DNA of 64,000 bases from Flavobacteriales bacterium (lineage in GTDB: Bacteria > Bacteroidota > Bacteroidia > Flavobacteriales_F > PHOS-HE28): the NCBI GenBank assembly GCA_019638115.1, contig JAHBUK010000005.1, positions 1-64,000 on the forward strand. Direction: 5' to 3'. The notes under the pieces are model-generated. The model saw only the letters and a list, made by a program, of their open reading frames with translations. It was not told the origin of the DNA and searched no databases. Shown one piece after another: positions 1-64,000 of this stretch. Within the stretch, counting starts at the first letter, position 1. The number at the start of each line of letters is the position of its first letter. The position numbers and the translations under genes are program-made.

Positions 1-1705
1 AGGCGGTGTCCGTGCCTGTGTTCTGGAAGCGGATGGTGTAGTCGATCCATTCGTCCTCGTTGAGCTGCCATACTTCGGTGCTACCATTGCTGGTGTACGC
101 CAGCTTGTCGTTGGGGTCGTAAGCTCCGGTGATGGTGCGCAGGTTGGTGGCTGTGTTGTTCGCGAGGTTGCCGTCGGTATTAGCGGTGCTCACGCTGGCC
201 GTGGCCACCAGTTCGTAGCCCAATAGGCCCACATCGGGCGGAACTTGGAAGCGCACGGTGTAGTTGCGCTGCTGAAAGGCCGTGAGCTGTGCCTGGTTCC
301 ACGTGATGGTGTTGCCGCTTACGCTGCTGGGGTTGGGTGTCGCGGACACGTAGGTGATCGTGGGGTCGAAGGTGAAGGTGAGCGAAGCGGCACCGCTGGC
401 GGCTGGGGTAAGGTTGCGCACCGTGATGCCGTAGTTGAACTGGAACCCCGGCCGGGCGGCACCGCTGGCGAGCATGGCCTGCACGTCCAAAGGCACCGAA
501 GAAGTATCAGGAAGAGGCACCGTGGTGGTCTGCCCGCCGTTGATGGTGAACGGTATGGGGCCACCCGTACAATGCTCACCGAGCAGGTCGCTTTGTTGCT
601 GCAACGTGTAGCTTCCCGTGGGCAGGGCCAGGGAGTACAGTCCCTGCGCATCGGTTACGGTGTACACCGGGCCGGGGAGTACTTCCACGATGCCACCGGG
701 CACGTAGGGCTCGTTGGTCTGGCGCGTGCAGTTCAGATTGTAGTCCATGTAGGCTCTGCCGGTGACCAGGCCACAATCGGTGCCGAGGGCAGGAACGGTG
801 AATTCCAATGAAGGCCCGCAATCCAACCGGTCGGGCGAGGTGATGCCCCAACTGTACGGGAGCACATAGGCCTCATAGGTGCCCGGCGCAAGACCGGTGA
901 TCATGCGCGAACCGCCGGAGCAACTCAGCGAGTATGAGCTGCAATTGTTCGGGTAGTAGTTGCCGCCGCTCACCTTCAGACGCACTTGCGCTTCATTGCA
1001 GGCTCCGTAATACAAGTCCATGATGCTGCCGAAGGCGAGCAGCACGGTACCGTTGGCCATGTTCGAGCAGCTTCCGGTAACGCTCAGCACCTCCAAGGGC
1101 AATTGCTCGCCCGGCCAGGGGATGGGTATGAAAGCGCTCATCGTTCCCGGGCAGCCCGAAGCATCCTCAAAGGGAATGCTCACGGACTCCCCGACCGGGC
1201 CCATGAAGTCGATCACCGGGCCGTAGGTACCGCATGCTCCCTGCATCATGTAAGGCACCGTGCTGCCACCGGCGTAGGTGAATGGGCCGTAGTGCGCGTA
1301 GTTCGACAGCATGGGTGATTCGAGGTTCGACTTCCCGAACATGGAACTGCCTGCGCAGTAGCCAAAGCCGTGGACGTCCAGCGGTAAAATGCTCCCCCAA
1401 TCACCAAAGCTCGCAGTGCCGATCAGTTGCTCTTCCGCCGTGGCTTGGTCCAGGTTGGCGTCCGTTACCGTAACGGAGTAGGAACCGGGCGCCAGGTTCT
1501 CGATGGTCGGGGTGGTGGCTCCGGTGCTCCAGAGAAAGGTGTATGGGCCCTGCCCACCGGATGGATATGCGGTCAGGATGCCCTTGGATTGTCCGCAGAG
1601 GCATTCCGCCACCACCTCGATCCAGACATCCAAGGCTATCAAAGGAGTGGCTGACGCGAAGAGCGACGCCAACACAAGGGCACGGGCTGCATGCTTCATA
1701 CTCAT
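1..1705 (-). CDS. SprB-repeat/DUF7619 secreted protein, C-terminus cut by window edge
   Basis: Open frame of 568 codons that leaves the window on the left, so the C-terminus (end of the DUF7619-like domain and presumably a sorting domain) is missing. The N-terminus MSMKHAARALVLASLF is a signal peptide. A SprB-like repeat follows (GPYTFLWSTGATT, then GSYSVTVTD), then a variable cysteine-containing middle, a carboxypeptidase-regulatory-like segment (YMDYNLNCTRQTNEPYVP), a DUF11-like region and the DPNDK motif near residue 530. The ATG at 1705 overlaps the upstream stop as ATGA, which decides the start; ATG 1699 is the alternative. Last visible gene of a six-gene minus-strand operon of paralogs. 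The role is probably a surface or secreted adhesin-like T9SS cargo; this is inferred from architecture only. Confidence 0.82.
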   Translation of the reverse strand, partial: MSMKHAARALVLASLFASATPLIALDVWIEVVAECLCGQSKGILTAYPSGGQGPYTFLWSTGATTPTIENLAPGSYSVTVTDANLDQATAEEQLIGTASFGDWGSILPLDVHGFGYCAGSSMFGKSNLESPMLSNYAHYGPFTYAGGSTVPYMMQGACGTYGPVIDFMGPVGESVSIPFEDASGCPGTMSAFIPIPWPGEQLPLEVLSVTGSCSNMANGTVLLAFGSIMDLYYGACNEAQVRLKVSGGNYYPNNCSSYSLSCSGGSRMITGLAPGTYEAYVLPYSWGITSPDRLDCGPSLEFTVPALGTDCGLVTGRAYMDYNLNCTRQTNEPYVPGGIVEVLPGPVYTVTDAQGLYSLALPTGSYTLQQQSDLLGEHCTGGPIPFTINGGQTTTVPLPDTSSVPLDVQAMLASGAARPGFQFNYGITVRNLTPAASGAASLTFTFDPTITYVSATPNPSSVSGNTITWNQAQLTAFQQRNYTVRFQVPPDVGLLGYELVATASVSTANTDGNLANNTATNLRTITGAYDPNDKLAYTSNGSTEVWQLNEDEWIDYTIRFQNTGTDTA

Positions 1706-3909
1706 TGTTCAGTGCGTATGAAAGGGTGTGTGGTCTCGATGCCATCGGCTTGCACGCGGAGCATGTACATGCCTGAAGCCATGGACCCAATGTCGATCCG
1801 GTGGTCGTTGGAAACGATCGTTCCTCGGCTTATCCAGCGTCCATCCAGTGCCAGTATCGACCATGTTCCAGTTCTGCCAGCAGCATCCGGCCATACCAGC
1901 CTCAGGTGGTCGGTGGCCGGGTTCGGGAATAGCGAAGGTCCGCCCAAGCTGCGCTCCACCACCCCCGTACTCGTCGTAGCCACCAGCAAGCTCGGATCGG
2001 TGATCACCGGCGGATTAAAGTCGAAGTAGATGTTGGCGATGTTGATGATCTCATCGCCCGGTAGCAGCGGCAGATGCGGGCGGATGCGGAAGCCCACGAA
2101 GCCGTGGCTGCGCGGTTCGTTGATGTTGCTGTCCGGTAGCAGGATGTTGGGGAAGTAGAACTTCAGTGTTCCCGCATCGCGCAGTTCCCATGTGAAGTTG
2201 TGCGAAGCCGCTCCAATGATGATGCTGGCTGGATCAAGGTTCGGGGGCAGCGTGTCGGTGATCACCACGTTGAAGGCGGTGTCCGTACCCGTGTTCTGGA
2301 AGCGGATGGTGTAATCGATCCACTCATCCTCGTTGATCAGCCAGAGATCCGTGCTGCCCGAGCTCGTATAGGCCAGCTTGTCGTTGGGGTCGTAGGCGCC
2401 GGTGATGGTGCGCAGGTTGGTGGCGCTGTTGTTGGCGGGATTGCCATCGGTGTTGGCGGTGCTCACGCTGGCGTTGGCCACCAGTTCGTAGCCAAGCAGT
2501 CCAACATCGGGAGGTACTTCAAAGCGCACCTGGTAGCTCCGCTGCTGAAAGGCCGTAAGCTGTGATTGGTTCCACGTGATGGTGTTGCCGCTTACACTGC
2601 TTGGTGCGGGTGATGCCGATTGGTACTCCAGTACCGGGTCGAAGGTGAAGGTGACCGATGTGGCACCGCTGGCCGCTGGTGTCTGATTTCTGACGCTCAT
2701 ACTATAGATCAGTTCAAACCCGGGACGCGCTGTGCCGCTGTGCAAGGAGACATACACATCCAAAGGCACGGCCGATGTGTCGGGCAGGTTGACCGTGGTG
2801 GTCGAATTGGCAGATATGGTGAACGGTATGGGGCCACCTGTGCAGTGCTCAAGGAGCACCGTGCTTTGTTGCTCCAGCGTGTAGTTGCCCACCGGGAGCG
2901 CCACGGAGTACTGTCCTTGGGGGCCGGATGTGATATACACGGGTCCGGGTAAGATCTCCAGAATGCCGAAGGGTACATAGGGCTCGTTCGATTGCCGCGT
3001 GCAGTTCAGGTTGTAGTCCATGAATGCACGGCTGCTCAGAAGGCCGCAATCCAAACCCAGATCGGGTATGGTGAAGAAGTGATCATCGTAACACTCGGCG
3101 TTGTAGAGCCCTGAGGTGCGTTGGCGCATCCGGTAGTCGCCAGGTGGTAGGTTATCAATGAGCCGCGTACCAGCGCTGCTGCCGTACCATGCCATGCCAG
3201 GCAGCACATCACCACCCTGCCCTCCGAGACCGGTGAGTTCGTAGGTCACGTCCCTTCCGTACCCTTCCGCACTATGGGCGAACGTGGCCCTACCGGTGGG
3301 ATAAGCGGAACAAGATCCCTCGATGTTCAGGAAGGCGATGGTGGGCCAGTCAATGGAAGGCTGTGCGATCGCAAAGTAGATGCCCGCACAGCCGTTGGCA
3401 TCGGTGAATTCGATGGTGAACTCCTGGCCGGGGAAGTCTTGGATGGTGCCGTAGAACACCCCCGGCTCCACCTCGCTAAGTTCCTGGCCGTTGAAGTAGT
3501 AGGGCGGTGGCCCCATGTACGCACTGCTGGACCACTGATCGATGATCGCGAAATTGGAATACGGCCACACGTTCTCACAGTGTGCCCTGAATGGCAGATG
3601 CAGGTATGGCCATTCGTTGTAGACCGTACTTGTCAGGTCCACGGATGCGCTGGCTTCCTCCAGGTTGCCATCCGTAACGGTCACCGAATAGGTTCCGGTC
3701 TCCACGCCCCACAGTGTACTGGTCGTCTCTCCATTGGACCACAGGTAGGTGTAAGGCGGCACTCCTCCACCAATGTTGAGGCTGAGCGCACCGGTCGGAT
3801 AGGAGCACAACGGCTGTTGTTCGATGTTGATGGACACCGAAAGCGCCATGGCACCGTTGACGACCATGAAGGGAAAGGCAAGAAGTAGGAGGCGCTGTTT
3901 GCTGGTCAT
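1702..3909 (-). CDS. SprB-repeat/DUF7619 protein with T9SS type A sorting domain
   Basis: 735 residues. I chose ATG 3909 (MTSKQRLLLLAFP, a signal peptide) over the longer frame to 3975 because that extension would overlap the preceding gene. Visible regions: a SprB-like repeat (GVPPYTYLWSNG) near residues 30-95; a variable middle; the segment FMDYNLNCTRQSNEPYVP; a DUF11-like stretch; DPNDK near 507 followed by EDEWIDYTIRFQNTGTDTAF, the DUF7619-like core; and a sorting domain from about 655 (FPNPATDHLRL) ending in IRTEQ. It starts 14 nt after the upstream paralog and overlaps the next by 4 nt (ATGA), so co-translation is likely. Probably exported through the outer membrane by T9SS and attached to or released from the surface. 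Ligand unknown. Confidence 0.9.
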   Translation of the reverse strand: MTSKQRLLLLAFPFMVVNGAMALSVSINIEQQPLCSYPTGALSLNIGGGVPPYTYLWSNGETTSTLWGVETGTYSVTVTDGNLEEASASVDLTSTVYNEWPYLHLPFRAHCENVWPYSNFAIIDQWSSSAYMGPPPYYFNGQELSEVEPGVFYGTIQDFPGQEFTIEFTDANGCAGIYFAIAQPSIDWPTIAFLNIEGSCSAYPTGRATFAHSAEGYGRDVTYELTGLGGQGGDVLPGMAWYGSSAGTRLIDNLPPGDYRMRQRTSGLYNAECYDDHFFTIPDLGLDCGLLSSRAFMDYNLNCTRQSNEPYVPFGILEILPGPVYITSGPQGQYSVALPVGNYTLEQQSTVLLEHCTGGPIPFTISANSTTTVNLPDTSAVPLDVYVSLHSGTARPGFELIYSMSVRNQTPAASGATSVTFTFDPVLEYQSASPAPSSVSGNTITWNQSQLTAFQQRSYQVRFEVPPDVGLLGYELVANASVSTANTDGNPANNSATNLRTITGAYDPNDKLAYTSSGSTDLWLINEDEWIDYTIRFQNTGTDTAFNVVITDTLPPNLDPASIIIGAASHNFTWELRDAGTLKFYFPNILLPDSNINEPRSHGFVGFRIRPHLPLLPGDEIINIANIYFDFNPPVITDPSLLVATTSTGVVERSLGGPSLFPNPATDHLRLVWPDAAGRTGTWSILALDGRWISRGTIVSNDHRIDIGSMASGMYMLRVQADGIETTHPFIRTEQ

Positions 3910-3923
3910 GATAGTTGGTTCGA

Positions 3924-6191
3924 TCAGTTCCTGATGATGCGTTCGACCAAACGCTGGCCGTTGTTGTCGAGCCATTCGATCAGGTATGCACCGGGCACAA
4001 GTGCGGCCAGGTCCAGTTCTGTGATAGGCCCATTGGCCAGCTGTTCCATCAGCAACCGGCCATCATAGGCCATTATGCGGAGCAGACCGCTGCCGGATCC
4101 TTCGCCGTTCAACCTTACCCAGAGCGTGCCATTCGTGGGGTTCGGCATCAAATGCAGCATAGGGATGCCTGCCCGCTCACCTACCCCCGTGCTGAACTCC
4201 GCCACCAACACGCTCGGCTCGGTGATCACCGGCGGGTTGTAGTCGAAGTAGATGTTGGCGATGTTGGTGATCTCATCACCGGGCAGCAGTGGCAGGCGTG
4301 GGCGTATGCGGAAGGAGACGAAGCCGTGGCTCAGGGGCTCGTTCACATTGCTATCGGGAAGCAGGATGTTTGGGAAGAGGAACTTGAGCACGCCTTCGCC
4401 GAGCAATTGCCTCGAGTGGTCGTGTGAAGCCACGCCCCAAACGATGCTTGCTGGATTAAGGGTGGGAGGCAGGGTATCTGTGATCACCACGTTGAAGGCG
4501 GTGTCCGTGCCCGTGTTCTGGAATCGGATCGTGTAATCGATCCATTGGTCCTCTTCGATGGACCATACGCTGCTGCTGCCCATCGAAGTGCTGGCCAGCT
4601 TGTCGTTGGGGTCGTAGCTGCCGGTAACGGTCTGCTGGGTGCTTGCGGTGTTGTTGCTCAAGTCGGCGTCGCTGTTCTGCGTGCTCACCACAACGGTGTG
4701 CAGGAGCTCGGTGCCGAGCAAGCCCACGTCGGGCGGCACTTGGAGGCGCACGGACTGCATGCGCTCCTGAAAAGCTTGCCACATGGAAACATTGGTGCCG
4801 CTCCATGTGATCACGTTGCCAACAACGGCGGTGGGTGCTGGGCTTGCGCTGATGAACGAGAGGATGGGGTCGAATGTGAGCGTAACGGTGACAGTGCCGG
4901 TGGCGTTGGCCGTGAGGTTCCTGATCGCCATACTCACTTGGTGCACGAAACCAGGACGTGCCGGGCCAGACCCTATGGTGGCCATTACATCGAGGCCCGC
5001 CGGTGCGCTGCATGCCACATTGCTGGTCACGTTGCCGTTCACCTCCGCGTTGGCCGGACAGCTTTGCAGCAGGAGCGGATGCTGTGAGGCGATGTCGTAG
5101 GTGCCGATCGGCAAGGCAATGCTGTATGCGCCCTGTGCATTGGTGGTGGCATAGTAAGGGCCGGGTGTTATCTCCAGCACGGTTTCCGGGATGCGGTTCT
5201 CACCGCCGTTCAAGGTGCAATTGCCATTGGCATCAACGTACAACGAACCGCTGAGCACCCCACAGCCTGCGGGGAAAGCAGGAACGGTTACGAGCACCGA
5301 GTCCTTGCACGCCGTTTGAATGTTCGGATAGTTGTCGAAGTACCCGAGCGGGTCCGTGGTCCATACGAGCCAGTGATCACCGGGCTGCAGACCAGAGAAG
5401 GTGTAGGTGGTGGGCGTCGCGTTGGCGGTAGGCATGTATCCGCTCGAGCAGTTGTACGACGAGGCTGCAGGTCTCAGGTGAAGGCCGTATTGTGCGTAGC
5501 CCGACGTTGCTTGTGGTGCTACCGAAACGGCAACGGAACCCATTGCACTGCCTGGGCAGGTGCCGGAAACATCGAGTACCTGGATCACGGGCCAACTGAT
5601 CTGCGGGTTCGTACCTACCGAGATCGAACCAGGACAACCATCCGCGTCCCAATAGTTCACGGTATAGCTCTGTCCGGCCATGCCGCCGTTGACCTTCAGG
5701 ATGTTGTACAGGATGGTGCCATTGCATCCCGTGGTCTGCATCAGATCATGATCGAAGCCTTGCACTTGGAAGGAATAAGGCGCCGGCCCGTAATGGCTGC
5801 TCTGTGGGGGCGATTGGAAATTATCGACTCCCGTGAAAAAGGTGATCAACGCATCCTGTCCGCTGCAGGTGGAAGGGAAATTATTGGGGCCTATGCCAAA
5901 GCCATTGCCGTAGTTGGCCTGCGCCACAAGCGTGTAGGAATCCGTTGCGGACTCCATGGTCGCATCGGTTACTGTCACGCTGTAGTTGCCTGCGTAAAGC
6001 CCCGTGATCTGGTAGTCGGTACCGCCATTGCTCCATTGAAAGGTGTAGGGCGGCACTCCTCCGCTCACCCATGCTTCGAGCCACCCGCTCGGCCTTCCGC
6101 AGATCGGCGGAGTTTGCTGGTAGATGCTCACGGAAATGGCTGAGGCTGCCAGCGGCATGCACAACAGGGAAAGTGCAAGTATCCGATGCAT
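3924..6191 (-). CDS. SprB-repeat/DUF7619 protein with T9SS type A sorting domain
   Basis: 755 residues from ATG 6191 (MHRILALSLLCMPLAASA, signal peptide); the frame extends to 6242 but would run into the upstream gene, which stops at 6196. Order of parts: SprB-like repeat (GGVPPYTFQWSNGG, then YAGNYSVTVTD); a middle that includes an Asn/Tyr-rich stretch; the segment YVDANGNCTLNGGENRIP; a DUF11-like region; DPNDK near 527 and the DUF7619-like core; sorting domain from about 675 (LMPNPTNGTLWVRL) ending ERIIRN. Its central region diverges from its neighbours, while the 3' end is close to theirs at the DNA level. Operon member, 4 nt after the preceding stop. T9SS cargo; binding target unknown. 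Confidence 0.9.
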   Translation of the reverse strand: MHRILALSLLCMPLAASAISVSIYQQTPPICGRPSGWLEAWVSGGVPPYTFQWSNGGTDYQITGLYAGNYSVTVTDATMESATDSYTLVAQANYGNGFGIGPNNFPSTCSGQDALITFFTGVDNFQSPPQSSHYGPAPYSFQVQGFDHDLMQTTGCNGTILYNILKVNGGMAGQSYTVNYWDADGCPGSISVGTNPQISWPVIQVLDVSGTCPGSAMGSVAVSVAPQATSGYAQYGLHLRPAASSYNCSSGYMPTANATPTTYTFSGLQPGDHWLVWTTDPLGYFDNYPNIQTACKDSVLVTVPAFPAGCGVLSGSLYVDANGNCTLNGGENRIPETVLEITPGPYYATTNAQGAYSIALPIGTYDIASQHPLLLQSCPANAEVNGNVTSNVACSAPAGLDVMATIGSGPARPGFVHQVSMAIRNLTANATGTVTVTLTFDPILSFISASPAPTAVVGNVITWSGTNVSMWQAFQERMQSVRLQVPPDVGLLGTELLHTVVVSTQNSDADLSNNTASTQQTVTGSYDPNDKLASTSMGSSSVWSIEEDQWIDYTIRFQNTGTDTAFNVVITDTLPPTLNPASIVWGVASHDHSRQLLGEGVLKFLFPNILLPDSNVNEPLSHGFVSFRIRPRLPLLPGDEITNIANIYFDYNPPVITEPSVLVAEFSTGVGERAGIPMLHLMPNPTNGTLWVRLNGEGSGSGLLRIMAYDGRLLMEQLANGPITELDLAALVPGAYLIEWLDNNGQRLVERIIRN

Positions 6192-6195
6192 GGTC

Positions 6196-8418
6196 CTAAT
6201 GTTTGATGAAGCGTGCTTGTTGGGCACCGGTGCTCGACTCAATGCTCAGGATGTAAGAGCCCGCCACCAAGTGGCGCACGCTGATGGAAGAGGAACCGTT
6301 CGCGAGGCGGCCTTCCGTGATCATTCGACCGTCGAGCGCGTGTATGCGGTAGCGTTCCAGTTGCGCTACACCGGTCACGCTGATGTGATCGGTGGCCGGG
6401 TTCGGGAAGATGTGCAGAACATGACCAGTTCCTGTGTCCGCCACGCCCGTCCCCGTCGTCGCCACCAACACGCTCGGCTCGGTGATCACCGGCGGGTTGA
6501 AGTCGAAGTAGATGTTGGCAATGTTGATGATCTCATCGCCGGGCAGCAGCGGCAGGCGGGGGCGTATGCGGAAGCCTATGAAGCCGTGGCTCAATGGCTC
6601 GTTGATGTTGCTGTCGGGAAGCAGGATGGTCGGGAAATTCCAGCGGAGGATACCTTGCCCCGATAGCGAAACCGAATGTGCATGCGACGCGGCCCCGGGA
6701 ATGAACGAGGCTGGATCGAGCGTTGGTGGCAGCGTGTCGGTGATCACTATGAAGAAAGCCGTATCCGTGCCGGTGTTCTGGAAACGGATGGTGTAGTCGA
6801 TCCACTCATCGCCCTCGATGAAGTAGGTCTCCGTGCTTTCACGGGAACTTGTGAGGGCGGTCTTGTCGTTCGGGTCGTATGCGGCGGTGACGGTACATTG
6901 GTGCAAGAAGCTGTTGTTGGTCAGATAGCTCTCTGGGTTCGACACGCTCACCGTGGCCGTGCTGTTCAACACGGTACCCAAGAGGCCGATATCCGGTGGC
7001 ACGTTGAAGGTGATAGCGAAGGAGCGCTGTTGTAGGACGCCCAGGTTCGCGCTGTTCCAGACCAGGGTGTTGCCGCTTACGGAAGCAGGTGCGGGCGTCG
7101 CGCTCACATACTCGAGAACCGGGTCGAATTCGAGTGTTACCGTGGCGTTGCCGGCCAGCACAGCAGTGAGGTTGCGCATCAGGATGTGCATGTTCATTGG
7201 AAAACCCGGACGCGCAGGACCGCTCGCGACACTCACCATCACATCGAGGGCCACCAAGCTGGTGTCGGCAAGGTTTCGGACCAGGTTCGGCTGCACTTCA
7301 GTGAGCGTAAAGGGTGTTGTGCTCACCCCGCAGTGCTCCTGGTACACCGGGCTCGTGGTGGTCACGGTATACGCGCCGTTAGGCAGGCTCATGTTGTACT
7401 GGCCTGAGGCGTTCGTCAAGGCATAGTGATCGCCTGGTTGCGCCACCACCACGGTCTGTGCAAGGTTCGGTTCGCCGGTGTTCTGGATGCAGTTCTCATT
7501 GGCATCCACAAAGGCACGGCCACTGAGCGAGCCGCAATCCGGGCCGAGGTCGGGCACCACGAAGGGGATGTCCACGATGCATGCCTCTTGCGCTGAATTA
7601 TCACTTTCCGCACTGCGGAAGCGCAGCACCCAATCGCCCGGATGCATATTGAAGAACTGGAAGGCGACCGGCGACGACAGGTACAAGTTCACCGACTGGC
7701 CGGACAGGGTGCTGCCCAGGTCATCCACGGCTTGGATGGTCCATCCTGCGGTCGTGTTAAAACCCTCCCAAGCGACATTGGCAGCCAGCGAGCCACTGTT
7801 GGAGTTGGTGCAGCTGCCGGTTATCTGCACAAAATTCACAACGGGGTCGATGAGCGCCGGCAGCGCCGTAATTGTTGCGCCTCCCGTTCCGCACTCATTG
7901 AACACCGTGATGCCCACGCTTTGGCCTGGGCAAGCACCGATCAGCTCGTATGCCATCCATCCATTGGCCGGCAGCCCGAATGGTGGCGGAAATTCGCTGA
8001 TCTGCATGTTGGGTGTGGTGCTGAAGGAATAGCCACCCACCTGCAAAGGCAGGTACACGCGGAAGCCTCCGTTGCATTGCCCTTGGCAGGGCTCCAAGCC
8101 TTGGGAGAAGATGTTGTCCAACAGGGATACGCCACTGGGTGGCGCAGAGCCCGGATAGATCTGGAAGGACTCGGTGGCAGTGCCTCCGCTGTTGTCCGTA
8201 ACGGTTACCGAGTACAACCCCGGAGGCAGTACGGCATCCGGGCCACTGCTGCCATCACTCCATGTGTAGTTGTAGGGTGGACTACCACCTTGGGCCGTAG
8301 CGATCGCATAGCCGTAACCGCTGGAACAGCTGGCGGCATAGGCTTCCACCGTCACCGTTACAGCATGGGTGATGGTGGGGAACAAGAAGGCTACGAAGAT
8401 GATGGAGCGTCCGTTCAT
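6196..8418 (-). CDS. SprB-repeat/DUF7619 protein with T9SS type A sorting domain
   Basis: 740 residues; start MNGRSIIFVAFLFPTITHA, a clean signal peptide. SprB-like repeat (GGSPPYNYTWSDGSSGPDA, then GLYSVTVTDN), then a variable Cys-containing middle, the segment FVDANENCIQNTGEPN, a DUF11-like region (VLEYVSATPAPASVSGNTL), DPNDK near residue 515 with the DUF7619-like core, and a sorting domain from about 668 (IFPNPATDHISVTG) ending ARFIKH. It lies 54 nt downstream of the previous paralog, the widest gap in the cluster, so a weak internal promoter or processing site could lie there. Likely a T9SS-exported surface protein. Confidence 0.9.
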   Translation of the reverse strand: MNGRSIIFVAFLFPTITHAVTVTVEAYAASCSSGYGYAIATAQGGSPPYNYTWSDGSSGPDAVLPPGLYSVTVTDNSGGTATESFQIYPGSAPPSGVSLLDNIFSQGLEPCQGQCNGGFRVYLPLQVGGYSFSTTPNMQISEFPPPFGLPANGWMAYELIGACPGQSVGITVFNECGTGGATITALPALIDPVVNFVQITGSCTNSNSGSLAANVAWEGFNTTAGWTIQAVDDLGSTLSGQSVNLYLSSPVAFQFFNMHPGDWVLRFRSAESDNSAQEACIVDIPFVVPDLGPDCGSLSGRAFVDANENCIQNTGEPNLAQTVVVAQPGDHYALTNASGQYNMSLPNGAYTVTTTSPVYQEHCGVSTTPFTLTEVQPNLVRNLADTSLVALDVMVSVASGPARPGFPMNMHILMRNLTAVLAGNATVTLEFDPVLEYVSATPAPASVSGNTLVWNSANLGVLQQRSFAITFNVPPDIGLLGTVLNSTATVSVSNPESYLTNNSFLHQCTVTAAYDPNDKTALTSSRESTETYFIEGDEWIDYTIRFQNTGTDTAFFIVITDTLPPTLDPASFIPGAASHAHSVSLSGQGILRWNFPTILLPDSNINEPLSHGFIGFRIRPRLPLLPGDEIINIANIYFDFNPPVITEPSVLVATTGTGVADTGTGHVLHIFPNPATDHISVTGVAQLERYRIHALDGRMITEGRLANGSSSISVRHLVAGSYILSIESSTGAQQARFIKH

Positions 8419-8472
8419 GGTGCGGGGTATCGGAATAGGGTGTCGGTGCTTGTGGGAGGAGCGGCCGGGTTG

Positions 8473-10671
8473 CTACTGTTTCACGAAACGGGCAGTGCCA
8501 CCGCCCAGCTGGATCAGATAGAGTCCCGGCGAAAGTTGGGTCACCTCCAGCATGAATACATCGTTGCTCCAGGTGCCGGTCACATGCACTTCCTGTCCAT
8601 CCGCAGCGAACACGCGATGCACACGCGGTGCATCAGGCTGCACACGTACCTGCAAATGATCGGTGACCGGATTCGGATGTACGGCCAAGCGGTGCACGGC
8701 AGGATCCTCCACCCCCGTCCCCGTGGTCGCCACCAGCACGCTCGGCTCGGTGATCACCGGCGGGTTGAAGTCGAAGTAGATGTTGGCAATGTTGGTGATC
8801 TCATCGCCGGGAAGTAGCGGCAGGCGCGGGCGGATGCGGAAGCCCACGAAGCCGTGGCTCAATGGCTCGCTGAAGTTGCTGTCAGGCAGCAGGATGTTCG
8901 GGAAGAAGACGCGTAGCGTGCTTTCCCCGCGCAGTTCCCACGAGAACGGGCTGTGCGATGCGGAGCCCATCACAAGTGTGCCCGGATCCAGGTTGGGAGG
9001 CAGCGTATCGGTGATCACCACATTGAAGGCGGTGTCCGTGCCCGTGTTCTGGAAGCGGATCGTGTAATCGATCCATTGGTCCTCGTTGATCTGCCACACG
9101 CTGGTGTTGCCATTGCTGGTGTACGCCAGCTTGTCGTTGGGGTCGTAGGCACCGGTTATGGTGCGCAGGTTGGTGGCGCTGTTGTTGGTGAGGTCGCTGT
9201 CCGAGTTGGCAGTGCTCACAATAGCGTTGGCCACCAGTTCATAGCCCAGCAGGCCCACGTCGGGTGGCACTTGGAAACGGATGGTGATATAGCGCGACTG
9301 CCAGGCGGTGAGCTCGGCCTGGTTCCAGGTTAAGGTATTGCCTACCACAGTGGTCGGAGCGGGGCTGGCGGCGATGAAGGAGACGGTCGGGTCGAACGTG
9401 AAGCTGGTTGAAATGGCACCGCTGCTGGAAGGGGTATGGTTCCGCACCAACATGCCGTACTGGAACTCGAATCCGGGCCGTGCCGCACCGCTGGAGAGCG
9501 AGACGGAGACATCCAAAGGCACCAGCGAGGTGTCCGCATGATGTACCGTGGTATAGGCGCCCGCATTGATGGTGAAGGGGATCGGTGTGCCCACACAATG
9601 CTCTCCCAAGGTGCTGCTCTGCTGCTGCACCGTGTAGGATCCGGAAGGCAGCGTGAAGGAGTATTGTCCGTTGCCGCTCGTGGTGGCATAATAGGGGCCG
9701 GGCAGCACTTCCATGATCATGCCGGGCACAAAAGGCTCGTTGGTCTGCCGGGTGCAGTTCAGGTCGTTATCCACGAACGCGGTTCCCGAGAGAATGCCGC
9801 AATCGGTGCCGAGGTCGGTGATGGTGAAGGGCACCATGTCCTGGCACGCGGCCGGATGCCAGGTGAAATAGCGCTTTGCGTAGTAGTTGCCGGGAGCGAG
9901 CCCGGGTCGCGTTGCGATGTTCTGTCCTTGTGTCGTGTTCAAGCCACCGATCGGCCCGCCCACCTGTTGCATGGACTCGTTGAGGATCACTACATCCCAC
10001 AAGCTCGCAAAGGGACTCGTGTCATCGATGCCGGCATGGATGGTCACGGTGCCGGTAGGCATTCCGCTGCAAGTCGGCGTCACACCCAGGATGCCCATGG
10101 GCGATGGGTCGCTGCTTTCGGGATACCACGTGTCGATGATCTCCAACTCGCAACCGGTGGCATCGGTTACGAAGAACTGCAGTATCTGTCCGGGGCACAG
10201 CGTGGTGTACTGCCCATAGGATCCCCCCACCGGTCCGCCGTTGTCCACATCCAGCGGAGGCCAGAAGGAGAGCGGCTGCACCAGGTTGGCGGGTATTGCA
10301 TCCTCATGGATGTTCCGCCCCCCATTGCACAGGTTCTTGCACCCATGCAGCCCGGCACCTGAAAAGGCCGTGTAGATCGTATTCTCTCCGATCAGGATGG
10401 TCACCTGTGCCGTGGCCTCGTCCAACAGGGCATCGGTAACGGTCACGGAGTAGGTGCCCGGTGCCAGCCCCTGCACTTCCTCCGTGTTCGCGCCATTGCT
10501 CCATAAGTAGGTGTACGGTGGTGTTCCTCCGGACACGCTGGCGGTCGCATAGCCGTTGTTATTGCCGCACAAACTGGGTCCATACTGCCAGATGCTCACG
10601 CTGATGGCCTTGGACAAGCTCGGTACGAGCAGCAGAAGCAGGAAGCAGGCTCGGGTCATCATGTTGGTCAT
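8473..10671 (-). CDS. SprB-repeat/DUF7619 protein with T9SS type A sorting domain
   Basis: 732 residues from ATG 10671 (MTNMMTRACFLLLLLVPSL, signal peptide). The ATG overlaps the stop of the upstream gene as ATGA, which favours it over ATG 10662 or 10659. Parts in order: SprB-like repeat (GGTPPYTYLWSNGANTEE, then GTYSVTVTD), variable middle, the segment FVDNDLNCTRQTNEPFVP, DUF11-like region, DPNDK near 509 plus DUF7619-like core, and sorting domain from about 660 (VHPNPVTDHLQVRV) ending ARFVKQ. The block from the NCTRQTNEP segment to DPNDK is very close to the genes at 1702 and 1. This suggests recent duplication or gene conversion inside the cluster. Confidence 0.9.
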   Translation of the reverse strand: MTNMMTRACFLLLLLVPSLSKAISVSIWQYGPSLCGNNNGYATASVSGGTPPYTYLWSNGANTEEVQGLAPGTYSVTVTDALLDEATAQVTILIGENTIYTAFSGAGLHGCKNLCNGGRNIHEDAIPANLVQPLSFWPPLDVDNGGPVGGSYGQYTTLCPGQILQFFVTDATGCELEIIDTWYPESSDPSPMGILGVTPTCSGMPTGTVTIHAGIDDTSPFASLWDVVILNESMQQVGGPIGGLNTTQGQNIATRPGLAPGNYYAKRYFTWHPAACQDMVPFTITDLGTDCGILSGTAFVDNDLNCTRQTNEPFVPGMIMEVLPGPYYATTSGNGQYSFTLPSGSYTVQQQSSTLGEHCVGTPIPFTINAGAYTTVHHADTSLVPLDVSVSLSSGAARPGFEFQYGMLVRNHTPSSSGAISTSFTFDPTVSFIAASPAPTTVVGNTLTWNQAELTAWQSRYITIRFQVPPDVGLLGYELVANAIVSTANSDSDLTNNSATNLRTITGAYDPNDKLAYTSNGNTSVWQINEDQWIDYTIRFQNTGTDTAFNVVITDTLPPNLDPGTLVMGSASHSPFSWELRGESTLRVFFPNILLPDSNFSEPLSHGFVGFRIRPRLPLLPGDEITNIANIYFDFNPPVITEPSVLVATTGTGVEDPAVHRLAVHPNPVTDHLQVRVQPDAPRVHRVFAADGQEVHVTGTWSNDVFMLEVTQLSPGLYLIQLGGGTARFVKQ

Positions 10672-13337
10672 TGCTTGATCAGGATCGTGCGCAGCGTTGC
10701 TCCACTGCTGCATTCGGCCTGCACGATGTAGCTGCCGGGTGCCAGCCCCGCCAGTTCGATCAAGTGTATGTCGCTATCCGCCCTTCCGGTGCTCACCAGG
10801 CGTCCATCACTGCCGAACAAGCTCCAGCGCAGGATGCGATCTTGGCTTGTGGTGATCGTTGCGCTTTCGGTGGCCGGGTTGGGGTGGATGCTCAGCACAG
10901 GGGCTTGTATGTTGCGGATGCTCGTGCTGAATTCCGCCAGCAGCACGCTCGGCTCGGTGATCACCGGCGGGTTGAAGTCGAAGAAGATGTTGGCAGTGTT
11001 GGAGATCTCCTCACCCAGCAGAACAGGCATGTGTGGGCGGATGCGGAAGCCCACGAAGCCGTGCGAAGCGGGTTCGTTCACGAAGCTGTCAGGCAGCAGG
11101 ATGTTGTTGAAGGTGAACTCCAGGATGCCCGGTCCTTTCAACTCCCAGGTGAAGGGGTGCGATGCAGCGCCCATCTGGATGGTGGTGGGGTTGAGGGCGG
11201 AAGGCAGCGTGTCGGTGATCACCACGGTGAAGGCGGTGTCATTGCCGGTGTTCTGGAAGCGGATGTTGTAGTCGATCCAGTTGTCCAGGTCGATGTAGAA
11301 GCTGCTGCCGCTGGCACCGCTGCTGGTGGTGGCGATCTTGTCGTTGGGGTCGTAAGCCGCGGTGATGGTGCGCGTATGCACGGTGCTGTTGTTGCCGGTC
11401 TCCTCTTCCTGCGGGTCGATGGTCACCGTGGCAACGGTGGCCAATTGGGTGCCGATGAGCGAGATGTCCACCGGCACTTGGTAATGCACCTGCACACTTT
11501 GCTGTTGGAAGGGGCCGAGCGCAGGCAGTTGCCACACCAGGGTGGTGCCTTGCACGGTGTTGGGCGCTGGTTCGGCGCTGGTGTACTCGATCTCCGTGGG
11601 TATGTTGAGCGTGAGCGTGATGGCCCCGCTCTGCCTGGCCGACAGGTTCTGCACGGCAACGGCCTGCTGGTAGCTGAAGCCCACACGCGCAGCTCCACTG
11701 CTCATGGATACGGCAAGGTCCAGTGCGGTGGCCGCGGTGTCCGGGAAGTCGATGGTTACCTGTGAGCCCCCGCCCGCAATGGTAAAGGGTTGCGGTGCGG
11801 GTGCGCAATGGTCCGTTACGTAGGGGTTGATCTGGCTGATGGTGTAGGCCCCATCGTTCAGTAGCATGAAGTATTCTCCGGTTGTGCTGGTGGTGGCATA
11901 GAAGGGGCCGGGCAGCACTTCGATGATGGTCTGGGGTACCACCACCTCGCTCGCGCTCCAGTTGCAGTCCAGGTCTTCATCAATGAACGAGCGGCCGGTA
12001 AGCGAAACGGTGCCGCATACCACTTGCCATTCCCAAGCATCATAGCCTTGGTTGGAAGACACGCAGCTTACACTTCCATCGGTGGTCAACACCATGTGCA
12101 GGAAACCAGTGCTGGAGAACACGTTCACCTCGTTGTATGGGAACCCCGCGGAATTCACGGCACTGCCCAATGGCCCAAGGTTGGTGCTGTTGGTGTTGAC
12201 GTTGGAGTACAGAAGATCACCGGTGGCATCAGCGCCGTCGTAGATCCGCAGAACGTCCCAGTTGGCCGATTCGATCGTGCCGCGCAAGAACCGCAGGTTC
12301 AGGGTTCCGGTTCCCACGGACTGGTAGGACCACGTCTGCGCCTCGTTGTTCTGGTAGCAATGGGTTTCTACAAGTGGGACCGCACCGCAGATCACCTGCG
12401 TGGGGCAATCGCCGGTGTAGCTGAACACGCCCAGCGGAACATGGCAGACAGGGCTTGTGGCGTTCTCCAAGATGATGCTCACGTTCGAGCCGAACGGGAA
12501 AGTGCCGATGTTGCTGCTGCCAGAGCCGAGTCCTTCGATCACCAAGGGGCTGCCGCCATTCACGGTGTAAACGGCATTAACGGTCGCTGCATCACCGGTG
12601 GAGGTGATCTCGATCTCCACATCGAATTCAGCGGAAGAGCACTCGCCCGGCACCACGGTCGCACTGCCCGCTGGCAGCTCGCAATCCAGGCAACTCACCA
12701 CCCATTCCCAGGGATCGAAGTTGGAAGATGAACTGCACTGCACGCTGAAGTCGGAGGTGAGCTTCATGTACAGCATCCCGGACCCACCCACAACGTCAAC
12801 GGCATGGTACATGGTCCACCCATTGTTCAATGCACTGCCTACAGGACCCAGGTTATGGTCGGTATTCTGCGTGCTGTGGGTGAAGAGGACCGGGGCATTC
12901 GCATCAGGCCCGTCGTATATGGTGAGTTGATCGAAGTTGGAACTCTCGATGGAACCGCGTAGGAATTGCAGGCGAAGGGCACTGCCTCCATCAGCTTCGT
13001 ACAACCAGCTCCGATCCTCCAGTGCAACGTAGCAGTAGCTCTCTTCCACCGGGGCTTCACCACAGGTCACTTGTGTGGGGCAATCTTGCTCTTGCCAAAC
13101 CATGTTGCCCACCGTGCAATCGCCGTCCTCGCCATGCACCACCGCCACGGCTATCCCTGCCAGCGAGGCGAATGGGCCAAGCGCATAGGTGCCCGGGCCA
13201 ACATCCGAGAAGCTGGGGTTCTGCCCAAGTATCACGATGTCCACACCATTGGCATCCCCGATGCTCTGCACATTGACCGTGATGGTGTGTTCGCCGGTGT
13301 TGCAATCCACAGCGGACTCGAAACTGGCCTGAGGCAT
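10668..13337 (-). CDS. CUB-like/DUF7619 T9SS protein, 3' part of a frameshifted gene
   Basis: Downstream part of a gene whose first part lies at 13346-14572 in another frame. 13337 is the first ATG after the shift; the matching frame itself continues up to the ATGGC repeat at 13365-13379. It encodes two CUB-like modules (SWLYEADGGSALRLQFLRGS...LTIYDGPDA and TWSYQSVGTGTLNLRFLRGT...LRIYDGADA), the segment FIDEDLDCNWSASEV, a DUF11-like region, DPNDK and a DUF7619-like core, and a sorting domain (IHPNPATESATITT) ending TILIKQ. Removing one pentamer would join both parts into about 1299 residues. As written, this part has no signal peptide and would not be exported. The CUB-like pair sets it apart from its five operon paralogs. 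Confidence 0.8.
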   Translation of the reverse strand: MPQASFESAVDCNTGEHTITVNVQSIGDANGVDIVILGQNPSFSDVGPGTYALGPFASLAGIAVAVVHGEDGDCTVGNMVWQEQDCPTQVTCGEAPVEESYCYVALEDRSWLYEADGGSALRLQFLRGSIESSNFDQLTIYDGPDANAPVLFTHSTQNTDHNLGPVGSALNNGWTMYHAVDVVGGSGMLYMKLTSDFSVQCSSSSNFDPWEWVVSCLDCELPAGSATVVPGECSSAEFDVEIEITSTGDAATVNAVYTVNGGSPLVIEGLGSGSSNIGTFPFGSNVSIILENATSPVCHVPLGVFSYTGDCPTQVICGAVPLVETHCYQNNEAQTWSYQSVGTGTLNLRFLRGTIESANWDVLRIYDGADATGDLLYSNVNTNSTNLGPLGSAVNSAGFPYNEVNVFSSTGFLHMVLTTDGSVSCVSSNQGYDAWEWQVVCGTVSLTGRSFIDEDLDCNWSASEVVVPQTIIEVLPGPFYATTSTTGEYFMLLNDGAYTISQINPYVTDHCAPAPQPFTIAGGGSQVTIDFPDTAATALDLAVSMSSGAARVGFSYQQAVAVQNLSARQSGAITLTLNIPTEIEYTSAEPAPNTVQGTTLVWQLPALGPFQQQSVQVHYQVPVDISLIGTQLATVATVTIDPQEEETGNNSTVHTRTITAAYDPNDKIATTSSGASGSSFYIDLDNWIDYNIRFQNTGNDTAFTVVITDTLPSALNPTTIQMGAASHPFTWELKGPGILEFTFNNILLPDSFVNEPASHGFVGFRIRPHMPVLLGEEISNTANIFFDFNPPVITEPSVLLAEFSTSIRNIQAPVLSIHPNPATESATITTSQDRILRWSLFGSDGRLVSTGRADSDIHLIELAGLAPGSYIVQAECSSGATLRTILIKQ

Positions 13338-13345
13338 CACGCAAT

Positions 13346-14572
13346 TCAGGACGCGGGTGGCTGTGATGGCATGGCATGGCAGGCCTGGTCCGAAGCGCAG
13401 GAAGCATCTCCGTTGTAGTGTACGTAGAGTTGTGCGCTGCTGGTAGCATTCACCGTTACCGGGCTGAAGCCTTGGCCGATCACCGGGCCTCCCACAGCAC
13501 CTTGGCGCACGGTGATGTAGCCATTGTCCGCTACGGTGAACTCGTAGTTGCTTCCCGCCTGGATGTTGCCGAAGATGGTATGCTCGCCGAAGAACACACA
13601 ATTCATGGAATACGTCTGCCCATTTGCGGGGATCATCTGGATGGCGCTGGGGAATTGCGTTGTGTTCAGGCAGGGGCAATCCACTTGTTCCGGTATCACC
13701 ACTTCCAGTTCCTCCGTGCATTGGCCGAAGAGCGGCGAACATGTGTTGTTCACGATGTGCAGCATCACGCGGTAGGTGCCCGGTGGTCGGTTGCTCATGG
13801 TCAAATTGGTCGGCGCATTGCCTACCGTATAGCTCCAGTTCTGCCCCAGGATCACATTGTCGTTCTCGTCCAGTATCTGCATCCACACCTCTTGGTTGTG
13901 ACCTTCCGGGCCGATCGCCAATTGGAACGACCCATTCGAAGCTCCGCCGCAGGCAGGTTGCACGTTCACCACGTTCAAGCTGGGCCATTCCACTTGATGC
14001 CCCACGGTCACCGCTATGGTACCGGGGCACCCGTTGGCATCCAGGAAAGCCACGTCCACGTTCGTTCCTGCCTGGGCGTTAGGCAGCGATACCAGGTATC
14101 CGGCCAGGGTGGAATTGCATTCCCACGAAATGCCCGGTTCACCATCGAAGGTGAAGGGCGCCACACCCGCGAACATGAACCAAGCAGGCTGGTTGAAGTT
14201 GAACAGCGGCCCGGCTGGTGTGCTGCCGCCACAATAGGCGCCGGTCTGGAACACCATGGTGGTGGCCAGGTCACTGTCCAGGAAAGGCCCCGAAGGCAGG
14301 AAGATGTTCGCGCTGGCCTGCGCACCTTGCGAATCGGTTACCGTTACCGTGTAATTGCCCGAGCTCAGCATGGTGGGGAGCTGCTGCGTGGAGCCGTTGG
14401 ACCACGAATAGGTGTAAGGCGGCGTGCCTCCCGTTACATCCGCTCGAAGTTTGCCGTTCCCGTAGCTGCAATTCTCGGTGGCAACAATGCTTATCGTCAC
14501 TTCCAAGGCATGGAGCTGCATACTTAACGCGACCAAGCCAAGAGCGAGCAGTGTGCGTAGTGATCGGATCAT
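13346..14572 (-). CDS. SprB-repeat T9SS-cargo protein, 5' part of a frameshifted gene
   Basis: Starts at ATG 14572 (MIRSLRTLLALGLVALSM, signal peptide); the longer frame to 14752 lacks sense upstream of this Met. It contains a SprB-like repeat (GGTPPYTYSWSNGSTQQ, then GNYTVTVTD) and Cys-rich modules ending in a PPC/CUB-like stretch (QTYSMNCVFFGEHTIFGNIQ). It then meets three tandem copies of ATGGC (13365-13379), continues for eight residues in the wrong frame and stops at 13346. The residues just before the repeat (DQACHA) continue logically as ITATRVLNC in the other frame. First gene of the six-gene operon. Phase variation, a real mutation or an assembly error are all possible. Confidence 0.8.
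   Translation of the reverse strand: MIRSLRTLLALGLVALSMQLHALEVTISIVATENCSYGNGKLRADVTGGTPPYTYSWSNGSTQQLPTMLSSGNYTVTVTDSQGAQASANIFLPSGPFLDSDLATTMVFQTGAYCGGSTPAGPLFNFNQPAWFMFAGVAPFTFDGEPGISWECNSTLAGYLVSLPNAQAGTNVDVAFLDANGCPGTIAVTVGHQVEWPSLNVVNVQPACGGASNGSFQLAIGPEGHNQEVWMQILDENDNVILGQNWSYTVGNAPTNLTMSNRPPGTYRVMLHIVNNTCSPLFGQCTEELEVVIPEQVDCPCLNTTQFPSAIQMIPANGQTYSMNCVFFGEHTIFGNIQAGSNYEFTVADNGYITVRQGAVGGPVIGQGFSPVTVNATSSAQLYVHYNGDASCASDQACHAMPSQPPAS
13365..13379. repeat. Pentanucleotide tandem repeat (ATGGC)x3 at the frameshift
   Basis: Three perfect copies of ATGGC on the plus strand lie exactly where the reading frame of the large minus-strand gene breaks. Two copies would restore a single continuous frame through QACHA-ITATR. 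Confidence 0.8.
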
Positions 14573-14929
14573 GAAGCGTAGGGGTTTGGTGGGTGGGAGA
14601 GTCGTAGGGCAGGGGGGCTTGCCATCAACCGGAGGCAAGCACGTATTGCGTGGAAGCGCTCGGTTGCACAGTGCATGGGTACACCCGTGCTTCAGCAGCT
14701 TGTGCACGGTGAATGTAGTTCTTGGCGGGAATGGTAGCGCACCGTGCACCACACCCCGTTCCGTGATCGGTGGCGGGGGCGCTGGCCGCTGCTCCGCGCG
14801 CCGCTGGTAGCGGTCTGCATTGGCGGTGCTGGTGCAGGGAGCGGGCCATGGGGTGGTGGTTCTGCACCGAAGACGCGCTGAACATCAATTGGTTGCGTGC
14901 GCTAACGACGCTCGTTCTACTTTAGCCCC
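14573..14929. other. Divergent intergenic region between adhesin operon and ppx
   Basis: About 357 nt between the minus-strand operon and the plus-strand phosphatase gene. Neither strand holds a convincing gene. The plus-strand end carries GTTG (14892-14895) and TACTTTAG (14918-14925), 22 nt apart, resembling the Bacteroidota -33/-7 pair. The rest is GC-rich with no clear hairpin. Confidence 0.5.
14918..14925 (+). promoter_or_regulatory. Putative -7 box TACTTTAG before ppx
   Basis: It resembles the Bacteroidota -7 consensus TAnnTTTG. If used, transcription would begin around 14928-14932, right at the only plausible in-frame start region of the phosphatase (ATC at 14930). Weak evidence from pattern only. 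Confidence 0.35.
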
Positions 14930-15862
14930 ATCACCCGCGAGCTTACATACGCTGCCATCGATATCGGCTCCAACGCCGTGCGCCTGCTCATTGGCGAGGT
15001 CATCGAACGGCAGGACCATCCGGTGGTGAAGAAGCAGACCTTGGTGCGTGTGCCCATCCGTTTGGGCGAGGACGTGTTCGACACCGGTTCCATCAGCAAC
15101 GCCAAGCGCGATTACCTCATCAAGAGCCTCAAGGCCTTCCGCCTGCTCACCGAGGTGTACGGTGTGCGCAACGTGCGCTGCTGCGCCACCAGCGCCATGC
15201 GCGAAGCCCTCAACCGCGTGGAGGTCATCACACGTGTGGAGATGGAGAGCGGCGTACACATCGAGGTGATCAATGGCCGCTTGGAGGCCGACCTCATCGT
15301 GAGCACCTTTTGGACACAGGACATGCTGAAGGACCGCAGCTACCTCTACATCGATGTGGGCGGTGGCAGCACCGAGCTCACCTGGTTGGAAGGCGGCAAG
15401 CGTGTGAAGAGCGCCAGTTTCCGCATTGGCACCGTGCGCACCCTGAAGGACAAGGTGGATCCCGCGAGTTGGGACGAGATGCGCGAGTTCCTGCGCGATC
15501 TGCACGATCAGCACGGCTCGCTCACCGCCATCGGCACCGGCGGCAACATCAACCGCATCTTCAAGGAGAACGGCAACGCCTTCGGGGAGCCCCTGCACCG
15601 CAAGGACATCCAGCGTCACCGCGACCGCATCGCAGCATACAGCTTCGAGGACCGGGTGAACCTGCTGCGCCTGCGTCCCGACCGCGCTGACGTGATCATT
15701 CCGGCGGCCGACATCTTCCTGGAAGTGCTGCGCCACGCCGAGATCGAGGAAGTGTTCGTGCCCAAGGTGGGTTTGGCGGACGGCATCGTGTACGACCTAT
15801 ACATGCGCGAGCGGGGCTACAGCCGCTACACCGTGGAAGGCCGGCCCATCATGGCCAATTGA
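14930..15862 (+). CDS. ppx: Ppx/GppA-family exopolyphosphatase
   Basis: Hydrolyses terminal phosphates of polyphosphate or pppGpp (family role), in the cytoplasm. The ASKHA-fold phosphate motif AIDIGSNAVRLLIGEV sits at the very N-terminus and the second motif IDVGGGSTELTW near residue 140; also GTGGNINR. About 310 residues, typical of the short single-module Bacteroidota form. The start is a problem: the in-frame stop is at 14903 and no ATG, GTG, TTG or CTG occurs before GTG 14978, which lies inside the DIGSNAV motif and would remove the phosphate-binding loop. I give ATC 14930 (ITRELTYAAIDIGSN) as the most likely real start, unproven. The next gene begins 8 nt after the stop. Confidence 0.85.
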   Translation: MTRELTYAAIDIGSNAVRLLIGEVIERQDHPVVKKQTLVRVPIRLGEDVFDTGSISNAKRDYLIKSLKAFRLLTEVYGVRNVRCCATSAMREALNRVEVITRVEMESGVHIEVINGRLEADLIVSTFWTQDMLKDRSYLYIDVGGGSTELTWLEGGKRVKSASFRIGTVRTLKDKVDPASWDEMREFLRDLHDQHGSLTAIGTGGNINRIFKENGNAFGEPLHRKDIQRHRDRIAAYSFEDRVNLLRLRPDRADVIIPAADIFLEVLRHAEIEEVFVPKVGLADGIVYDLYMRERGYSRYTVEGRPIMAN

Positions 15863-15870
15863 TCGCACCC

Positions 15871-16962
15871 ATGCGTTGCCTTGCCAGCCTGCTCCTCGGG
15901 TCGCTCGGCCTACTTGCTGCTGCACAGCAAAGCGATGCACCCCCGCTGCGGCAGCCTTGGTCGCTCGGTGCGCGTGCACACTATGGCTTCCTCTGGCCGC
16001 ATCGCCCCAGCAGTTGGATCTTGGTTGAAGGTCACGCCAGCGCATTGGAGCTCTTCGCCGAACGCAGGGTGCAAGGCGATCGCCCGTGGCACCACCAGTA
16101 CGCCCTGCCGACATATGGTGTCGGTGTGTTGTACACCGGCCTTGCGAACCCCGATCGTGTTGGTGGCTGTGTGCGCGTGCTGCCGTACCTCTTCCTGCCC
16201 TTCCGGCAACAGGCGAAAGGGGGCTTCGGCATGCGCGTGGGCTGGGGTGTCGGCTACGTTACCAAGCCCTACGATCGGCGCGAGAACCCGCAGCAGATCG
16301 CCATCGGATCACGCATCAACACGGCCATCCAGATCATGCCCGAGTACCGCATGCAGCGCGGCCCATGGAGCTTGATGGCCGGTGTGGGCGTTGATCATTG
16401 GAGCAACGGTTCTTACCAACTGCCCAACCTGGGCCTCAACTACCTCAGCGCAAGTTTTGGTGCGGCCTATGCGCTTGGCGAACGGTCGGCAGCCGATCCA
16501 CTGCCGCCGCAGGAAGAGCCCATCAGCAAGCGGCCGGAATACAGCGTGGTGGCTGCCTTCGGCATGAACGAGAGCGGCAGTCCACTGAGCGGCCAGTACA
16601 CCGCGTATTCACTTTCCGGACAGGCCCAGTGGCGCGTTTCGCGGAAGTCCGGGATAAGTGCAGGCATGGACCTCTTCAACAAGGGCAGCCTCGCCAGCAA
16701 GTATCCCGAACTCGCAGCGCAAGACCGCATCACCTACACGCAGATCGCCTTGCATGGCGGCTATGCGCTGCTCTTCGGTCGCGGCGAGCTCTTCATGCAC
16801 ATGGGCCCTTACATCTACACGCCCGAGCCCGAGGATGCTGCGGTCTTCCACCGCGTGGGCATGCGCTACCGCAGCGGCGGTCATATGGTGTGGAACATCT
16901 CCCTGAAGAGCCACTACGCAGTGGCCGATCACTGGGAATTCGGCGTTGGCTACCGATGGTGA
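15871..16962 (+). CDS. PagL-like acyloxyacyl hydrolase (lipid A 3-O-deacylase family)
   Basis: 363 residues from ATG 15871 (MRCLASLLLGSLGLLAAA, signal peptide); a TTG at 15859 in the same frame is less likely. The PagL signature HWSNG places His176 and Ser178 as the catalytic pair. In PagL the acid is Glu140, 12 residues after the Ser; the matching position here is Asn190, so the triad acid is not evident. The protein is much longer than PagL (about 150-170 residues), with two beta-strand-rich halves and a C-terminal WEFGVGYRW typical of an outer-membrane barrel end. Role by family: removing an acyl chain from lipid A at the outer membrane. Substrate unverified. It overlaps the next gene's start. 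Confidence 0.75.
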   Translation: MRCLASLLLGSLGLLAAAQQSDAPPLRQPWSLGARAHYGFLWPHRPSSWILVEGHASALELFAERRVQGDRPWHHQYALPTYGVGVLYTGLANPDRVGGCVRVLPYLFLPFRQQAKGGFGMRVGWGVGYVTKPYDRRENPQQIAIGSRINTAIQIMPEYRMQRGPWSLMAGVGVDHWSNGSYQLPNLGLNYLSASFGAAYALGERSAADPLPPQEEPISKRPEYSVVAAFGMNESGSPLSGQYTAYSLSGQAQWRVSRKSGISAGMDLFNKGSLASKYPELAAQDRITYTQIALHGGYALLFGRGELFMHMGPYIYTPEPEDAAVFHRVGMRYRSGGHMVWNISLKSHYAVADHWEFGVGYRW

Positions 16963-17690
16963 AGCGCCTGGCCATAGCGCTCATGCCCCTGCTGCTGGTG
17001 GCCTGCACCAAGGAGCAGCTGGATGACTGCATCACCAGTGCCGGCCCGATGCGCACGGAGGAACGCAGCTTGGGAGCCTTTCAAGCCATCGAATTGAACG
17101 ACCGCGTGGACCTCCTTATGGAGCAACGTGCATCAGGCTCGGTGGCGGTCGAAGCTGGTCGCAACCTGCTCGGCCAGGTGATCACCGAAGTGCGCGACGG
17201 CGTGCTGTACATCCGCAACGACAACCGTTGCAACTGGGTGCGGAGCTTGAAGCCGCGGATCACCGTGAAACTCTCCCTGGACGATGTGCGCGAACTGACC
17301 CTGCGCGGCACCGGCAACGTGAGCGCCACCGACACGCTCCGCACCGACCTGCTGAACATCCAGCAATGGAGCGGGCAAGGCATCGTGGAGCTGCCGGTTT
17401 CTGTTTCCACCTGCATCGTTGGCCTGCACACCGGTGCCGGTGAAGTGCGCCTGAGCGGTACGTGCAGCGGGCGCCTCGAACTCTTCAGCGGGATCATGGC
17501 GCCGATCGATGCGAGCGCGCTTCGTGCCCGCGATGTGAGCGTGAACAACAGCGGCGTGGCCGATATCCGCTGCTGGGCCACCGAAGTGTTGGACGCCCGC
17601 CTGTACAACGTGGGCGATGTGTACTACCGCGGCGATCCACCCACCGTGCAAAGTTCCGCCACCGGTACCGGTCGCCTGATCCGCGAATAG
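16956..17690 (+). CDS. Head-GIN domain (DUF2807) lipoprotein
   Basis: 244 residues. MVKRLAIALMPLLLVACTK has a lipobox with Cys17 as the expected lipidated residue. The rest is the right-handed beta-helix-like head-GIN/DUF2807 fold: FQAIELNDRVDLLMEQ, then repeated strands such as ITVKLSLDDVRELTLRGTGNVS and DVSVNNSGVADIRCWAT, ending in DVYYRGDPPTVQSSATGTG. The function of this Bacteroidota family is unknown; it probably anchors in a membrane facing the periplasm or surface. The start overlaps the end of the PagL-like gene by 7 nt, so the two are likely co-translated. GTG 16959 is an alternative start. Confidence 0.85.
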   Translation: MVKRLAIALMPLLLVACTKEQLDDCITSAGPMRTEERSLGAFQAIELNDRVDLLMEQRASGSVAVEAGRNLLGQVITEVRDGVLYIRNDNRCNWVRSLKPRITVKLSLDDVRELTLRGTGNVSATDTLRTDLLNIQQWSGQGIVELPVSVSTCIVGLHTGAGEVRLSGTCSGRLELFSGIMAPIDASALRARDVSVNNSGVADIRCWATEVLDARLYNVGDVYYRGDPPTVQSSATGTGRLIRE

Positions 17691-17740
17691 GGGCACGTTG
17701 CCCTCCAAGGAACGTCGTCATCCGACTTGCGTGCAGCACC

Positions 17741-17769
17741 TTGCTGCGGCCCCCCGGAACGTACATTCG
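17741..17769 (+). promoter_or_regulatory. Putative promoter TTGC-N17-TACATTCG before M36 peptidase
   Basis: TTGC at 17741-17744 and TACATTCG at 17762-17769, 17 nt apart, match the spacing expected for a Bacteroidota -33/-7 promoter. The ATG at 17818 lies 48 nt downstream. The same TACATTCG box precedes the four T9SS paralogs at 22.6-26.4 kb. Confidence 0.45.
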
Positions 17770-17817
17770 TTGTCCATCAAGCGAACGCCGCACCAGCGTT
17801 CGCGCACATCGATCCCC

Positions 17818-20406
17818 ATGACCGGCACCCTTCGCATCCTGCTACTCAGCATCACTTGCTTCAGCATCGTATCGTCCTTGGCACAGGATGCCACCACCGT
17901 GGTGCGTGCCTGGTTGCAGGCCAACCATGAAGCGTATGGCCTCGAAGCTGCCGATGTTGCTGATTGGACAGTGACCAGCGCTTCCACCGATCGCAAGGGC
18001 GTGAGCTACCTCTATATCCAGCAGCGCGCCAACGGTCTGCCGCTGCAAGGTGCCGTGGCCAACTTCGCGGTGCGCGAAGGGCGTGTGCTCACCTTCGGAA
18101 ACCGTTTGCAAGTGGGTGTGGCGGCGCGCGTGCCTGCTGTTGTTGGTGCCTTGGATGCGGAAGCCGCCCTCCGCCATGCCGCACTTGAACTCGGCCTGGG
18201 TATGCCCACCGGCGGCGTGTTGCGCCGGACCTCCAGCACCGAACTGCTGCTCGCCACCAACGGCGTTTCGCACGATCCCATTCCGGCGCGCCTGGTGTAC
18301 CAGCCACTGCGCGATGGCAGCATCCGCCTGGCCTGGGACCTCACCATCCGCTCCTTGGTTTCGCCCAACTGGTGGCACCTGTCCGTGGATGCCAACGACG
18401 GCAGCATCCTCCACAGCACCGACCACATCGTGCATTGCAGCCACACGCCCGACCAATTCACAAGGCCCTATTCCGCATGGGATGAACTCGTTCGTGCGCC
18501 CGCCCCTCCGGCACCGATGCCCATGGATGGTGCAGGCTACCGCGTGTTCCCCTTCCCCACGGAAAGCCCTTCGCACGGCGACCACGTGCTGGTGCTCGAC
18601 CCCTCGGATGCCACCGCCTCGCCATTCGGTTGGCACAACACCACCGGCTCGCCCACGCCGCAGTACACCATCACACGCGGCAACAACGTGTACGCCTACG
18701 AGGACCTCGCGAACAACAACTTCCCCGGCTACAGCCCCAGCGGTGGACCTACGCTGCTCTTCGATTTCGCATACACGCCACCGCAGGCACCCGTGGACTA
18801 CCTCGATGCTTCCATCACCAACCTGTTCTACACCTGCAACGTGCTGCACGACGTGCTGTACCGCTATGGCTTCGATGAGCAGAGCGGCAACTTCCAAGTG
18901 AACAACTTCGGCAACGGAGGTCTGGGCAACGATGAAGTGATCGCCGAAGGCCAGGATGGTGGCGGCATGAACAACGCCAACTTCGGTACGCCACCCGATG
19001 GCGACAATGGCCGCATGCAGATGTACCTCTGGCGGGCCAGCAGCGACAGCACCCTCTTCGTGAATTCACCGCTGCCCATCGCCGGTGTGTACACCAATGC
19101 CGTGGCCGGTTTCGGTCCGCCCTTGCCCGCAGTGCCCATCATTGCCGATGTGGTGCTGGCCGTGGATGGCGTGGCACCCGTGAACAACGCTTGCGAAGGG
19201 CTTACCAATGCGGCGGAGATCGCCGGGAAGATCGCACTGGTGGACCGGGGTGGCTGCACCTTCATCGCCAAGGTGGAAGCGCTGCAGGCCGCTGGTGCCG
19301 TGGCCGTGATCGTGGTGAACAACGTGCCGGGTAGCCCCATTGGCATGGGTGGTTCCGGAGGCGAAGGCATCGTGATCCCCTCGGTGATGATCTCGATGGA
19401 CGATGGCTTGCTCATCAAGGAAGCATTGCTGGATGGTCCTGTGAACGCCACGCTCGTAGGCCCGTCCATGGAGGACTTGCGCGATTCGGGCTTCGACAAC
19501 GGGATCATCGCGCACGAATACGGGCATGGTGTTTCCATCCGCCTCACCGGTGGGGGCAGCAACGTGGATTGCCTGTGGAATGATGAACAGATGGGGGAGG
19601 GCTGGAGCGATTACCTGGGAATCGTGTTCAGCATGCGTGCCGGTGATCAGGCCACAACGTCACGCGGTGTCGGCACCTTCGTGCGCGATCAACCCAACGC
19701 TGGTCCCGGCATCCGCCCCGCGCCCTACACCACGGACATGGCCGTTAATCCCTACACCTACGGCGATACCAACGACCCTGCCCTGACGCAGCCGCATGGC
19801 GTGGGCTTCGTGTGGGCCACCATGCTATGGGACATGACCTGGGCACTGATCGACCAGTACGGCTACAACGCCGACCTGATCAATGGCAACAGCGGCAACA
19901 ACGTGGCCCTGCAACTGGTGATGGACGGCATGAAGCTGCAGACCTGCAACCCCGGCTTCGTGGACGGTCGCGATGCGATCCTGCTGGCCGATACGCTCAA
20001 CAACGGTGGTGTGAACGGCTGCCTGATCTGGAACGCATTCGCGCAGCGTGGCCTGGGCTACAGCGCTTCGCAAGGCTCCTCCTTCGATCGCTTCGACCAG
20101 CAGGAGGCATTCGATCTGCCGCCTGCCTGCCTGGGCACTTCCATTGCCGAGCGTGTTGCTGAGACCGGCTTCATCCTGCAACCCAACCCTGCCACACAGA
20201 GCACCGACCTGGTGCTTGGTTCCGCCTTGGGCCACGATGCGCTGGTGCGTTTGCGCAGTGCTGACGGCCGCATCGTGCGTGTGCTGTTGCTCCGTGCTGG
20301 TGGCGTTCGTGTTCCCTTGGATATCGCGGACCTTGCACCGTCCGTCTACTTGGTGGAGCTGCAGGTGAATGGCCGTACCAGCACGGGTAGGTTGGTTGTC
20401 CAGTAG
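17818..20406 (+). CDS. M36-family (fungalysin-like) secreted metallopeptidase with PA and T9SS sorting domains
   Basis: 862 residues from ATG 17818 (MTGTLRILLLSITCF, signal peptide); the upstream 40 codons look non-coding. An FTP-type inhibitory propeptide lies at about 30-190 (VSYLYIQQRANGLPLQGAVA). A PA domain (AGKIALVDRGGCTFIAKVEA) is inserted in the catalytic region. The zinc site is HEYGH (His566, Glu567, His570) with the third ligand Glu in GEGWSD about 28 residues later. A type A sorting domain ends the protein (FILQPNPATQSTDL ... RLVVQ). It likely degrades extracellular protein for nutrition after T9SS export and propeptide removal. All zinc ligands are present, so activity is expected. 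Confidence 0.93.
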   Translation: MTGTLRILLLSITCFSIVSSLAQDATTVVRAWLQANHEAYGLEAADVADWTVTSASTDRKGVSYLYIQQRANGLPLQGAVANFAVREGRVLTFGNRLQVGVAARVPAVVGALDAEAALRHAALELGLGMPTGGVLRRTSSTELLLATNGVSHDPIPARLVYQPLRDGSIRLAWDLTIRSLVSPNWWHLSVDANDGSILHSTDHIVHCSHTPDQFTRPYSAWDELVRAPAPPAPMPMDGAGYRVFPFPTESPSHGDHVLVLDPSDATASPFGWHNTTGSPTPQYTITRGNNVYAYEDLANNNFPGYSPSGGPTLLFDFAYTPPQAPVDYLDASITNLFYTCNVLHDVLYRYGFDEQSGNFQVNNFGNGGLGNDEVIAEGQDGGGMNNANFGTPPDGDNGRMQMYLWRASSDSTLFVNSPLPIAGVYTNAVAGFGPPLPAVPIIADVVLAVDGVAPVNNACEGLTNAAEIAGKIALVDRGGCTFIAKVEALQAAGAVAVIVVNNVPGSPIGMGGSGGEGIVIPSVMISMDDGLLIKEALLDGPVNATLVGPSMEDLRDSGFDNGIIAHEYGHGVSIRLTGGGSNVDCLWNDEQMGEGWSDYLGIVFSMRAGDQATTSRGVGTFVRDQPNAGPGIRPAPYTTDMAVNPYTYGDTNDPALTQPHGVGFVWATMLWDMTWALIDQYGYNADLINGNSGNNVALQLVMDGMKLQTCNPGFVDGRDAILLADTLNNGGVNGCLIWNAFAQRGLGYSASQGSSFDRFDQQEAFDLPPACLGTSIAERVAETGFILQPNPATQSTDLVLGSALGHDALVRLRSADGRIVRVLLLRAGGVRVPLDIADLAPSVYLVELQVNGRTSTGRLVVQ

Positions 20407-20656
20407 CGCGAGGCTGTTCGGGGAAGAAGTTGGCACTGCAAACCCTTTGGGGATCATTCCACGATCATCGCTTCCGTATTGCGCCACAACTTGAGGGAAG
20501 CCGGAGTCCGGATACTGACCGACTTCACGGTGGAATTCCGGTCGATCGTCACTGTTCAGATCCGTGGAACAGTGGCGATGGGGGAAGGGATGAGCGGTTG
20601 CGCTGCGTGCCGACCGGAGCGTGGTGAAGCCATGGAGCCGCGATCTTAGCCGAGCG
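20407..20656. other. Intergenic region, nothing recognised
   Basis: 250 nt between the peptidase and a small membrane-protein gene. Short partial inverted repeats occur (ccggagtccgg near 20500) but there is no clear terminator U-tract and no convincing ORF. Confidence 0.4.
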
Positions 20657-21229
20657 ATGAGCAAGAAGGCGATCAAGAACAAAGCGAAGGAACTGCTCGG
20701 CTATGGGCTATCCAAGCAGCAGACCTACGACCTGCTGATGAGCGAGTTCCCGGAGGCCAAGCCGAAGAAGGTGGCGGAGGAGTTGCGCTACATGCCCACC
20801 CTACAGGCCAAAGCGCAGTACCGCGAACTGCATCGGCTGTTGCTGGCAGGCATCGTGCTGCTTGCCGCGATCCGCGTAGTGCCGGTACTGGTGGACGTGG
20901 ACTTTGCTTGGGAGCGGTCGTATCGTTTGGTCGGCCTGGTGCCCTTCGCCTCCTTGCTGTTGGGTTCGAGCATCTGGCGGTGGCAGGGGCAGGTGTTCCA
21001 GTGGGTGGGTTGGATGAACGTGATCGGAGTTGGTGCCACGATCAAAGCGCTCACCGAACTCTACAACGGCAATGGCAATGGCATGCAGGCAGCGCAAAGT
21101 GCCGTATCCGTGGGCATCGGCGCCTTGGCGCTGTACCTGGCCTATCGTGTGTTCGCCAAGCCTAAGGTGGATAAGGACCCCTTGGGTGGGCCGGACCGGG
21201 TGGTGTTCCAGGAGGAGGGAACGATGTAG
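20657..21229 (+). CDS. Small membrane protein of unknown function
   Basis: 190 residues from ATG 20657 (MSKKAIKNKAKELLGYGLSK); the frame begins 36 nt upstream but that part reads poorly. The N-terminal 55 residues are soluble and helical, rich in Lys, and resemble a short helix-turn-helix-like segment (LSKQQTYDLLMSEFPEAKPKKVAEEL). Four hydrophobic stretches follow at about 60-165 (LLLAGIVLLAAIRVVPVLV; LVGLVPFASLLLGSSIW; VGWMNVIGVGATIKAL; AVSVGIGALALYLAYRVF), then a charged tail. I recognise no family. It stands alone between genes of unrelated function. Confidence 0.7.
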   Translation: MSKKAIKNKAKELLGYGLSKQQTYDLLMSEFPEAKPKKVAEELRYMPTLQAKAQYRELHRLLLAGIVLLAAIRVVPVLVDVDFAWERSYRLVGLVPFASLLLGSSIWRWQGQVFQWVGWMNVIGVGATIKALTELYNGNGNGMQAAQSAVSVGIGALALYLAYRVFAKPKVDKDPLGGPDRVVFQEEGTM

Positions 21230-21323
21230 CGTATCCGCACAACGTTTCGGGTACGCACCTGTAGCGCCTGTCTGCCAAAGGTTGGTCGATGCACTGGGTC
21301 GACTGACCACCGGTGCGCAATAC

Positions 21324-22580
21324 CTACCACATCATCCCCCAATACCCCAGCAGCCCGATCACCGGCAAGTACAGCAGCGCATACCCCAGCAGTGATCGAC
21401 GCGCGATGAGTTCGCGGTAGCGCAGCACCATTAGTGCGCCAACCAGCACCATCAGCACCCACGGCAGCCAGACCAGCGCCGGATGGGTGAAACCCAGCCC
21501 GAAGTAGAATACGCCTTCCTGCATCAGCAGAACGCCGATCAACGCGATCAGGGTGGCGCTCGCGAGGCCCGAGAGCACGGGTGTGATCAGCGAGCCACTT
21601 TTCCTCCCCCGTAGCGTGGCCACACTGCGTGAGATGAGCTGCACCAGGTTGACGGTGCCCATGATCAAGGCCAACACGGCCACACCGAACAATGCCCAGA
21701 ACAACCAGCGCTGGTGGAAAGGTGTGATGTAGCTCTTCAGTCGATCGTATTCCGGACGCGGACCGAAAAGCGAGGCCATGTCCACCGTGCGATCGCCCTT
21801 GGCTATATCCTCTTGCAGGTCGAAGGTGATACGTTCGCTGAAGTCGTGGTAGAAGTAGAGGTGCGCCTTCAGCTCGGCAGGGTCGAACAGCACGCTGTAA
21901 AGGGTGCCTTCGCCCAATTTCTTTCGGCACGCGGTCATGGTGGAGAGGACGTTCTCCGCGTCTTCTAGTGATCCATCATTCCCGTTCATCAGCAATTGCC
22001 TACCGGCTTGCAGGCGCGGGATCGGAATGGTGCTGGGATCGCTGCATTTGCTCGTGCGCCAGTTGCCCACCGCGAACCATGGGTCGTTGCCTGTGAACAG
22101 CGTGTCCGGCTCCAATACCAGGTATCCGCCATGCGCATCGCAGATGAAGAGTTGGCCCACTGCAGGTCCGGTATTCACTGTGCGCAGGTAGGCTTCCACT
22201 TCCTGCACGGTGGCGCACGTGCGCATGATGTGGCGGATGGCATCGGATGTCTCCACCGCGGGCAAACCTGTGCGCCGCTTCACCGGTCCATGGTCCACGA
22301 TCAGGAAATCGAATACCAGTCCAGCCTCGTTCATGCCCAGCTGGTCGGCCATGGCGCGCGTGGGATGGCCGTTGTAGTTCGCGAAGTAGATGGTGCCGTA
22401 TGTGCGACTCCGGGTCAGGCCCGGAGTGACAAGGCCCTGCTCGAAGCGCACGTTGGCGTTGATGCTCCACGAATCCTCGTTGCAGCCGATGAAGGTGCGG
22501 CCGTTGTGGCTGGTGGTGAAGGCGGTGCAGGCCGCGGACCATGCAGGAAGTAGGATGGCGAGGACGGCAAGGATGCGCAT
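21324..22580 (-). CDS. Choloylglycine/penicillin-V-acylase-like Ntn hydrolase with C-terminal membrane helices
   Basis: 418 residues from ATG 22580; a TTG two codons earlier is possible. The signal peptide (MRILAVLAILLPAWSAA) ends directly before Cys18-Thr-Ala-Phe. In the linear amide C-N hydrolase family the N-terminal Cys is the nucleophile, here exposed by signal cleavage. Other family features: GRTFIGCNEDSW, MNEAGLVFDFL, GNWRTSK. After about residue 285 come four transmembrane helices (WLFWALFGVAVLALIMGTV and three more up to the C-terminus), an unusual tail for an acylase. It probably hydrolyses an amide (bile-salt, acyl-homoserine-lactone or N-acyl amino acid type) outside the inner membrane. 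The substrate cannot be told from sequence. SAAC could also serve as a lipobox. Confidence 0.75.
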   Translation of the reverse strand: MRILAVLAILLPAWSAACTAFTTSHNGRTFIGCNEDSWSINANVRFEQGLVTPGLTRSRTYGTIYFANYNGHPTRAMADQLGMNEAGLVFDFLIVDHGPVKRRTGLPAVETSDAIRHIMRTCATVQEVEAYLRTVNTGPAVGQLFICDAHGGYLVLEPDTLFTGNDPWFAVGNWRTSKCSDPSTIPIPRLQAGRQLLMNGNDGSLEDAENVLSTMTACRKKLGEGTLYSVLFDPAELKAHLYFYHDFSERITFDLQEDIAKGDRTVDMASLFGPRPEYDRLKSYITPFHQRWLFWALFGVAVLALIMGTVNLVQLISRSVATLRGRKSGSLITPVLSGLASATLIALIGVLLMQEGVFYFGLGFTHPALVWLPWVLMVLVGALMVLRYRELIARRSLLGYALLYLPVIGLLGYWGMMW

Positions 22581-22628
22581 GCCCAATGAATGCGATGAAC
22601 GGTGAACGTAACGCTCAGAACGTTGGGC

Positions 22629-23504
22629 TCACTCCTTCACCCACGCCGCACCCATCACCCAACCCTGCTCATCACGCACGGCGATCTGGTACAACCCGGC
22701 GGTCAGCGCTTCCGTGGCGATCACCGGCCGGGCATCGGTGGTTCGGTGTTGCAGCACCATGCGGCCCGTGGCGTCGAAGAGGGTGATGGTGTGGGGGGCG
22801 GGCGGGAGCTCCAGCGTGAAGTGGGTGGTGCCGGGGTTGGGGAAGGGAAGTGCCGCTGATGGTGATCCAAGCGAAGGCACACTTGCCGTGAACTGGCACG
22901 GTGCCCAACCACTGGGTCCGGTATAGGCCATCGGGAGCAGGTCGTCCCAATAGCACTTGAGGCCAATGACCGTGTAGTCGATCATCAGGGACAATTCCGG
23001 CTGCAGGTAGATGCGTTCAAATCCGATGCGTTCGCGGAGCGTATCCGGCCCCCATAGTGGCACGTTCACCACAAGCCAGCGCAAAGGTTCGCCTTCAAGG
23101 AGGAACCGGCCCGTGTCCTGCACCACCATGAACTCATCATCCCATAAGCCAGCCATACGCCATTGGTCTCCCGGCACTGCACCGAACCACATCAAGGTGT
23201 CGTCGGTCCCGGTCCAGCTGTTGCGGATGTGCACCACATCGTTCGCGTAGCGCGTGAACAAGGGATCCATGGGGGAAACGAAGGGTTGCCCGAACATGCC
23301 GTTCGGATTCGGTGCGTAAATGGTGTGGTCGATGCGCTGGTATGGAACTCCCTCGATAATGGTATCACCCGCGTATTGGGCGTGGGCAATTCCCCAAGCT
23401 TGTTGGGAGCCGAAATAGAACTCCCACTGTGCACCGGGTGGACACCAGCTTTGGGCGCAGGCCAGCAGGGGCAGCAAGGCCAAGGGTAGGAGGGCGGCGC
23501 GCAT
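22629..23504 (-). CDS. T9SS type A sorting domain protein, tandem paralog 1
   Basis: 291 residues from ATG 23504 (MRAALLPLALLPLLACAQSW, signal peptide); the frame runs further upstream, but only this Met gives a signal peptide. The body starts with SWCPPGAQWEFYFGS and has no enzyme motif I recognise; Trp, Tyr, Asp and short beta-strands dominate. The last 75 residues are a sorting domain (FPNPGTTHFTLELPPAPHT ... DATGRMVLQHRTTD ... WVMGAAWVKE). Last of four head-to-tail paralogs spaced about 71 nt apart. A TACATTCG box lies at 23511-23518 just upstream, so each copy may have its own promoter. Function unknown; extracellular. Confidence 0.85.
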   Translation of the reverse strand: MRAALLPLALLPLLACAQSWCPPGAQWEFYFGSQQAWGIAHAQYAGDTIIEGVPYQRIDHTIYAPNPNGMFGQPFVSPMDPLFTRYANDVVHIRNSWTGTDDTLMWFGAVPGDQWRMAGLWDDEFMVVQDTGRFLLEGEPLRWLVVNVPLWGPDTLRERIGFERIYLQPELSLMIDYTVIGLKCYWDDLLPMAYTGPSGWAPCQFTASVPSLGSPSAALPFPNPGTTHFTLELPPAPHTITLFDATGRMVLQHRTTDARPVIATEALTAGLYQIAVRDEQGWVMGAAWVKE

Positions 23505-23788
23505 GATGAACGAATGTAAGGAGCAGACGGGTGGGGCGGGAGGAACGCTGCCTAGGCGCCCGTCGGCAACGTACATCACTCCTTCACCCACGTCGCGCCC
23601 ATCATGCCACCCTGCTCATCGCGCACGGCGATCCGGTACAACCCGGCGGGCAGCGCTTCCGTGGCGATCACCGGCCGGGCATCGGTGGTGCGCTGTTGCA
23701 GCACCATGCGGCCCGTGGCATCGAAGAGGGTGATGGAGTGGGGACGTGGCGGAAGATCCAGCGTGAAGTTGGTGGTGCCGGGGTTGGG
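23483..23788. repeat. Near-identical segment shared with 25401-25706 (copy 1)
   Basis: About 306 nt covering the start of one paralog, the full intergenic gap and the 3' end of the upstream paralog. It matches 25401-25706 with few mismatches; the gap itself is identical. The offset of 1918 nt equals two genes, which fits duplication of a two-gene unit. Confidence 0.85.
23511..23518 (-). promoter_or_regulatory. Putative -7 box TACATTCG, one of four identical copies
   Basis: TACATTCG occurs 7-8 nt upstream of the ATG of each of the four tandem T9SS paralogs (23511, 24470, 25429 and 26385 region) and before the M36 peptidase gene. Placement this close to the start implies a very short leader. 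Confidence 0.45.
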
Positions 23789-24463
23789 GAAAATGGACGT
23801 TGCCATGCTGCGGTCATGGTTCGCGAGGCCCACAAGCGAAGTGCATCCGAATTGCAGGGTTGGGTTCGTCCATTGCAGCTCATTGTCGCTGTAACAACGC
23901 AAGCCGCCGAAAGGCTGGTCCACCAGGAACATCGGGCTGATGGCATTGATGAAGATCTCCATGAAGCCCAGCCGTTCGGTCAAGGTATCAATGGGTTCCG
24001 GTGAGGGTCCATCCAAGCCCACCACCACTTGGCGAAGCGCTTGTCCGCTGAGCGTGGTCCACAGGGTGTCCAGCACGATGAAGTCCGGCACCCCGCCATA
24101 GGTCCAAGGCACCGACCAGCGATCGCCTGGTGCGGCGGTGAACCAGTAGAGCGTATCGAAGGCCTGTTCGTTGGGTTGCCAAAGCTGAACGATGGCATCG
24201 GTCCCCGTGGTGAACCATACCCCGGCGGGCTGTTCGGTCCAATAGCTCTGTGTGGGATAGCTGTACGCGTTCACATTCACCTCCAACCGTTGCGCGGGAA
24301 GACCGGCGAGGACGGTATCGGCCGTGTAGTCCACCCGCGCATGACCGACCACACCACCCAGGATGTCCGTATAGCCAAAGGTCCAAGTGGCACCCGGCGG
24401 GCACCAGCTTTGGGCGAAGGCCAGCAAAGGGAGCAAAGCAAGGGCGAGGAGGGTGGTGCGCAT
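23576..24463 (-). CDS. T9SS type A sorting domain protein, tandem paralog 2
   Basis: 295 residues from ATG 24463 (MRTTLLALALLPLLAFAQSW). The mature part opens with SWCPPGATWTFGYTDILGG, the same Cys-Pro-Pro-Gly-Ala start as its neighbours, followed by a beta-rich body containing WFTAAPGDRW and a CYSDNELQW segment shared by copies 2-4. The sorting domain (FPNPGTTNFTLDLPPRPHS ... TWVKE) is nearly identical in DNA to that of copy 4. No catalytic motif seen. Probably an extracellular or surface-attached protein whose variable middle specialises each copy. Confidence 0.85.
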   Translation of the reverse strand: MRTTLLALALLPLLAFAQSWCPPGATWTFGYTDILGGVVGHARVDYTADTVLAGLPAQRLEVNVNAYSYPTQSYWTEQPAGVWFTTGTDAIVQLWQPNEQAFDTLYWFTAAPGDRWSVPWTYGGVPDFIVLDTLWTTLSGQALRQVVVGLDGPSPEPIDTLTERLGFMEIFINAISPMFLVDQPFGGLRCYSDNELQWTNPTLQFGCTSLVGLANHDRSMATSIFPNPGTTNFTLDLPPRPHSITLFDATGRMVLQQRTTDARPVIATEALPAGLYRIAVRDEQGGMMGATWVKE

Positions 24464-24525
24464 GAAGAACGAATGTATGGGGTAGACGACCGGTACGGCG
24501 GTACCGCTGCTTCGGCGTGAATGAA

Positions 24526-25422
24526 CTACCGCTCCTTCACCCACGTCGCACCCATCACCCCGCCCTGCTCATCGCGCACGGCGATCCGGTACAACCCGGC
24601 AGGCAGCGCTTCCGTGGCGATCACCGGCCGGGCATCGGTGGTGCGCTGTTGCAGCACCATACGGCCCGTGGCATCGAAGAGGGTGATGGTGTGGGGGGCG
24701 GGTGGAAGGTCGAGGGTGAAGTGGTTGGTGCCGGGGTTGGGGAAGGGGGGCATTTGATCTTCCCCGTTGCGGTCCACACGGAGCCCAAGGTCACAGGCAT
24801 CCGTCCATTCGGGCGCTTGATAGCTGATCTCGTTGTCGGAATAGCAACGCACGACCTCATAGCCTCCATCGAATAAGCACCAAGGCTCGAAGATCAAGCC
24901 ACCCAGTAAGCCGATGCGTTCATTGTATGTTAGGAGCGGACCACCGACCAGAGAGCCGTCAGCCTGCACCCCATCCAAGGTGAATGAACGAAGCGCAAGG
25001 CCATCCACCCATATGGTGGTCGTATCAATGACCTGGTACATGCCTGAAGGGTGGTCTTCGCCGCATGGCTCCGAGACTCCGGGATACCACCGATCCCCGG
25101 GTACTGCATCGAAACGGACCAAGGTGTCCCAAGCGTTATTCCTCAGGAGGAGCACCAGATCATCCTCCACGCTTGTGAAGTGTACCGCACTACGCGGTAA
25201 GTACTCCGGTTGGCCGGAAAAGAAGCTGATGATGTAGCCTTCATCGGCCAGGCGTTGTGCTGTTCTACCGGCGATCAGCGTATCCCCGGTATAGGTGCGA
25301 TGCAGGTATCCGCTGAACAGATATCCGCCTGTCGTTAAGTGCCACTCCGCCCCGGGCGCACACCAGCTTTGCGCGAATGCCAGCAGGGGCAGCAATGCGA
25401 AGGGTAGGAGGGCGGCGCGCAT
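24526..25422 (-). CDS. T9SS type A sorting domain protein, tandem paralog 3
   Basis: 298 residues from ATG 25422 (MRAALLPFALLPLLAFAQSW); the signal peptide is almost the same as in copy 1. The body begins SWCAPGAEWHLTTGGYLFSG and holds DAVPGDRWYPG and CYSDNEISYQ, parallel to copy 2. The sorting domain is FPNPGTNHFTLDLPPAPHT ... GGVMGATWVKER, with one extra terminal Arg. The upstream gap is identical to the gap before copy 1. Function not recognised; secreted by T9SS. Confidence 0.85.
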   Translation of the reverse strand: MRAALLPFALLPLLAFAQSWCAPGAEWHLTTGGYLFSGYLHRTYTGDTLIAGRTAQRLADEGYIISFFSGQPEYLPRSAVHFTSVEDDLVLLLRNNAWDTLVRFDAVPGDRWYPGVSEPCGEDHPSGMYQVIDTTTIWVDGLALRSFTLDGVQADGSLVGGPLLTYNERIGLLGGLIFEPWCLFDGGYEVVRCYSDNEISYQAPEWTDACDLGLRVDRNGEDQMPPFPNPGTNHFTLDLPPAPHTITLFDATGRMVLQQRTTDARPVIATEALPAGLYRIAVRDEQGGVMGATWVKER

Positions 25423-25706
25423 GATGAACGAATGTAAGGAGCAGACGGGTGGGGCGGGAGGAACGCTGCCTAGGCGCCCGTCGGCAACGTACATCACTCC
25501 TTCACCCACGTCGCTCCCATCATACCACCCTGCTCATCGCGCACGGCGATCCGGTACAACCCGGCAGGCAGCGCTTCCGTGGCGATCACCGGCCGGGCAT
25601 CGGTGGTGCGTTGTTGCAGCACCATGCGGCCTGTGGCGTCGAAGAGGGTGATGGTGTGGGGACGTGGCGGAAGATCCAGCGTGAAGTGGGTGGTGCCGGG
25701 ATTTGG
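25401..25706. repeat. Near-identical segment shared with 23483-23788 (copy 2)
   Basis: Partner of the segment at 23483-23788: same start codon context, identical intergenic gap and nearly identical sorting-domain DNA of the gene upstream. Confidence 0.85.
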
Positions 25707-26378
25707 GAATACGGAGAGCCGTGAAGTGGCCACGTGGTCTTTGATGCCCACGAGTGTTTCGCAGCCAAGCCCCGTGAAGTTCACGGAGATGTCCTGGTCG
25801 CTATAGCAACGCAGCCCTGCTGGACCATCCACGGCCAAGCATGCTGGGAAGGGGGTCATGCTCCATGCCCATCCCAAGCGTTCGATAAAGTGCATCGCAC
25901 CGTACTCATTGCCGCCCCAAACAGGCACCACGGACCACCGTTTAAGGAGCATGCCACCTACGCTGACCGTCGTGGTGTCCTGCACCACGAAGTGGTCCAT
26001 GGGCTCACAAGGATCCGCTTCAGAGAATGGGCGCATGAATACATCGCCTGGAGCGGCACCCAGCCAGAAGAGGGTGTCCCATGCTTGGGCGGTATTGGAC
26101 CATAGTGCCACAACGTCTTCGTGCAGTCCGGTGATCATCGCAGCCGGGTAGTCGTAGAAATCCACCTGGTCATTGAAGAAGCTTGACACGCCTGTATGCA
26201 GGTCCAGCCGTTGACCCGGAAGACCGGACAACACGGTATCGCTCACGTAGGTATAGCGGCTGTATCCGTATGTGCCGAAGGCATCAATGCCGTAGGTCCA
26301 CGTCGCCCCCGGCGCACACCAGCTTTGCGCGAATGCCAGCAGGGGCAGCAAGGCGAAGAGTAGGAGGGTGGTGCGCAT
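25494..26378 (-). CDS. T9SS type A sorting domain protein, tandem paralog 4
   Basis: 294 residues from ATG 26378 (MRTTLLLFALLPLLAFAQSW). The frame is open for 118 more codons upstream, but these are antisense to another gene and carry no signal peptide. Body: SWCAPGATWTYGIDAFGTYG, LGAAPGDVFMRPF and CYSDQDIS, matching its paralogs' layout. Sorting domain FPNPGTTHFTLDLPPRPHT ... TWVKE. First gene of the tandem array in transcription order. The upstream region (26379-26496) retains a degenerate copy of the inter-paralog spacer, suggesting the array arose by unequal crossover. Confidence 0.85.
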   Translation of the reverse strand: MRTTLLLFALLPLLAFAQSWCAPGATWTYGIDAFGTYGYSRYTYVSDTVLSGLPGQRLDLHTGVSSFFNDQVDFYDYPAAMITGLHEDVVALWSNTAQAWDTLFWLGAAPGDVFMRPFSEADPCEPMDHFVVQDTTTVSVGGMLLKRWSVVPVWGGNEYGAMHFIERLGWAWSMTPFPACLAVDGPAGLRCYSDQDISVNFTGLGCETLVGIKDHVATSRLSVFPNPGTTHFTLDLPPRPHTITLFDATGRMVLQQRTTDARPVIATEALPAGLYRIAVRDEQGGMMGATWVKE

Positions 26379-26496
26379 GATGAACGAATGTAAGGAGAAG
26401 ACAGGCGGTGTGGGAGGAATGCTGCCTGGCCACCACCACACATCGAAGGTCAAGGCCCCAATCCACATGGGACCATCCTGTCCGTAACTTTCGGCC

Positions 26497-26832
26497 ATGG
26501 CATCAAAGACCGCCACGGCCCGCACTCCCCGTAAAGCAGCCAAAGCGCCGCTCACGAGCAAGACCCTGCGCCGCGTGTCGGCCTCGGCCACCAAGTCAGC
26601 AAGCCGTTCTGCGTTCGAGCACGTGGATGAGTTGCTCGTGGTGAAGGAAGGCTGGCTGGTGAAGGTGGACAAGACCGGCAAGGTGACCAAGCGCGTGAAG
26701 CAGATCAAGCTTCCGGCTGCCTGGTCGACCATGGCGCGATCGCTGCACTTGCGCGTTTTCGCCAGGCGTGCTCACATCGCTTCAGAACGTCATCCACAAT
26801 GCTGGTCCTACCGTGAGGAAACTAGGCTTTGA
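26497..26832 (+). CDS. Small basic protein, unknown, doubtful C-terminus
   Basis: 111 residues. The first 45 are Lys/Arg/Ala/Ser-rich (MASKTATARTPRKAAKAPLT), like histone-type or AT-hook tails, and the next 35 read as a compact domain (EHVDELLVVKEGWLVKVDKT GKVTKRVKQIK). After about residue 78 the sequence loses this character and overlaps the minus-strand gene below, so the true C-terminus may be lost to a frameshift. A TAACTTTC box sits at 26485-26492, 5 nt before the ATG. No firm family; DNA binding is only suggested by composition. Confidence 0.5.
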   Translation: MASKTATARTPRKAAKAPLTSKTLRRVSASATKSASRSAFEHVDELLVVKEGWLVKVDKTGKVTKRVKQIKLPAAWSTMARSLHLRVFARRAHIASERHPQCWSYREETRL

Positions 26833-27376
26833 GTCCTCCCACGCTCCTTCCACTTGCATTTGGTACGGGCCACGTAGTGTGAAAGTGCTTAGGCGGATAC
26901 CGACATGGAACCGCGAACGATCATTTGTACCAAGACGATATCGGACTCCCATTTCGGAAAAGAAGTCCGGGCGTAATGGCCCCGCGGTGGTTTCCACGCG
27001 GCCAAGCATGGTTCCAAGCCTGAGGTCCACAGTTGTTCTCAGCCAGATCCCGCGGTTGAAGAAGCAGTCATCGCACCACACAGAAGGGTACACGGCCAAC
27101 TGGACGAACGCAGGATACAGGACACGATCACCCCACAGGAAGAGACCGCCCCCCCTATCCCAGAGCTGCACGATCCTTCGGAAAGCTCCAATTGATGGCG
27201 GCGTTCAATGAAGCACCGAAAAGTGGCTTGCTTCCGATCCAGTTATCGGCTTCCACGGGCGCCCAGAAAACGAAAGAAGGTGATGTGCCAAGGTCAAGGC
27301 CAAGTCCCTTCTTGGTTTCTTGTGCTACCAAGCCATTGGCTGTGACCAGAGCTGCAACGAGGAACAAGGCCCGCAT
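26782..27376 (-). pseudogene. Secreted beta-rich (outer-membrane-like) protein, frameshifted
   Basis: Two overlapping frames form one gene. The first (27155-27376) gives a signal peptide (MRALFLVAALVTANGLVAQE) and KKGLGLDLGTSPSFVFWAP ... AINWSF, then stops at TAG. The second (ending 26782) continues as FRRIVQLWDRGGGLFLWG ... PALWMTF, a typical Bacteroidota barrel-like ending. The shift lies between about 27165 and 27200; a run of seven G on the minus strand is adjacent but follows the stop. About 197 residues if repaired. A TATCTTCG box precedes the start. No specific family. Either a real mutation or a one-base sequence error. Confidence 0.6.
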
Positions 27377-27533
27377 GATGCTCGAAGATAGAGCGAGAGT
27401 AAATCCATTGGAGATCTCCACTCCAGTGATAGCCAATGGACGGGTCGTGAGGCCCCTTGAAGCGGAGCGGCCTATGAATTGGCCTCGCGTTCATCCATGA
27501 ACGCGAGGTAGTTCACGCATTGATACCTCCAGG

Positions 27534-30050
27534 TCAAGGCGCATGCTGAACAACGATCCGTGCTATCCCGAGGGAAGTGCCTTCCTCTTCTGCAAAGGCG
27601 CGCAGGACATAGAGTCCATTGGCCAGGGTTCGCACATCCAAGGTATTGATCCCAATAGTGCTGCTATAAGCTCGCACAATGCGCCCGCTGCTGTCGCATA
27701 CATCAAGGCGTATCGCTTTACCGGGTTCCACACCCAGGTCGACTGTGATTGCGCCTTCCGCAGGGTTGGGAAAAACGTTGAAGGTCCCGCTGGTCGTAGG
27801 GTGCTGTTCCGCGGCTATGGTCAGGTTGCGCAGCCAGTGCAGGGCGGGCCCTTTGGTCAGCACGATATCGGCCATGCCGTCGCCATCCACATCAATGGGT
27901 GTTACCTGCCGTTCGGGTCCTTCATGGATGATCGTTCCGTTAAGCAAGGGGAAGTCGCCTTCGTTGATGTATAAGGTAAGTGCCATGGTGTTCTGGCCCG
28001 TCGGTTCCGCATGAAGGACATCCAGAAGACCATCGCCGTTCATGTCATGTAGAATGGGCCGTACAGTACCTGTGAAGAAGTGCACTGGAGGAGCAAGGTC
28101 ATCATGGAGCACCCGTTGGTGGTGTACCACATTTCCGTCCAAGTTGCTGAAGCGCAACAAGGAAACTGCACCATCGGGATCCACCATGCCCCAGTTGTTT
28201 TCGATCCACCCAAGCTCAAAGTGGTACGGAATGGTGTTCACGGATGTGAATGAAGCATCGCCATTGTTCTTCTTGATGGTGATCCAGTCCGGTGGATATG
28301 CCGTTGGCAGTACCAAAAGGTCATCCAGACCATCACCATCCAGGTCGTGATGGATCGCAAACTCGCGGTCCATCGAGGAGTTCGGCATCAGGTTGAACAT
28401 CGGGTCCGTAGTGCGGTCCAACCGCCGGATGAAAGACTCTTGCATGACCGGTCCGGTGACGCGTTGAGAGGAACCTTTGACCACGATATCATCCCATCCA
28501 TCGTTGTTGAAGTCCAGAAAGGACCAGCCTCGGATCACATCGATATCGAAAGAGCCCAAAATGTCATTGTTCAAGCATTGGAACTGGGGTACATTGTCAG
28601 GGTCGGTGATCGCGAAAAAACGGCAGATCGGAAAGGAAGTTCGCCAATCGTTCAAATGGCCAAAAAGCTCCGGTTCGCCATCGTTGTTCAGGTCCAATTC
28701 GATCAAGCTCGTGCTGAGAGTGCCATGATCACCGAGCGTGCTTGTCCAATTGGCATTCGGCAAGCGCAAACGCTTCGGTACGTTCAGTTCCCCGACCTGG
28801 AAGGGATCGATGGTCATGAGATGTGTCCGCGAACTTGTTCCATTGGAGAGCATGTGGAGGGAACGCTCGCCGTTCGCATTGTCCCTGGCCAACATGCCTC
28901 CGGTCAAAGCATGGTTCCAGCCGAACAGCGTTTCGTTGGCGAGGAGCGTGGACAAGCCAGTGTCGTAGCGCAAGCGATGAAGCTGGTCATCCTCAGTGAT
29001 CACGAAAATATCGAGGACCTCCTCCACACCCTCGGGACCGAAGGTCCATGAACGTACATGATCGTCCAACGTGATGATGGTATCGATCGACAGCACAGTG
29101 AGATCCGTGTCCACCAGAAAGCGGTACACCACGCCATAACCATGCGCCCAGATCTCCGACCCCGGTATGCCCGGGACATTGCGCACATGCAGACCGTTGA
29201 TGTGCGTTCCGAAGTCCAGCCACATGAGCGGACCCATGGCGCCCTCACCCTCGCCAAGCCACAGGGGCAAAGCTCCTCCTGATGCGCGATCCGAGTGAAG
29301 GTCCAATAGGCCGTCGCCGTTGAGGTCCGAAGCGACCACGACCTCACCGCTGGTCAGGCTGGGAACGATCTGCACAGGTTGCCCTGAAGAGTGGGTAACA
29401 GCATTCCAAAATGCTATGGAGCTGGGCTGAATGGAACGATGGAGCACCAGGTCCAACACGCCATCATTGCTCAGATCGGCCAGGTGTATTCCAGACCAGG
29501 AGCCGTTCAACGTATGCAGCTGTACCAGTTCACCGTCTTCAAAACGGAACACATCAACGCCCTGGCTTCTACGTGCCAGTATCTCCGCGCGCCCATCTCC
29601 GTTGATGTCTCCCACCTGCACAGCGGTATAGGTCGTACCCATCGCGATCGTGAGCGGTGCGGCGATGCTCCCGCCTCCGAGATTTCGGTACAGTGCTATG
29701 CAGCGCGACTCGAAAAAGAACTCCGGCGAGACTCGTCCAGTGATCAGGTCAGGCAACCCATCTCCATCCACATCGCCCATGGCGAACAGTTCGCGGGGCA
29801 CTTCGCCTTCAAGTACGACTTGGCGTTCTTCCGAAGCGCCATCCACCGGTATGGATATCACACGGCCGGCACCGGTGCTGCCGAGGATCACCTCCAGCGA
29901 TCCATCGCCGTTCAGGTCCACCAAGATCGGCTCGCGAACCTCGCTGATCAGCGGTGTCAGCAGCACAGGCTCCGCAAAAGGGGACTGCCCGAGGATAGCG
30001 ATCGGAACAAGGTGGCACAGCAGTAGTACGAAGGCGGCTAGTTTCTGCAT
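27534..30050 (-). CDS. FG-GAP/VCBS repeat protein with T9SS type A sorting domain
   Basis: 838 residues; start MQKLAAFVLLLCHLVPIAI, signal peptide. At least nine Asp-rich calcium-loop repeats of the FG-GAP/VCBS type are spread through the protein: DLNGDGSLEVILGS, DVDGDGLPDLITG, DINGDGRAEILAR, DLSNDGVLDLVLH, DLNGDGLLDLHSD, DLNNDGEPELFGH, DFNNDGWDDIVVK, DLDGDGLDDLLVL, DMNGDGLLDVLHA, DVDGDGMADIVLT. These form integrin-like beta-propeller blades. The sorting domain is FNVFPNPAEGAITVDL ... RIVVQHAP. Likely an extracellular calcium-binding adhesion or matrix protein; ligand unknown. It is divergent from icmF across a 162-nt gap. Confidence 0.92.
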   Translation of the reverse strand: MQKLAAFVLLLCHLVPIAILGQSPFAEPVLLTPLISEVREPILVDLNGDGSLEVILGSTGAGRVISIPVDGASEERQVVLEGEVPRELFAMGDVDGDGLPDLITGRVSPEFFFESRCIALYRNLGGGSIAAPLTIAMGTTYTAVQVGDINGDGRAEILARRSQGVDVFRFEDGELVQLHTLNGSWSGIHLADLSNDGVLDLVLHRSIQPSSIAFWNAVTHSSGQPVQIVPSLTSGEVVVASDLNGDGLLDLHSDRASGGALPLWLGEGEGAMGPLMWLDFGTHINGLHVRNVPGIPGSEIWAHGYGVVYRFLVDTDLTVLSIDTIITLDDHVRSWTFGPEGVEEVLDIFVITEDDQLHRLRYDTGLSTLLANETLFGWNHALTGGMLARDNANGERSLHMLSNGTSSRTHLMTIDPFQVGELNVPKRLRLPNANWTSTLGDHGTLSTSLIELDLNNDGEPELFGHLNDWRTSFPICRFFAITDPDNVPQFQCLNNDILGSFDIDVIRGWSFLDFNNDGWDDIVVKGSSQRVTGPVMQESFIRRLDRTTDPMFNLMPNSSMDREFAIHHDLDGDGLDDLLVLPTAYPPDWITIKKNNGDASFTSVNTIPYHFELGWIENNWGMVDPDGAVSLLRFSNLDGNVVHHQRVLHDDLAPPVHFFTGTVRPILHDMNGDGLLDVLHAEPTGQNTMALTLYINEGDFPLLNGTIIHEGPERQVTPIDVDGDGMADIVLTKGPALHWLRNLTIAAEQHPTTSGTFNVFPNPAEGAITVDLGVEPGKAIRLDVCDSSGRIVRAYSSTIGINTLDVRTLANGLYVLRAFAEEEGTSLGIARIVVQHAP

Positions 30051-30170
30051 GCCATAGGTGAATGTGGTCCACTAACGTCCTTTAGGGGCCAACATTGTGG
30101 TCATCTGGAATGGTCAGAGTCAGTTATTTGGGGAATATGGCTGCCCGATCCGTCATTCCCGCCCCTCCGG

Positions 30171-30178
30171 TAACTTCG
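30171..30178 (+). promoter_or_regulatory. Putative -7 box TAACTTCG before icmF
   Basis: TAACTTCG lies 34 nt before the icmF ATG and fits the local TAnnTTCG pattern. No clear -33 partner at standard spacing. Confidence 0.35.
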
Positions 30179-30212
30179 CGCCTATCCCGGGCACCAGCCC
30201 GCCGCCATACCC

Positions 30213-33200
30213 ATGTCCACCTTCGTCCAAGCCGCCCCCTACACGCCGAAACACAAGATCCGTGTTGTAACGGCCGCCTCGCTCTTCGACGGCCACGATG
30301 CCGCCATCAACATCATGCGGCGCATCATCCAAAGCACCGGCGCCGAGGTGATCCACCTGGGGCACGACCGCAGCGTGGAGGATGTGGTGAACACCGCCAT
30401 CCAGGAGGACGCGCACGCCATCGCGATGACCAGCTACCAGGGCGGGCACAACGAGTACTTCAAGTACATGTTCGACCTGCTGAAGGAGAAGGGCGCGGGG
30501 CACATCAAGATCTTCGGCGGGGGAGGAGGGACGATCCTGCCCAGCGAGATCGAGGAGCTGCACGCGTACGGCATCACGCGTATCTACCATCCCGACGACG
30601 GCCGCGCCATGGGCCTGCAAGGCATGATCAACGACCTGCTGGAGAAGGCCGACTTCGACCTGAGCGACAAGGTGAACGGCGAAGCGAAGAAGCTCAGTCC
30701 GAACAATTGGCCGGCCATTGCGAAGCTGATCAGCACGGCGGAGAACCACCCGCAGGTGTTCGAGAAGATCGCCGACGAGATCCACAAGAAGGCCGCCGAG
30801 AACAAGGCGCCGATCCTGGGCATCACCGGCACGGGCGGCGCGGGCAAGAGCAGCATGGTGGACGAGCTGATCCGCCGCTTCATCTTGGATCAACCCACCA
30901 AGACCATCGGAGTTATTTCCGTGGACCCGAGCAAGCGCAAGACGGGCGGCGCGCTGCTGGGCGACCGCATCCGCATGAACAGCATCCGCGGCGAACGTGT
31001 GTACATGCGCAGCCTCGCCACACGCCAGAGCAACCTCGCGCTGAGCAAGCACGTGAAGGAGGCCGTGGAGATCCTGAAGGCCGCGGGCTTCGACCTGATC
31101 ATCCTCGAAACGAGCGGCATCGGCCAGAGCGACACCGAGATCCTGGACCACAGCGATGTCTCGCTCTACATCATGACGCCCGAGTTCGGCGCGGCCACGC
31201 AGCTGGAGAAGATCGACATGCTCGACTTCGCCGATGTGGTGGCCATCAACAAGTTCGACAAGCGCGGCGCCCTCGATGCCCTGCGAGACGTGAAGAAGCA
31301 ATACAAGAGGAACCACAACCTGTGGGACGCCAACGACGATGACCTGCCCGTGGTGGGCACCATCGCCAGCCAGTTCAACGATCCCGGCACCAACTCGCTG
31401 TACGCACGGCTGATGAAGAAGATCGCCGAGAAGACTGGCGTGGACTTCGCCAGCACCTTCACCGCGCACGACGAGATGAGCGAGAAGGTGTGGATCATCC
31501 CCCCCGCGAAGAGCAGGTACCTCTCGGAGATCTCAGAGAACAACCGGCGGTATGACGAGCAAGTCCGGCGTCAAGCGTCCATCGCTGACCAACTGTATGG
31601 ACTCTATTCCGCTGTGTTGACGTTCGGTGGGCCGGACTTGCTGATTTCTAATTCGCTGATTGCTGATCCGCCTGGCACCAACCTCGGTGCGGAGGCAAAT
31701 CAGCAATCAGCAATCAGCAATCTTGTATCGAAATTCGAAGAGATAAGGAAGGACCTCGATCCCCACCTCTGGTCCATGCTCCAGAACTGGAAGGCCGAAG
31801 AAGAGAAGTACAGCGGCGAGTTCTACACCTACCAGGTTCGCGGCAAGGAGATCAAAGTCCCCAACCACACCGAGAGCCTCTCTCACCTGAAGATCCCGAA
31901 GGTGGCGCTGCCCAAGTTCAAGAGCTGGGGCGACAAGGTGCGCTGGGCCATGCAGGAGAACACGCCCGGCTTCTACCCCTACACCGCGGGCATCTATCCC
32001 TTCAAGCGCACCGGCGAGGACCCCGCGCGGATGTTCGCCGGCGAGGGCGGCCCGGAGCGGACGAATAAGCGCTTCCACTACGTGAGCCAGGGCATGCCCG
32101 CCAAACGCCTCAGCACGGCCTTCGACAGCGTCACGCTCTACGGCAACGACCCCGGCCGTCGTCCGGACATCTACGGCAAGGTGGGCAACAGCGGCGTGAG
32201 CATCTGCTGCCTCGACGATGCCAAGAAGCTCTACAGCGGCTTCGACCTCACCGCGCCCAACACCAGCGTGAGCATGACCATCAACGGTCCCGCGCCCATG
32301 CTGCTCGGCTTCTTCATGAACGCCGCGATCGATCAGAACTGCGAGAAATACATTCGTTCCAACGGGCTTGAATCACTCGTTGAGGAGAAGATCAAGGCCC
32401 GTTGGAACTCAATTGCTGATCCGAAGTCAATTGCTGATTCGCTAATTGCTGATTCGCCTCGCGGTGCAGCAATCAGCAATCAGCAATTAGGAATCCGCCC
32501 GAAATATCATGGTACGATACCAGAGGGCAACGATGGATTAGGTCTGCTGTTGTTGGGGATCTCCGGTGATCAAGTCTTGCCAAGGGAGGTCTATGAGAAG
32601 ATCAAAGCCGACACCCTCGCACAGGTCCGTGGCACCGTCCAAGCCGACATCCTCAAGGAAGACCAGGCGCAGAACACCTGCATCTTCAGCACCGAGTTCG
32701 CGCTGCGGTTGATGGGCGACGTGCAGCAGTACTTCATCGACAAGAAGGTCCGCAACTTCTACAGCGTCAGCATCAGCGGCTACCACATCGCGGAGGCCGG
32801 CGCCAACCCCATCAGCCAGCTCGCCTTCACCCTGGCCAACGGCTTCACCTACGTGGAGTACTACCTCAGCCGGGGCATGGACATCAACGCCTTCGCGCCC
32901 AACCTGAGCTTCTTCTTCAGCAACGGCATGGACCCCGAGTACGCCGTGATGGGCCGCGTGGCGCGCCGCCTCTGGGCCAAGGCGCTGAAGCACCGCTACG
33001 GCGCCGACGAGCGCAGCCAGATGCTCAAGTACCACATCCAGACCAGCGGCCGCAGCCTCCATGCGCAGGAGATCGACTTCAACGACATCCGCACCACGTT
33101 GCAGGCGCTCTACGCCATCTACGACAACTGCAACAGCCTGCACACCAACGCCTACGACGAGGCCATCACCACGCCCACGGAGGAAAGCGTGCGCCGCGCC

Positions 33201-33728
33201 ATGGCCATCCAGCTCATCATCAACCGCGAGCTCGGCCTGGCCAAGAACGAGAACCCGCTGCAAGGCAGCTTCATCATCGAGGAGCTCACTGATCTGGTGG
33301 AAGAAGCCGTGCTCAGCGAGTTCGACCGCATCACCGAACGCGGCGGCGTGCTGGGCGCCATGGAGACCATGTACCAGCGCAGCCGCATCCAAGAGGAGAG
33401 CCTCTATTATGAAACGCTGAAGCACACCGGCGAATACCCGATCATCGGCGTGAACACCTTCCTCAGCAGCAAGGGCTCACCCACCATCCTGCCCAAGGAG
33501 GTGATCCGCGCCACCGAGGAGGAGAAGGAGGCGCAGATCGCGACGGTGGAGAACCTGCGCGTGGCCTATAGCGAGGAAGCGGCGAAGGCGATCAAGGATC
33601 TTCAGCAAGCCGCCATCCGCAACGAGAACATGTTCGAGGTGCTGATGGAGGCAACGAAGTACTGTTCGCTTGGGCAGCTCACTGCGGCGATGTTCGAGGT
33701 GGGGGGGCAGTACCGGAGGAATATGTAG
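30213..33728 (+). CDS. icmF: Fused methylmalonyl/isobutyryl-CoA mutase (IcmF)
   Basis: 1171 residues, cytoplasmic. Adenosylcobalamin mutase that interconverts isobutyryl-CoA and butyryl-CoA in this family. Domains in order: B12-binding (about 15-145; DGHDAAIN supplies His28, the lower-ligand position, with GGGGGT); MeaB-like GTPase chaperone (P-loop [12 protein letters not shown] near 203-214, then ETSGIGQSD); linker; and substrate-binding mutase barrel (YPFKRTGED ... [18 protein letters not shown]). Phe in YPF replaces the Tyr of methylmalonyl-CoA mutase, which supports the isobutyryl type. Usual IcmF length is about 1085-1095; the excess is explained by two in-frame palindromic insertions (about residues 475-509 and 732-762), neither in a catalytic motif. 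No partner subunit is needed and it stands alone. Confidence 0.93.
31637..31735. repeat. In-frame palindromic heptamer element A within icmF
   Basis: AT-rich island inside GC-rich icmF. Arms GCTGATTGCTGAT (31655-31667) and ATCAGCAATCAGC (31699-31711) are exact reverse complements, built from the heptamer TTGCTGA/TCAGCAA, and flank a GC-rich loop with GCCTGGCACC and CGGTGCGGAGGC. It adds the peptide [19 protein letters not shown] plus flanks to the linker between GTPase and mutase domains. Confidence 0.85.
32408..32496. repeat. In-frame palindromic heptamer element B within icmF
   Basis: Second copy of the same family: CTAATTGCTGATT (32442-32454) and AATCAGCAATTAG (32478-32490) are exact reverse complements around a GC-rich loop with GCGGTGC. 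It encodes [20 protein letters not shown], recognisably like element A in the same reading frame, just before the conserved [15 protein letters not shown] segment. Confidence 0.85.
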
Positions 33729-34053
33729 GTCTTGAGGGCGTACCGGCGCTCAAGAGCAGCGCCGTCGGGCCATACGCTTTAGCCGGCTTGTCGCGGCCAG
33801 CGGTCGCGGCGCTGCGGTGGCTTCCGTTGGTCGCCTCCTCGCAGCACGCACCCGCAAGGCCGCTGCGGCGCCGGGCTGCCGCTGCTGTCCCTTACGCGGA
33901 GCCAGGATTTGCCTTGTTCTGGAGCTCTGCTGCCCTGCTAATTGTCACATGGAGCGCACGGTCCTTTGCATCTCCCTTGACCCACCGCGGACCAAGCAAA
34001 ATCCCCTTCTTCACGAGTAGCTCATCGAACGCGGCTTGCTCGCGAACCGTTGC
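33729..34053. other. Intergenic region between icmF and accessory genes
   Basis: 325 nt. The first half is very GC-rich (gtcgcggccagcggtcgcgg around 33787) and the second half drops in GC, matching the switch into the restriction-modification stretch. The small open frames on the plus strand have unnatural composition and no start context. No att site or tRNA seen. Confidence 0.45.
33731..33754 (+). terminator. Hairpin downstream of icmF, weak terminator candidate
   Basis: CTTGAG (33731-33736) pairs with CTCAAG (33749-33754), with two further GC pairs inside after one mismatch. It begins 2 nt after the icmF stop but lacks a U-run. Confidence 0.35.
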
Positions 34054-34605
34054 CTAGTGTCCGTAATACAAGGCTGCCAGCTCTTCCTTGCCGCTAGAGA
34101 ACCCGCCAATTGCATGTACCATCATGACCGACAAACTGTCGACCTTCAGAATGACTTCCATCTCCGTGTCGCCGAACTTCCCAATACCATCCCTGTACCC
34201 AGCAATACGGTCCTTAAAATGTCGGCAACTCCGCTTGAACTTTGTGTCCTTGTATAGAGCATGGAGGTTTACAATTACGGCCTCGTTTGGAGGTCTAAAG
34301 CCGAAAATGAATCCATGCTTACCAGGCGCGGGAACACCCCCATGAATGCCTGCGGCTACTTCAAAGTCAATGGACCACGCGGAGTATGTTTCCTCCAGAG
34401 CATAGTTGGTCGCCAGCTTCCACAGATCTGCCTTGGCAATAGCGATACGACGATAGCACTTCTTGTTCGCTTTCTTGGCATGTTCAGGGAGTTCATCACG
34501 AAGCGCGATGAGTCGATTGGCTATTCTTGTCTTCTTAACCCCAACCCCTTTACGCTGCCAGTCGTTGACTGCTTGTAGCAGATCTAAGCTATAGAACTCG
34601 GCCAT
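34054..34605 (-). CDS. Uncharacterised protein next to the restriction-modification genes
   Basis: 183 residues (MAEFYSLDLLQAVNDWQRKG), soluble, without signal peptide or membrane segments. Visible: a basic helical first half (KKTRIANRLIALRDELPEHAKKANKKCYRR) and a mixed second half with GFIFGFRPPNEAVIVNLHALY and SLSVMMVHAIGGFSSGKEEL. I recognise no family. It lies 22 nt after the endonuclease gene on the same strand and has the same lower GC, so it probably arrived with and is co-transcribed with the restriction-modification pair. It could be a regulatory or accessory component; this is context only. Confidence 0.65.
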   Translation of the reverse strand: MAEFYSLDLLQAVNDWQRKGVGVKKTRIANRLIALRDELPEHAKKANKKCYRRIAIAKADLWKLATNYALEETYSAWSIDFEVAAGIHGGVPAPGKHGFIFGFRPPNEAVIVNLHALYKDTKFKRSCRHFKDRIAGYRDGIGKFGDTEMEVILKVDSLSVMMVHAIGGFSSGKEELAALYYGH

Positions 34606-34627
34606 GAGTCGATCAACATTAATATAA

Positions 34628-35632
34628 TCAATACTTGGGTATTACATCCGGATATGGGCCTAGGAACCGCTCCCCATTGAAGTGGATCATGTGCTCCGGT
34701 TCATCCGCGAGCCAAACTTCCGACTCCCAAGAAATTTCAGCGATGTACCTGCGGAAGTCGTTTCTGCCCATGAAGGCCGTGACAAAGACCAACCCGGGCC
34801 GTGAGCCTGCAAAGAGGCGCTGGAGTTCGACACGTCGTTTGCCGTCGATCGGGCCTGCTGTGGTGACGGCTTCGATCAATAGCAGCCAGTCCTTCTTGAG
34901 GTAGTGAACCACCACATCGGGCATCTTGGCCGGAGCAGGGACCTTGATACCCAAGGCCGCTAACGCAGGCTTCTCGAACACGCCGAATTTGCTCTCCGTG
35001 TCGCCCACGTACAGGATGACACCACCTGGCACGAATCGTGGGCAGAATTCTTCGATGATGTGCTTCATCAAGGGGTTCTGTCCGCCTGGTGATAGTGTCA
35101 CTGCCTCGCCGTTCGGCAGTGTTACAGGTATGCGTCGTGACGCGCGGTGGCGATTGAGTTCGTTGCGGATCTTCTCAACCCGTTCGAGGTAATCCGTGAG
35201 CTTCTGTTGCCAGTTCTTGGTTCGATAAGAGCGCAGCAAAGCCAAGGCATTGTCCTCGATCTGATAGACGGTCTTGCCGCTGTTGGTAGGGCGGTCAGGG
35301 TCGTCCGGGTTGCGCACCAAGAGAGCATGTTCCACGAAGAACTTGACAGCGTCATCGCGGATGGTCTCCCGGGTGTTCGGCGCGTACTTCACACCATACG
35401 ACTGGTCGATGAACGCGATGATCGGCGTAATGCCACGCAAAGGTGCTGTCGCTTCTGACCATGCCTTGTCGGGGTCAAGGTCGAGCATGGCTAGCAAGGT
35501 GTAGGCAGCGGCTTCGTTGGTCTGCTTGCCCGTGAAGCCAAGACGCTTCAGGATGCCGATCGCTTCGCGCAGGCGGCGTTCCGTTGGAGGTACCGAAGGC
35601 TCGAAGAGTTCCCAGTTATCTTCCAAGCTCAT
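34628..35632 (-). CDS. BsuBI/PstI-family type II restriction endonuclease
   Basis: 334 residues. Cuts foreign DNA; characterised family members recognise CTGCAG. The C-terminal nuclease half carries MPDVVVHY (Asp239) and LLIEAVTTAGPIDGKRRVEL (Glu254), the family's PD-(D/E)xK-like core, followed by FVTAFMGRNDFRRY and VWLADEPEHM. The N-terminal half (about 15-165) is helical (a DNA-recognition region in this family). Full length for the family. Its start overlaps the 3' end of the methyltransferase gene by 17 nt, so methylase comes first. CTGCAG is frequent in this window (for example near 19935 and 22993), so the host needs the methylase if specificity is conserved. Confidence 0.88.
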   Translation of the reverse strand: MSLEDNWELFEPSVPPTERRLREAIGILKRLGFTGKQTNEAAAYTLLAMLDLDPDKAWSEATAPLRGITPIIAFIDQSYGVKYAPNTRETIRDDAVKFFVEHALLVRNPDDPDRPTNSGKTVYQIEDNALALLRSYRTKNWQQKLTDYLERVEKIRNELNRHRASRRIPVTLPNGEAVTLSPGGQNPLMKHIIEEFCPRFVPGGVILYVGDTESKFGVFEKPALAALGIKVPAPAKMPDVVVHYLKKDWLLLIEAVTTAGPIDGKRRVELQRLFAGSRPGLVFVTAFMGRNDFRRYIAEISWESEVWLADEPEHMIHFNGERFLGPYPDVIPKY

Positions 35633-37160
35633 GCTCTACCAATTGGTCAATAGTGTTCTGGTCCATCGGTTCGGCCTTCACAAGCGAACCGATGCGCTCC
35701 AAGGTAGTCTTAGCCGGATAGGGAAGTGTTCGAAGGTCGGTCGCATTCACCTGGGTGTGCCCACTGAAGCGACGGAAGTGTTGGTCCACGACAGTCGAAT
35801 TCAAATAGGCGGCAAGTCCTTTTGCCAAGGTCATGTCCAATCCAGCGCCGTTCTGATGGAAGTAGTTCAGATGGTTCTCGAAGCCGACCTCAGCCGCATC
35901 AATGCGTTCCGGGTCATAGATGCAGGCCACTATGCGGCGACGTTCCTCTTTCGATGAGAATCTCTTCACAAGCACGTAGGTGCCCCGTGGGACCATCAGC
36001 GACTTCGTGGCCGGTTCTGAAACGATCGCATTGGGCTTTCGACCATTCTCGATGGGCCATGAGATGTAGCCCTTGTCGAAGTGCGTGGAGTAGATGAGCG
36101 GAACGGTGTTCGAGGCTGGTTCCTGTACGATGAACTCCTCAGCCCTGAAGTCCACCACGCGCCCCGTTGATACCGTCAATCCAAGGTCCTTTAGCCCTGT
36201 ACGGATCTCACGAACGATACCTGCCGCCCTGCTCTGGTCCTCGTTCGTTTCCAAATGGATCATAAGCTCGGGATCGGCAGGGTCGATCACTTCGCTCATT
36301 GGGACGTTCCGCGAAGTCACTTGGTCACCAGCGCGACCGCTGCTGCTGCTAACGACCAAGTCTTTCGGCACTGGCTTGCCAACGACAACATGGAAGATGA
36401 CATTCTCTTGAAGCACTTTGTCTCCCTTGAATGCTGCGGTCCGTGAGTCGAACAGATGCAGCCTTTGCAGGGCGGTTCGCTTCAGGAGGTCTTCTCGGAA
36501 AGGCCGGAAGTATGGTCCGTTGCAGAAGCTTCTTGGTGTGATGGCCACAAGCTCACCGCCGGGTTCCATCAGGCGGATCATGAGTGCGACAAACCCGGTG
36601 TAGAGGTTGCTTGTCTCGATACCCACCGAGCGCAGGGAAGACCTGAATTGCGATGCGCTACTGATCTTACGGTAAGGCGGATTGACGATGGCAGTGGTGA
36701 AGCTGGTCCGGTCGCTTGCGAAGAGGTCATCGCGCAACATTCCTGCTGCACTTTCAATGAAGTCCTCAGCGCAGATGTTGTACTCGAATCCAACCCCTTT
36801 CGCGGCACAGAGGTCTTCGCAATCCATCAGCGTGGCGCGCAGACGTTCGAGCATGAGCGGGTCTAGCTCGTAGACCGTTACGCTTATCTGTTCCGGCCGC
36901 TTTTTGTCGGAGAGTAGACGATGGACAAGAGCTTGGGTCAGCGCACCGGAGCCAGCACCCGCATCGAGCAGCTTAACATGTTTCCGGTCAGTCTTGAACA
37001 TCGATGCCATCAACTCCGCTGTGGGCGCAGGTGTCAAGAACTGCCCAAGCGCGGACTTGCGAGTGCGATCAGCGAGCGCCTCGTCAACGTCCACTTCAGC
37101 GACATCCAAGCTGCTTACAACAGCATCCAATTCCTCCAGACGTTCTACTCTTCTTGCCAT
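35616..37160 (-). CDS. N6-adenine DNA methyltransferase of a BsuBI/PstI-type system
   Basis: 514 residues (MARRVERLEELDAVVSSLDV). Transfers methyl from S-adenosylmethionine to adenine in DNA to protect the host. Motif I is LLDAGAGSGALT (66-74) and motif IV is NPPY (160-163), preceded by GQFLTPAPTAELM (motif X-like). That order (X-I-IV-target recognition) fits a gamma-class enzyme. The remaining 300 residues form the target-recognition part. It is transcribed ahead of and overlaps the endonuclease gene, the usual arrangement for safe establishment. Target CTGCAG is predicted from the partner nuclease, not shown. Confidence 0.9.
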   Translation of the reverse strand: MARRVERLEELDAVVSSLDVAEVDVDEALADRTRKSALGQFLTPAPTAELMASMFKTDRKHVKLLDAGAGSGALTQALVHRLLSDKKRPEQISVTVYELDPLMLERLRATLMDCEDLCAAKGVGFEYNICAEDFIESAAGMLRDDLFASDRTSFTTAIVNPPYRKISSASQFRSSLRSVGIETSNLYTGFVALMIRLMEPGGELVAITPRSFCNGPYFRPFREDLLKRTALQRLHLFDSRTAAFKGDKVLQENVIFHVVVGKPVPKDLVVSSSSGRAGDQVTSRNVPMSEVIDPADPELMIHLETNEDQSRAAGIVREIRTGLKDLGLTVSTGRVVDFRAEEFIVQEPASNTVPLIYSTHFDKGYISWPIENGRKPNAIVSEPATKSLMVPRGTYVLVKRFSSKEERRRIVACIYDPERIDAAEVGFENHLNYFHQNGAGLDMTLAKGLAAYLNSTVVDQHFRRFSGHTQVNATDLRTLPYPAKTTLERIGSLVKAEPMDQNTIDQLVEHELGR

Positions 37161-37541
37161 GGTCTACCGCGCTAAGTTCTAACCTGTCCTTGGTACCTGT
37201 CGCCGTTGTCGAAAAATCTGTCAACCGGCTGCCGATAATGTACATCGCTTCATGTGAAGTCCGAGATCTTCGTTCGGGCGTCAGCGCGTGACGGATTGGA
37301 GCGGCACCCCGCAGCGAGGTACGAGCGAGGAGTACAGCGGAAAGCCGGACCCGGCTGCTCCCTCGCGAAGGCTCTGCGAAGCAATGCGAGGGGGCACGCC
37401 CAAACCTGTGCCTCCACCAATCCCAAGCACCTCGCTTCGTACCGCTATACCTCAGGCCCACGAACCCAACCTCTGACCTTTCCCGCTGCACCGGCCGCCG
37501 AGCCGATGGCACCTCCCATGAGCCTCGACGCAAGCCCCCCC
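37161..37541. other. Intergenic region holding a dispersed GC-rich repeat
   Basis: 381 nt between the methylase start and the BamA-like gene end. It holds repeat copy 37276-37407 and, near 37170-37200, a TAGAACTTAG-type box on the minus strand that could serve the methylase. No gene seen. Confidence 0.5.
37276..37407. repeat. Dispersed GC-rich intergenic repeat, copy 1
   Basis: Shares the words GGCGTCAGCGCGTGA, GCGAGGTACGAG, GCGGAAAGCC and GGGGGCACGCCC with 43500-43653. The two middle words are in swapped order between copies, so the element is modular or rearranged. Confidence 0.65.
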
Positions 37542-38936
37542 TCAGAACACCTGCCCGATCCCGAAGAACACGAGCTTGTCTTCGGACGACACGCCATAGT
37601 CAAGGAAGATGATGGTACTCTGGTTCCAAGCGATCCGCAGCCCGGCGCCGTAGGCGGTGCGCATGTGTGCCAGGTCCAGGTCCTGCCAGCGGTCGCGCAC
37701 GGTGCCGGCATCAACGAAGGGCGCCACGCCGATGCCGAAGTGCTGTTTCCCCAACGATAGGTCTGCGAGGCGTGCGCGCAGCTCCAGGTTGGCGAACCAG
37801 AGCGACCGGGCCAGGAAACGGTTGGCGCGGTAGCCGCGCAGGGAGGCCTTGCCGCCGAGGGCGTTGATGCTGCCATCGGGGCTCCATTGGTCCTGGAACT
37901 CGAAGAAGGGCGCCTGATCGCCGAGGATGGTGCCCGCGCCGATGCGCGCGGCGATCACGGTGCGTGTGCCGATGGGCAGCTTGCGGTACGCGCGGGCCTG
38001 CAGGAACAGCTTGTTGAAGGTGAATTGCGAGCCGATCGCGGGGGAGGAGTACTCGTTGGCCACCTCCAGGTAATGGCCCTTGGTGGGATCGGGCTCGAAG
38101 TCGCGCGTGTCGTGCATCAGCGCGGTCTGCACGATGGAGACCCAGCCGCCGTCCACGCCGGAGATGAGTCCCTGATCGAAGTCGCGGCGCAGGAGGGAGA
38201 GGCCGTTGGGCACGGTGACCTGCTCACCGGTCACGGGGTCCTGCCCATCGGTGTCCACGCCCTCGAAAGTGGCATAGCTGAGGTGCTGGATCTCGTAGCC
38301 GCCCATCACGCGCCAACGGCCGCGGCCCAGGGCATAGTCGGCCTTGAGGTTGAGCATGTACTCCGTTTCGCGGAAGCGGTTCGAAAGCGCATCGGTGACG
38401 AAGGGCGCTTCGCCGGGACCGCCCGGGCGCACGCGGCTTCGCGCGGCATCGTAAGCGGCGTAGGTGGCGAAGCCCGGTCCGGTGGGATCGGACGGCAGGC
38501 GCAAGGGACCAAGCGTGTTCTCCGTAAGACCGAAGTAGAGGTTGGCCGGATTCTGTTGCGCTTTCAGGTCCACCTTGAAGCGCCAGCGCGAGCCTTTGTA
38601 GTAGGGCACATCGAGCGACAGCGCCAGTTCGCGCGCGTTGCTGGTGTACCAAGCCGCATTGGCCTTCAGTTTGGCCATGTAAGGCGTGTAGGTGAAACGG
38701 GGGTCATCGCGTTGGCCGTTCCAGTACACGTTGCCCCGGATACCGAAACCGAAACCGGTCACGGGATCGGAGGACAGATCGGGGATGCCCGTGAAGAACG
38801 TGCCTTCGCGTTTCTTCAGCAGGTCGGCATCGCTCATGCGCCGGGCGTGCATGAAGGAGAGGGTATCCGCCGGCACTTGCGCGCAGAGGCTTCCGGCCAA
38901 CGGGAACAGCAGCAACGTGATCGTGTTCTTCCACAT
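37542..38936 (-). CDS. BamA/Omp85-like outer-membrane barrel protein
   Basis: 464 residues from ATG 38936 (MWKNTITLLLFPLAGSLCAQ, signal peptide). Strand-rich, with typical surface-antigen (Omp85) features: early FFTGIPDLSSDPVTGFGFGI, late GGKASLRGYRANRF (the conserved RGY of the L6 loop), FVDAGTVRDRW and GLRIAWNQSTIIFLDYG, ending in the aromatic terminus GQVF. No POTRA domains precede the barrel, so it is of the short DUF5982-type rather than BamA itself. Location: outer membrane; possible role in protein or lipid transfer, substrate unknown. It is downstream of the two-component genes by 41 nt on the same strand, so may be their target or co-transcribed. Confidence 0.85.
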   Translation of the reverse strand: MWKNTITLLLFPLAGSLCAQVPADTLSFMHARRMSDADLLKKREGTFFTGIPDLSSDPVTGFGFGIRGNVYWNGQRDDPRFTYTPYMAKLKANAAWYTSNARELALSLDVPYYKGSRWRFKVDLKAQQNPANLYFGLTENTLGPLRLPSDPTGPGFATYAAYDAARSRVRPGGPGEAPFVTDALSNRFRETEYMLNLKADYALGRGRWRVMGGYEIQHLSYATFEGVDTDGQDPVTGEQVTVPNGLSLLRRDFDQGLISGVDGGWVSIVQTALMHDTRDFEPDPTKGHYLEVANEYSSPAIGSQFTFNKLFLQARAYRKLPIGTRTVIAARIGAGTILGDQAPFFEFQDQWSPDGSINALGGKASLRGYRANRFLARSLWFANLELRARLADLSLGKQHFGIGVAPFVDAGTVRDRWQDLDLAHMRTAYGAGLRIAWNQSTIIFLDYGVSSEDKLVFFGIGQVF

Positions 38937-38977
38937 GCCGCGAAGCACGGGACCGATCCGGAAGGAAACCTGAAGGC

Positions 38978-40267
38978 TCAGCCCACCGCGACCGGATGCA
39001 CGCTGAACACATGCATGTCCTCCCGGTAAGCGTAGCGCAGCGACCAGCCCTGCCGCTCGCACACCCGTTGCGCGATGGTGAGACCAAGGCCAAGCCCCTT
39101 GCCGCTTCCAGAACCGGAAAAACGCTTGAACAGGCTTTCGGGATCAAGTGCGCCACCTTGACCGGTGTTCGCGATGCTGAGCGCGTCCGGGGTGAGGGTG
39201 ATGCGGATGCGTCCACCGCGCATGTTGTGCCTGATGGCATTCCCGATGAGGTTGCCCAGGAGGATCTCCGCCATGGCCGGCTCCATGCGCCAGCTCACCG
39301 TTTGTGCCGCTTCCATGGAAACGGTGAGGCCGAGCGCGTCGATTTGCTCCCGCGTCTGGGCGAGCTGCGACCGGATGATCGCGACGGGATCGCAACGCTC
39401 CTCCGGATGCACCGGGGCATTGTCCACGCGGGCGAGCAGCAACAGGCCGTCGTGTGTGTGGCGCATGCGCCCGAGCAAGCGGCTGGTCTCATCCAGCAAG
39501 GCTGCCTGCTGCGGCGAGAGGCCTTCGCTTTGGAACAGGCGTTCCACCTTGGCCTGCAACAGTGCGAGCGGGGTGCGCAGTTCATGGGCGGCGTTCTCGG
39601 TGAAATGGCGCTGCTCCTCGTAGATGGCCCTGTTCCGTTGCGTGAGCTGCTCCACCACGCGTTCCAACTCGTCGAACTCGGTCACTCCTGTGGGGCTGGC
39701 TTGGAATGGCTGGTCGCTGTCCACTTGGAACCGTTTCAACGCGTCCAGCAGGCGGTGGAAAGGCCTCCAGATGCGCCGGGCGGCCACCCGATCGATGAGC
39801 AGCATGCCGCCGAAGAGCAGCACCAGTGAAACCAATGCCACGAGCGTGATCGCCAACACGAGCTCCTCGGTCTCCTCGATCACCCGGCTGATGGAGATGG
39901 CGTATGGGACGCCATCCAGCATGATGGTGCTCTCGTAGGTGCGGAACGGCTCCTCGTGGCCATGGAGTTCATCGAACCGGTCGATGGTATGGAAGCGTTC
40001 CACAACGCTGCTGTCCGGCGGAAGCAGGGCCAGATGCACACCCGCATCGATCGCATTGATCCGGTGGATGGTTTCGGCCAGCGCTTCCTGCGACAGGTGC
40101 CCGCCCTGGAGGCCGCGCTCCACTTTCCGCTTCACGATCTCCAGGTCCTGGTCGATGTCGGCCAGCCAGACGTTGCGCAGGATGAGGTAGTAGGCCGGTA
40201 TGCTGAGGAGCAGCACCACCGAGGCATAGAGGAGGATGGGCCGCCGGGTGCGATGCAGCAGCTTCAT
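38978..40267 (-). CDS. Sensor histidine kinase (OmpR-partner type)
   Basis: 429 residues from ATG 40267 (MKLLHRTRRPILLYASVVLL). Two transmembrane helices (about 10-30 and 135-158) flank a roughly 105-residue periplasmic sensor. A HAMP-like linker follows, then the H-box ENAAHELRTP with His228, and an ATP-binding domain with NLIGNAIRHN and GKGLGLGLTI. The first Met overlaps the regulator's stop as ATGA, so the pair is translated together; the longer open frame upstream is only antisense overlap with the regulator. The signal is unknown. Given the neighbouring outer-membrane protein, an envelope or metal stimulus is plausible. Confidence 0.9.
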   Translation of the reverse strand: MKLLHRTRRPILLYASVVLLLSIPAYYLILRNVWLADIDQDLEIVKRKVERGLQGGHLSQEALAETIHRINAIDAGVHLALLPPDSSVVERFHTIDRFDELHGHEEPFRTYESTIMLDGVPYAISISRVIEETEELVLAITLVALVSLVLLFGGMLLIDRVAARRIWRPFHRLLDALKRFQVDSDQPFQASPTGVTEFDELERVVEQLTQRNRAIYEEQRHFTENAAHELRTPLALLQAKVERLFQSEGLSPQQAALLDETSRLLGRMRHTHDGLLLLARVDNAPVHPEERCDPVAIIRSQLAQTREQIDALGLTVSMEAAQTVSWRMEPAMAEILLGNLIGNAIRHNMRGGRIRITLTPDALSIANTGQGGALDPESLFKRFSGSGSGKGLGLGLTIAQRVCERQGWSLRYAYREDMHVFSVHPVAVG

Positions 40268-40941
40268 GCCTGTGTGTTGAAACGGTAACCGATGCCGTGG
40301 ACGGTGCGGATGCGATCGGCGCAACCAGCCTCGGCCAGCTTGCGCTTCAGGTTCTTCATATGCGCGTAGATCAGCTCCTGTGCCCGGTCGTCGTCCAGGC
40401 CGCCAAGGTGCTCGGCGATCACCCCGCGCGGCAGCACGCGGTCGCGCGAGGCGGTAAGCAGCCGCAGCAGCCGGAACTCCGTGGGCGTTAACGGCACGGG
40501 CACGCCATGCACGCTGGCGGTCTGCGCGGGCAGATCGATCTCCAGTTCGTCGAACTGCAGCCGGTCGTGGCCGGCAAAGTGCGCCCGGCGCACGGTGGCC
40601 TGCACGCGCACGGCCAGTTCCGCCAGATGGAAGGGCTTCACGATGTAGTCGTCGGCGCCGATGCGCAGGCCCTCGATGCGGTCGTCCAGCGCGTCCTTTG
40701 CCGACACGATCACAACACCATCGGTACGCCCCATCCCTTTCAACGCGCGCAATACCTCCAGCCCGTTGCCATCGGGCAGCGTCAGGTCGAGGACCACGCA
40801 GTCGAAGGGTTTGTCGAGGATGTGGTCCAATGCTTCGCGAACGGTACCGGCGATAGTGCATCGTGTACCAGGGCCGTCCAGGTAGGCCTTGATGTCGTCC
40901 GCCAGGGAACGCTCATCCTCCACGATCAACAGGTCCATCAT
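40264..40941 (-). CDS. OmpR-family response regulator
   Basis: 225 residues from ATG 40941 (MMDLLIVEDERSL); ATG 40938 is one codon later. The receiver domain has acidic pocket E8-D9, phospho-acceptor Asp52 (VVLDLTLPDG) and the Lys in DDYIVKPFH. The C-terminal winged helix of the OmpR type contains LTPTEFRLLRLLTASRDRVLPR and TVHGIGYRFN. It is the first gene of the two-component pair, coupled to the kinase by ATGA. A GAACTTTG box lies just upstream (about 40946-40953, minus strand). Confidence 0.92.
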   Translation of the reverse strand: MMDLLIVEDERSLADDIKAYLDGPGTRCTIAGTVREALDHILDKPFDCVVLDLTLPDGNGLEVLRALKGMGRTDGVVIVSAKDALDDRIEGLRIGADDYIVKPFHLAELAVRVQATVRRAHFAGHDRLQFDELEIDLPAQTASVHGVPVPLTPTEFRLLRLLTASRDRVLPRGVIAEHLGGLDDDRAQELIYAHMKNLKRKLAEAGCADRIRTVHGIGYRFNTQA

Positions 40942-41043
40942 GTTCCAAAGTTCCGTGCTGCAGGCGCATGCAAGCAACGCTGCGATCCTGAAGTTCTTCG
41001 GAATGGCCGTTCTGAACCATTCTGAAACCTTTGCGGATGCAGC

Positions 41044-41051
41044 TATCTTGT
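41044..41051 (+). promoter_or_regulatory. Putative -7 box TATCTTGT before rhuM
   Basis: TATCTTGT fits the loose TAnnTTyG pattern and lies 43 nt before the rhuM ATG. The second rhuM copy at 42604 lacks it. Confidence 0.3.
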
Positions 41052-41094
41052 CCAAGCCCACCTGCCGGGAAAGCCGTCAAGGTGGGTGTATGCC

Positions 41095-42120
41095 ATGAGC
41101 AAACGACCGAAGAAGAACGAAGCTGCCGAAGAAGTGCTGATCTACCGCACCGAGGATGGGCAGGTGCGCATGGATGTGCGCAGCGATGGGGACACCGTAT
41201 GGCTGAGCCAGGAGCAGATGGCCAGGCTGTTCGACAAGGACAAGTCGAGCATCAGCAGGCATGTGCGCAATGTGATCGCCGAGGGTGAGTTGGAGGCCGT
41301 TTCAGTTGTTGCACTTTTTGCAACAACTGCCGCCGACGGCAAGACTTACCAAGTGGAGCACTACAACCTGGACATGATCATCTCGGTGGGCTACCGGGTG
41401 AACAGCAAACGGGGCACCCAGTTCCGCATCTGGGCCACGCAACGGCTCCGCGAGCATCTCATCAAGGGCTTCACGCTGGACGACCGCCGCTTCAAGGAGC
41501 AGAGCGCACTGGACCGCTACTTCGACGAACTGGTGGAGCGGATACGCGACATCCGTACCAGCGAGCGGCAGTTCTACCGGAAGGTGACGGATATCTACGC
41601 CACCAGTACCGATTACGACCCCGATGCGGAGGCCACAAGGAAGTTCTATGCCACGGTGCAGAACAAGTTCCACTTCGCCATAACGGGCCATACCGCTGCT
41701 GAACTGATCGGTGGAAGAGCGAGTGCCCTCCAGCCGAACATGGGCCTGACCAATTGGCCGGGTGAGCGGATCCTGCCGCGCGATGTGACCGTGGCCAAGA
41801 ACTACCTGAACGAGGATGAACTGAAGCAGCTGAACAACATCGTGGAGCAGTACCTGGCCTTTGCGGAATCGCAAGCGTTGCGCAGGAATCCGATGAGCAT
41901 GAAGGACTGGATCGACAAGTTGCACGGCTTCCTCACCCTGAACGAACGCGAGGTACTGGAAGGGGTGGGCCACTTGAGCAAGGAGGAAGCGGATGACCAC
42001 GCCCTGCGCGAGTATGCCAAGTTCCGTGAGGCGAACCGCATTGGTCCGGACCATGAGAGCGATTTCGACAAGGCCGTGAAGCGCCTGAAGGGCGGCCCAC
42101 CGGGAAGAACAGAGCCATGA
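41095..42120 (+). CDS. rhuM: RhuM-family protein
   Basis: 341 residues from ATG 41095 (MSKRPKKNEAAEEVLIYRTE); GTG 41086 is possible. Typical RhuM layout: an N-terminal winged-helix-like segment (VWLSQEQMARLFDKDKSSIS RHVRNVI), a conserved core (ATTAADGKTYQVEHYNLD and IISVGYRVNSKRGTQFRIWA), and an alpha-helical C-terminal domain (NKFHFAITGHTAAELI, NWPGERILPRDVTVAKNYL). RhuM proteins often lie in mobile or restriction loci (recalled). The biochemical activity is not established. Its last codon overlaps the next gene as ATGA. The DNA at 41303-41329 forms a perfect 11-bp hairpin inside the coding region. Confidence 0.88.
   Translation: MSKRPKKNEAAEEVLIYRTEDGQVRMDVRSDGDTVWLSQEQMARLFDKDKSSISRHVRNVIAEGELEAVSVVALFATTAADGKTYQVEHYNLDMIISVGYRVNSKRGTQFRIWATQRLREHLIKGFTLDDRRFKEQSALDRYFDELVERIRDIRTSERQFYRKVTDIYATSTDYDPDAEATRKFYATVQNKFHFAITGHTAAELIGGRASALQPNMGLTNWPGERILPRDVTVAKNYLNEDELKQLNNIVEQYLAFAESQALRRNPMSMKDWIDKLHGFLTLNEREVLEGVGHLSKEEADDHALREYAKFREANRIGPDHESDFDKAVKRLKGGPPGRTEP
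41303..41329. repeat. Perfect 11-bp inverted repeat inside rhuM
   Basis: CAGTTGTTGCA, a 5-nt ctttt loop, then TGCAACAACTG. The broken second rhuM copy near 42809-42835 keeps it unchanged. It encodes the conserved VVALFATTAADG stretch, so protein conservation may explain it. Confidence 0.7.
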
Positions 42121-42533
42121 CCGATCTGCACCAGGCCATCCTCACCACCGTCCTGCCGCAGCAAGTGCCCGGTGCCGAGGTGTTGCCACCCGACAGTTGG
42201 CCAGCCTATGGCCTTTCACCCACCGGCCTGGAGCCCTTGCCGGCCATCGTGGCATACAGCAGCGCGCAGGGATCGCTGTCCATCATCGAGCTGGTCGACC
42301 GCACGGGCGCGCCCAACGCCGAGCGCCATAACGCGTTGATGCGTTGGTCTTCTGCGTTCCGGGGGCCGCGCGCATTCGTGTGGGCCTATGCATCGCGCAC
42401 GGCCTACGCGAAGGACATGGGGGAGCTGCTTTCGGATACCTACGTCTGGTTCGCCGATGAGCCCAAGCATCATGCGTACATCAGTGGTTCGGCGGAGATG
42501 AGTGAGCCATACCGGCGGCGGGTGAGGGCGTGA
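42117..42533 (+). CDS. Small protein resembling the C-terminal nuclease domain of BsuBI/PstI endonucleases
   Basis: 138 residues, ATGA overlap with rhuM. Residues 41-132 line up with residues 237-327 of the endonuclease at 34628: LPAIVAY against MPDVVVHY, LSIIELVDRTG against LLIEAVTTAG, AFVWAYASRTAYAKDMGE against VFVTAFMGRNDFRRYIAE, and VWFADEPKHHAYISG against VWLADEPEHMIHFNG. The second acidic residue (Glu58) is kept but the first catalytic Asp is Ala43, so cleavage activity is doubtful. The N-terminal DNA-recognition half is absent. It may be an accessory or regulatory partner of RhuM, or an immunity-type decoy. The homology is my own by-eye alignment. Confidence 0.7.
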   Translation: MTDLHQAILTTVLPQQVPGAEVLPPDSWPAYGLSPTGLEPLPAIVAYSSAQGSLSIIELVDRTGAPNAERHNALMRWSSAFRGPRAFVWAYASRTAYAKDMGELLSDTYVWFADEPKHHAYISGSAEMSEPYRRRVRA

Positions 42534-42603
42534 TCGTGGAATGCCACGACGCAATTACCTTGTACGAACGCGGGTGACGGAAAGCGCGTCGATCGCGTAT
42601 GCC

Positions 42604-42905
42604 ATGCGCAATCGACCAAAGAAGAACGAAGCTGCCGAAGAGGTGCTGATCTACCGCACCGAGGATGGCCAGGTGCGCATGGATGTGCGCAGCGATGGGG
42701 ACACCGCATGGCTGAGCCAGGAGCAGATGGCCAGGCGTTCGACAAGAACAAGTCGAGCATCAGCAGGCATGTGCGCAACGTGATCGCCGAGGGTGAGTTG
42801 GACGGCGCTTCAGTTGTTGCACTTTTTGCAACAACTGCCGCCGACGGCAAGACCTATCAGGTGGAGCACTACAACCTGGACATGATCATCTCGGTGGGTT
42901 ACTAG
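42604..42905 (+). pseudogene. Truncated and frameshifted rhuM duplicate
   Basis: Repeats the first 310 nt of rhuM (41086-41396) with high identity. One T is missing at about 42735 (CCAGGCGTTCG against CCAGGCTGTTCG), which breaks the frame after residue 40. The corrected frame then stops at TAG 42903, where the parent reads YRVNSK. Nothing of the C-terminal 240 residues remains. It marks an imperfect tandem duplication or a recombination remnant downstream of the rhuM-mini-nuclease pair. Confidence 0.85.
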
Positions 42906-42959
42906 CCGTGAAGTGAACAGGCCGATCGGCAAGGCGATCTCGCGGCTTTGTACGGCGAC

Positions 42960-43220
42960 CTACCGGTAAATGTCCTTCCGATGGCCCACTTCCCGCACCT
43001 CCACGATGCGGACACCATCATCGATGACATAGAGGATGCGGTAGGCACCAACGCGGATGCGCCACGACTCGGAATGGACGCCCTTCAGCTTTTTGCAACC
43101 TGCTGGCCGCGGATCGGTGCCCAGCGCTTTGATGGCCTTGAATATCCGCGGAACAGCCGCAGCATGGAGCGCGGCGATGTCACGCTCCGCATCCCGTGCG
43201 ATGCGCACTTGGTAGCTCAC
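42960..43220 (-). CDS. RelE/ParE-family toxin
   Basis: 86 residues starting with GTG 43220 (MSYQVRIARDAERDIAALHA). The small fold with RDAERDIAAL, DPRPAGCKKLKG, WRIRVGAYRILYVID and HRKDIYR is the canonical RelE/ParE superfamily pattern: Arg and Tyr near the C-terminus are typical of mRNA-cleaving RelE-like members. The GTG overlaps the antitoxin's TGA, so antitoxin is made first. It probably inhibits translation when the antitoxin is lost and stabilises the accessory region. Confidence 0.88.
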   Translation of the reverse strand: MSYQVRIARDAERDIAALHAAAVPRIFKAIKALGTDPRPAGCKKLKGVHSESWRIRVGAYRILYVIDDGVRIVEVREVGHRKDIYR

Positions 43221-43411
43221 AACTTGCCTTGCTTGCGGAGTTTCTTCTCCAACTGGTCAAGCGATACGGTAGGCTGGCCTGCGCGTTGTTCTGCAATGAG
43301 GCCGTCCATCATGTCCTCGATCTGCTCGCGACGCTTGTCCAGCTCGGCGATGTCGATCTGCAAGTAGCGCTTCTTGTTCGCGCGGTCCTCCAGGATGGTG
43401 ATGCCTTTCAT
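43217..43411 (-). CDS. Antitoxin of the RelE/ParE pair
   Basis: 64 residues from ATG 43411 (MKGITILEDRANKKRYLQID); the frame extends 6 codons upstream. Short acidic-helical protein: a beta-rich start, then IAELDKRREQIEDMMDGLIAE and the C-terminal toxin-wrapping helix VSLDQLEKKLRKQGKL. It resembles small Bacteroidota antitoxins without a classic DNA-binding motif. It binds and neutralises the toxin encoded 3' with GTGA overlap. Confidence 0.8.
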   Translation of the reverse strand: MKGITILEDRANKKRYLQIDIAELDKRREQIEDMMDGLIAEQRAGQPTVSLDQLEKKLRKQGKL

Positions 43412-43499
43412 GGTGATATGCTTCCACACAAAGGTACATGGCGGTGCCGTGGAGATGGTACGTGATCTCGCGTAAAGTGGCGTGTCCCGATCATCGGCC

Positions 43500-43653
43500 C
43501 GGCGTCAGCGCGTGAGGGACATGAGCGGAAAGCCCACAGCCGGGCGAGGTACGAGACCGGCGAGGACTTGCAGCGGTTGGCCCGACCCCGCCTGCCCTTG
43601 CGCATTGGCCTAGTGTGGCGAGGGAGGCAGGCGGGGGCACGCCCCAAAACCTC
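43500..43653. repeat. Dispersed GC-rich intergenic repeat, copy 2
   Basis: Second copy of the element at 37276-37407, with the same four word motifs and the middle two in swapped order. Both copies bound the accessory stretch and lie next to host-like genes. Confidence 0.65.
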
Positions 43654-43673
43654 CCTCATACCCCCGAACGCGA

Positions 43674-43712
43674 ACACCCCCGGCACCATGTCTGCGCACG
43701 GTCCGGGGGTGT
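43674..43712 (-). terminator. Rho-independent-like hairpin after katG
   Basis: ACACCCCCGG (43674-43683) pairs exactly with CCGGGGGTGT (43703-43712) around a 19-nt loop. It starts 23 nt beyond the katG stop. No strong U-tract follows on the minus strand, so strength is uncertain. Confidence 0.6.
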
Positions 43713-43735
43713 GGTGTTGACGGCCTGCGCTGCGC

Positions 43736-46072
<2,337 letters not shown>

Positions 46073-46193
46073 TCACAGTGCGGGGATGTCGATCGCACCA
46101 CGTTATCCCCTTGGCGCAGGGCTTAGTGCTTCGTTGTCACGCACGTTCCGAAGCCGCTGCAAGCTCTTGTAGTGAGCTTGGTGGAAAATGCGG

Positions 46194-47642
46194 CTACCTC
46201 CCCAAGCCCACCAGCGCCACCCGTTTCGCAATGCGGTCCACGCGCATGTAGCTCGTGTTGCTGAGCACCACCACGGTGAGCGGCCGATCCAGGAAGCGAA
46301 GCGTGAAGGTGGTGTAGCCAGGCCAGCCGCCGGAGTGGTGTGCCACGCGTTCGTTCTTGCCGCCACCATCAAGGAACCAGCCGAGACCGGTCTCGGTGGG
46401 TTCGCCTTTGCTGGTGCGTTGCAAGGTGGTCATGCTGTCCTGCGAGGCGAAGGAGAGGACGGTGCCCGAACGGAGCGCGGCATCCCATAGGGCGAAGTCG
46501 TGCAAGCTGCTGTTCACGGTGCCATCGCCGGTGATGCCGTCCAGCCAACGCACGTAGTCCTCATCGGCAAGGCTGTCGGGAATGACGAAAGCGCCGGAGC
46601 TGTCGCGCATGCTGCCATACGCGTATGCGGGGATCACTTCACCGCTGCGACGGGTGTTGTACACACGGGTGCGCTGCATGCCCGCGGGGCGGAAGAGCAA
46701 TTCGTCCAAGGCTTGCGCGAAGGGGCGTTCGGTGATGCGCTCGATCACGCAGGCGAGCAACACGAAGCCGGTGTTGCTGTACTCCTCGCGTTTTCCGGGC
46801 TTGAAGTCGCGTTTCGGTTTGTGCTTCACCAGTGCGGCGAGCACATCGGCGTTGGTGGCAATGCGCGCCTTGTTCCAATGCTTCTCCAGCAGCTCCATGT
46901 AGTCGGGCAGGCCGCCGGTGTGCGACAGCAGCTGGCGGATGGTGACATCGCGGTAGGGCAATTCAAGCAGATGTTGTTGCACACGGTCATCCAGGTGCAG
47001 ATAACCCTCTTCCATAAGGCGCATGATCGCACTTGCGGTGAACGGCTTGCTGCACGAGGCGAGTTCGAAGAGCGTGGTGTCGGTGAGCACTTCGCCAGTG
47101 CGGCGATCGGCCAGGCCCAGGCAGGAGCTGTAGCGCACGCGGCCACTGTCCAACAGCATTACGCAACCATCGAAGCCCGCGAGCGTGTGCTTGTCGTTGA
47201 GGTAAGCATCCAGGGTGTTGCGCAGCTCGGCATCGGAGGGCACGGTGCGGGCCACGCTGTCTTTGGCGAAAAGCAATTTGCTGCTGCGGTTGCCCAGGCC
47301 AACGATGCGCGCCTTCTTGCTCAACACTACATTGAAGGGGTCGGTCTCGGTGGGGTCGTAGGCGTAGCTGAAGAAGAGGCGGTAGCTGGTGGGGCTGCGA
47401 CGCGCGAGGCTATCGAGGTGGGGTGTACCCAAAGCCATACGCATCTGGCCGAAGCTGTTCTTGAGAACCGATGGACGGAAGAGCAGGGCGAGCGGACCAC
47501 CGAGTTCGTCGTGCATGGCCTTGTAGTCGCCACGCTCGAAGGCTTCGGCAAAGCGACGCGCCGTGGCGGCGTTGGCACTGTCGTTCTGGGCAACGGCGCT
47601 TAGCGTGAATACAACGCTGGCGGCAAGGAGCAGGTGGCGCAT
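46194..47642 (-). CDS. Class C beta-lactamase-fold serine hydrolase
   Basis: 482 residues from ATG 47642 (MRHLLLAASVVFTLSAVAQ, signal peptide). An N-terminal NTF2/DUF3887-like domain (about 25-130; ARRFAEAFERGDYKAMHDEL) precedes the serine hydrolase domain. Catalytic signature: Ser196-Cys-Ser-Lys199 (SxxK), Tyr288-Ser-Asn (YxN), and HHSGG as the third motif. This belongs to the penicillin-binding-protein/esterase group rather than a proven beta-lactamase. Periplasmic or extracellular. It likely cleaves a peptide or ester; substrate unknown. A TACCTTGC box (about 47648) lies just upstream. Divergent from the S41-type gene. Confidence 0.88.
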   Translation of the reverse strand: MRHLLLAASVVFTLSAVAQNDSANAATARRFAEAFERGDYKAMHDELGGPLALLFRPSVLKNSFGQMRMALGTPHLDSLARRSPTSYRLFFSYAYDPTETDPFNVVLSKKARIVGLGNRSSKLLFAKDSVARTVPSDAELRNTLDAYLNDKHTLAGFDGCVMLLDSGRVRYSSCLGLADRRTGEVLTDTTLFELASCSKPFTASAIMRLMEEGYLHLDDRVQQHLLELPYRDVTIRQLLSHTGGLPDYMELLEKHWNKARIATNADVLAALVKHKPKRDFKPGKREEYSNTGFVLLACVIERITERPFAQALDELLFRPAGMQRTRVYNTRRSGEVIPAYAYGSMRDSSGAFVIPDSLADEDYVRWLDGITGDGTVNSSLHDFALWDAALRSGTVLSFASQDSMTTLQRTSKGEPTETGLGWFLDGGGKNERVAHHSGGWPGYTTFTLRFLDRPLTVVVLSNTSYMRVDRIAKRVALVGLGR

Positions 47643-47894
47643 GGTGCAAGGTAGCGCGGTGTTGTATGCCACGATGCCTGTAAGAGTGATGTGTCAGGTC
47701 ATAAAGCACGGGCGTAACGTAGAACCGCGCATCGCTACCATTCACGACCGGGGCATCATGCACCGCGCGCGCATCGTGGAACACAAGGCAAAGGGGCGCA
47801 AGCGAGCGCCTGTTGCGGTTTAGGTCAAGAACACGTGGTGGGGCGTTGCTTCACAGTGTGCGATCGACGAAGATCTTCTTCGCACCTTCGGCCC

Positions 47895-49370
47895 ATGCAT
47901 GCATCCAGCCTCCTTCCGATCATCGTCGCCACGCTGCTCGCCACAGCGGTCCGCGCGCAAACCTGTCCCTGCTCCACCACCTTCAACTGGATGGTGCAGA
48001 CCTTCGAGGAGAATGATGCGGGCTTCCAACTCGTGGTGGACCGCAAGGGCGCTGCGGAATATGCCAAGCACACGGAAGCGATGCGCAGCCGCGCGCAGCA
48101 GATCAACGATGTGATGGCCTGCACGGAGGTCCTGAACGAATGGCTGCAATGGTTCCGCAGGGGGCACATCGGCATAGGACCCACCGAGCAGGCGTTGGTT
48201 GGGCCGCACATGAGCAATGGTCAGGATGCCGCACAGCCATCAACCACAGCTGTACGTGTGATCAAGGGAAGTGAAGCAGGGTGGAAGAAGCAGTGGAGCA
48301 AGGCGAAGTCGATGGAACCCTTTGAAGGCATCTGGAACATGGGTGCCTATCGCGTGGCCTTGGTGAAGGATGATGTGCGGATGAACGGCATGGCCGCCGT
48401 GATCCTCTCCTCCAGGAACGCGAACTGGAAACCGGGACAGGTGAAGGCCGAATTCGGAGGCTCGCCTGAAGTGGGCTACAGTGGCATATTCTACATGGGC
48501 GATCACAGCGCGCGCCCGATGGAGATGCGCCTGGTGGGCAGCAGTGGCGCCATGTTGGAGATGAATGGACTTTGGGTGCGCGAGTTCCCGCCAACTGAAT
48601 TGAGCAAGACGGAAAAGGGCCATGTCCGCTTCGCCAGTGCGGAGGAGCCGTACTTGGAGCCGCTCAGCGAAAGCACGCTCTACCTGCGCATCCCGTCCTT
48701 CGCTTTCGAGCAAAAGGTGCTGATCGATAGCGTACTCGCTGCCAACGATGCGCTCATCCGAAAGACGGCCAACTTCATCATCGACATCCGCAACGGCACC
48801 GGCGGCAGCGATGCCAGCTACGGAGGACTCATCCCTTACCTCTACTCCGGGCCGATGCGCACAGTAGGTGTGAAGCTGCGTGCCACCGAGCTGAATGCCG
48901 CCGGATACGAGCAGTACGCCGACATGATGGGTCGTGATTCGGAGAGCGGAAAGCGCTGCACGGAGATCGCCACACGCATGCGCGCTGCATTGGGCACTTG
49001 GTTGGAACTGGACGAGCAGCCTTGGTCGGTGGACAGCTCGCACACCGTGCTGCCCTTTCCGCAACGCGTGGGTATCATCTGCAACGGCGGCAATGGCAGC
49101 ACCGATGAGCAGTTCCTATTGGAGGCGCGCACCAGTTACAAGGTGAAGCTCTTCGGGCACCCCACCATGGGATCGCTCGATGTCTCCAACATGCGGGGCA
49201 TCATTTCACCAGACGGCTGCTTTCAACTCGGCTACACCATGAGCATGAGCCATCGCCTGCCGCACATGCCGGTGGATGTGATGGGCATTCAGCCGGACCA
49301 TTACTTGGATGAAGGCATCCCCCAACTGGACTGGGTGGGCTACGTGCAGCGGGTGCTGGAGGGGCGGTGA
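47895..49370 (+). CDS. S41 (tail-specific protease-like) family protein, secreted
   Basis: 491 residues from ATG 47895 (MHASSLLPIIVATLLATAVR, signal peptide). The first 100 residues contain CPCSTTFNWMVQTFEENDAGF, a helical opening typical of this Bacteroidota subgroup. The crotonase-like S41 core is seen as FIIDIRNGTGGSDASYGGLI, IICNGGNGSTDEQFLLEART (Ser nucleophile region, GNGSTDEQ) and GHPTMGSLD. No PDZ domain is obvious. Likely periplasmic protease or peptidase of unknown target. The gap of 252 nt to the serine hydrolase carries divergent promoters. Confidence 0.78.
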   Translation: MHASSLLPIIVATLLATAVRAQTCPCSTTFNWMVQTFEENDAGFQLVVDRKGAAEYAKHTEAMRSRAQQINDVMACTEVLNEWLQWFRRGHIGIGPTEQALVGPHMSNGQDAAQPSTTAVRVIKGSEAGWKKQWSKAKSMEPFEGIWNMGAYRVALVKDDVRMNGMAAVILSSRNANWKPGQVKAEFGGSPEVGYSGIFYMGDHSARPMEMRLVGSSGAMLEMNGLWVREFPPTELSKTEKGHVRFASAEEPYLEPLSESTLYLRIPSFAFEQKVLIDSVLAANDALIRKTANFIIDIRNGTGGSDASYGGLIPYLYSGPMRTVGVKLRATELNAAGYEQYADMMGRDSESGKRCTEIATRMRAALGTWLELDEQPWSVDSSHTVLPFPQRVGIICNGGNGSTDEQFLLEARTSYKVKLFGHPTMGSLDVSNMRGIISPDGCFQLGYTMSMSHRLPHMPVDVMGIQPDHYLDEGIPQLDWVGYVQRVLEGR

Positions 49371-49456
49371 GTGCGAAGGGTCCATCGGCGGTTGGCGTCC
49401 GTTGATCCTTTGAGTGGGATCATGCGCAGGTCGGTCCGATCATCGAACTTTCGGAC

Positions 49457-49609
49457 ATGTTCACAGGGAAGGGCTTTTTGGTATTCCTATTGGCAGCGTT
49501 TACCACCAGCGCTTCCGCCCAGTCCTACCAGGACTCGCTCCTGAATGTCTGGAACAACACCTCGCTTCCGGACACCAGCCGCATAGCCGCCGCGCACAAG
49601 CTCATTTGA
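49457..49609 (+). pseudogene. 5' fragment of the adenylate cyclase gene, ended by in-frame TGA
   Basis: Fifty codons (MFTGKGFLVFLLAAFTTSAS AQ..., a signal peptide or membrane anchor, ending IAAAHKLI) followed by TGA 49607-49609 in the same frame as the cyclase. Related proteins have a Trp here before a VYL-type TPR start (from memory), so TGG to TGA is the simplest change. The cyclase continues as RVYLQRSPDTARYYAEEQL. Confidence 0.75.
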
Positions 49610-49612
49610 CGC

Positions 49613-51634
49613 GTGTACCTCCAGCGCTCTCCCGATACTGCCCGCTACTACGCCGAGGAGCAGCTGAAGCTGGCGCAGCGTGCCGGCCTGCTGAAACAGG
49701 AGAGCAGCGCCTACAACAACATCGCCGTCACACACCACATCAAGGGCGATCTGGAGCAGGCCATCCCGTTCTACCAACTGAGCCTGGATGCCGACGTGAA
49801 GCGTGCGCGGTCACAGCCCGGCGATGTGGAGGCTGTGATCGGCATCGCGTCCTCGCATTCCAACATGGGCATCCTGCGCCAACAACTGGGCGACCTGTCC
49901 GGTGCTATGCAGCACTATGAACGTTCGTTGCATCTATTGGACAGCCTGGAGGCGAAAGGCGCTTCGGTGAACGCCAAGATCGCCGGGGTGCAGAACAGCA
50001 TCGGCCTGGCGCACGAGACGCAGAAGAACAGCGCGGATGCCCTGCTCTGGTACCGCCGCGCTGAGGACCGATACACACGCGAAGAGCCGTCCAGCAACAT
50101 GGCCAATACGCTCGGCAACATCGGCAACGCCATGCAACGCCTGGCCATTGATGCCGATGGAAGCACTGCGCGGGACAGCCTGATGGTGCAGGCCCAACAG
50201 TACTATGACCGGAGCTTGAAGGTGCGCGAAGGACTGGACGACCGCCGCGGTGTGGCCAACAGCCTGAACAACATCGCGGTAACCCTGCAACAGCAAGCCA
50301 AGTGGAGCGAGGGGGATAAAGAGCGCAAAGTGTTGTTGGTGCAAGCGGAGGAGCATTTCCGGCAGAGCGCGGTAATGGCGGAGGCCGCGGGTGATAGACA
50401 AGCCTTGGCGAGTACCTGGGGCAATCTGGCCGAGAACCTGTTGTTGCAGGGCCGGGCGGACGAGGCGCTGCGTTTCGGTGAACAAGCCTTAGCGCTGGGC
50501 CGCTCCATCGATCACGTGGAATCCATCCAACGCGCCGCAGGTAACCTGCATGCCGCCTACAAACGCTTGGGCCGCATCGGTCCCGCATTGCAGATGCACG
50601 AGCTGTACATGGCCATGCGCGACAGCGTGCGCAACGACGAGAACACGCGCAACATGCTGCGCCAACAGTACGCTTACGACTACGCACAGCGGGAAGCGCT
50701 CTTGGTGGCCGAGCAGGAGAAGAAGGACGCCGTGGCCGCAGAGGAATTGCGCCGCCGCAACGTGCAACGCAACGCCTTCATCGGTGGCTTCATGCTGATG
50801 CTCGAGCTGGCAGGCACCTTCCTCTTCCAGCGCAATCGCATCAACAAGGAACGGCGCCGCAGCGAAGAGCTGTTGCTCAACATCCTGCCCGAGGAAGTGG
50901 CCGAAGAGCTGAAGGAAAGAGGGGAGGCCCAAGCGCGCCACTTCGACAGCGCCACCATTCTCTTCACCGACTTCAAGGGTTTCACCCAGTTGAGCGAACA
51001 GGTAACCCCGGCCGAGCTCGTGGCCGAGCTGAACACTTGCTTCAAGGCCTTCGATGCCATCATGACCAAGTACCGGATCGAGAAGATCAAGACCATCGGA
51101 GATGCCTACATGGCCGCTGGCGGATTGCCGGATCCGAAACATGGCTCACCCGCTGATGTGGTACACGCGGCGCTGGAGATGCAGGACTTCATGAAGGCGC
51201 ACAAGGCCGAACGCGAAGCACTAAGCAAGGCCTACTTCGAGATGCGCGTGGGCATCCACACCGGCCCTGTGGTCGCCGGCATCGTAGGCGTAAAGAAGTT
51301 CCAGTACGACATCTGGGGCGATACCGTGAACACCGCCAGCCGCATGGAGAGCAGCGGCGAAGTGGGCAAGGTGAACATCAGCGAGGCGACGTATCGGTTG
51401 GTGAAAGACGTGAAGAAGGTGAATGGCGAATGGTCAATGGCGAATGGTGGATCCACCCATTCACCAACTCCCTCCCGATCTGCATCGGAACGCCATTCAC
51501 CCGCGTCGGCATTTTCCCATTCACCAACTTCCATTCACCATTCACCCGCATTCACCTTCACCCCCCGCGGAAAGATCCAAGCCAAAGGCAAGGGTGAGAT
51601 GGAGATGTACTTCGTGGAGCGAAAGGTCGCTTGA
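49613..51634 (+). CDS. TPR adenylate cyclase (class III), N-terminus cut off by TGA
   Basis: 673 residues from GTG 49613, preceded in frame by a TGA. Six or so TPR repeats (about 5-330), a transmembrane helix (NAFIGGFMLMLELAGTFLF), a short coiled region, then the class III cyclase domain. Metal Asp residues are in LFTDFKGFT and IGDAYMA; Lys in EKIKTIGDAYM and Asp in FQYDIWGDTVNTASRM predict ATP rather than GTP. Arg in NTASRM supports transition-state binding. Without the first 50 residues the signal segment is lost. A 43-residue insert (element C) separates DVKKV from FTPRGKIQAKGKGEMEMYF. Makes cAMP if translated. Confidence 0.85.
   Translation: MYLQRSPDTARYYAEEQLKLAQRAGLLKQESSAYNNIAVTHHIKGDLEQAIPFYQLSLDADVKRARSQPGDVEAVIGIASSHSNMGILRQQLGDLSGAMQHYERSLHLLDSLEAKGASVNAKIAGVQNSIGLAHETQKNSADALLWYRRAEDRYTREEPSSNMANTLGNIGNAMQRLAIDADGSTARDSLMVQAQQYYDRSLKVREGLDDRRGVANSLNNIAVTLQQQAKWSEGDKERKVLLVQAEEHFRQSAVMAEAAGDRQALASTWGNLAENLLLQGRADEALRFGEQALALGRSIDHVESIQRAAGNLHAAYKRLGRIGPALQMHELYMAMRDSVRNDENTRNMLRQQYAYDYAQREALLVAEQEKKDAVAAEELRRRNVQRNAFIGGFMLMLELAGTFLFQRNRINKERRRSEELLLNILPEEVAEELKERGEAQARHFDSATILFTDFKGFTQLSEQVTPAELVAELNTCFKAFDAIMTKYRIEKIKTIGDAYMAAGGLPDPKHGSPADVVHAALEMQDFMKAHKAEREALSKAYFEMRVGIHTGPVVAGIVGVKKFQYDIWGDTVNTASRMESSGEVGKVNISEATYRLVKDVKKVNGEWSMANGGSTHSPTPSRSASERHSPASAFSHSPTSIHHSPAFTFTPRGKIQAKGKGEMEMYFVERKVA
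51418..51551. repeat. In-frame inverted oligomer array (element C) inside the cyclase gene
   Basis: GGTGAATGGCGAATGG (51418-51433) pairs with CCATTCACCATTCACC (51531-51546) at 15 of 16 positions, with several more CATTCAC heptamers between. It inserts about 43 residues rich in His, Ser and Pro (SPTPSRSASERHSPASAFSH among them) near the cyclase C-terminus, keeping the frame. Confidence 0.8.
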
Positions 51635-51773
51635 GCGTCTAACCGGAGACCGGCGACATGCACAGGGTTCGTGTGCGGTCACTCGATGGAATACAGCTCT
51701 TGCTCAATGCCGTAATGCGAAGCGGGCGCCGGGGATCGCAGCCGCGTATCCTTGTGGGGTAGGTTTGTTGCGG

Positions 51774-53660
51774 ATGAAGAGCGTAGCGGTGTGCTTGGTG
51801 GTGGGTGCTGTGCTGTTGGCGGCATGCAACGGTGGTACACGTGCTCCTGCGGTGGAACGTGAAGTAGCGGATACGCTCGGCAGGCAGCAGGCCATGCTCG
51901 CGAATGAGCTGTTCCGTGCCGGTGAGCAGGACAGTGCGTTGCGCATCGCGGATAAGCTCTTGGAAGAGGGCGGGGCACACGCACGGATAACGGCGTGGAT
52001 CCTGCGCGGACGCGATGCACAGGATGCGGCCCGTTTCAAGGAGGCCCTGAACGCCTACGGGGAAGCGCTTGCTCTGGCACGGTCCGTGGGCGATGACCTT
52101 TCCGAAAGCCGCGCCTTGAACCAGCTCGGCAACGTGTATGTGAAGCTGGGCGACCACGAAGCAGCGCTCCGTTCGGCATTGGAGAACTTGCGGCTGAAGG
52201 AACGTTTGGCCGATACCGCCGGGGTGGCGCGCGCGCAACACAACCTCGCCATCATGTATTACGAGCAAGGCGATCTGCCCGCTGCCGAGGAAGCGTTGAA
52301 GGCATCGCTTGCGGTGAAGGAGCAGTTGGGCGACAGTCTGGGCATCGACAACGGTCTCGCGGTGCTCTGCCTCCTGGCCATTGATGCCGGCAAACCCGAA
52401 GAAGCCGTGGCCCACATGGAGCGCTCGTTGGGGATCCTGGCGCGCAACTTCCCGCATCGCGATCCGGTGCCCGCCTTGGTGAACTTGGGTCTGGCGCACG
52501 ATGCTGCCGGACGACCACAAGAGGCCTTGCGGCAGTACCAGTTGGCCTTGGCCGCATTGGAAGAGCACCCGAACGATGCGCACCGTGCCGTGCTCATGGC
52601 CAACATGGGGCAGTTGCACATGGATGCCGGTCGCCATGCGCAAGCCGGGCCGTACTTGCAGGAAAGCCTGGCCTTGGCGCGTTCGGTCGGCTCGCTGCTC
52701 GAAGAACGTGCTGCCTTGGGCGCTCTGTTGCAGCACTACAAAGCCACAGCGCGCTACCGCGAGGCCATGGAGACCGGCGAGGCACTTGGCGCTGTGAACG
52801 ACAGCCTGCTGAACAGTGAGAAGGTGCGCAGCATGAACGAACTCCGCGTGCGTTACGACAGTGAGCGTGCTGAGCTGGAGAACGAGCGTTTGCAACACGC
52901 CAACGCGTTGGCCGAAGTGCGGATGGAGCGCCAGCGCTGGGTGATCCTGGCCATCGTGGTGTGCGTGGTGCTGCTCGCACTGCTCGCCATCGTGCTGGTG
53001 CGTAACTGGCAACGCCGCACCAAGGCCCGCATGCAAGAACTGGAGCACCAGGCCTTGCGCGCGCAGATGGACCCGCACTTCCTCTTCAATGCGCTCAGCT
53101 CCATACCGGGGCTCTACTACGAACACGGGCCGGAGCGGGCCACGGATTACGTGGGGCACCTGGGCCAGTTGCTGCGGCTCATCCTCGATTCCTCTGCGGA
53201 ACGCTGGGTGCCCATCCAGTCGGAGCTGGACCTGGTCGCGCATTACTTCGAGGTGATGCAAAGTCGTTACCCGCAGCGGTTCACCTGGAAGGTGCGGGTG
53301 GATGCCGACATCGACGTGCAGCGCACCGGAATGCCGCCCATGCTGCTGCAACCACTGGTGGAGAACGCCCTGTTGCACGGCGTTCTGCAACGCGCTTCCG
53401 AAGGGCATGTGGAAGTACACCTGTCCACTGCCGTGAATGGGTTGCGATGCCGGGTGAGCGACAACGGACCGGGCCTCGCCACACTACCGCAACTGGAAGG
53501 TGTTGGCCGCCCGAGCGGCTTGCGCATCACGCATGAACGCATCCGCTCGGTGAACGGGCGCCAGGGTGGCGCACTGCGCATGGGCAACCGGAACGGTTCC
53601 GGGAACGAGCAGGGCGCTGAAGTGCATTTCATCATTCGTACCGAAGACCTTTGGGCATGA
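51774..53660 (+). CDS. TPR sensor histidine kinase (LytS/His_kinase type), lipoprotein-like N-terminus
   Basis: 628 residues from ATG 51774 (MKSVAVCLVVGAVLLAACNG); a lipobox LLAAC fits Cys18. TPR repeats fill about 30-330 (for example ALNQLGNVYVKLGDHEAALR). A coiled region leads to a transmembrane helix (WVILAIVVCVVLLALLAIVL), then the LytS-type kinase domain: QMDPHFLFNALSSI with His435, and an ATP-binding end LLQPLVENALLHGVL and DNGPGLATLP. The stop overlaps the regulator's ATG (ATGA). Periplasmic TPRs sense an unknown ligand or partner. The open frame upstream of 51774 is only a read-through of element C. Confidence 0.9.
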   Translation: MKSVAVCLVVGAVLLAACNGGTRAPAVEREVADTLGRQQAMLANELFRAGEQDSALRIADKLLEEGGAHARITAWILRGRDAQDAARFKEALNAYGEALALARSVGDDLSESRALNQLGNVYVKLGDHEAALRSALENLRLKERLADTAGVARAQHNLAIMYYEQGDLPAAEEALKASLAVKEQLGDSLGIDNGLAVLCLLAIDAGKPEEAVAHMERSLGILARNFPHRDPVPALVNLGLAHDAAGRPQEALRQYQLALAALEEHPNDAHRAVLMANMGQLHMDAGRHAQAGPYLQESLALARSVGSLLEERAALGALLQHYKATARYREAMETGEALGAVNDSLLNSEKVRSMNELRVRYDSERAELENERLQHANALAEVRMERQRWVILAIVVCVVLLALLAIVLVRNWQRRTKARMQELEHQALRAQMDPHFLFNALSSIPGLYYEHGPERATDYVGHLGQLLRLILDSSAERWVPIQSELDLVAHYFEVMQSRYPQRFTWKVRVDADIDVQRTGMPPMLLQPLVENALLHGVLQRASEGHVEVHLSTAVNGLRCRVSDNGPGLATLPQLEGVGRPSGLRITHERIRSVNGRQGGALRMGNRNGSGNEQGAEVHFIIRTEDLWA

Positions 53661-54409
53661 CACTACGCATCTTCATAGTTGATGACGAAGGGCCTGCGCG
53701 GCGCGGGTTGGTGGAAATGGTGCAGGCATCAACGTTGGATGTGGAAGTTGTGGGCCAGGCCGCATCCGTGGAAGAAGCCGTGGAGGGTATCCGCAGCAGC
53801 GATCCCGATCTGCTGCTCCTGGATATTCACCTGGGCAAGGGCAATGGCTTCGACCTTCTGGAGCGTTTGGGTGAAGAGCCGCCCATGGTGGTGTTCGTTA
53901 CGGCACATGACCAGTACGCCTTGCGCGCGTTCCGTTTGGCCGCTGTGGACTACTTGCTGAAGCCCATCACCAGCAGCATGTTGCAAGGCACCTTGCAGCG
54001 GGCCTTGGAGCGCACCGATCGCACACAAGCACAAACCGCCCTGGGAGTGCTTCGGAGCAACCGCAAACACCCCAAGGAGCCACGCATCGCGATCGCCACG
54101 TCCGATGGTCTGCATCTCTTCGATCCACGGCAACTGGTGCGTTGCGAGTCGGAGAACAACTACACCACCTTGTTCGATGCCGACGGTCGCAAGCTGGTGT
54201 GCGCACGCACCTTGAAGGACTTCGATGAACTGCTGGAGCCCTACGGTTTCGTGCGGGCACATGCCAGCCACTTGGTGAACCTGCTCGCGGTGAAGCGCTA
54301 TTCGGCACGCGACGGTGGCTTCCTGGTACTGAACGATGGCACGCGCATTCCGGTGGCGCAACGCAAGCGGCAACTGGTCTTGGATGCCTTGTCCGCACTC
54401 GGAAGTTGA
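53657..54409 (+). CDS. LytTR-family response regulator
   Basis: 250 residues from ATG 53657 (MTLRIFIVDDEGPARRG). Receiver: acidic VDDE, phospho-acceptor Asp56 (LLLLDIHLG), Lys in VDYLLKPITS. LytTR DNA-binding domain in the last 100 residues: IAIATSDGLHLFDPRQLVRC, the YTTL/FVRAHASHLVNL pattern, and RIPVAQRKRQLVLDAL. The upstream kinase is translationally coupled. The two tandem T9SS genes begin 122 nt downstream and are a candidate target. Confidence 0.92.
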   Translation: MTLRIFIVDDEGPARRGLVEMVQASTLDVEVVGQAASVEEAVEGIRSSDPDLLLLDIHLGKGNGFDLLERLGEEPPMVVFVTAHDQYALRAFRLAAVDYLLKPITSSMLQGTLQRALERTDRTQAQTALGVLRSNRKHPKEPRIAIATSDGLHLFDPRQLVRCESENNYTTLFDADGRKLVCARTLKDFDELLEPYGFVRAHASHLVNLLAVKRYSARDGGFLVLNDGTRIPVAQRKRQLVLDALSALGS

Positions 54410-54530
54410 TGCGTGCCGCGTTCACGCGATGAATGCCTGCGAACACTCGGTCCGGCGCATCATGATAGCAGTGGACACGCAGTGGACCGTTATCCTTGCA
54501 ATACGGTCCGGTGAACAATTACACGCAACC

Positions 54531-55955
54531 ATGAAACTCCTTCGATCGCTCGCTCTGCTGCTCTTGTTCCTAATGCTCTGTGGCCTTCGTGCCCAGGACC
54601 TCAACCCGCAAACGCTGGAATTCCTGGTGAACCAGACCACCTCCGGTGAGCAGACCTATCCGCACGTGGCCAGCGATGGTGATGGTGGCTACGTGATCGC
54701 ATGGCGCAGTTGGAACCAAGGTGGAAGCGGTGGCAGCATTTGGCTGCGGCGCTACGGCGCGGACCACCAGCCATTGACGGAAGAGTTGCAAGTGGCCACC
54801 GGGTTGGGCAGCACCAACATCCCCTACGTACACTACTGGAAGGAAGGCCGCTACGTGATCCTCTGGACCACGGGGGTGGCGCCCGGCAGCAGCAGCATGC
54901 GTGTGCTGAATGCGGACAATTCGATGGAGGAGGTGTACGCGATCGGCCTTCCGCATGATCACGACATGCACATCCGGGGCGATGAAGTGGTGGCGGTCTA
55001 TCCGTCCAGCCAGCACATCCGAATCCGCAAGTGGGACCTGCTCACCAACGCATGGATGGGTGCGGCCGTGCAAGTCTCCGAAGTGCCCAACGCGAATTAC
55101 CAGCTTCCACAAGTGCGCTGGACCAGCACAGGAAGCATCGTGACCGTGTACCGCGGCGGAGCAACTACCCCGCACCACATCTACCGCAAGACCTTCAACA
55201 GTAATCTGCTTGCACAGGTACCCGAAGCCAGTGTGTACAGTGTGAGCGGCACGCTTGGTGTGATCAACGTATCCATCAACGCGCAGGACCAACTGCTCAT
55301 CTATGCACGTTCCGGCGTTAACGGAACAAGTGTGTTCGCTGGCCGTGTGTTGGATGCAGCGGGCGATCAATTGATGGCCAATGTGGGCAGTGCGAGTGCG
55401 CCCTATGCCTACTACCATACGGATTGCGAGTTGTACGACAACGGGGCGGTAGTGCTCACCAACAACTACAAGACCAGCTTGAACGATCCGCTGGACTACT
55501 GCGTGCGTGCCATCTACGGCCTGTTCCTCGGTGCACCCAACACGGGTTTCCAATTCGCCACCACAACCACCAGTGGCCCGCAGCGTTACCCGGCGGTGAC
55601 CAAGCTGCCCAACGCGGGATACCTCTTGGTCTGGAACGGCAACGGATTCCAGGGTGATAGCGATGGTGTGTACGCGCGAGCCTTCGCGGCATCGGACTTC
55701 CCCACGGCAATACCGGAGCGCGATGGCTTGGCCTTCGAGGCATACCCGAATCCCTTCCACGGGCAGCTCTTCGTTACCGTGGAGGCTGCAACGCCCCTGG
55801 AGGTGTTCGATGCCGCTGGTCGCATGGTGCATGGCGAACGCTTGATGCCCGGCACCTCCAGCCTGGAACTTCCAAGACTGCTTCCGGGGGCCTACGTGCT
55901 TCGCTGGTTTGCTGCCGATGGAACGCCGTTGGTCACTCGGGTGGTGAAGGAGTAA
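54531..55955 (+). CDS. T9SS type A sorting domain protein, pair member 1
   Basis: 474 residues from ATG 54531 (MKLLRSLALLLLFLMLCGLR, signal peptide). Mature part begins AQDLNPQTLEFLVNQTTSG EQTYPHVASDGDGGYVIAWR, a WD/propeller-like start found in large beta-propeller secreted proteins (YVIAWRSW, FVGRILD and similar strands recur). Tandem with the next gene, which is about 60-65% identical over its length (by eye) and nearly identical at its 3' end. C-terminal sorting domain: FEAYPNPFHGQLFVTVEAAT ... TRVVKE. Extracellular; function unknown. Confidence 0.87.
   Translation: MKLLRSLALLLLFLMLCGLRAQDLNPQTLEFLVNQTTSGEQTYPHVASDGDGGYVIAWRSWNQGGSGGSIWLRRYGADHQPLTEELQVATGLGSTNIPYVHYWKEGRYVILWTTGVAPGSSSMRVLNADNSMEEVYAIGLPHDHDMHIRGDEVVAVYPSSQHIRIRKWDLLTNAWMGAAVQVSEVPNANYQLPQVRWTSTGSIVTVYRGGATTPHHIYRKTFNSNLLAQVPEASVYSVSGTLGVINVSINAQDQLLIYARSGVNGTSVFAGRVLDAAGDQLMANVGSASAPYAYYHTDCELYDNGAVVLTNNYKTSLNDPLDYCVRAIYGLFLGAPNTGFQFATTTTSGPQRYPAVTKLPNAGYLLVWNGNGFQGDSDGVYARAFAASDFPTAIPERDGLAFEAYPNPFHGQLFVTVEAATPLEVFDAAGRMVHGERLMPGTSSLELPRLLPGAYVLRWFAADGTPLVTRVVKE
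55690..55955. repeat. 3' segment nearly identical to 57166-57431
   Basis: The last 266 nt of the first paralog match the last 266 nt of the second with few differences, far closer than the rest of the two genes. This fits gene conversion or strong constraint on the sorting domain. Confidence 0.75.
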
Positions 55956-56012
55956 GGCCCTTCACTTCCCGCCGATGTTCACCGATAACAAGTCATGACC
56001 AAGCTGCACACG

Positions 56013-57431
56013 ATGATCCGGACCATTGTGCTCTCCTGCCTGCTCTTGTCCTTCGGGACCCTACAGGCGCAGGACCTCAACCCAGTGACGCTGGAATTCC
56101 TGGTGAACCAGCATATCCCTGGGGAGCAGAGCTTGCCGCATGTGGCCAGTGATGAGGATGGGGGCTACGTCATTGCCTGGCGTAGCTGGGGCCAGGATGG
56201 AAGTTTCGGGAGCATCCGGGCACGACGCTACGGTGCCGACCACCAGCCGCTGACGGACGAGATCCTCATTACCACGGACCTGGGAAGTGCCAGTACCAAC
56301 CGCCCCTTCGTACACTACTGGAAGGAAGGCCGCTTTGTGATCAGATGGACCGTCAGTTCAGAGCCGGGCGGTTACCGTGTGCTCAACGCCGACAATACGC
56401 TGGAGGACGCCCAGGCGATCAGCATCGGAACGGACAATGATGTGGACATCCGGGGCGATGTGATGCTGACAGCCTACACCAGCAGCCAGCACATCCGCCT
56501 TCGCAAGTGGGACCTGTTGACCCAGGAATGGATGGGACCCTACGTGCAGGCCAGCGAAGTACCCAGCAACGACTACAAGTTCCCACAGGTGCGCTGGACC
56601 AGTACCGGGGGTGTCGTGGCCGTGTACAAGGGCGGTACACCTTCCCCCCACCGCATCTACCGCAAGCCCTTCAATGGCGACCTGCTCGCACAAACACCGG
56701 AGGACTTCATACACAGCACGAACGGCACCATGCAGGTCATCAACGTGTCCATCAATTCACAGGACCAATTGCTCGTTTATGCCCAGCTCTTCTCCAATGG
56801 TCTTGCTTCATTCGTTGGCCGGATCATGGATCCCCAAGGCAACATCCTGGTCCAAGGGTTCGGCAACATGACCGCCAACAATGCCACAGCCTTTACGGAG
56901 TGTGAGTTGTTCGACAACGGCAACGTGGTGCTCACCAATAATTTCCGTCCCACATCGGGTGATCCGCTGGACTACTGCGTGCGGGCCAACTACGCCTTGA
57001 ACCTGGGTTCGCCCAACACCGGCTTCCAGTTCGCCACTACCACCACCAGCGGCAACCAGCGCTACCCGTCAGTGGCGAAGCTGCCCAATGCGGGATACGT
57101 TGTGGCATGGGCCGGCAATGGCTTCCAAGGGGATGACAACGGCGTGTATGCGCGTGCCTTCGCCGCATCGGATTTCCCCACGGCGGCGCCCGAGCGCGAG
57201 GGACTGGCCTTCGAGGCATACCCGAACCCCTTCCACGGGCAGCTCTTCGTTACCGTGGATGCTGCAACGCCCTTGGAGGTGTTCGATGCCGCTGGTCGCG
57301 TGGTGCATGGCGAACGCTTGATGCCCGGCACCTCCAGCCTGGAACTTCCCGGACTGCTTCCGGGGGCCTACGTTCTCCGTTGGTTCGCTGCCGATGGAAC
57401 GCCGATCACACACAGGGTGGTGAAGGAGTAA
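56013..57431 (+). CDS. T9SS type A sorting domain protein, pair member 2
   Basis: 472 residues from ATG 56013 (MIRTIVLSCLLLSFGTLQAQ); ATG 55995, six codons earlier, also works. Mature start AQDLNPVTLEFLVNQHIPG, then the same propeller-like strands as member 1 (YVIAWRSWGQDG, FVHYWKEGRFVIRW, LDYCVRANYALNLG). Sorting domain FEAYPNPFHGQLFVTVDAAT ... THRVVKE. Starts 39-57 nt after its partner, so co-transcribed. The two probably bind related extracellular ligands; no enzyme motif seen. Confidence 0.87.
   Translation: MIRTIVLSCLLLSFGTLQAQDLNPVTLEFLVNQHIPGEQSLPHVASDEDGGYVIAWRSWGQDGSFGSIRARRYGADHQPLTDEILITTDLGSASTNRPFVHYWKEGRFVIRWTVSSEPGGYRVLNADNTLEDAQAISIGTDNDVDIRGDVMLTAYTSSQHIRLRKWDLLTQEWMGPYVQASEVPSNDYKFPQVRWTSTGGVVAVYKGGTPSPHRIYRKPFNGDLLAQTPEDFIHSTNGTMQVINVSINSQDQLLVYAQLFSNGLASFVGRIMDPQGNILVQGFGNMTANNATAFTECELFDNGNVVLTNNFRPTSGDPLDYCVRANYALNLGSPNTGFQFATTTTSGNQRYPSVAKLPNAGYVVAWAGNGFQGDDNGVYARAFAASDFPTAAPEREGLAFEAYPNPFHGQLFVTVDAATPLEVFDAAGRVVHGERLMPGTSSLELPGLLPGAYVLRWFAADGTPITHRVVKE
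57166..57431. repeat. 3' segment nearly identical to 55690-55955
   Basis: Partner of 55690-55955; covers the sorting domain and the residues just before it. Confidence 0.75.
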
Positions 57432-57499
57432 GGCCGTGGGGCGCATGGCGCACGAGCCAGTGATCGAACGTTCGAGGGCTTGGCGTGTACGTGTTCGGT

Positions 57500-58471
57500 A
57501 TGCGACCGCTATTGCTCTTGTTGCTCTTCCTGCCACTACTACTGGCTGCCCAACAGCCCGACCTCTCCGTCATCTTCGTAAGCGACCTTGACGGCAGCCC
57601 CATGCCCGGCGCTTACGCGAACCCGATCGCTGCACAGGCCTGGCTCAGCAAACCCAAGGCACCCGCATGGACCGTGGAGATGCACTTCACCGTAGGCGAC
57701 GACTATCCGTACTCACCGCACGAGATCGGAACGCACAAAATGTGGCCGCTGAATGCGGATACCGTGCGCGACGGTCGCCGTCGTCACCTGCGCTTCAACA
57801 TCATCGACTGTTGGTGCATTGATCAGTACCTGCTGGTGATCCAGGCCGGTGACACCATGCGTGTGGACATGCCGAACGATGTCAATACGCGTGGACACCT
57901 CGTTCACAACCGGGTGGCGCGAAGCGGGCTGGTGCCTTCGCCGGAAGTGATCAGGTTCAAGCCGGGGCACTTCCGCTTCGAGGCGCTTGCGCAGGACTCT
58001 CGCATGCACGAGGTGGAGCAGCGCATCGCCCGCACCTTGATGCACGGCGCAAAGAAGCGCGATGCCGCATTGACCCGAAAGGTCGAACAGGTCGGTGGGC
58101 CGACCGAAGCGATGCAGGTGCGCGACCGGCCCAGTGCCACGCGCGAAGTGAAGCTGGTGGAGTTGCGAGGTGATGTCGCTGTGCTGCGCTTCTGGGGCAA
58201 CGTGATGCTGACCGGCGCATGCGGCGGCATCATGCCCTTGATGGCCATGGAAGTGATGGGCAACAACGGTTGGGAAGAGCTGGTGCCCATGCCGGAAACA
58301 CAGCTGGATTGCGGTCCTTCCTCGGAGGAAGCGAACGGCCACGAGCTGAGCATTCCCCTGGTGGAGTGGATGCAAACCCATGGCCGTTCGGCCATGCCGG
58401 GTCGTTATCGACTGCGCTTCAAGTTCGCCGATGGCGCGCTGCGCTGGACGAAGGCCTTCACCTTGGAGTGA
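57500..58471 (+). CDS. Secreted protein of unknown function
   Basis: 323 residues from ATG 57500 (MRPLLLLLLFLPLLLAAQQP, signal peptide); GTG 57485 is a poorer choice. Two-part look: a beta-rich first half with Cys pairs (FNIIDCWCIDQYLLVIQAGD) and a charged second half with GNVMLTGACGGIMPLMAMEV and a closing MPGRYRLRFKFADGALRWTK. No sorting domain, no lipobox, no catalytic motif recognised. It begins 68 nt after the T9SS pair on the same strand and ends 1 nt before a convergent gene. Confidence 0.75.
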   Translation: MRPLLLLLLFLPLLLAAQQPDLSVIFVSDLDGSPMPGAYANPIAAQAWLSKPKAPAWTVEMHFTVGDDYPYSPHEIGTHKMWPLNADTVRDGRRRHLRFNIIDCWCIDQYLLVIQAGDTMRVDMPNDVNTRGHLVHNRVARSGLVPSPEVIRFKPGHFRFEALAQDSRMHEVEQRIARTLMHGAKKRDAALTRKVEQVGGPTEAMQVRDRPSATREVKLVELRGDVAVLRFWGNVMLTGACGGIMPLMAMEVMGNNGWEELVPMPETQLDCGPSSEEANGHELSIPLVEWMQTHGRSAMPGRYRLRFKFADGALRWTKAFTLE

Positions 58472-58472
58472 C

Positions 58473-59744
58473 TCATTCCAGACCGGCCACCACCTTCAGC
58501 GTACGATCCCCAGCGCGCAGTACGTACACGCCGGGCGTTGGCGTTGGCACGAAGATCCGGTCCGTGTTTGCGGTCTGGTTGAAGACCAGGCGCCCTTGTA
58601 CATCGTGCAACCACAGCGGTCCCAAGGGTGCGCCATCCGCGTTCCACACCTGCAGACCGCCAGTGATCGGCGCAGTGCGTAGAGGGGTGGGAGCGTGCTC
58701 GCTGATGCTCTGAGAGCCACTGATGCACGGTCCGTAGAAGGTGAATGGCAGAAGCACGGGCAGGGAGGCGGTCACAGGCATCATGGGTGTGGTCTGTCCG
58801 CCCTCGGCGAACACGTAGTAGAACAGGACGCCGGGGAAGTTCGGATCGGTCGGCGACACGTTCACGTGGTATTCGCCGGGAGGCAGGCACAACTCGGCAA
58901 ATGCTTCCTGGTTGTTCGGCCCAAGCGTGAGCTGTCCGTTCCCTACGAGGCCCACATCATCGAATACCACCCAGTTGAAGCTGGCGGTGACCAGTGCGCC
59001 GCTCACGTTCACCACCGTGGGGCGCAACTCGGTGCAAGGTGCAGGTGGGCAGAGTGTGAAGGTGCGCGACCAGGTGCAGGCGAGTTCGGAGGTGAAGTTG
59101 GTCCACAGTTCAAGGCTTCCGGTGAAGGGCACATCGGGCAGGGTGATACCGTCCTCGATACGCAGCACATGCCAGCTTTCGCCGGGGATGCCGAAGAAGT
59201 TCACCGTTTCCTTGGCCAGCGTATCGCCAACGTCATTGAACAGGATGAAACCGGGGTAGTTGAACAGCTCGCTGGAATTGTTCTGCACATGCACCACCAC
59301 GGCCGTATCGCTGAAGGCGGCCCATTGCACGGACACCACCTCCAGATCGTCGCAGGGGGATGAGGCACCGCTCACCGTGAAGGTGTGCTGCGGCTCCGGG
59401 GCGAAGTCGAGGATGCCGAAGCTGTTCTGCGTGAATGCGATGGTGTAGGTGCCCGCTGGCAGTTGGCCCAAGGTGATGGTGTGGGTGTAAGGGACCAGCA
59501 CCGTGATGCCGCCGTTGCTCGCCGCCACCACGGTTAGTGATACCTGTGTGCCGGTCACGGAGGCATCCGTGGAAACGATGTATCCGCCACCATCGCTCAG
59601 ATTGCCGATGAGTTGCAGGCTGATGTTGTCGTTGGTGGTCGGGTTGGCCGGTACCACCGCGATCTGGTCGATGTAGAAGAAAGTCTGTGCTTGTGTAAGG
59701 TTCAGCACTGAAGCGAGTACGGAGAAGAGTAAGGCACGTAACAT
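58473..59744 (-). CDS. Secreted beta-sandwich protein with degenerate sorting-type C-terminus
   Basis: 423 residues (MLRALLFSVLASVLNLTQAQ, signal peptide). Three or four Ig/beta-sandwich-like modules, including repeated Ser/Thr-rich strands (YTHTITLGQLPAGTYTIAFT; FTVSGASSPCDDLEVVSVQW). The C-terminus (GGLQVWNADGAPLGPLWLHD ... DRTLKVVAGLE) has the layout of a T9SS type A sorting domain but without the FPNP-type start, so I rate export by T9SS as likely, not certain. Convergent with the previous gene (1 nt apart). Confidence 0.8.
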   Translation of the reverse strand: MLRALLFSVLASVLNLTQAQTFFYIDQIAVVPANPTTNDNISLQLIGNLSDGGGYIVSTDASVTGTQVSLTVVAASNGGITVLVPYTHTITLGQLPAGTYTIAFTQNSFGILDFAPEPQHTFTVSGASSPCDDLEVVSVQWAAFSDTAVVVHVQNNSSELFNYPGFILFNDVGDTLAKETVNFFGIPGESWHVLRIEDGITLPDVPFTGSLELWTNFTSELACTWSRTFTLCPPAPCTELRPTVVNVSGALVTASFNWVVFDDVGLVGNGQLTLGPNNQEAFAELCLPPGEYHVNVSPTDPNFPGVLFYYVFAEGGQTTPMMPVTASLPVLLPFTFYGPCISGSQSISEHAPTPLRTAPITGGLQVWNADGAPLGPLWLHDVQGRLVFNQTANTDRIFVPTPTPGVYVLRAGDRTLKVVAGLE

Positions 59745-59811
59745 GTCAGGATGTTGTTGTTGCGGTCAAGACGTTGCGTTCAGTGCGTTCCGCTGCCTGT
59801 GCCTTGCAACT

Positions 59812-60105
59812 TCAGTATTCGGAGCGCATATGCAAGGGTCCTTTTCCTTCCAAGCGGTCCACCTGCCACGGGTCGCTCAGCCGGAAGCGCAGTGGCAGTC
59901 GCATGCGGCGCTCCAGTTGCACATCCAACTTGCAGAAGACCCCAAGCTCCTCATACCGCCAGACCGCAGGCAGGGTAGGTGTTTGCACCGCAGGCCGCAA
60001 CAAGCCAGGCGCAGGAAGCACGGCAGGCCGCGTACCGAGCTGGCTTTGCCCGCAGGCAGCGCACACGACCAAGCAGCAGGGGAGGAGCAGCCACCAGCGC
60101 ATCAT
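59812..60105 (-). CDS. Small secreted protein, conserved-looking
   Basis: 97 residues (MMRWWLLLPCCLVVCAACGQ); the signal ends in a lipobox-like VCAAC. The mature part closes with WRYEELGVFCKLDVQLERR and RLPLRFRLSDPWQVDRLEGK, a pattern I recall from short Bacteroidota proteins of unknown role. A TAACTTCA box lies just upstream (60109-60116, minus strand). It lies next to the low-complexity tract and 67 nt after the secreted protein gene start. Function unknown. Confidence 0.65.
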   Translation of the reverse strand: MMRWWLLLPCCLVVCAACGQSQLGTRPAVLPAPGLLRPAVQTPTLPAVWRYEELGVFCKLDVQLERRMRLPLRFRLSDPWQVDRLEGKGPLHMRSEY

Positions 60106-60406
60106 GCCGTGAAGTTACTCCGCACACGCCCAATGTCCGTAATGGAGGGGAAGGAGGGGAAGGAGGAGATGGGGGAGAAGGAGGGGAAGGAGGAGATGGA
60201 GGGGAAGGAGGGGAAGGAGGAGATGGAAGAGAAGGGGGAGATGGAGGAGATGGAAGAGAAGGGGGAGATGGAGGAGATGGAAGTGAAGGGGGAGATGGAG
60301 GGAAAGGAGGAGAAGGATGGGATGGAAGAGAAGGATGCGTTGGGTGATGGTGAGCCGACCTCCCTTACCTCCCTTACCTCCCTTACCTCCCTTACCTCCC
60401 TTACCC
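60106..60406. other. Non-coding gap filled by oligopurine/oligopyrimidine arrays
   Basis: 301 nt. Apart from the promoter-like box for the small gene, it consists of the purine array and the 9-mer pyrimidine array described separately. The long plus-strand frame across it is low-complexity and not a gene. Confidence 0.6.
60136..60405. repeat. Low-complexity purine tract followed by (CTCCCTTAC)x5
   Basis: 60136-60345 is nearly all A/G with T only in GATGG units. After a 13-nt non-repetitive loop come five copies of the 9-mer CTCCCTTAC (60359-60405). The arms are roughly complementary (AAGGAGG against CCTCCCTT), giving the same opposed-array layout as elements A-C. Confidence 0.75.
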
Positions 60407-60745
60407 TCAACCCAGCGCCAGCTTCACATCCGAATACCGGATCCCGAAGTGCGACTCGTTGTAAGAGCAGCGGCCGTTCCGGATCACCAGGATCTGGGGC
60501 GAAGCATGTTCCACCCCGTAGCGTTCGGCAATGATGTTGGAAAGCGCGCGGAATTGGAGCAAGTCCAAGTAATAGGCCGGGTGCGCCGCTGCATCCTCGG
60601 GTGTCCATGCGCGCTCCACGCGGGCCAGTGCGGCGCTGCTGATGCTACAGCGCGTGCTGTGCTTGAAGAGGAGGATCGGTGTGCCTGCCGAACGGCTGTC
60701 CACTTCGTTCAGCTGATCGATGCTTTCCAGGGCTATCCATTGCAT
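60407..60745 (-). CDS. ytxJ: YtxJ-type monothiol bacilliredoxin
   Basis: 112 residues from ATG 60745 (MQWIALESIDQLNEVDSRSA). Thioredoxin-fold protein that removes bacillithiol from proteins or acts in a bacillithiol redox couple (family role). The single active Cys33 is in FKHSTRCSIS, the TxCxxS-type site of this family; the rest (AYYLDLLQFRALSNIIAER, QILVIRNGRCSYNESH) matches the DUF2847 pattern. Cytoplasmic. The extra 20 codons upstream of 60745 are unlikely. It lies next to, and shares a 412-nt divergent gap with, the arylsulfotransferase-like gene. Confidence 0.85.
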   Translation of the reverse strand: MQWIALESIDQLNEVDSRSAGTPILLFKHSTRCSISSAALARVERAWTPEDAAAHPAYYLDLLQFRALSNIIAERYGVEHASPQILVIRNGRCSYNESHFGIRYSDVKLALG

Positions 60746-61157
60746 GGCGCAAAGGTGCTGCGCGGCGCTCACCCGGAACGTGCCGATCGTCACCTGCCCG
60801 GGCATTCGTTGCGAAAAGGTGAAGCGGGTAACCGTCGATGAAAGCAGCTTTTCGGACGCCGGACAGGGCTTCTTTGCAAGACGAAAAAATGATCAAACCA
60901 AGCGTTGGTGTAAGCGTCAAAGGCGTGTTAACGTTGCATCACCGCCGCATGAACGGAATGCAAGCCCAGCGTTAACTCCCAACGCCGACGGCCAACCAAC
61001 TTCTCAACCCTCTACGGCCCAACCCTCAACGGCCAACCAACTTCTCAACCTCAACGGCCCAACGCCCAACGGCCAACCAACTTCTCAACCTCAACGGTTT
61101 CAACCCTCAACGGCCAACCCTCAACGGCCTCCCAACTCCCTCAACCCAATCCCCAAC
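60746..61157. other. Divergent gap with tandem-repeat leader
   Basis: 412 nt. The half near ytxJ carries a CACCTTTG-type box; the half near 61158 is built of the C/A-rich repeats listed separately, which would form the leader of the arylsulfotransferase mRNA. No gene. Confidence 0.5.
60988..61090 (+). repeat. Tandem C/A-rich repeat leader (element D)
   Basis: Three copies of the 22-mer ACGGCCAACCAACTTCTCAA+CC at 60988, 61029 and 61069 (about 40 nt apart), plus shorter AACGGCC/CTCAACGG words out to 61150. They sit immediately before the start codon of the arylsulfotransferase gene. The arrangement is direct, not inverted. Confidence 0.8.
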
Positions 61158-62669
61158 ATGTTCCTCCCTTCCGCTGTCCGTGGCCAGTTCGCGGCCCTTG
61201 GTATGCTCGTGCTGCTGCCCGCTGCCCAGGCCCAGTTCGATGGTTATGCGCTTTACAACCTGATGAACCAGACCACCGCGCGACTGGTGAACGCGCAAGG
61301 CCAGTTCGATCATACCTGGAGCTGCCCCACCACCTACAGCTATGCCATGGCGCTGAAGCCCAACGGCAACATCGTACGCACCGCAGTGAACAGCGGGAAC
61401 CAGATCAATACCGCAGCGGTGAGCGGCAAGGTGCAGGAGCTCAACCCCCAGGGCCAGGTGGTGTGGGAGTTCGTCTATTCCTCTGCGGACTATGTGACGC
61501 ACCACGACATGTGCCTGATGCCCAACGGCAACGTGCTGCTGCTGGCGTATGTGCGCCGTACCGTGGCGCAGTTGCAGGCCATGGGCTACACAGGCACGTC
61601 AGCCAAATACCCAGGCCGCATCATCGAGATACAACCCACCGGCAGCACTGCCCAGGTGGTGTGGGAGTGGAACATCGAGGATCGCTTCATCCAATTCGTG
61701 GATGCCAACAAGCCCAACTACATGCCCATCGCGGAGAACCCGCACCGGCTCAACATCAACGTGGCCGTTTCCACCGGTGGTGGCCCCAGTGGCATCGACT
61801 GGTTCCATGAGAACGGCATCGACTACAACCCCGAACTGGACCAGATCGCCTTCAGTGCACGCTACCTCAGCGAGATCTTCATCATCGACCACAGCACCAC
61901 CACGGCCGAAGCAGCAGGCCACACCGGTGGCAACAGCGGGCGCGGCGGCGACTTCCTCTTCCGCTGGGGCAAGCCTGCCAACTATGGGGTGCCCGGCACG
62001 CAACGCATTCCCGCCGCCGTACACGATGTGCGCTGGATCAAGCCCGGCCGCCCGGGTGAAGGCTCGCTGATGTTCGTGAACAATGCCGGGGCAGGCACCA
62101 ACAGCACCACCATCGATGTGATAACGCCCGATCGCGATGGCTACACCTATCCCTGGACGCCCGGTACCGTGTGGGGCCCCGCCAACTACGAGTGGCGCCA
62201 CAACTGCGTGGTAAGCTCCAGCGGCCAGAGTGCCGCCGACCGCATGCCCAACGGCAACACATTCGTGGCCATCTCCGGCGGGTACATGTACGAGGTGAAC
62301 GCCGCCAACCAAGTGATCTGGCAGTTCAATGCCGGTCCGCAGAAAGCCTTCCGCTACACCTGCGACGACCCCGGCATCATCGCGCTGTTCGGTGAGCAGA
62401 TCTGCGGCCTTACCACGGGCCTTGCCGAAACGGACCGCGATGCCTTCGCGCTCTATCCCAACCCCACCAATGGCGCCATGAATCTCAGCGGCATCGATGT
62501 GGGCCTGATCACCGCATTCGTGGTGTACGATGCCATGGGCCGCGAGCTGAAGCGCACCGTACCCGGCTGGACCGTGGACATCGGTGACCTGCCGGATGGC
62601 GTGTACAACGTGGCCATTGAGCAGCGCGACGGCCAGCGCATCGTGCGCAGGGTGGTGGTGCAGCACTGA
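61158..62669 (+). CDS. Arylsulfotransferase (ASST)-like protein with T9SS type A sorting domain
   Basis: 503 residues from ATG 61158 (MFLPSAVRGQFAALGMLVLL, signal peptide); the 146 codons upstream are the repeat leader. Body is a beta-propeller of the arylsulfate sulfotransferase type: YAMALKPNGNIVRTAV, THHDMCLMPNGNVLLLAY, GRIIEIQPTG, VVWEWNIEDRF, GIDWFHENGIDYNPELDQIA. Conserved His of DWFHENGIDY and HHD is present, but whether it transfers sulfate is unproven. Sorting domain FALYPNPTNGAMNLSG ... IVRRVVVQH. Extracellular or surface-bound. A 9-nt gap separates it from the CotH gene. Confidence 0.85.
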   Translation: MFLPSAVRGQFAALGMLVLLPAAQAQFDGYALYNLMNQTTARLVNAQGQFDHTWSCPTTYSYAMALKPNGNIVRTAVNSGNQINTAAVSGKVQELNPQGQVVWEFVYSSADYVTHHDMCLMPNGNVLLLAYVRRTVAQLQAMGYTGTSAKYPGRIIEIQPTGSTAQVVWEWNIEDRFIQFVDANKPNYMPIAENPHRLNINVAVSTGGGPSGIDWFHENGIDYNPELDQIAFSARYLSEIFIIDHSTTTAEAAGHTGGNSGRGGDFLFRWGKPANYGVPGTQRIPAAVHDVRWIKPGRPGEGSLMFVNNAGAGTNSTTIDVITPDRDGYTYPWTPGTVWGPANYEWRHNCVVSSSGQSAADRMPNGNTFVAISGGYMYEVNAANQVIWQFNAGPQKAFRYTCDDPGIIALFGEQICGLTTGLAETDRDAFALYPNPTNGAMNLSGIDVGLITAFVVYDAMGRELKRTVPGWTVDIGDLPDGVYNVAIEQRDGQRIVRRVVVQH

Positions 62670-62677
62670 GGCTGAAC

Positions 62678-64000
62678 ATGCGCCTGCTCCGTTGCCTGCC
62701 GCTTTTACTGGCCCTGGGCTTCACTGTCGCATTGCGCGCGCAGGGAGACTTCTATGCCGGTGATGCCGTGCGCGAACTGCGCTTGTACTTCCCACAAGCC
62801 GATTGGCGCACCCAGTTGGAAGCCCTCTACCTGGCCGGCGAGAACGGTCGTCTGTTGGGCGACATCAACATCGATGGCACCCTGCTGCGCGATGTGGGCG
62901 TGCGTTTCAAGGGCTACAGCTCGTTCAGCACGGGGCGGATCAAGAACCCCTTCAACATCGAGTTGGACGAGGTACACAGCGGCCAGAACTACCAAGGCTT
63001 CGAGAAGCTGAAGCTCAGCAACGTCACCAGCGACCCGTCCTTCCTCCGCGAGGTGCTTACCTACGATGTTGCCCGCTGCTACATGCCCGCATCGCGCTCC
63101 AACTTCGCCAACGTGTACGTGAACGACACCCTGCTCGGCCTCTACACCAACGTGGAGGAAGTGGGCAAGGACTTCGTGGAACAGCACCTGGGTGCGCGCG
63201 GGAACAGCTTCTTCAAGGGCAACCCCACCACGGTCTCGCTCACGGGCGCCAACAGCAACCTGGGCCAGATACCCGGTGCCGATTCAACGGCCTACTACAG
63301 CCTTTACAAGAAGGAGTCGCGCAATGGCTGGGGCCATTTGATGGAACTGATCGAGGTGCTGAACAACGATCCGGACAATGTGGAGCAGGTGCTCAATGTG
63401 GACCGCGCGCTTTGGATGCACGCCATCAACTACACGCTGATCAACTTCGACAGCTACGTGGGTTATGCCCAGAACTACTACCTGTACCGCGACAACGACG
63501 GCCTGTGGAACCCCATCCTCTGGGACCTCAACATGTCCTTCGCCAGCTTCCGCCTCACGGATGCCTCGCAGTACTGGAACGGCTTCAGCATCGCGCAGGC
63601 CATCACCATGGATCCGCTGATGCACCACAACAGCGTGTCCGTGTTCCCGCGCCCGTTGCTGCGCAACCTCTTCCAGAACCCCATGTACCGGCGCATGTAC
63701 CTGGCGCACATCCGCACCATCGTGGAGGAACACTTCGCCAACGGCAGCTACCGCGAACGCGCTGAGGACTACCGCACCCTGATCGCTGCCCACGTGCAGG
63801 CCGACACCAACAAGTTTTTCAGCTACCAGCAGTTCCTCGATAACCTGGACCTGCCCGTGCAAGGCATCACGCAATACCCCGGCATCGCGCAGCTCATGGA
63901 CCAACGCGCCGCCTGGCTGGCCACCTACCCGGGCTATGCAGCTGCGCCATCGATCGGCGTAGCGGAACATGCACCGGCCACCGTGCAAGTGGGCGGGCAG
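62678..64000 (+). CDS. CotH-kinase family protein, 3' end outside window
   Basis: 441 residues to the edge (MRLLRCLPLLLALGFTVALR, signal peptide). Atypical protein kinase domain of the spore-coat CotH type: VGVRFKGYSSFSTG (Lys of the ATP site), NPFNIELDEV, GLYTNVEEVGKDF and WNPILWDLNMSFASF (Asp-Asn metal site). Secreted CotH proteins of Bacteroidota often carry a T9SS sorting domain, which would lie past the window here. It likely modifies an extracellular protein or glycan; the substrate is unknown. Possibly co-transcribed with the ASST-like gene. Confidence 0.88.
   Translation, partial: MRLLRCLPLLLALGFTVALRAQGDFYAGDAVRELRLYFPQADWRTQLEALYLAGENGRLLGDINIDGTLLRDVGVRFKGYSSFSTGRIKNPFNIELDEVHSGQNYQGFEKLKLSNVTSDPSFLREVLTYDVARCYMPASRSNFANVYVNDTLLGLYTNVEEVGKDFVEQHLGARGNSFFKGNPTTVSLTGANSNLGQIPGADSTAYYSLYKKESRNGWGHLMELIEVLNNDPDNVEQVLNVDRALWMHAINYTLINFDSYVGYAQNYYLYRDNDGLWNPILWDLNMSFASFRLTDASQYWNGFSIAQAITMDPLMHHNSVSVFPRPLLRNLFQNPMYRRMYLAHIRTIVEEHFANGSYRERAEDYRTLIAAHVQADTNKFFSYQQFLDNLDLPVQGITQYPGIAQLMDQRAAWLATYPGYAAAPSIGVAEHAPATVQVGGQ

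Follow-up and report, generated by a model that had tools for sequence, protein, structure and literature searches.

Type II restriction endonucleases of the BsuBI/PstI type combine a PF06616 domain with a PF17728 recognition domain, and are represented among solved structures by SdaI (PDB 2ixs), whose core domain dimerises. Nuclease catalytic elements commonly follow the general PD-(D/E)XK pattern. Restriction enzymes may also be divided between proteins, as in the heterodimeric BspD6I, whose small subunit cuts when paired with the large subunit. For RhuM (PF13310; PADLOC PDC-S05), we know of no BsuBI-like partner, and to our knowledge restriction-nuclease-derived pseudo-enzymes kept as separate defence-island genes have not been described. 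Here we describe a small gene of BsuBI/PstI descent that overlaps rhuM in a Flavobacteriales genome, together with its relatives in other genomes, which we call minis.

The window, a stretch of 64,000 nucleotides (contig JAHBUK010000005.1), contained the following features around the mini-gene.

34628..35632, minus strand: full-length BsuBI/PstI-type restriction endonuclease, 334 aa (PF06616, 3e-61; PF17728, 6e-44)
35616..37160, minus strand: N6-adenine DNA methyltransferase, partner of the 34628 enzyme (PF07669, 1.1e-10; PADLOC MTase_II, 2e-166)
41095..42120, plus strand: full-length rhuM, 341 aa (PF13310, 2.3e-108; PADLOC candidate PDC-S05, 3e-139)
42117..42120, plus strand: ATGA stop-start overlap of rhuM and the mini-gene, read from the sequence
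42117..42533, plus strand: mini-gene, encoding a BsuBI/PstI catalytic-domain homologue of 138 aa that stands alone and has a degenerate active site (PF06616, BLASTP, AlphaFold2 fold, active-site comparison)
about 42556..42905, plus strand: remains of another rhuM 5' end, with one base deleted near 42736 and a premature TAG at 42903-42905
42960..43220, minus strand: ParE-type toxin downstream of the rhuM relic (PF05016, 1.1e-9)

A complete BsuBI-type restriction-modification (R-M) pair thus lies 5 kb from the mini-gene, and no cognate methyltransferase is directly linked in the operon of the mini-gene in the window. On the minus strand, the BsuBI endonuclease is followed by a 183-aa open reading frame (34054-34605) without a family match in Pfam, PADLOC or NCBIfam, and a 70-aa frame (43217-43429) without a Pfam match lies upstream of the ParE-type toxin, in the position of an antitoxin.

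The product of the mini-gene is a free-standing C-terminal (catalytic) domain of a BsuBI/PstI-type restriction enzyme. It matched PF06616 (BsuBI_PstI_RE) at 4.7e-14 (52.5 bits, cut-off 27) over profile positions 67-151 of 154, and BLASTP aligned its residues 4-125 with the 34628 enzyme (E 4e-12). The kinship, whose absence had been named beforehand as what would overturn the original prediction, is clear in both searches. The four other intact minis described below each passed the Pfam cut-off alone as well (42.7-49.7 bits). Among solved structures in the PDB, sequence searches found SdaI as the sole significant relative, at 3e-5 with the mini-protein alone and at 4.9e-10 with the family profile. 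Structure prediction and superposition, proposed earlier as a check, also led to SdaI: the AlphaFold2 model had a mean pLDDT of 89.4 (23 aligned sequences), and Foldseek returned SdaI as the single PDB match below 0.001 (E 3.6e-8, TM 0.77 on the query, rmsd 2.3), although the input alignment included enzyme domains, so that the fold is not wholly independent of the sequence evidence. Chance similarity to BsuBI/PstI enzymes was ruled out by the Pfam, BLAST, PDB sequence and fold matches. In the alignment with the 34628 enzyme, the ADEP, IE.V and FV.A motifs followed one another in the predicted order. Homology to the catalytic half of the enzyme stood as claimed, but its extent had been understated, as the N-terminal third of the mini-protein aligned too (LHQAI..PQQVPGAEVL, against the enzyme from residue 188). 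The DNA-recognition half was indeed absent: Pfam found no PF17728 in the mini-protein, whereas the 34628 enzyme carries it at 6e-44.

The fold is conserved in the minis and the active site is degenerate. In a comparison set of 20 family enzymes, some of them truncated, P238, D239, E254, V256, G260, P261, R266, F287 and W307 (enzyme numbering) were invariant, and G210-D211-T212 and K215 nearly so. Because of this invariance and the general PD-(D/E)XK pattern, GDTxxK, PD and E.V were taken as the catalytic elements. The mini-protein has PA (residues 42-43) where the 34628 enzyme has PD (238-239), and the YVGDTxxK segment (enzyme 208-215) is wholly deleted; the original prediction had recognised Ala43 in place of Asp239 but had understated the loss, missing the deletion. 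Across the five minis, the GDTxxK stretch was deleted and P261 lost in every copy, the D239 position read A, D, N, G and N (changed in four copies), and the E254 position read E, D, D, E and D. P238, R266 and W307 were retained, and the window copy alone kept V256. Judged from these residues, catalysis has probably been lost, and the degenerate site supports the earlier suggestion that the mini-protein may not cut. An active small subunit that would cut when paired with a partner, in analogy to BspD6I, is highly unlikely. The mini-protein does consist of the catalytic domain only, and the window copy retains the Glu of IE.V and the invariant Arg, but GDTxxK is missing from all five copies, the D239 and V256 positions vary within the family, and no gene for a large-subunit partner is conserved.

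Intact minis were found in 4 of the 45 genomes searched in the genus of the window, namely the window genome, G020, G004 and G038. A fifth came from a contig titled Acidobacteria, and a broken copy from G006.

G020, L015:3793-4215: intact mini (genus search)
G004, L016:9720-10133: intact mini (genus search)
G038, L017:11980-12390: intact mini (genus search)
L055:4009-4422: fifth intact mini (contig JAFDVK010000048.1)
G006: broken mini, 3' fragment (genus search)

The L055 contig is probably misbinned, because it is 93.5% identical over 756 bp to the locus of G004, a Flavobacteriales genome of the same genus as the window. The five intact frames encode 137-141 aa, compared with 313-351 aa for the enzymes. 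No further mini was present in ~790 other sampled Bacteroidota genomes (class and phylum samples), where the matches were full-length enzymes, pieces at contig edges and enzymes truncated recently, and a family spread more widely through the Bacteroidota was therefore set aside. A scan of a genome collection with a single mini sequence as the query gave no match; with the family profile, the L055 copy was among the matches listed, which are a lower bound. Viral contigs, scanned both with the single sequence and with the profile, gave no mini, and plasmid and phage matches were at most ~40% identical to the mini and mostly annotated as BsuBI/PstI enzymes, so that a phage or plasmid home for the family was also set aside.

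In a tree for which the program warned of long branches, the five minis formed one clade apart from 34 enzyme domains with support of 99/95. The TFxWFxDEP motif also occurs in L058 and L059 (Actinomycetota); these were not accepted as minis, being long enzymes that did not join them in the tree. About 30 invariant positions are peculiar to the minis, and distant members are only 36-40% identical to each other. The minis are one old, fast-evolving family, known to date from a single genus, whose members always have DNA-methyltransferase or R-M genes in the vicinity.

In each of the four genomes, the mini had a methyltransferase gene at a distance of 171-4957 bp, which is unlikely by chance (Fisher P 1e-5; each genome carries 6-13 methyltransferase loci, and the null of random placement is crude since defence genes cluster), and a methyltransferase or type II R-M system was near the mini in every case. 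In G020, a PF01555 methyltransferase, a type II nuclease and the mini follow one another on one strand. In G038, a C5-methyltransferase, an EcoRII-C nuclease and Vsr lie on the opposite strand with one gene intervening, and a PemK toxin lies on the other side of the mini. An N6-methyltransferase is divergent from the mini of G004, where AIPR and DUF4420 genes lie 6-9 kb away, and the L055 mini has as neighbours a type II nuclease and an Eco57I-type methyltransferase, the latter divergent. Such company might suit an accessory regulator of R-M or defence islands, acting for example on expression or DNA ends and not as a nuclease subunit: the mini is small and non-catalytic, and the R-M genes always found near it are of unrelated types (PF01555, PF00145, Eco57I-like). 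We consider this rather unlikely, as domain searches found no helix-turn-helix or other DNA-binding domain in the minis, and the orientation and distance of the R-M genes vary.

At four loci, an orphan 3' end of a BsuBI-type endonuclease gene lay directly downstream of the mini or mini fragment.

G020, L015:3682-3789, minus strand: frame past the mini stop, encoding the last ~35 residues of a BsuBI-type enzyme (AYAKY..GPRFMGPY; E 7e-12)
G004, L016 about 9670: short homologous piece after the mini
L055 about 4450: short homologous piece after the mini
G006, L018 about 8830: orphan 3' end after the mini fragment

An intact BsuBI enzyme stands just upstream of the mini fragment in G006. The relics indicate that BsuBI systems were repeatedly acquired and lost at these loci. 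No full-length BsuBI enzyme is now present in G004, G020 or G038. In G038, a stretch repeated around rhuM, PemK and the mini (L017:9660-9720, 10280-10400 and 11770-11900) resembles by eye the end of an HNH-type gene and is another sign of island turnover. In two other Bacteroidia genomes (L062:1471-2904 and L076:1471-3032), a truncated BsuBI endonuclease is divergent from a helix-turn-helix gene, which is followed by a 270-aa protein of the same kind as the L055 type II restriction enzyme; one R-M system may have been replaced by another at one spot there.

With nuclease and rhuM relics directly beside these genes, an active site that is lost, a dN/dS near 0.5 and a visibly broken copy in G006, the minis could be functionless and slowly decaying remnants of a truncated BsuBI-type endonuclease, their frames open by chance and moved about by island turnover. 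This is possible, if on the unlikely side. Against it stand five intact frames that share one clade and their own invariant positions, and also the observed substitutions. The dN/dS was 0.43 for G004 and L055 and 0.48-0.57 in comparisons with G020; simulated neutral evolution changed more amino acids than the real sequences show (P 0.01 and 0.05), and 67% and 86% of the runs acquired a stop codon. Constraint on the minis is thus real but weak to moderate. Recent truncations elsewhere also look different: the truncated enzymes L062, L067, L075, L076 and L094 scored 1e-40 to 1e-108 with the enzyme profile, whereas the minis scored about 1e-8 to 4e-12 with that profile and 1e-61 or better with their own.

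The ATGA overlap, confirmed at 42117-42120, had led to the proposal that RhuM and the small protein form a module. Beyond the window genome the pair was not encountered: none of the four other intact minis adjoins rhuM, and no mini was found at ~30 other rhuM loci within flanks of roughly 1.5 kb. The closest relative of the window rhuM, in G028 (88% identical in protein, 81.5% in DNA), can be aligned with window positions 41038-42084, beyond which it terminates at a separate stop codon and lacks a mini-gene; the end of the window rhuM also differs from the three other rhuM ends compared here. Right after the mini-gene lies a broken 5' copy of rhuM, which the original prediction did not mention; it is 95-96% identical to 41088-41394 and also aligned with rhuM of G028 and G038. 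As the G028 rhuM lacks a mini and a second rhuM start region follows the mini-gene, the ATGA junction is most plausibly the product of local rearrangement between copies of rhuM, an origin that we infer.

A rhuM gene or relic was found within 3.4 kb of the mini in three of the four genomes (the window, G004 as a relic, and G038, not G020), more than expected from random placement. However, rhuM also stands beside methyltransferases elsewhere (in G004, C1:659614 by C1:657829-658761; in G020, C1:1946 by C1:2452), and a link based on proximity alone was set aside. Since methyltransferase genes are similarly close to the minis, shared residence in restriction or defence islands is enough to explain the proximity. 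The coupling to RhuM looks incidental, and of the loci examined, only that of the window shows the tight pairing. A two-gene defence or toxin-antitoxin-like module, which the overlap, the proximity and the status of RhuM as a PADLOC defence candidate might suggest, is decidedly unlikely given the adjacency in one genome, the ~30 other rhuM loci without a mini in their flanks, the G028 relative and the methyltransferase neighbours of rhuM elsewhere.

Our preferred reading, held tentatively, is that the mini-protein is a pseudo-nuclease that would not cut and would act by binding a protein, with RhuM not a dedicated partner; a decaying remnant ranks after it, then a regulator of R-M islands and then a module with RhuM. 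A protein-binding role is suggested because the fold is kept, the active site is lost, the recognition domain is absent, evolution is fast and R-M genes are neighbours. Most likely, the mini-protein would bind a BsuBI/PstI-type (or other) restriction nuclease through its retained core, and the binding would damp or neutralise the nuclease at sites of R-M gain, decay and loss. The decoy or inhibitor role raised in the original prediction may apply. The ATGA junction may let rhuM expression carry the mini-gene. The pseudo-nuclease reading is consistent with the homology and fold, the core residues (P238, R266, W307) kept while the active site was lost, the single clade (99/95), constraint above neutral (dN/dS 0.43-0.57), methyltransferases 171-4957 bp away, the BsuBI 3' relics and the intact BsuBI R-M pair 5 kb off. 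It is weakened by the lack of a full-length BsuBI enzyme in G004, G020 and G038, which leaves no evident fixed target, and by the low identity of distant minis (36-40%) and their modest constraint.

A more specific version, which we regard as doubtful, is that the minis are a chromosomal restriction antidote, in which a dead copy of the nuclease core would poison BsuBI/PstI-type (or other) enzymes and the host would gain and lose selfish R-M systems unharmed; if true, it would also explain the nuclease relics beside the minis. A mini able to block restriction enzymes would amount to an antidote, derived from a nuclease, against R-M addiction; should the mini be no more than a remnant, its locus nonetheless records R-M turnover beside one gene family. 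For annotation, PF06616 matches of ~138 aa without GDTxxK should not be named restriction enzymes.

Compared with known systems, the upstream gene in the window is a normal full-length member of the RhuM family, but its BsuBI-like neighbour is unique to the window genome among the loci examined. Like the small subunits of BspD6I-type enzymes, the mini is a separate small protein with the nuclease-type domain alone; in those subunits the active site is kept and the large-subunit partner is fixed, whereas the minis have a degenerate site and varying neighbours. The likeness to ArdA-type anti-restriction proteins, small proteins that inhibit restriction enzymes, lies in the hypothetical effect only, and no relation between the two was indicated by any search made here. 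According to one source, ArdA genes are carried on conjugative plasmids and transposons (PMC3906837). Unlike ArdA, the mini is a domain of the nuclease itself. The minis share the catalytic-domain fold and core residues of the BsuBI/PstI endonucleases, but have no PF17728 domain, no GDTxxK and no conserved PD Asp, and are ~138 aa long in place of 313-351 aa. What is new is a small family of pseudo-enzymes, found so far in one genus, that derive from a nuclease and reside in R-M islands.
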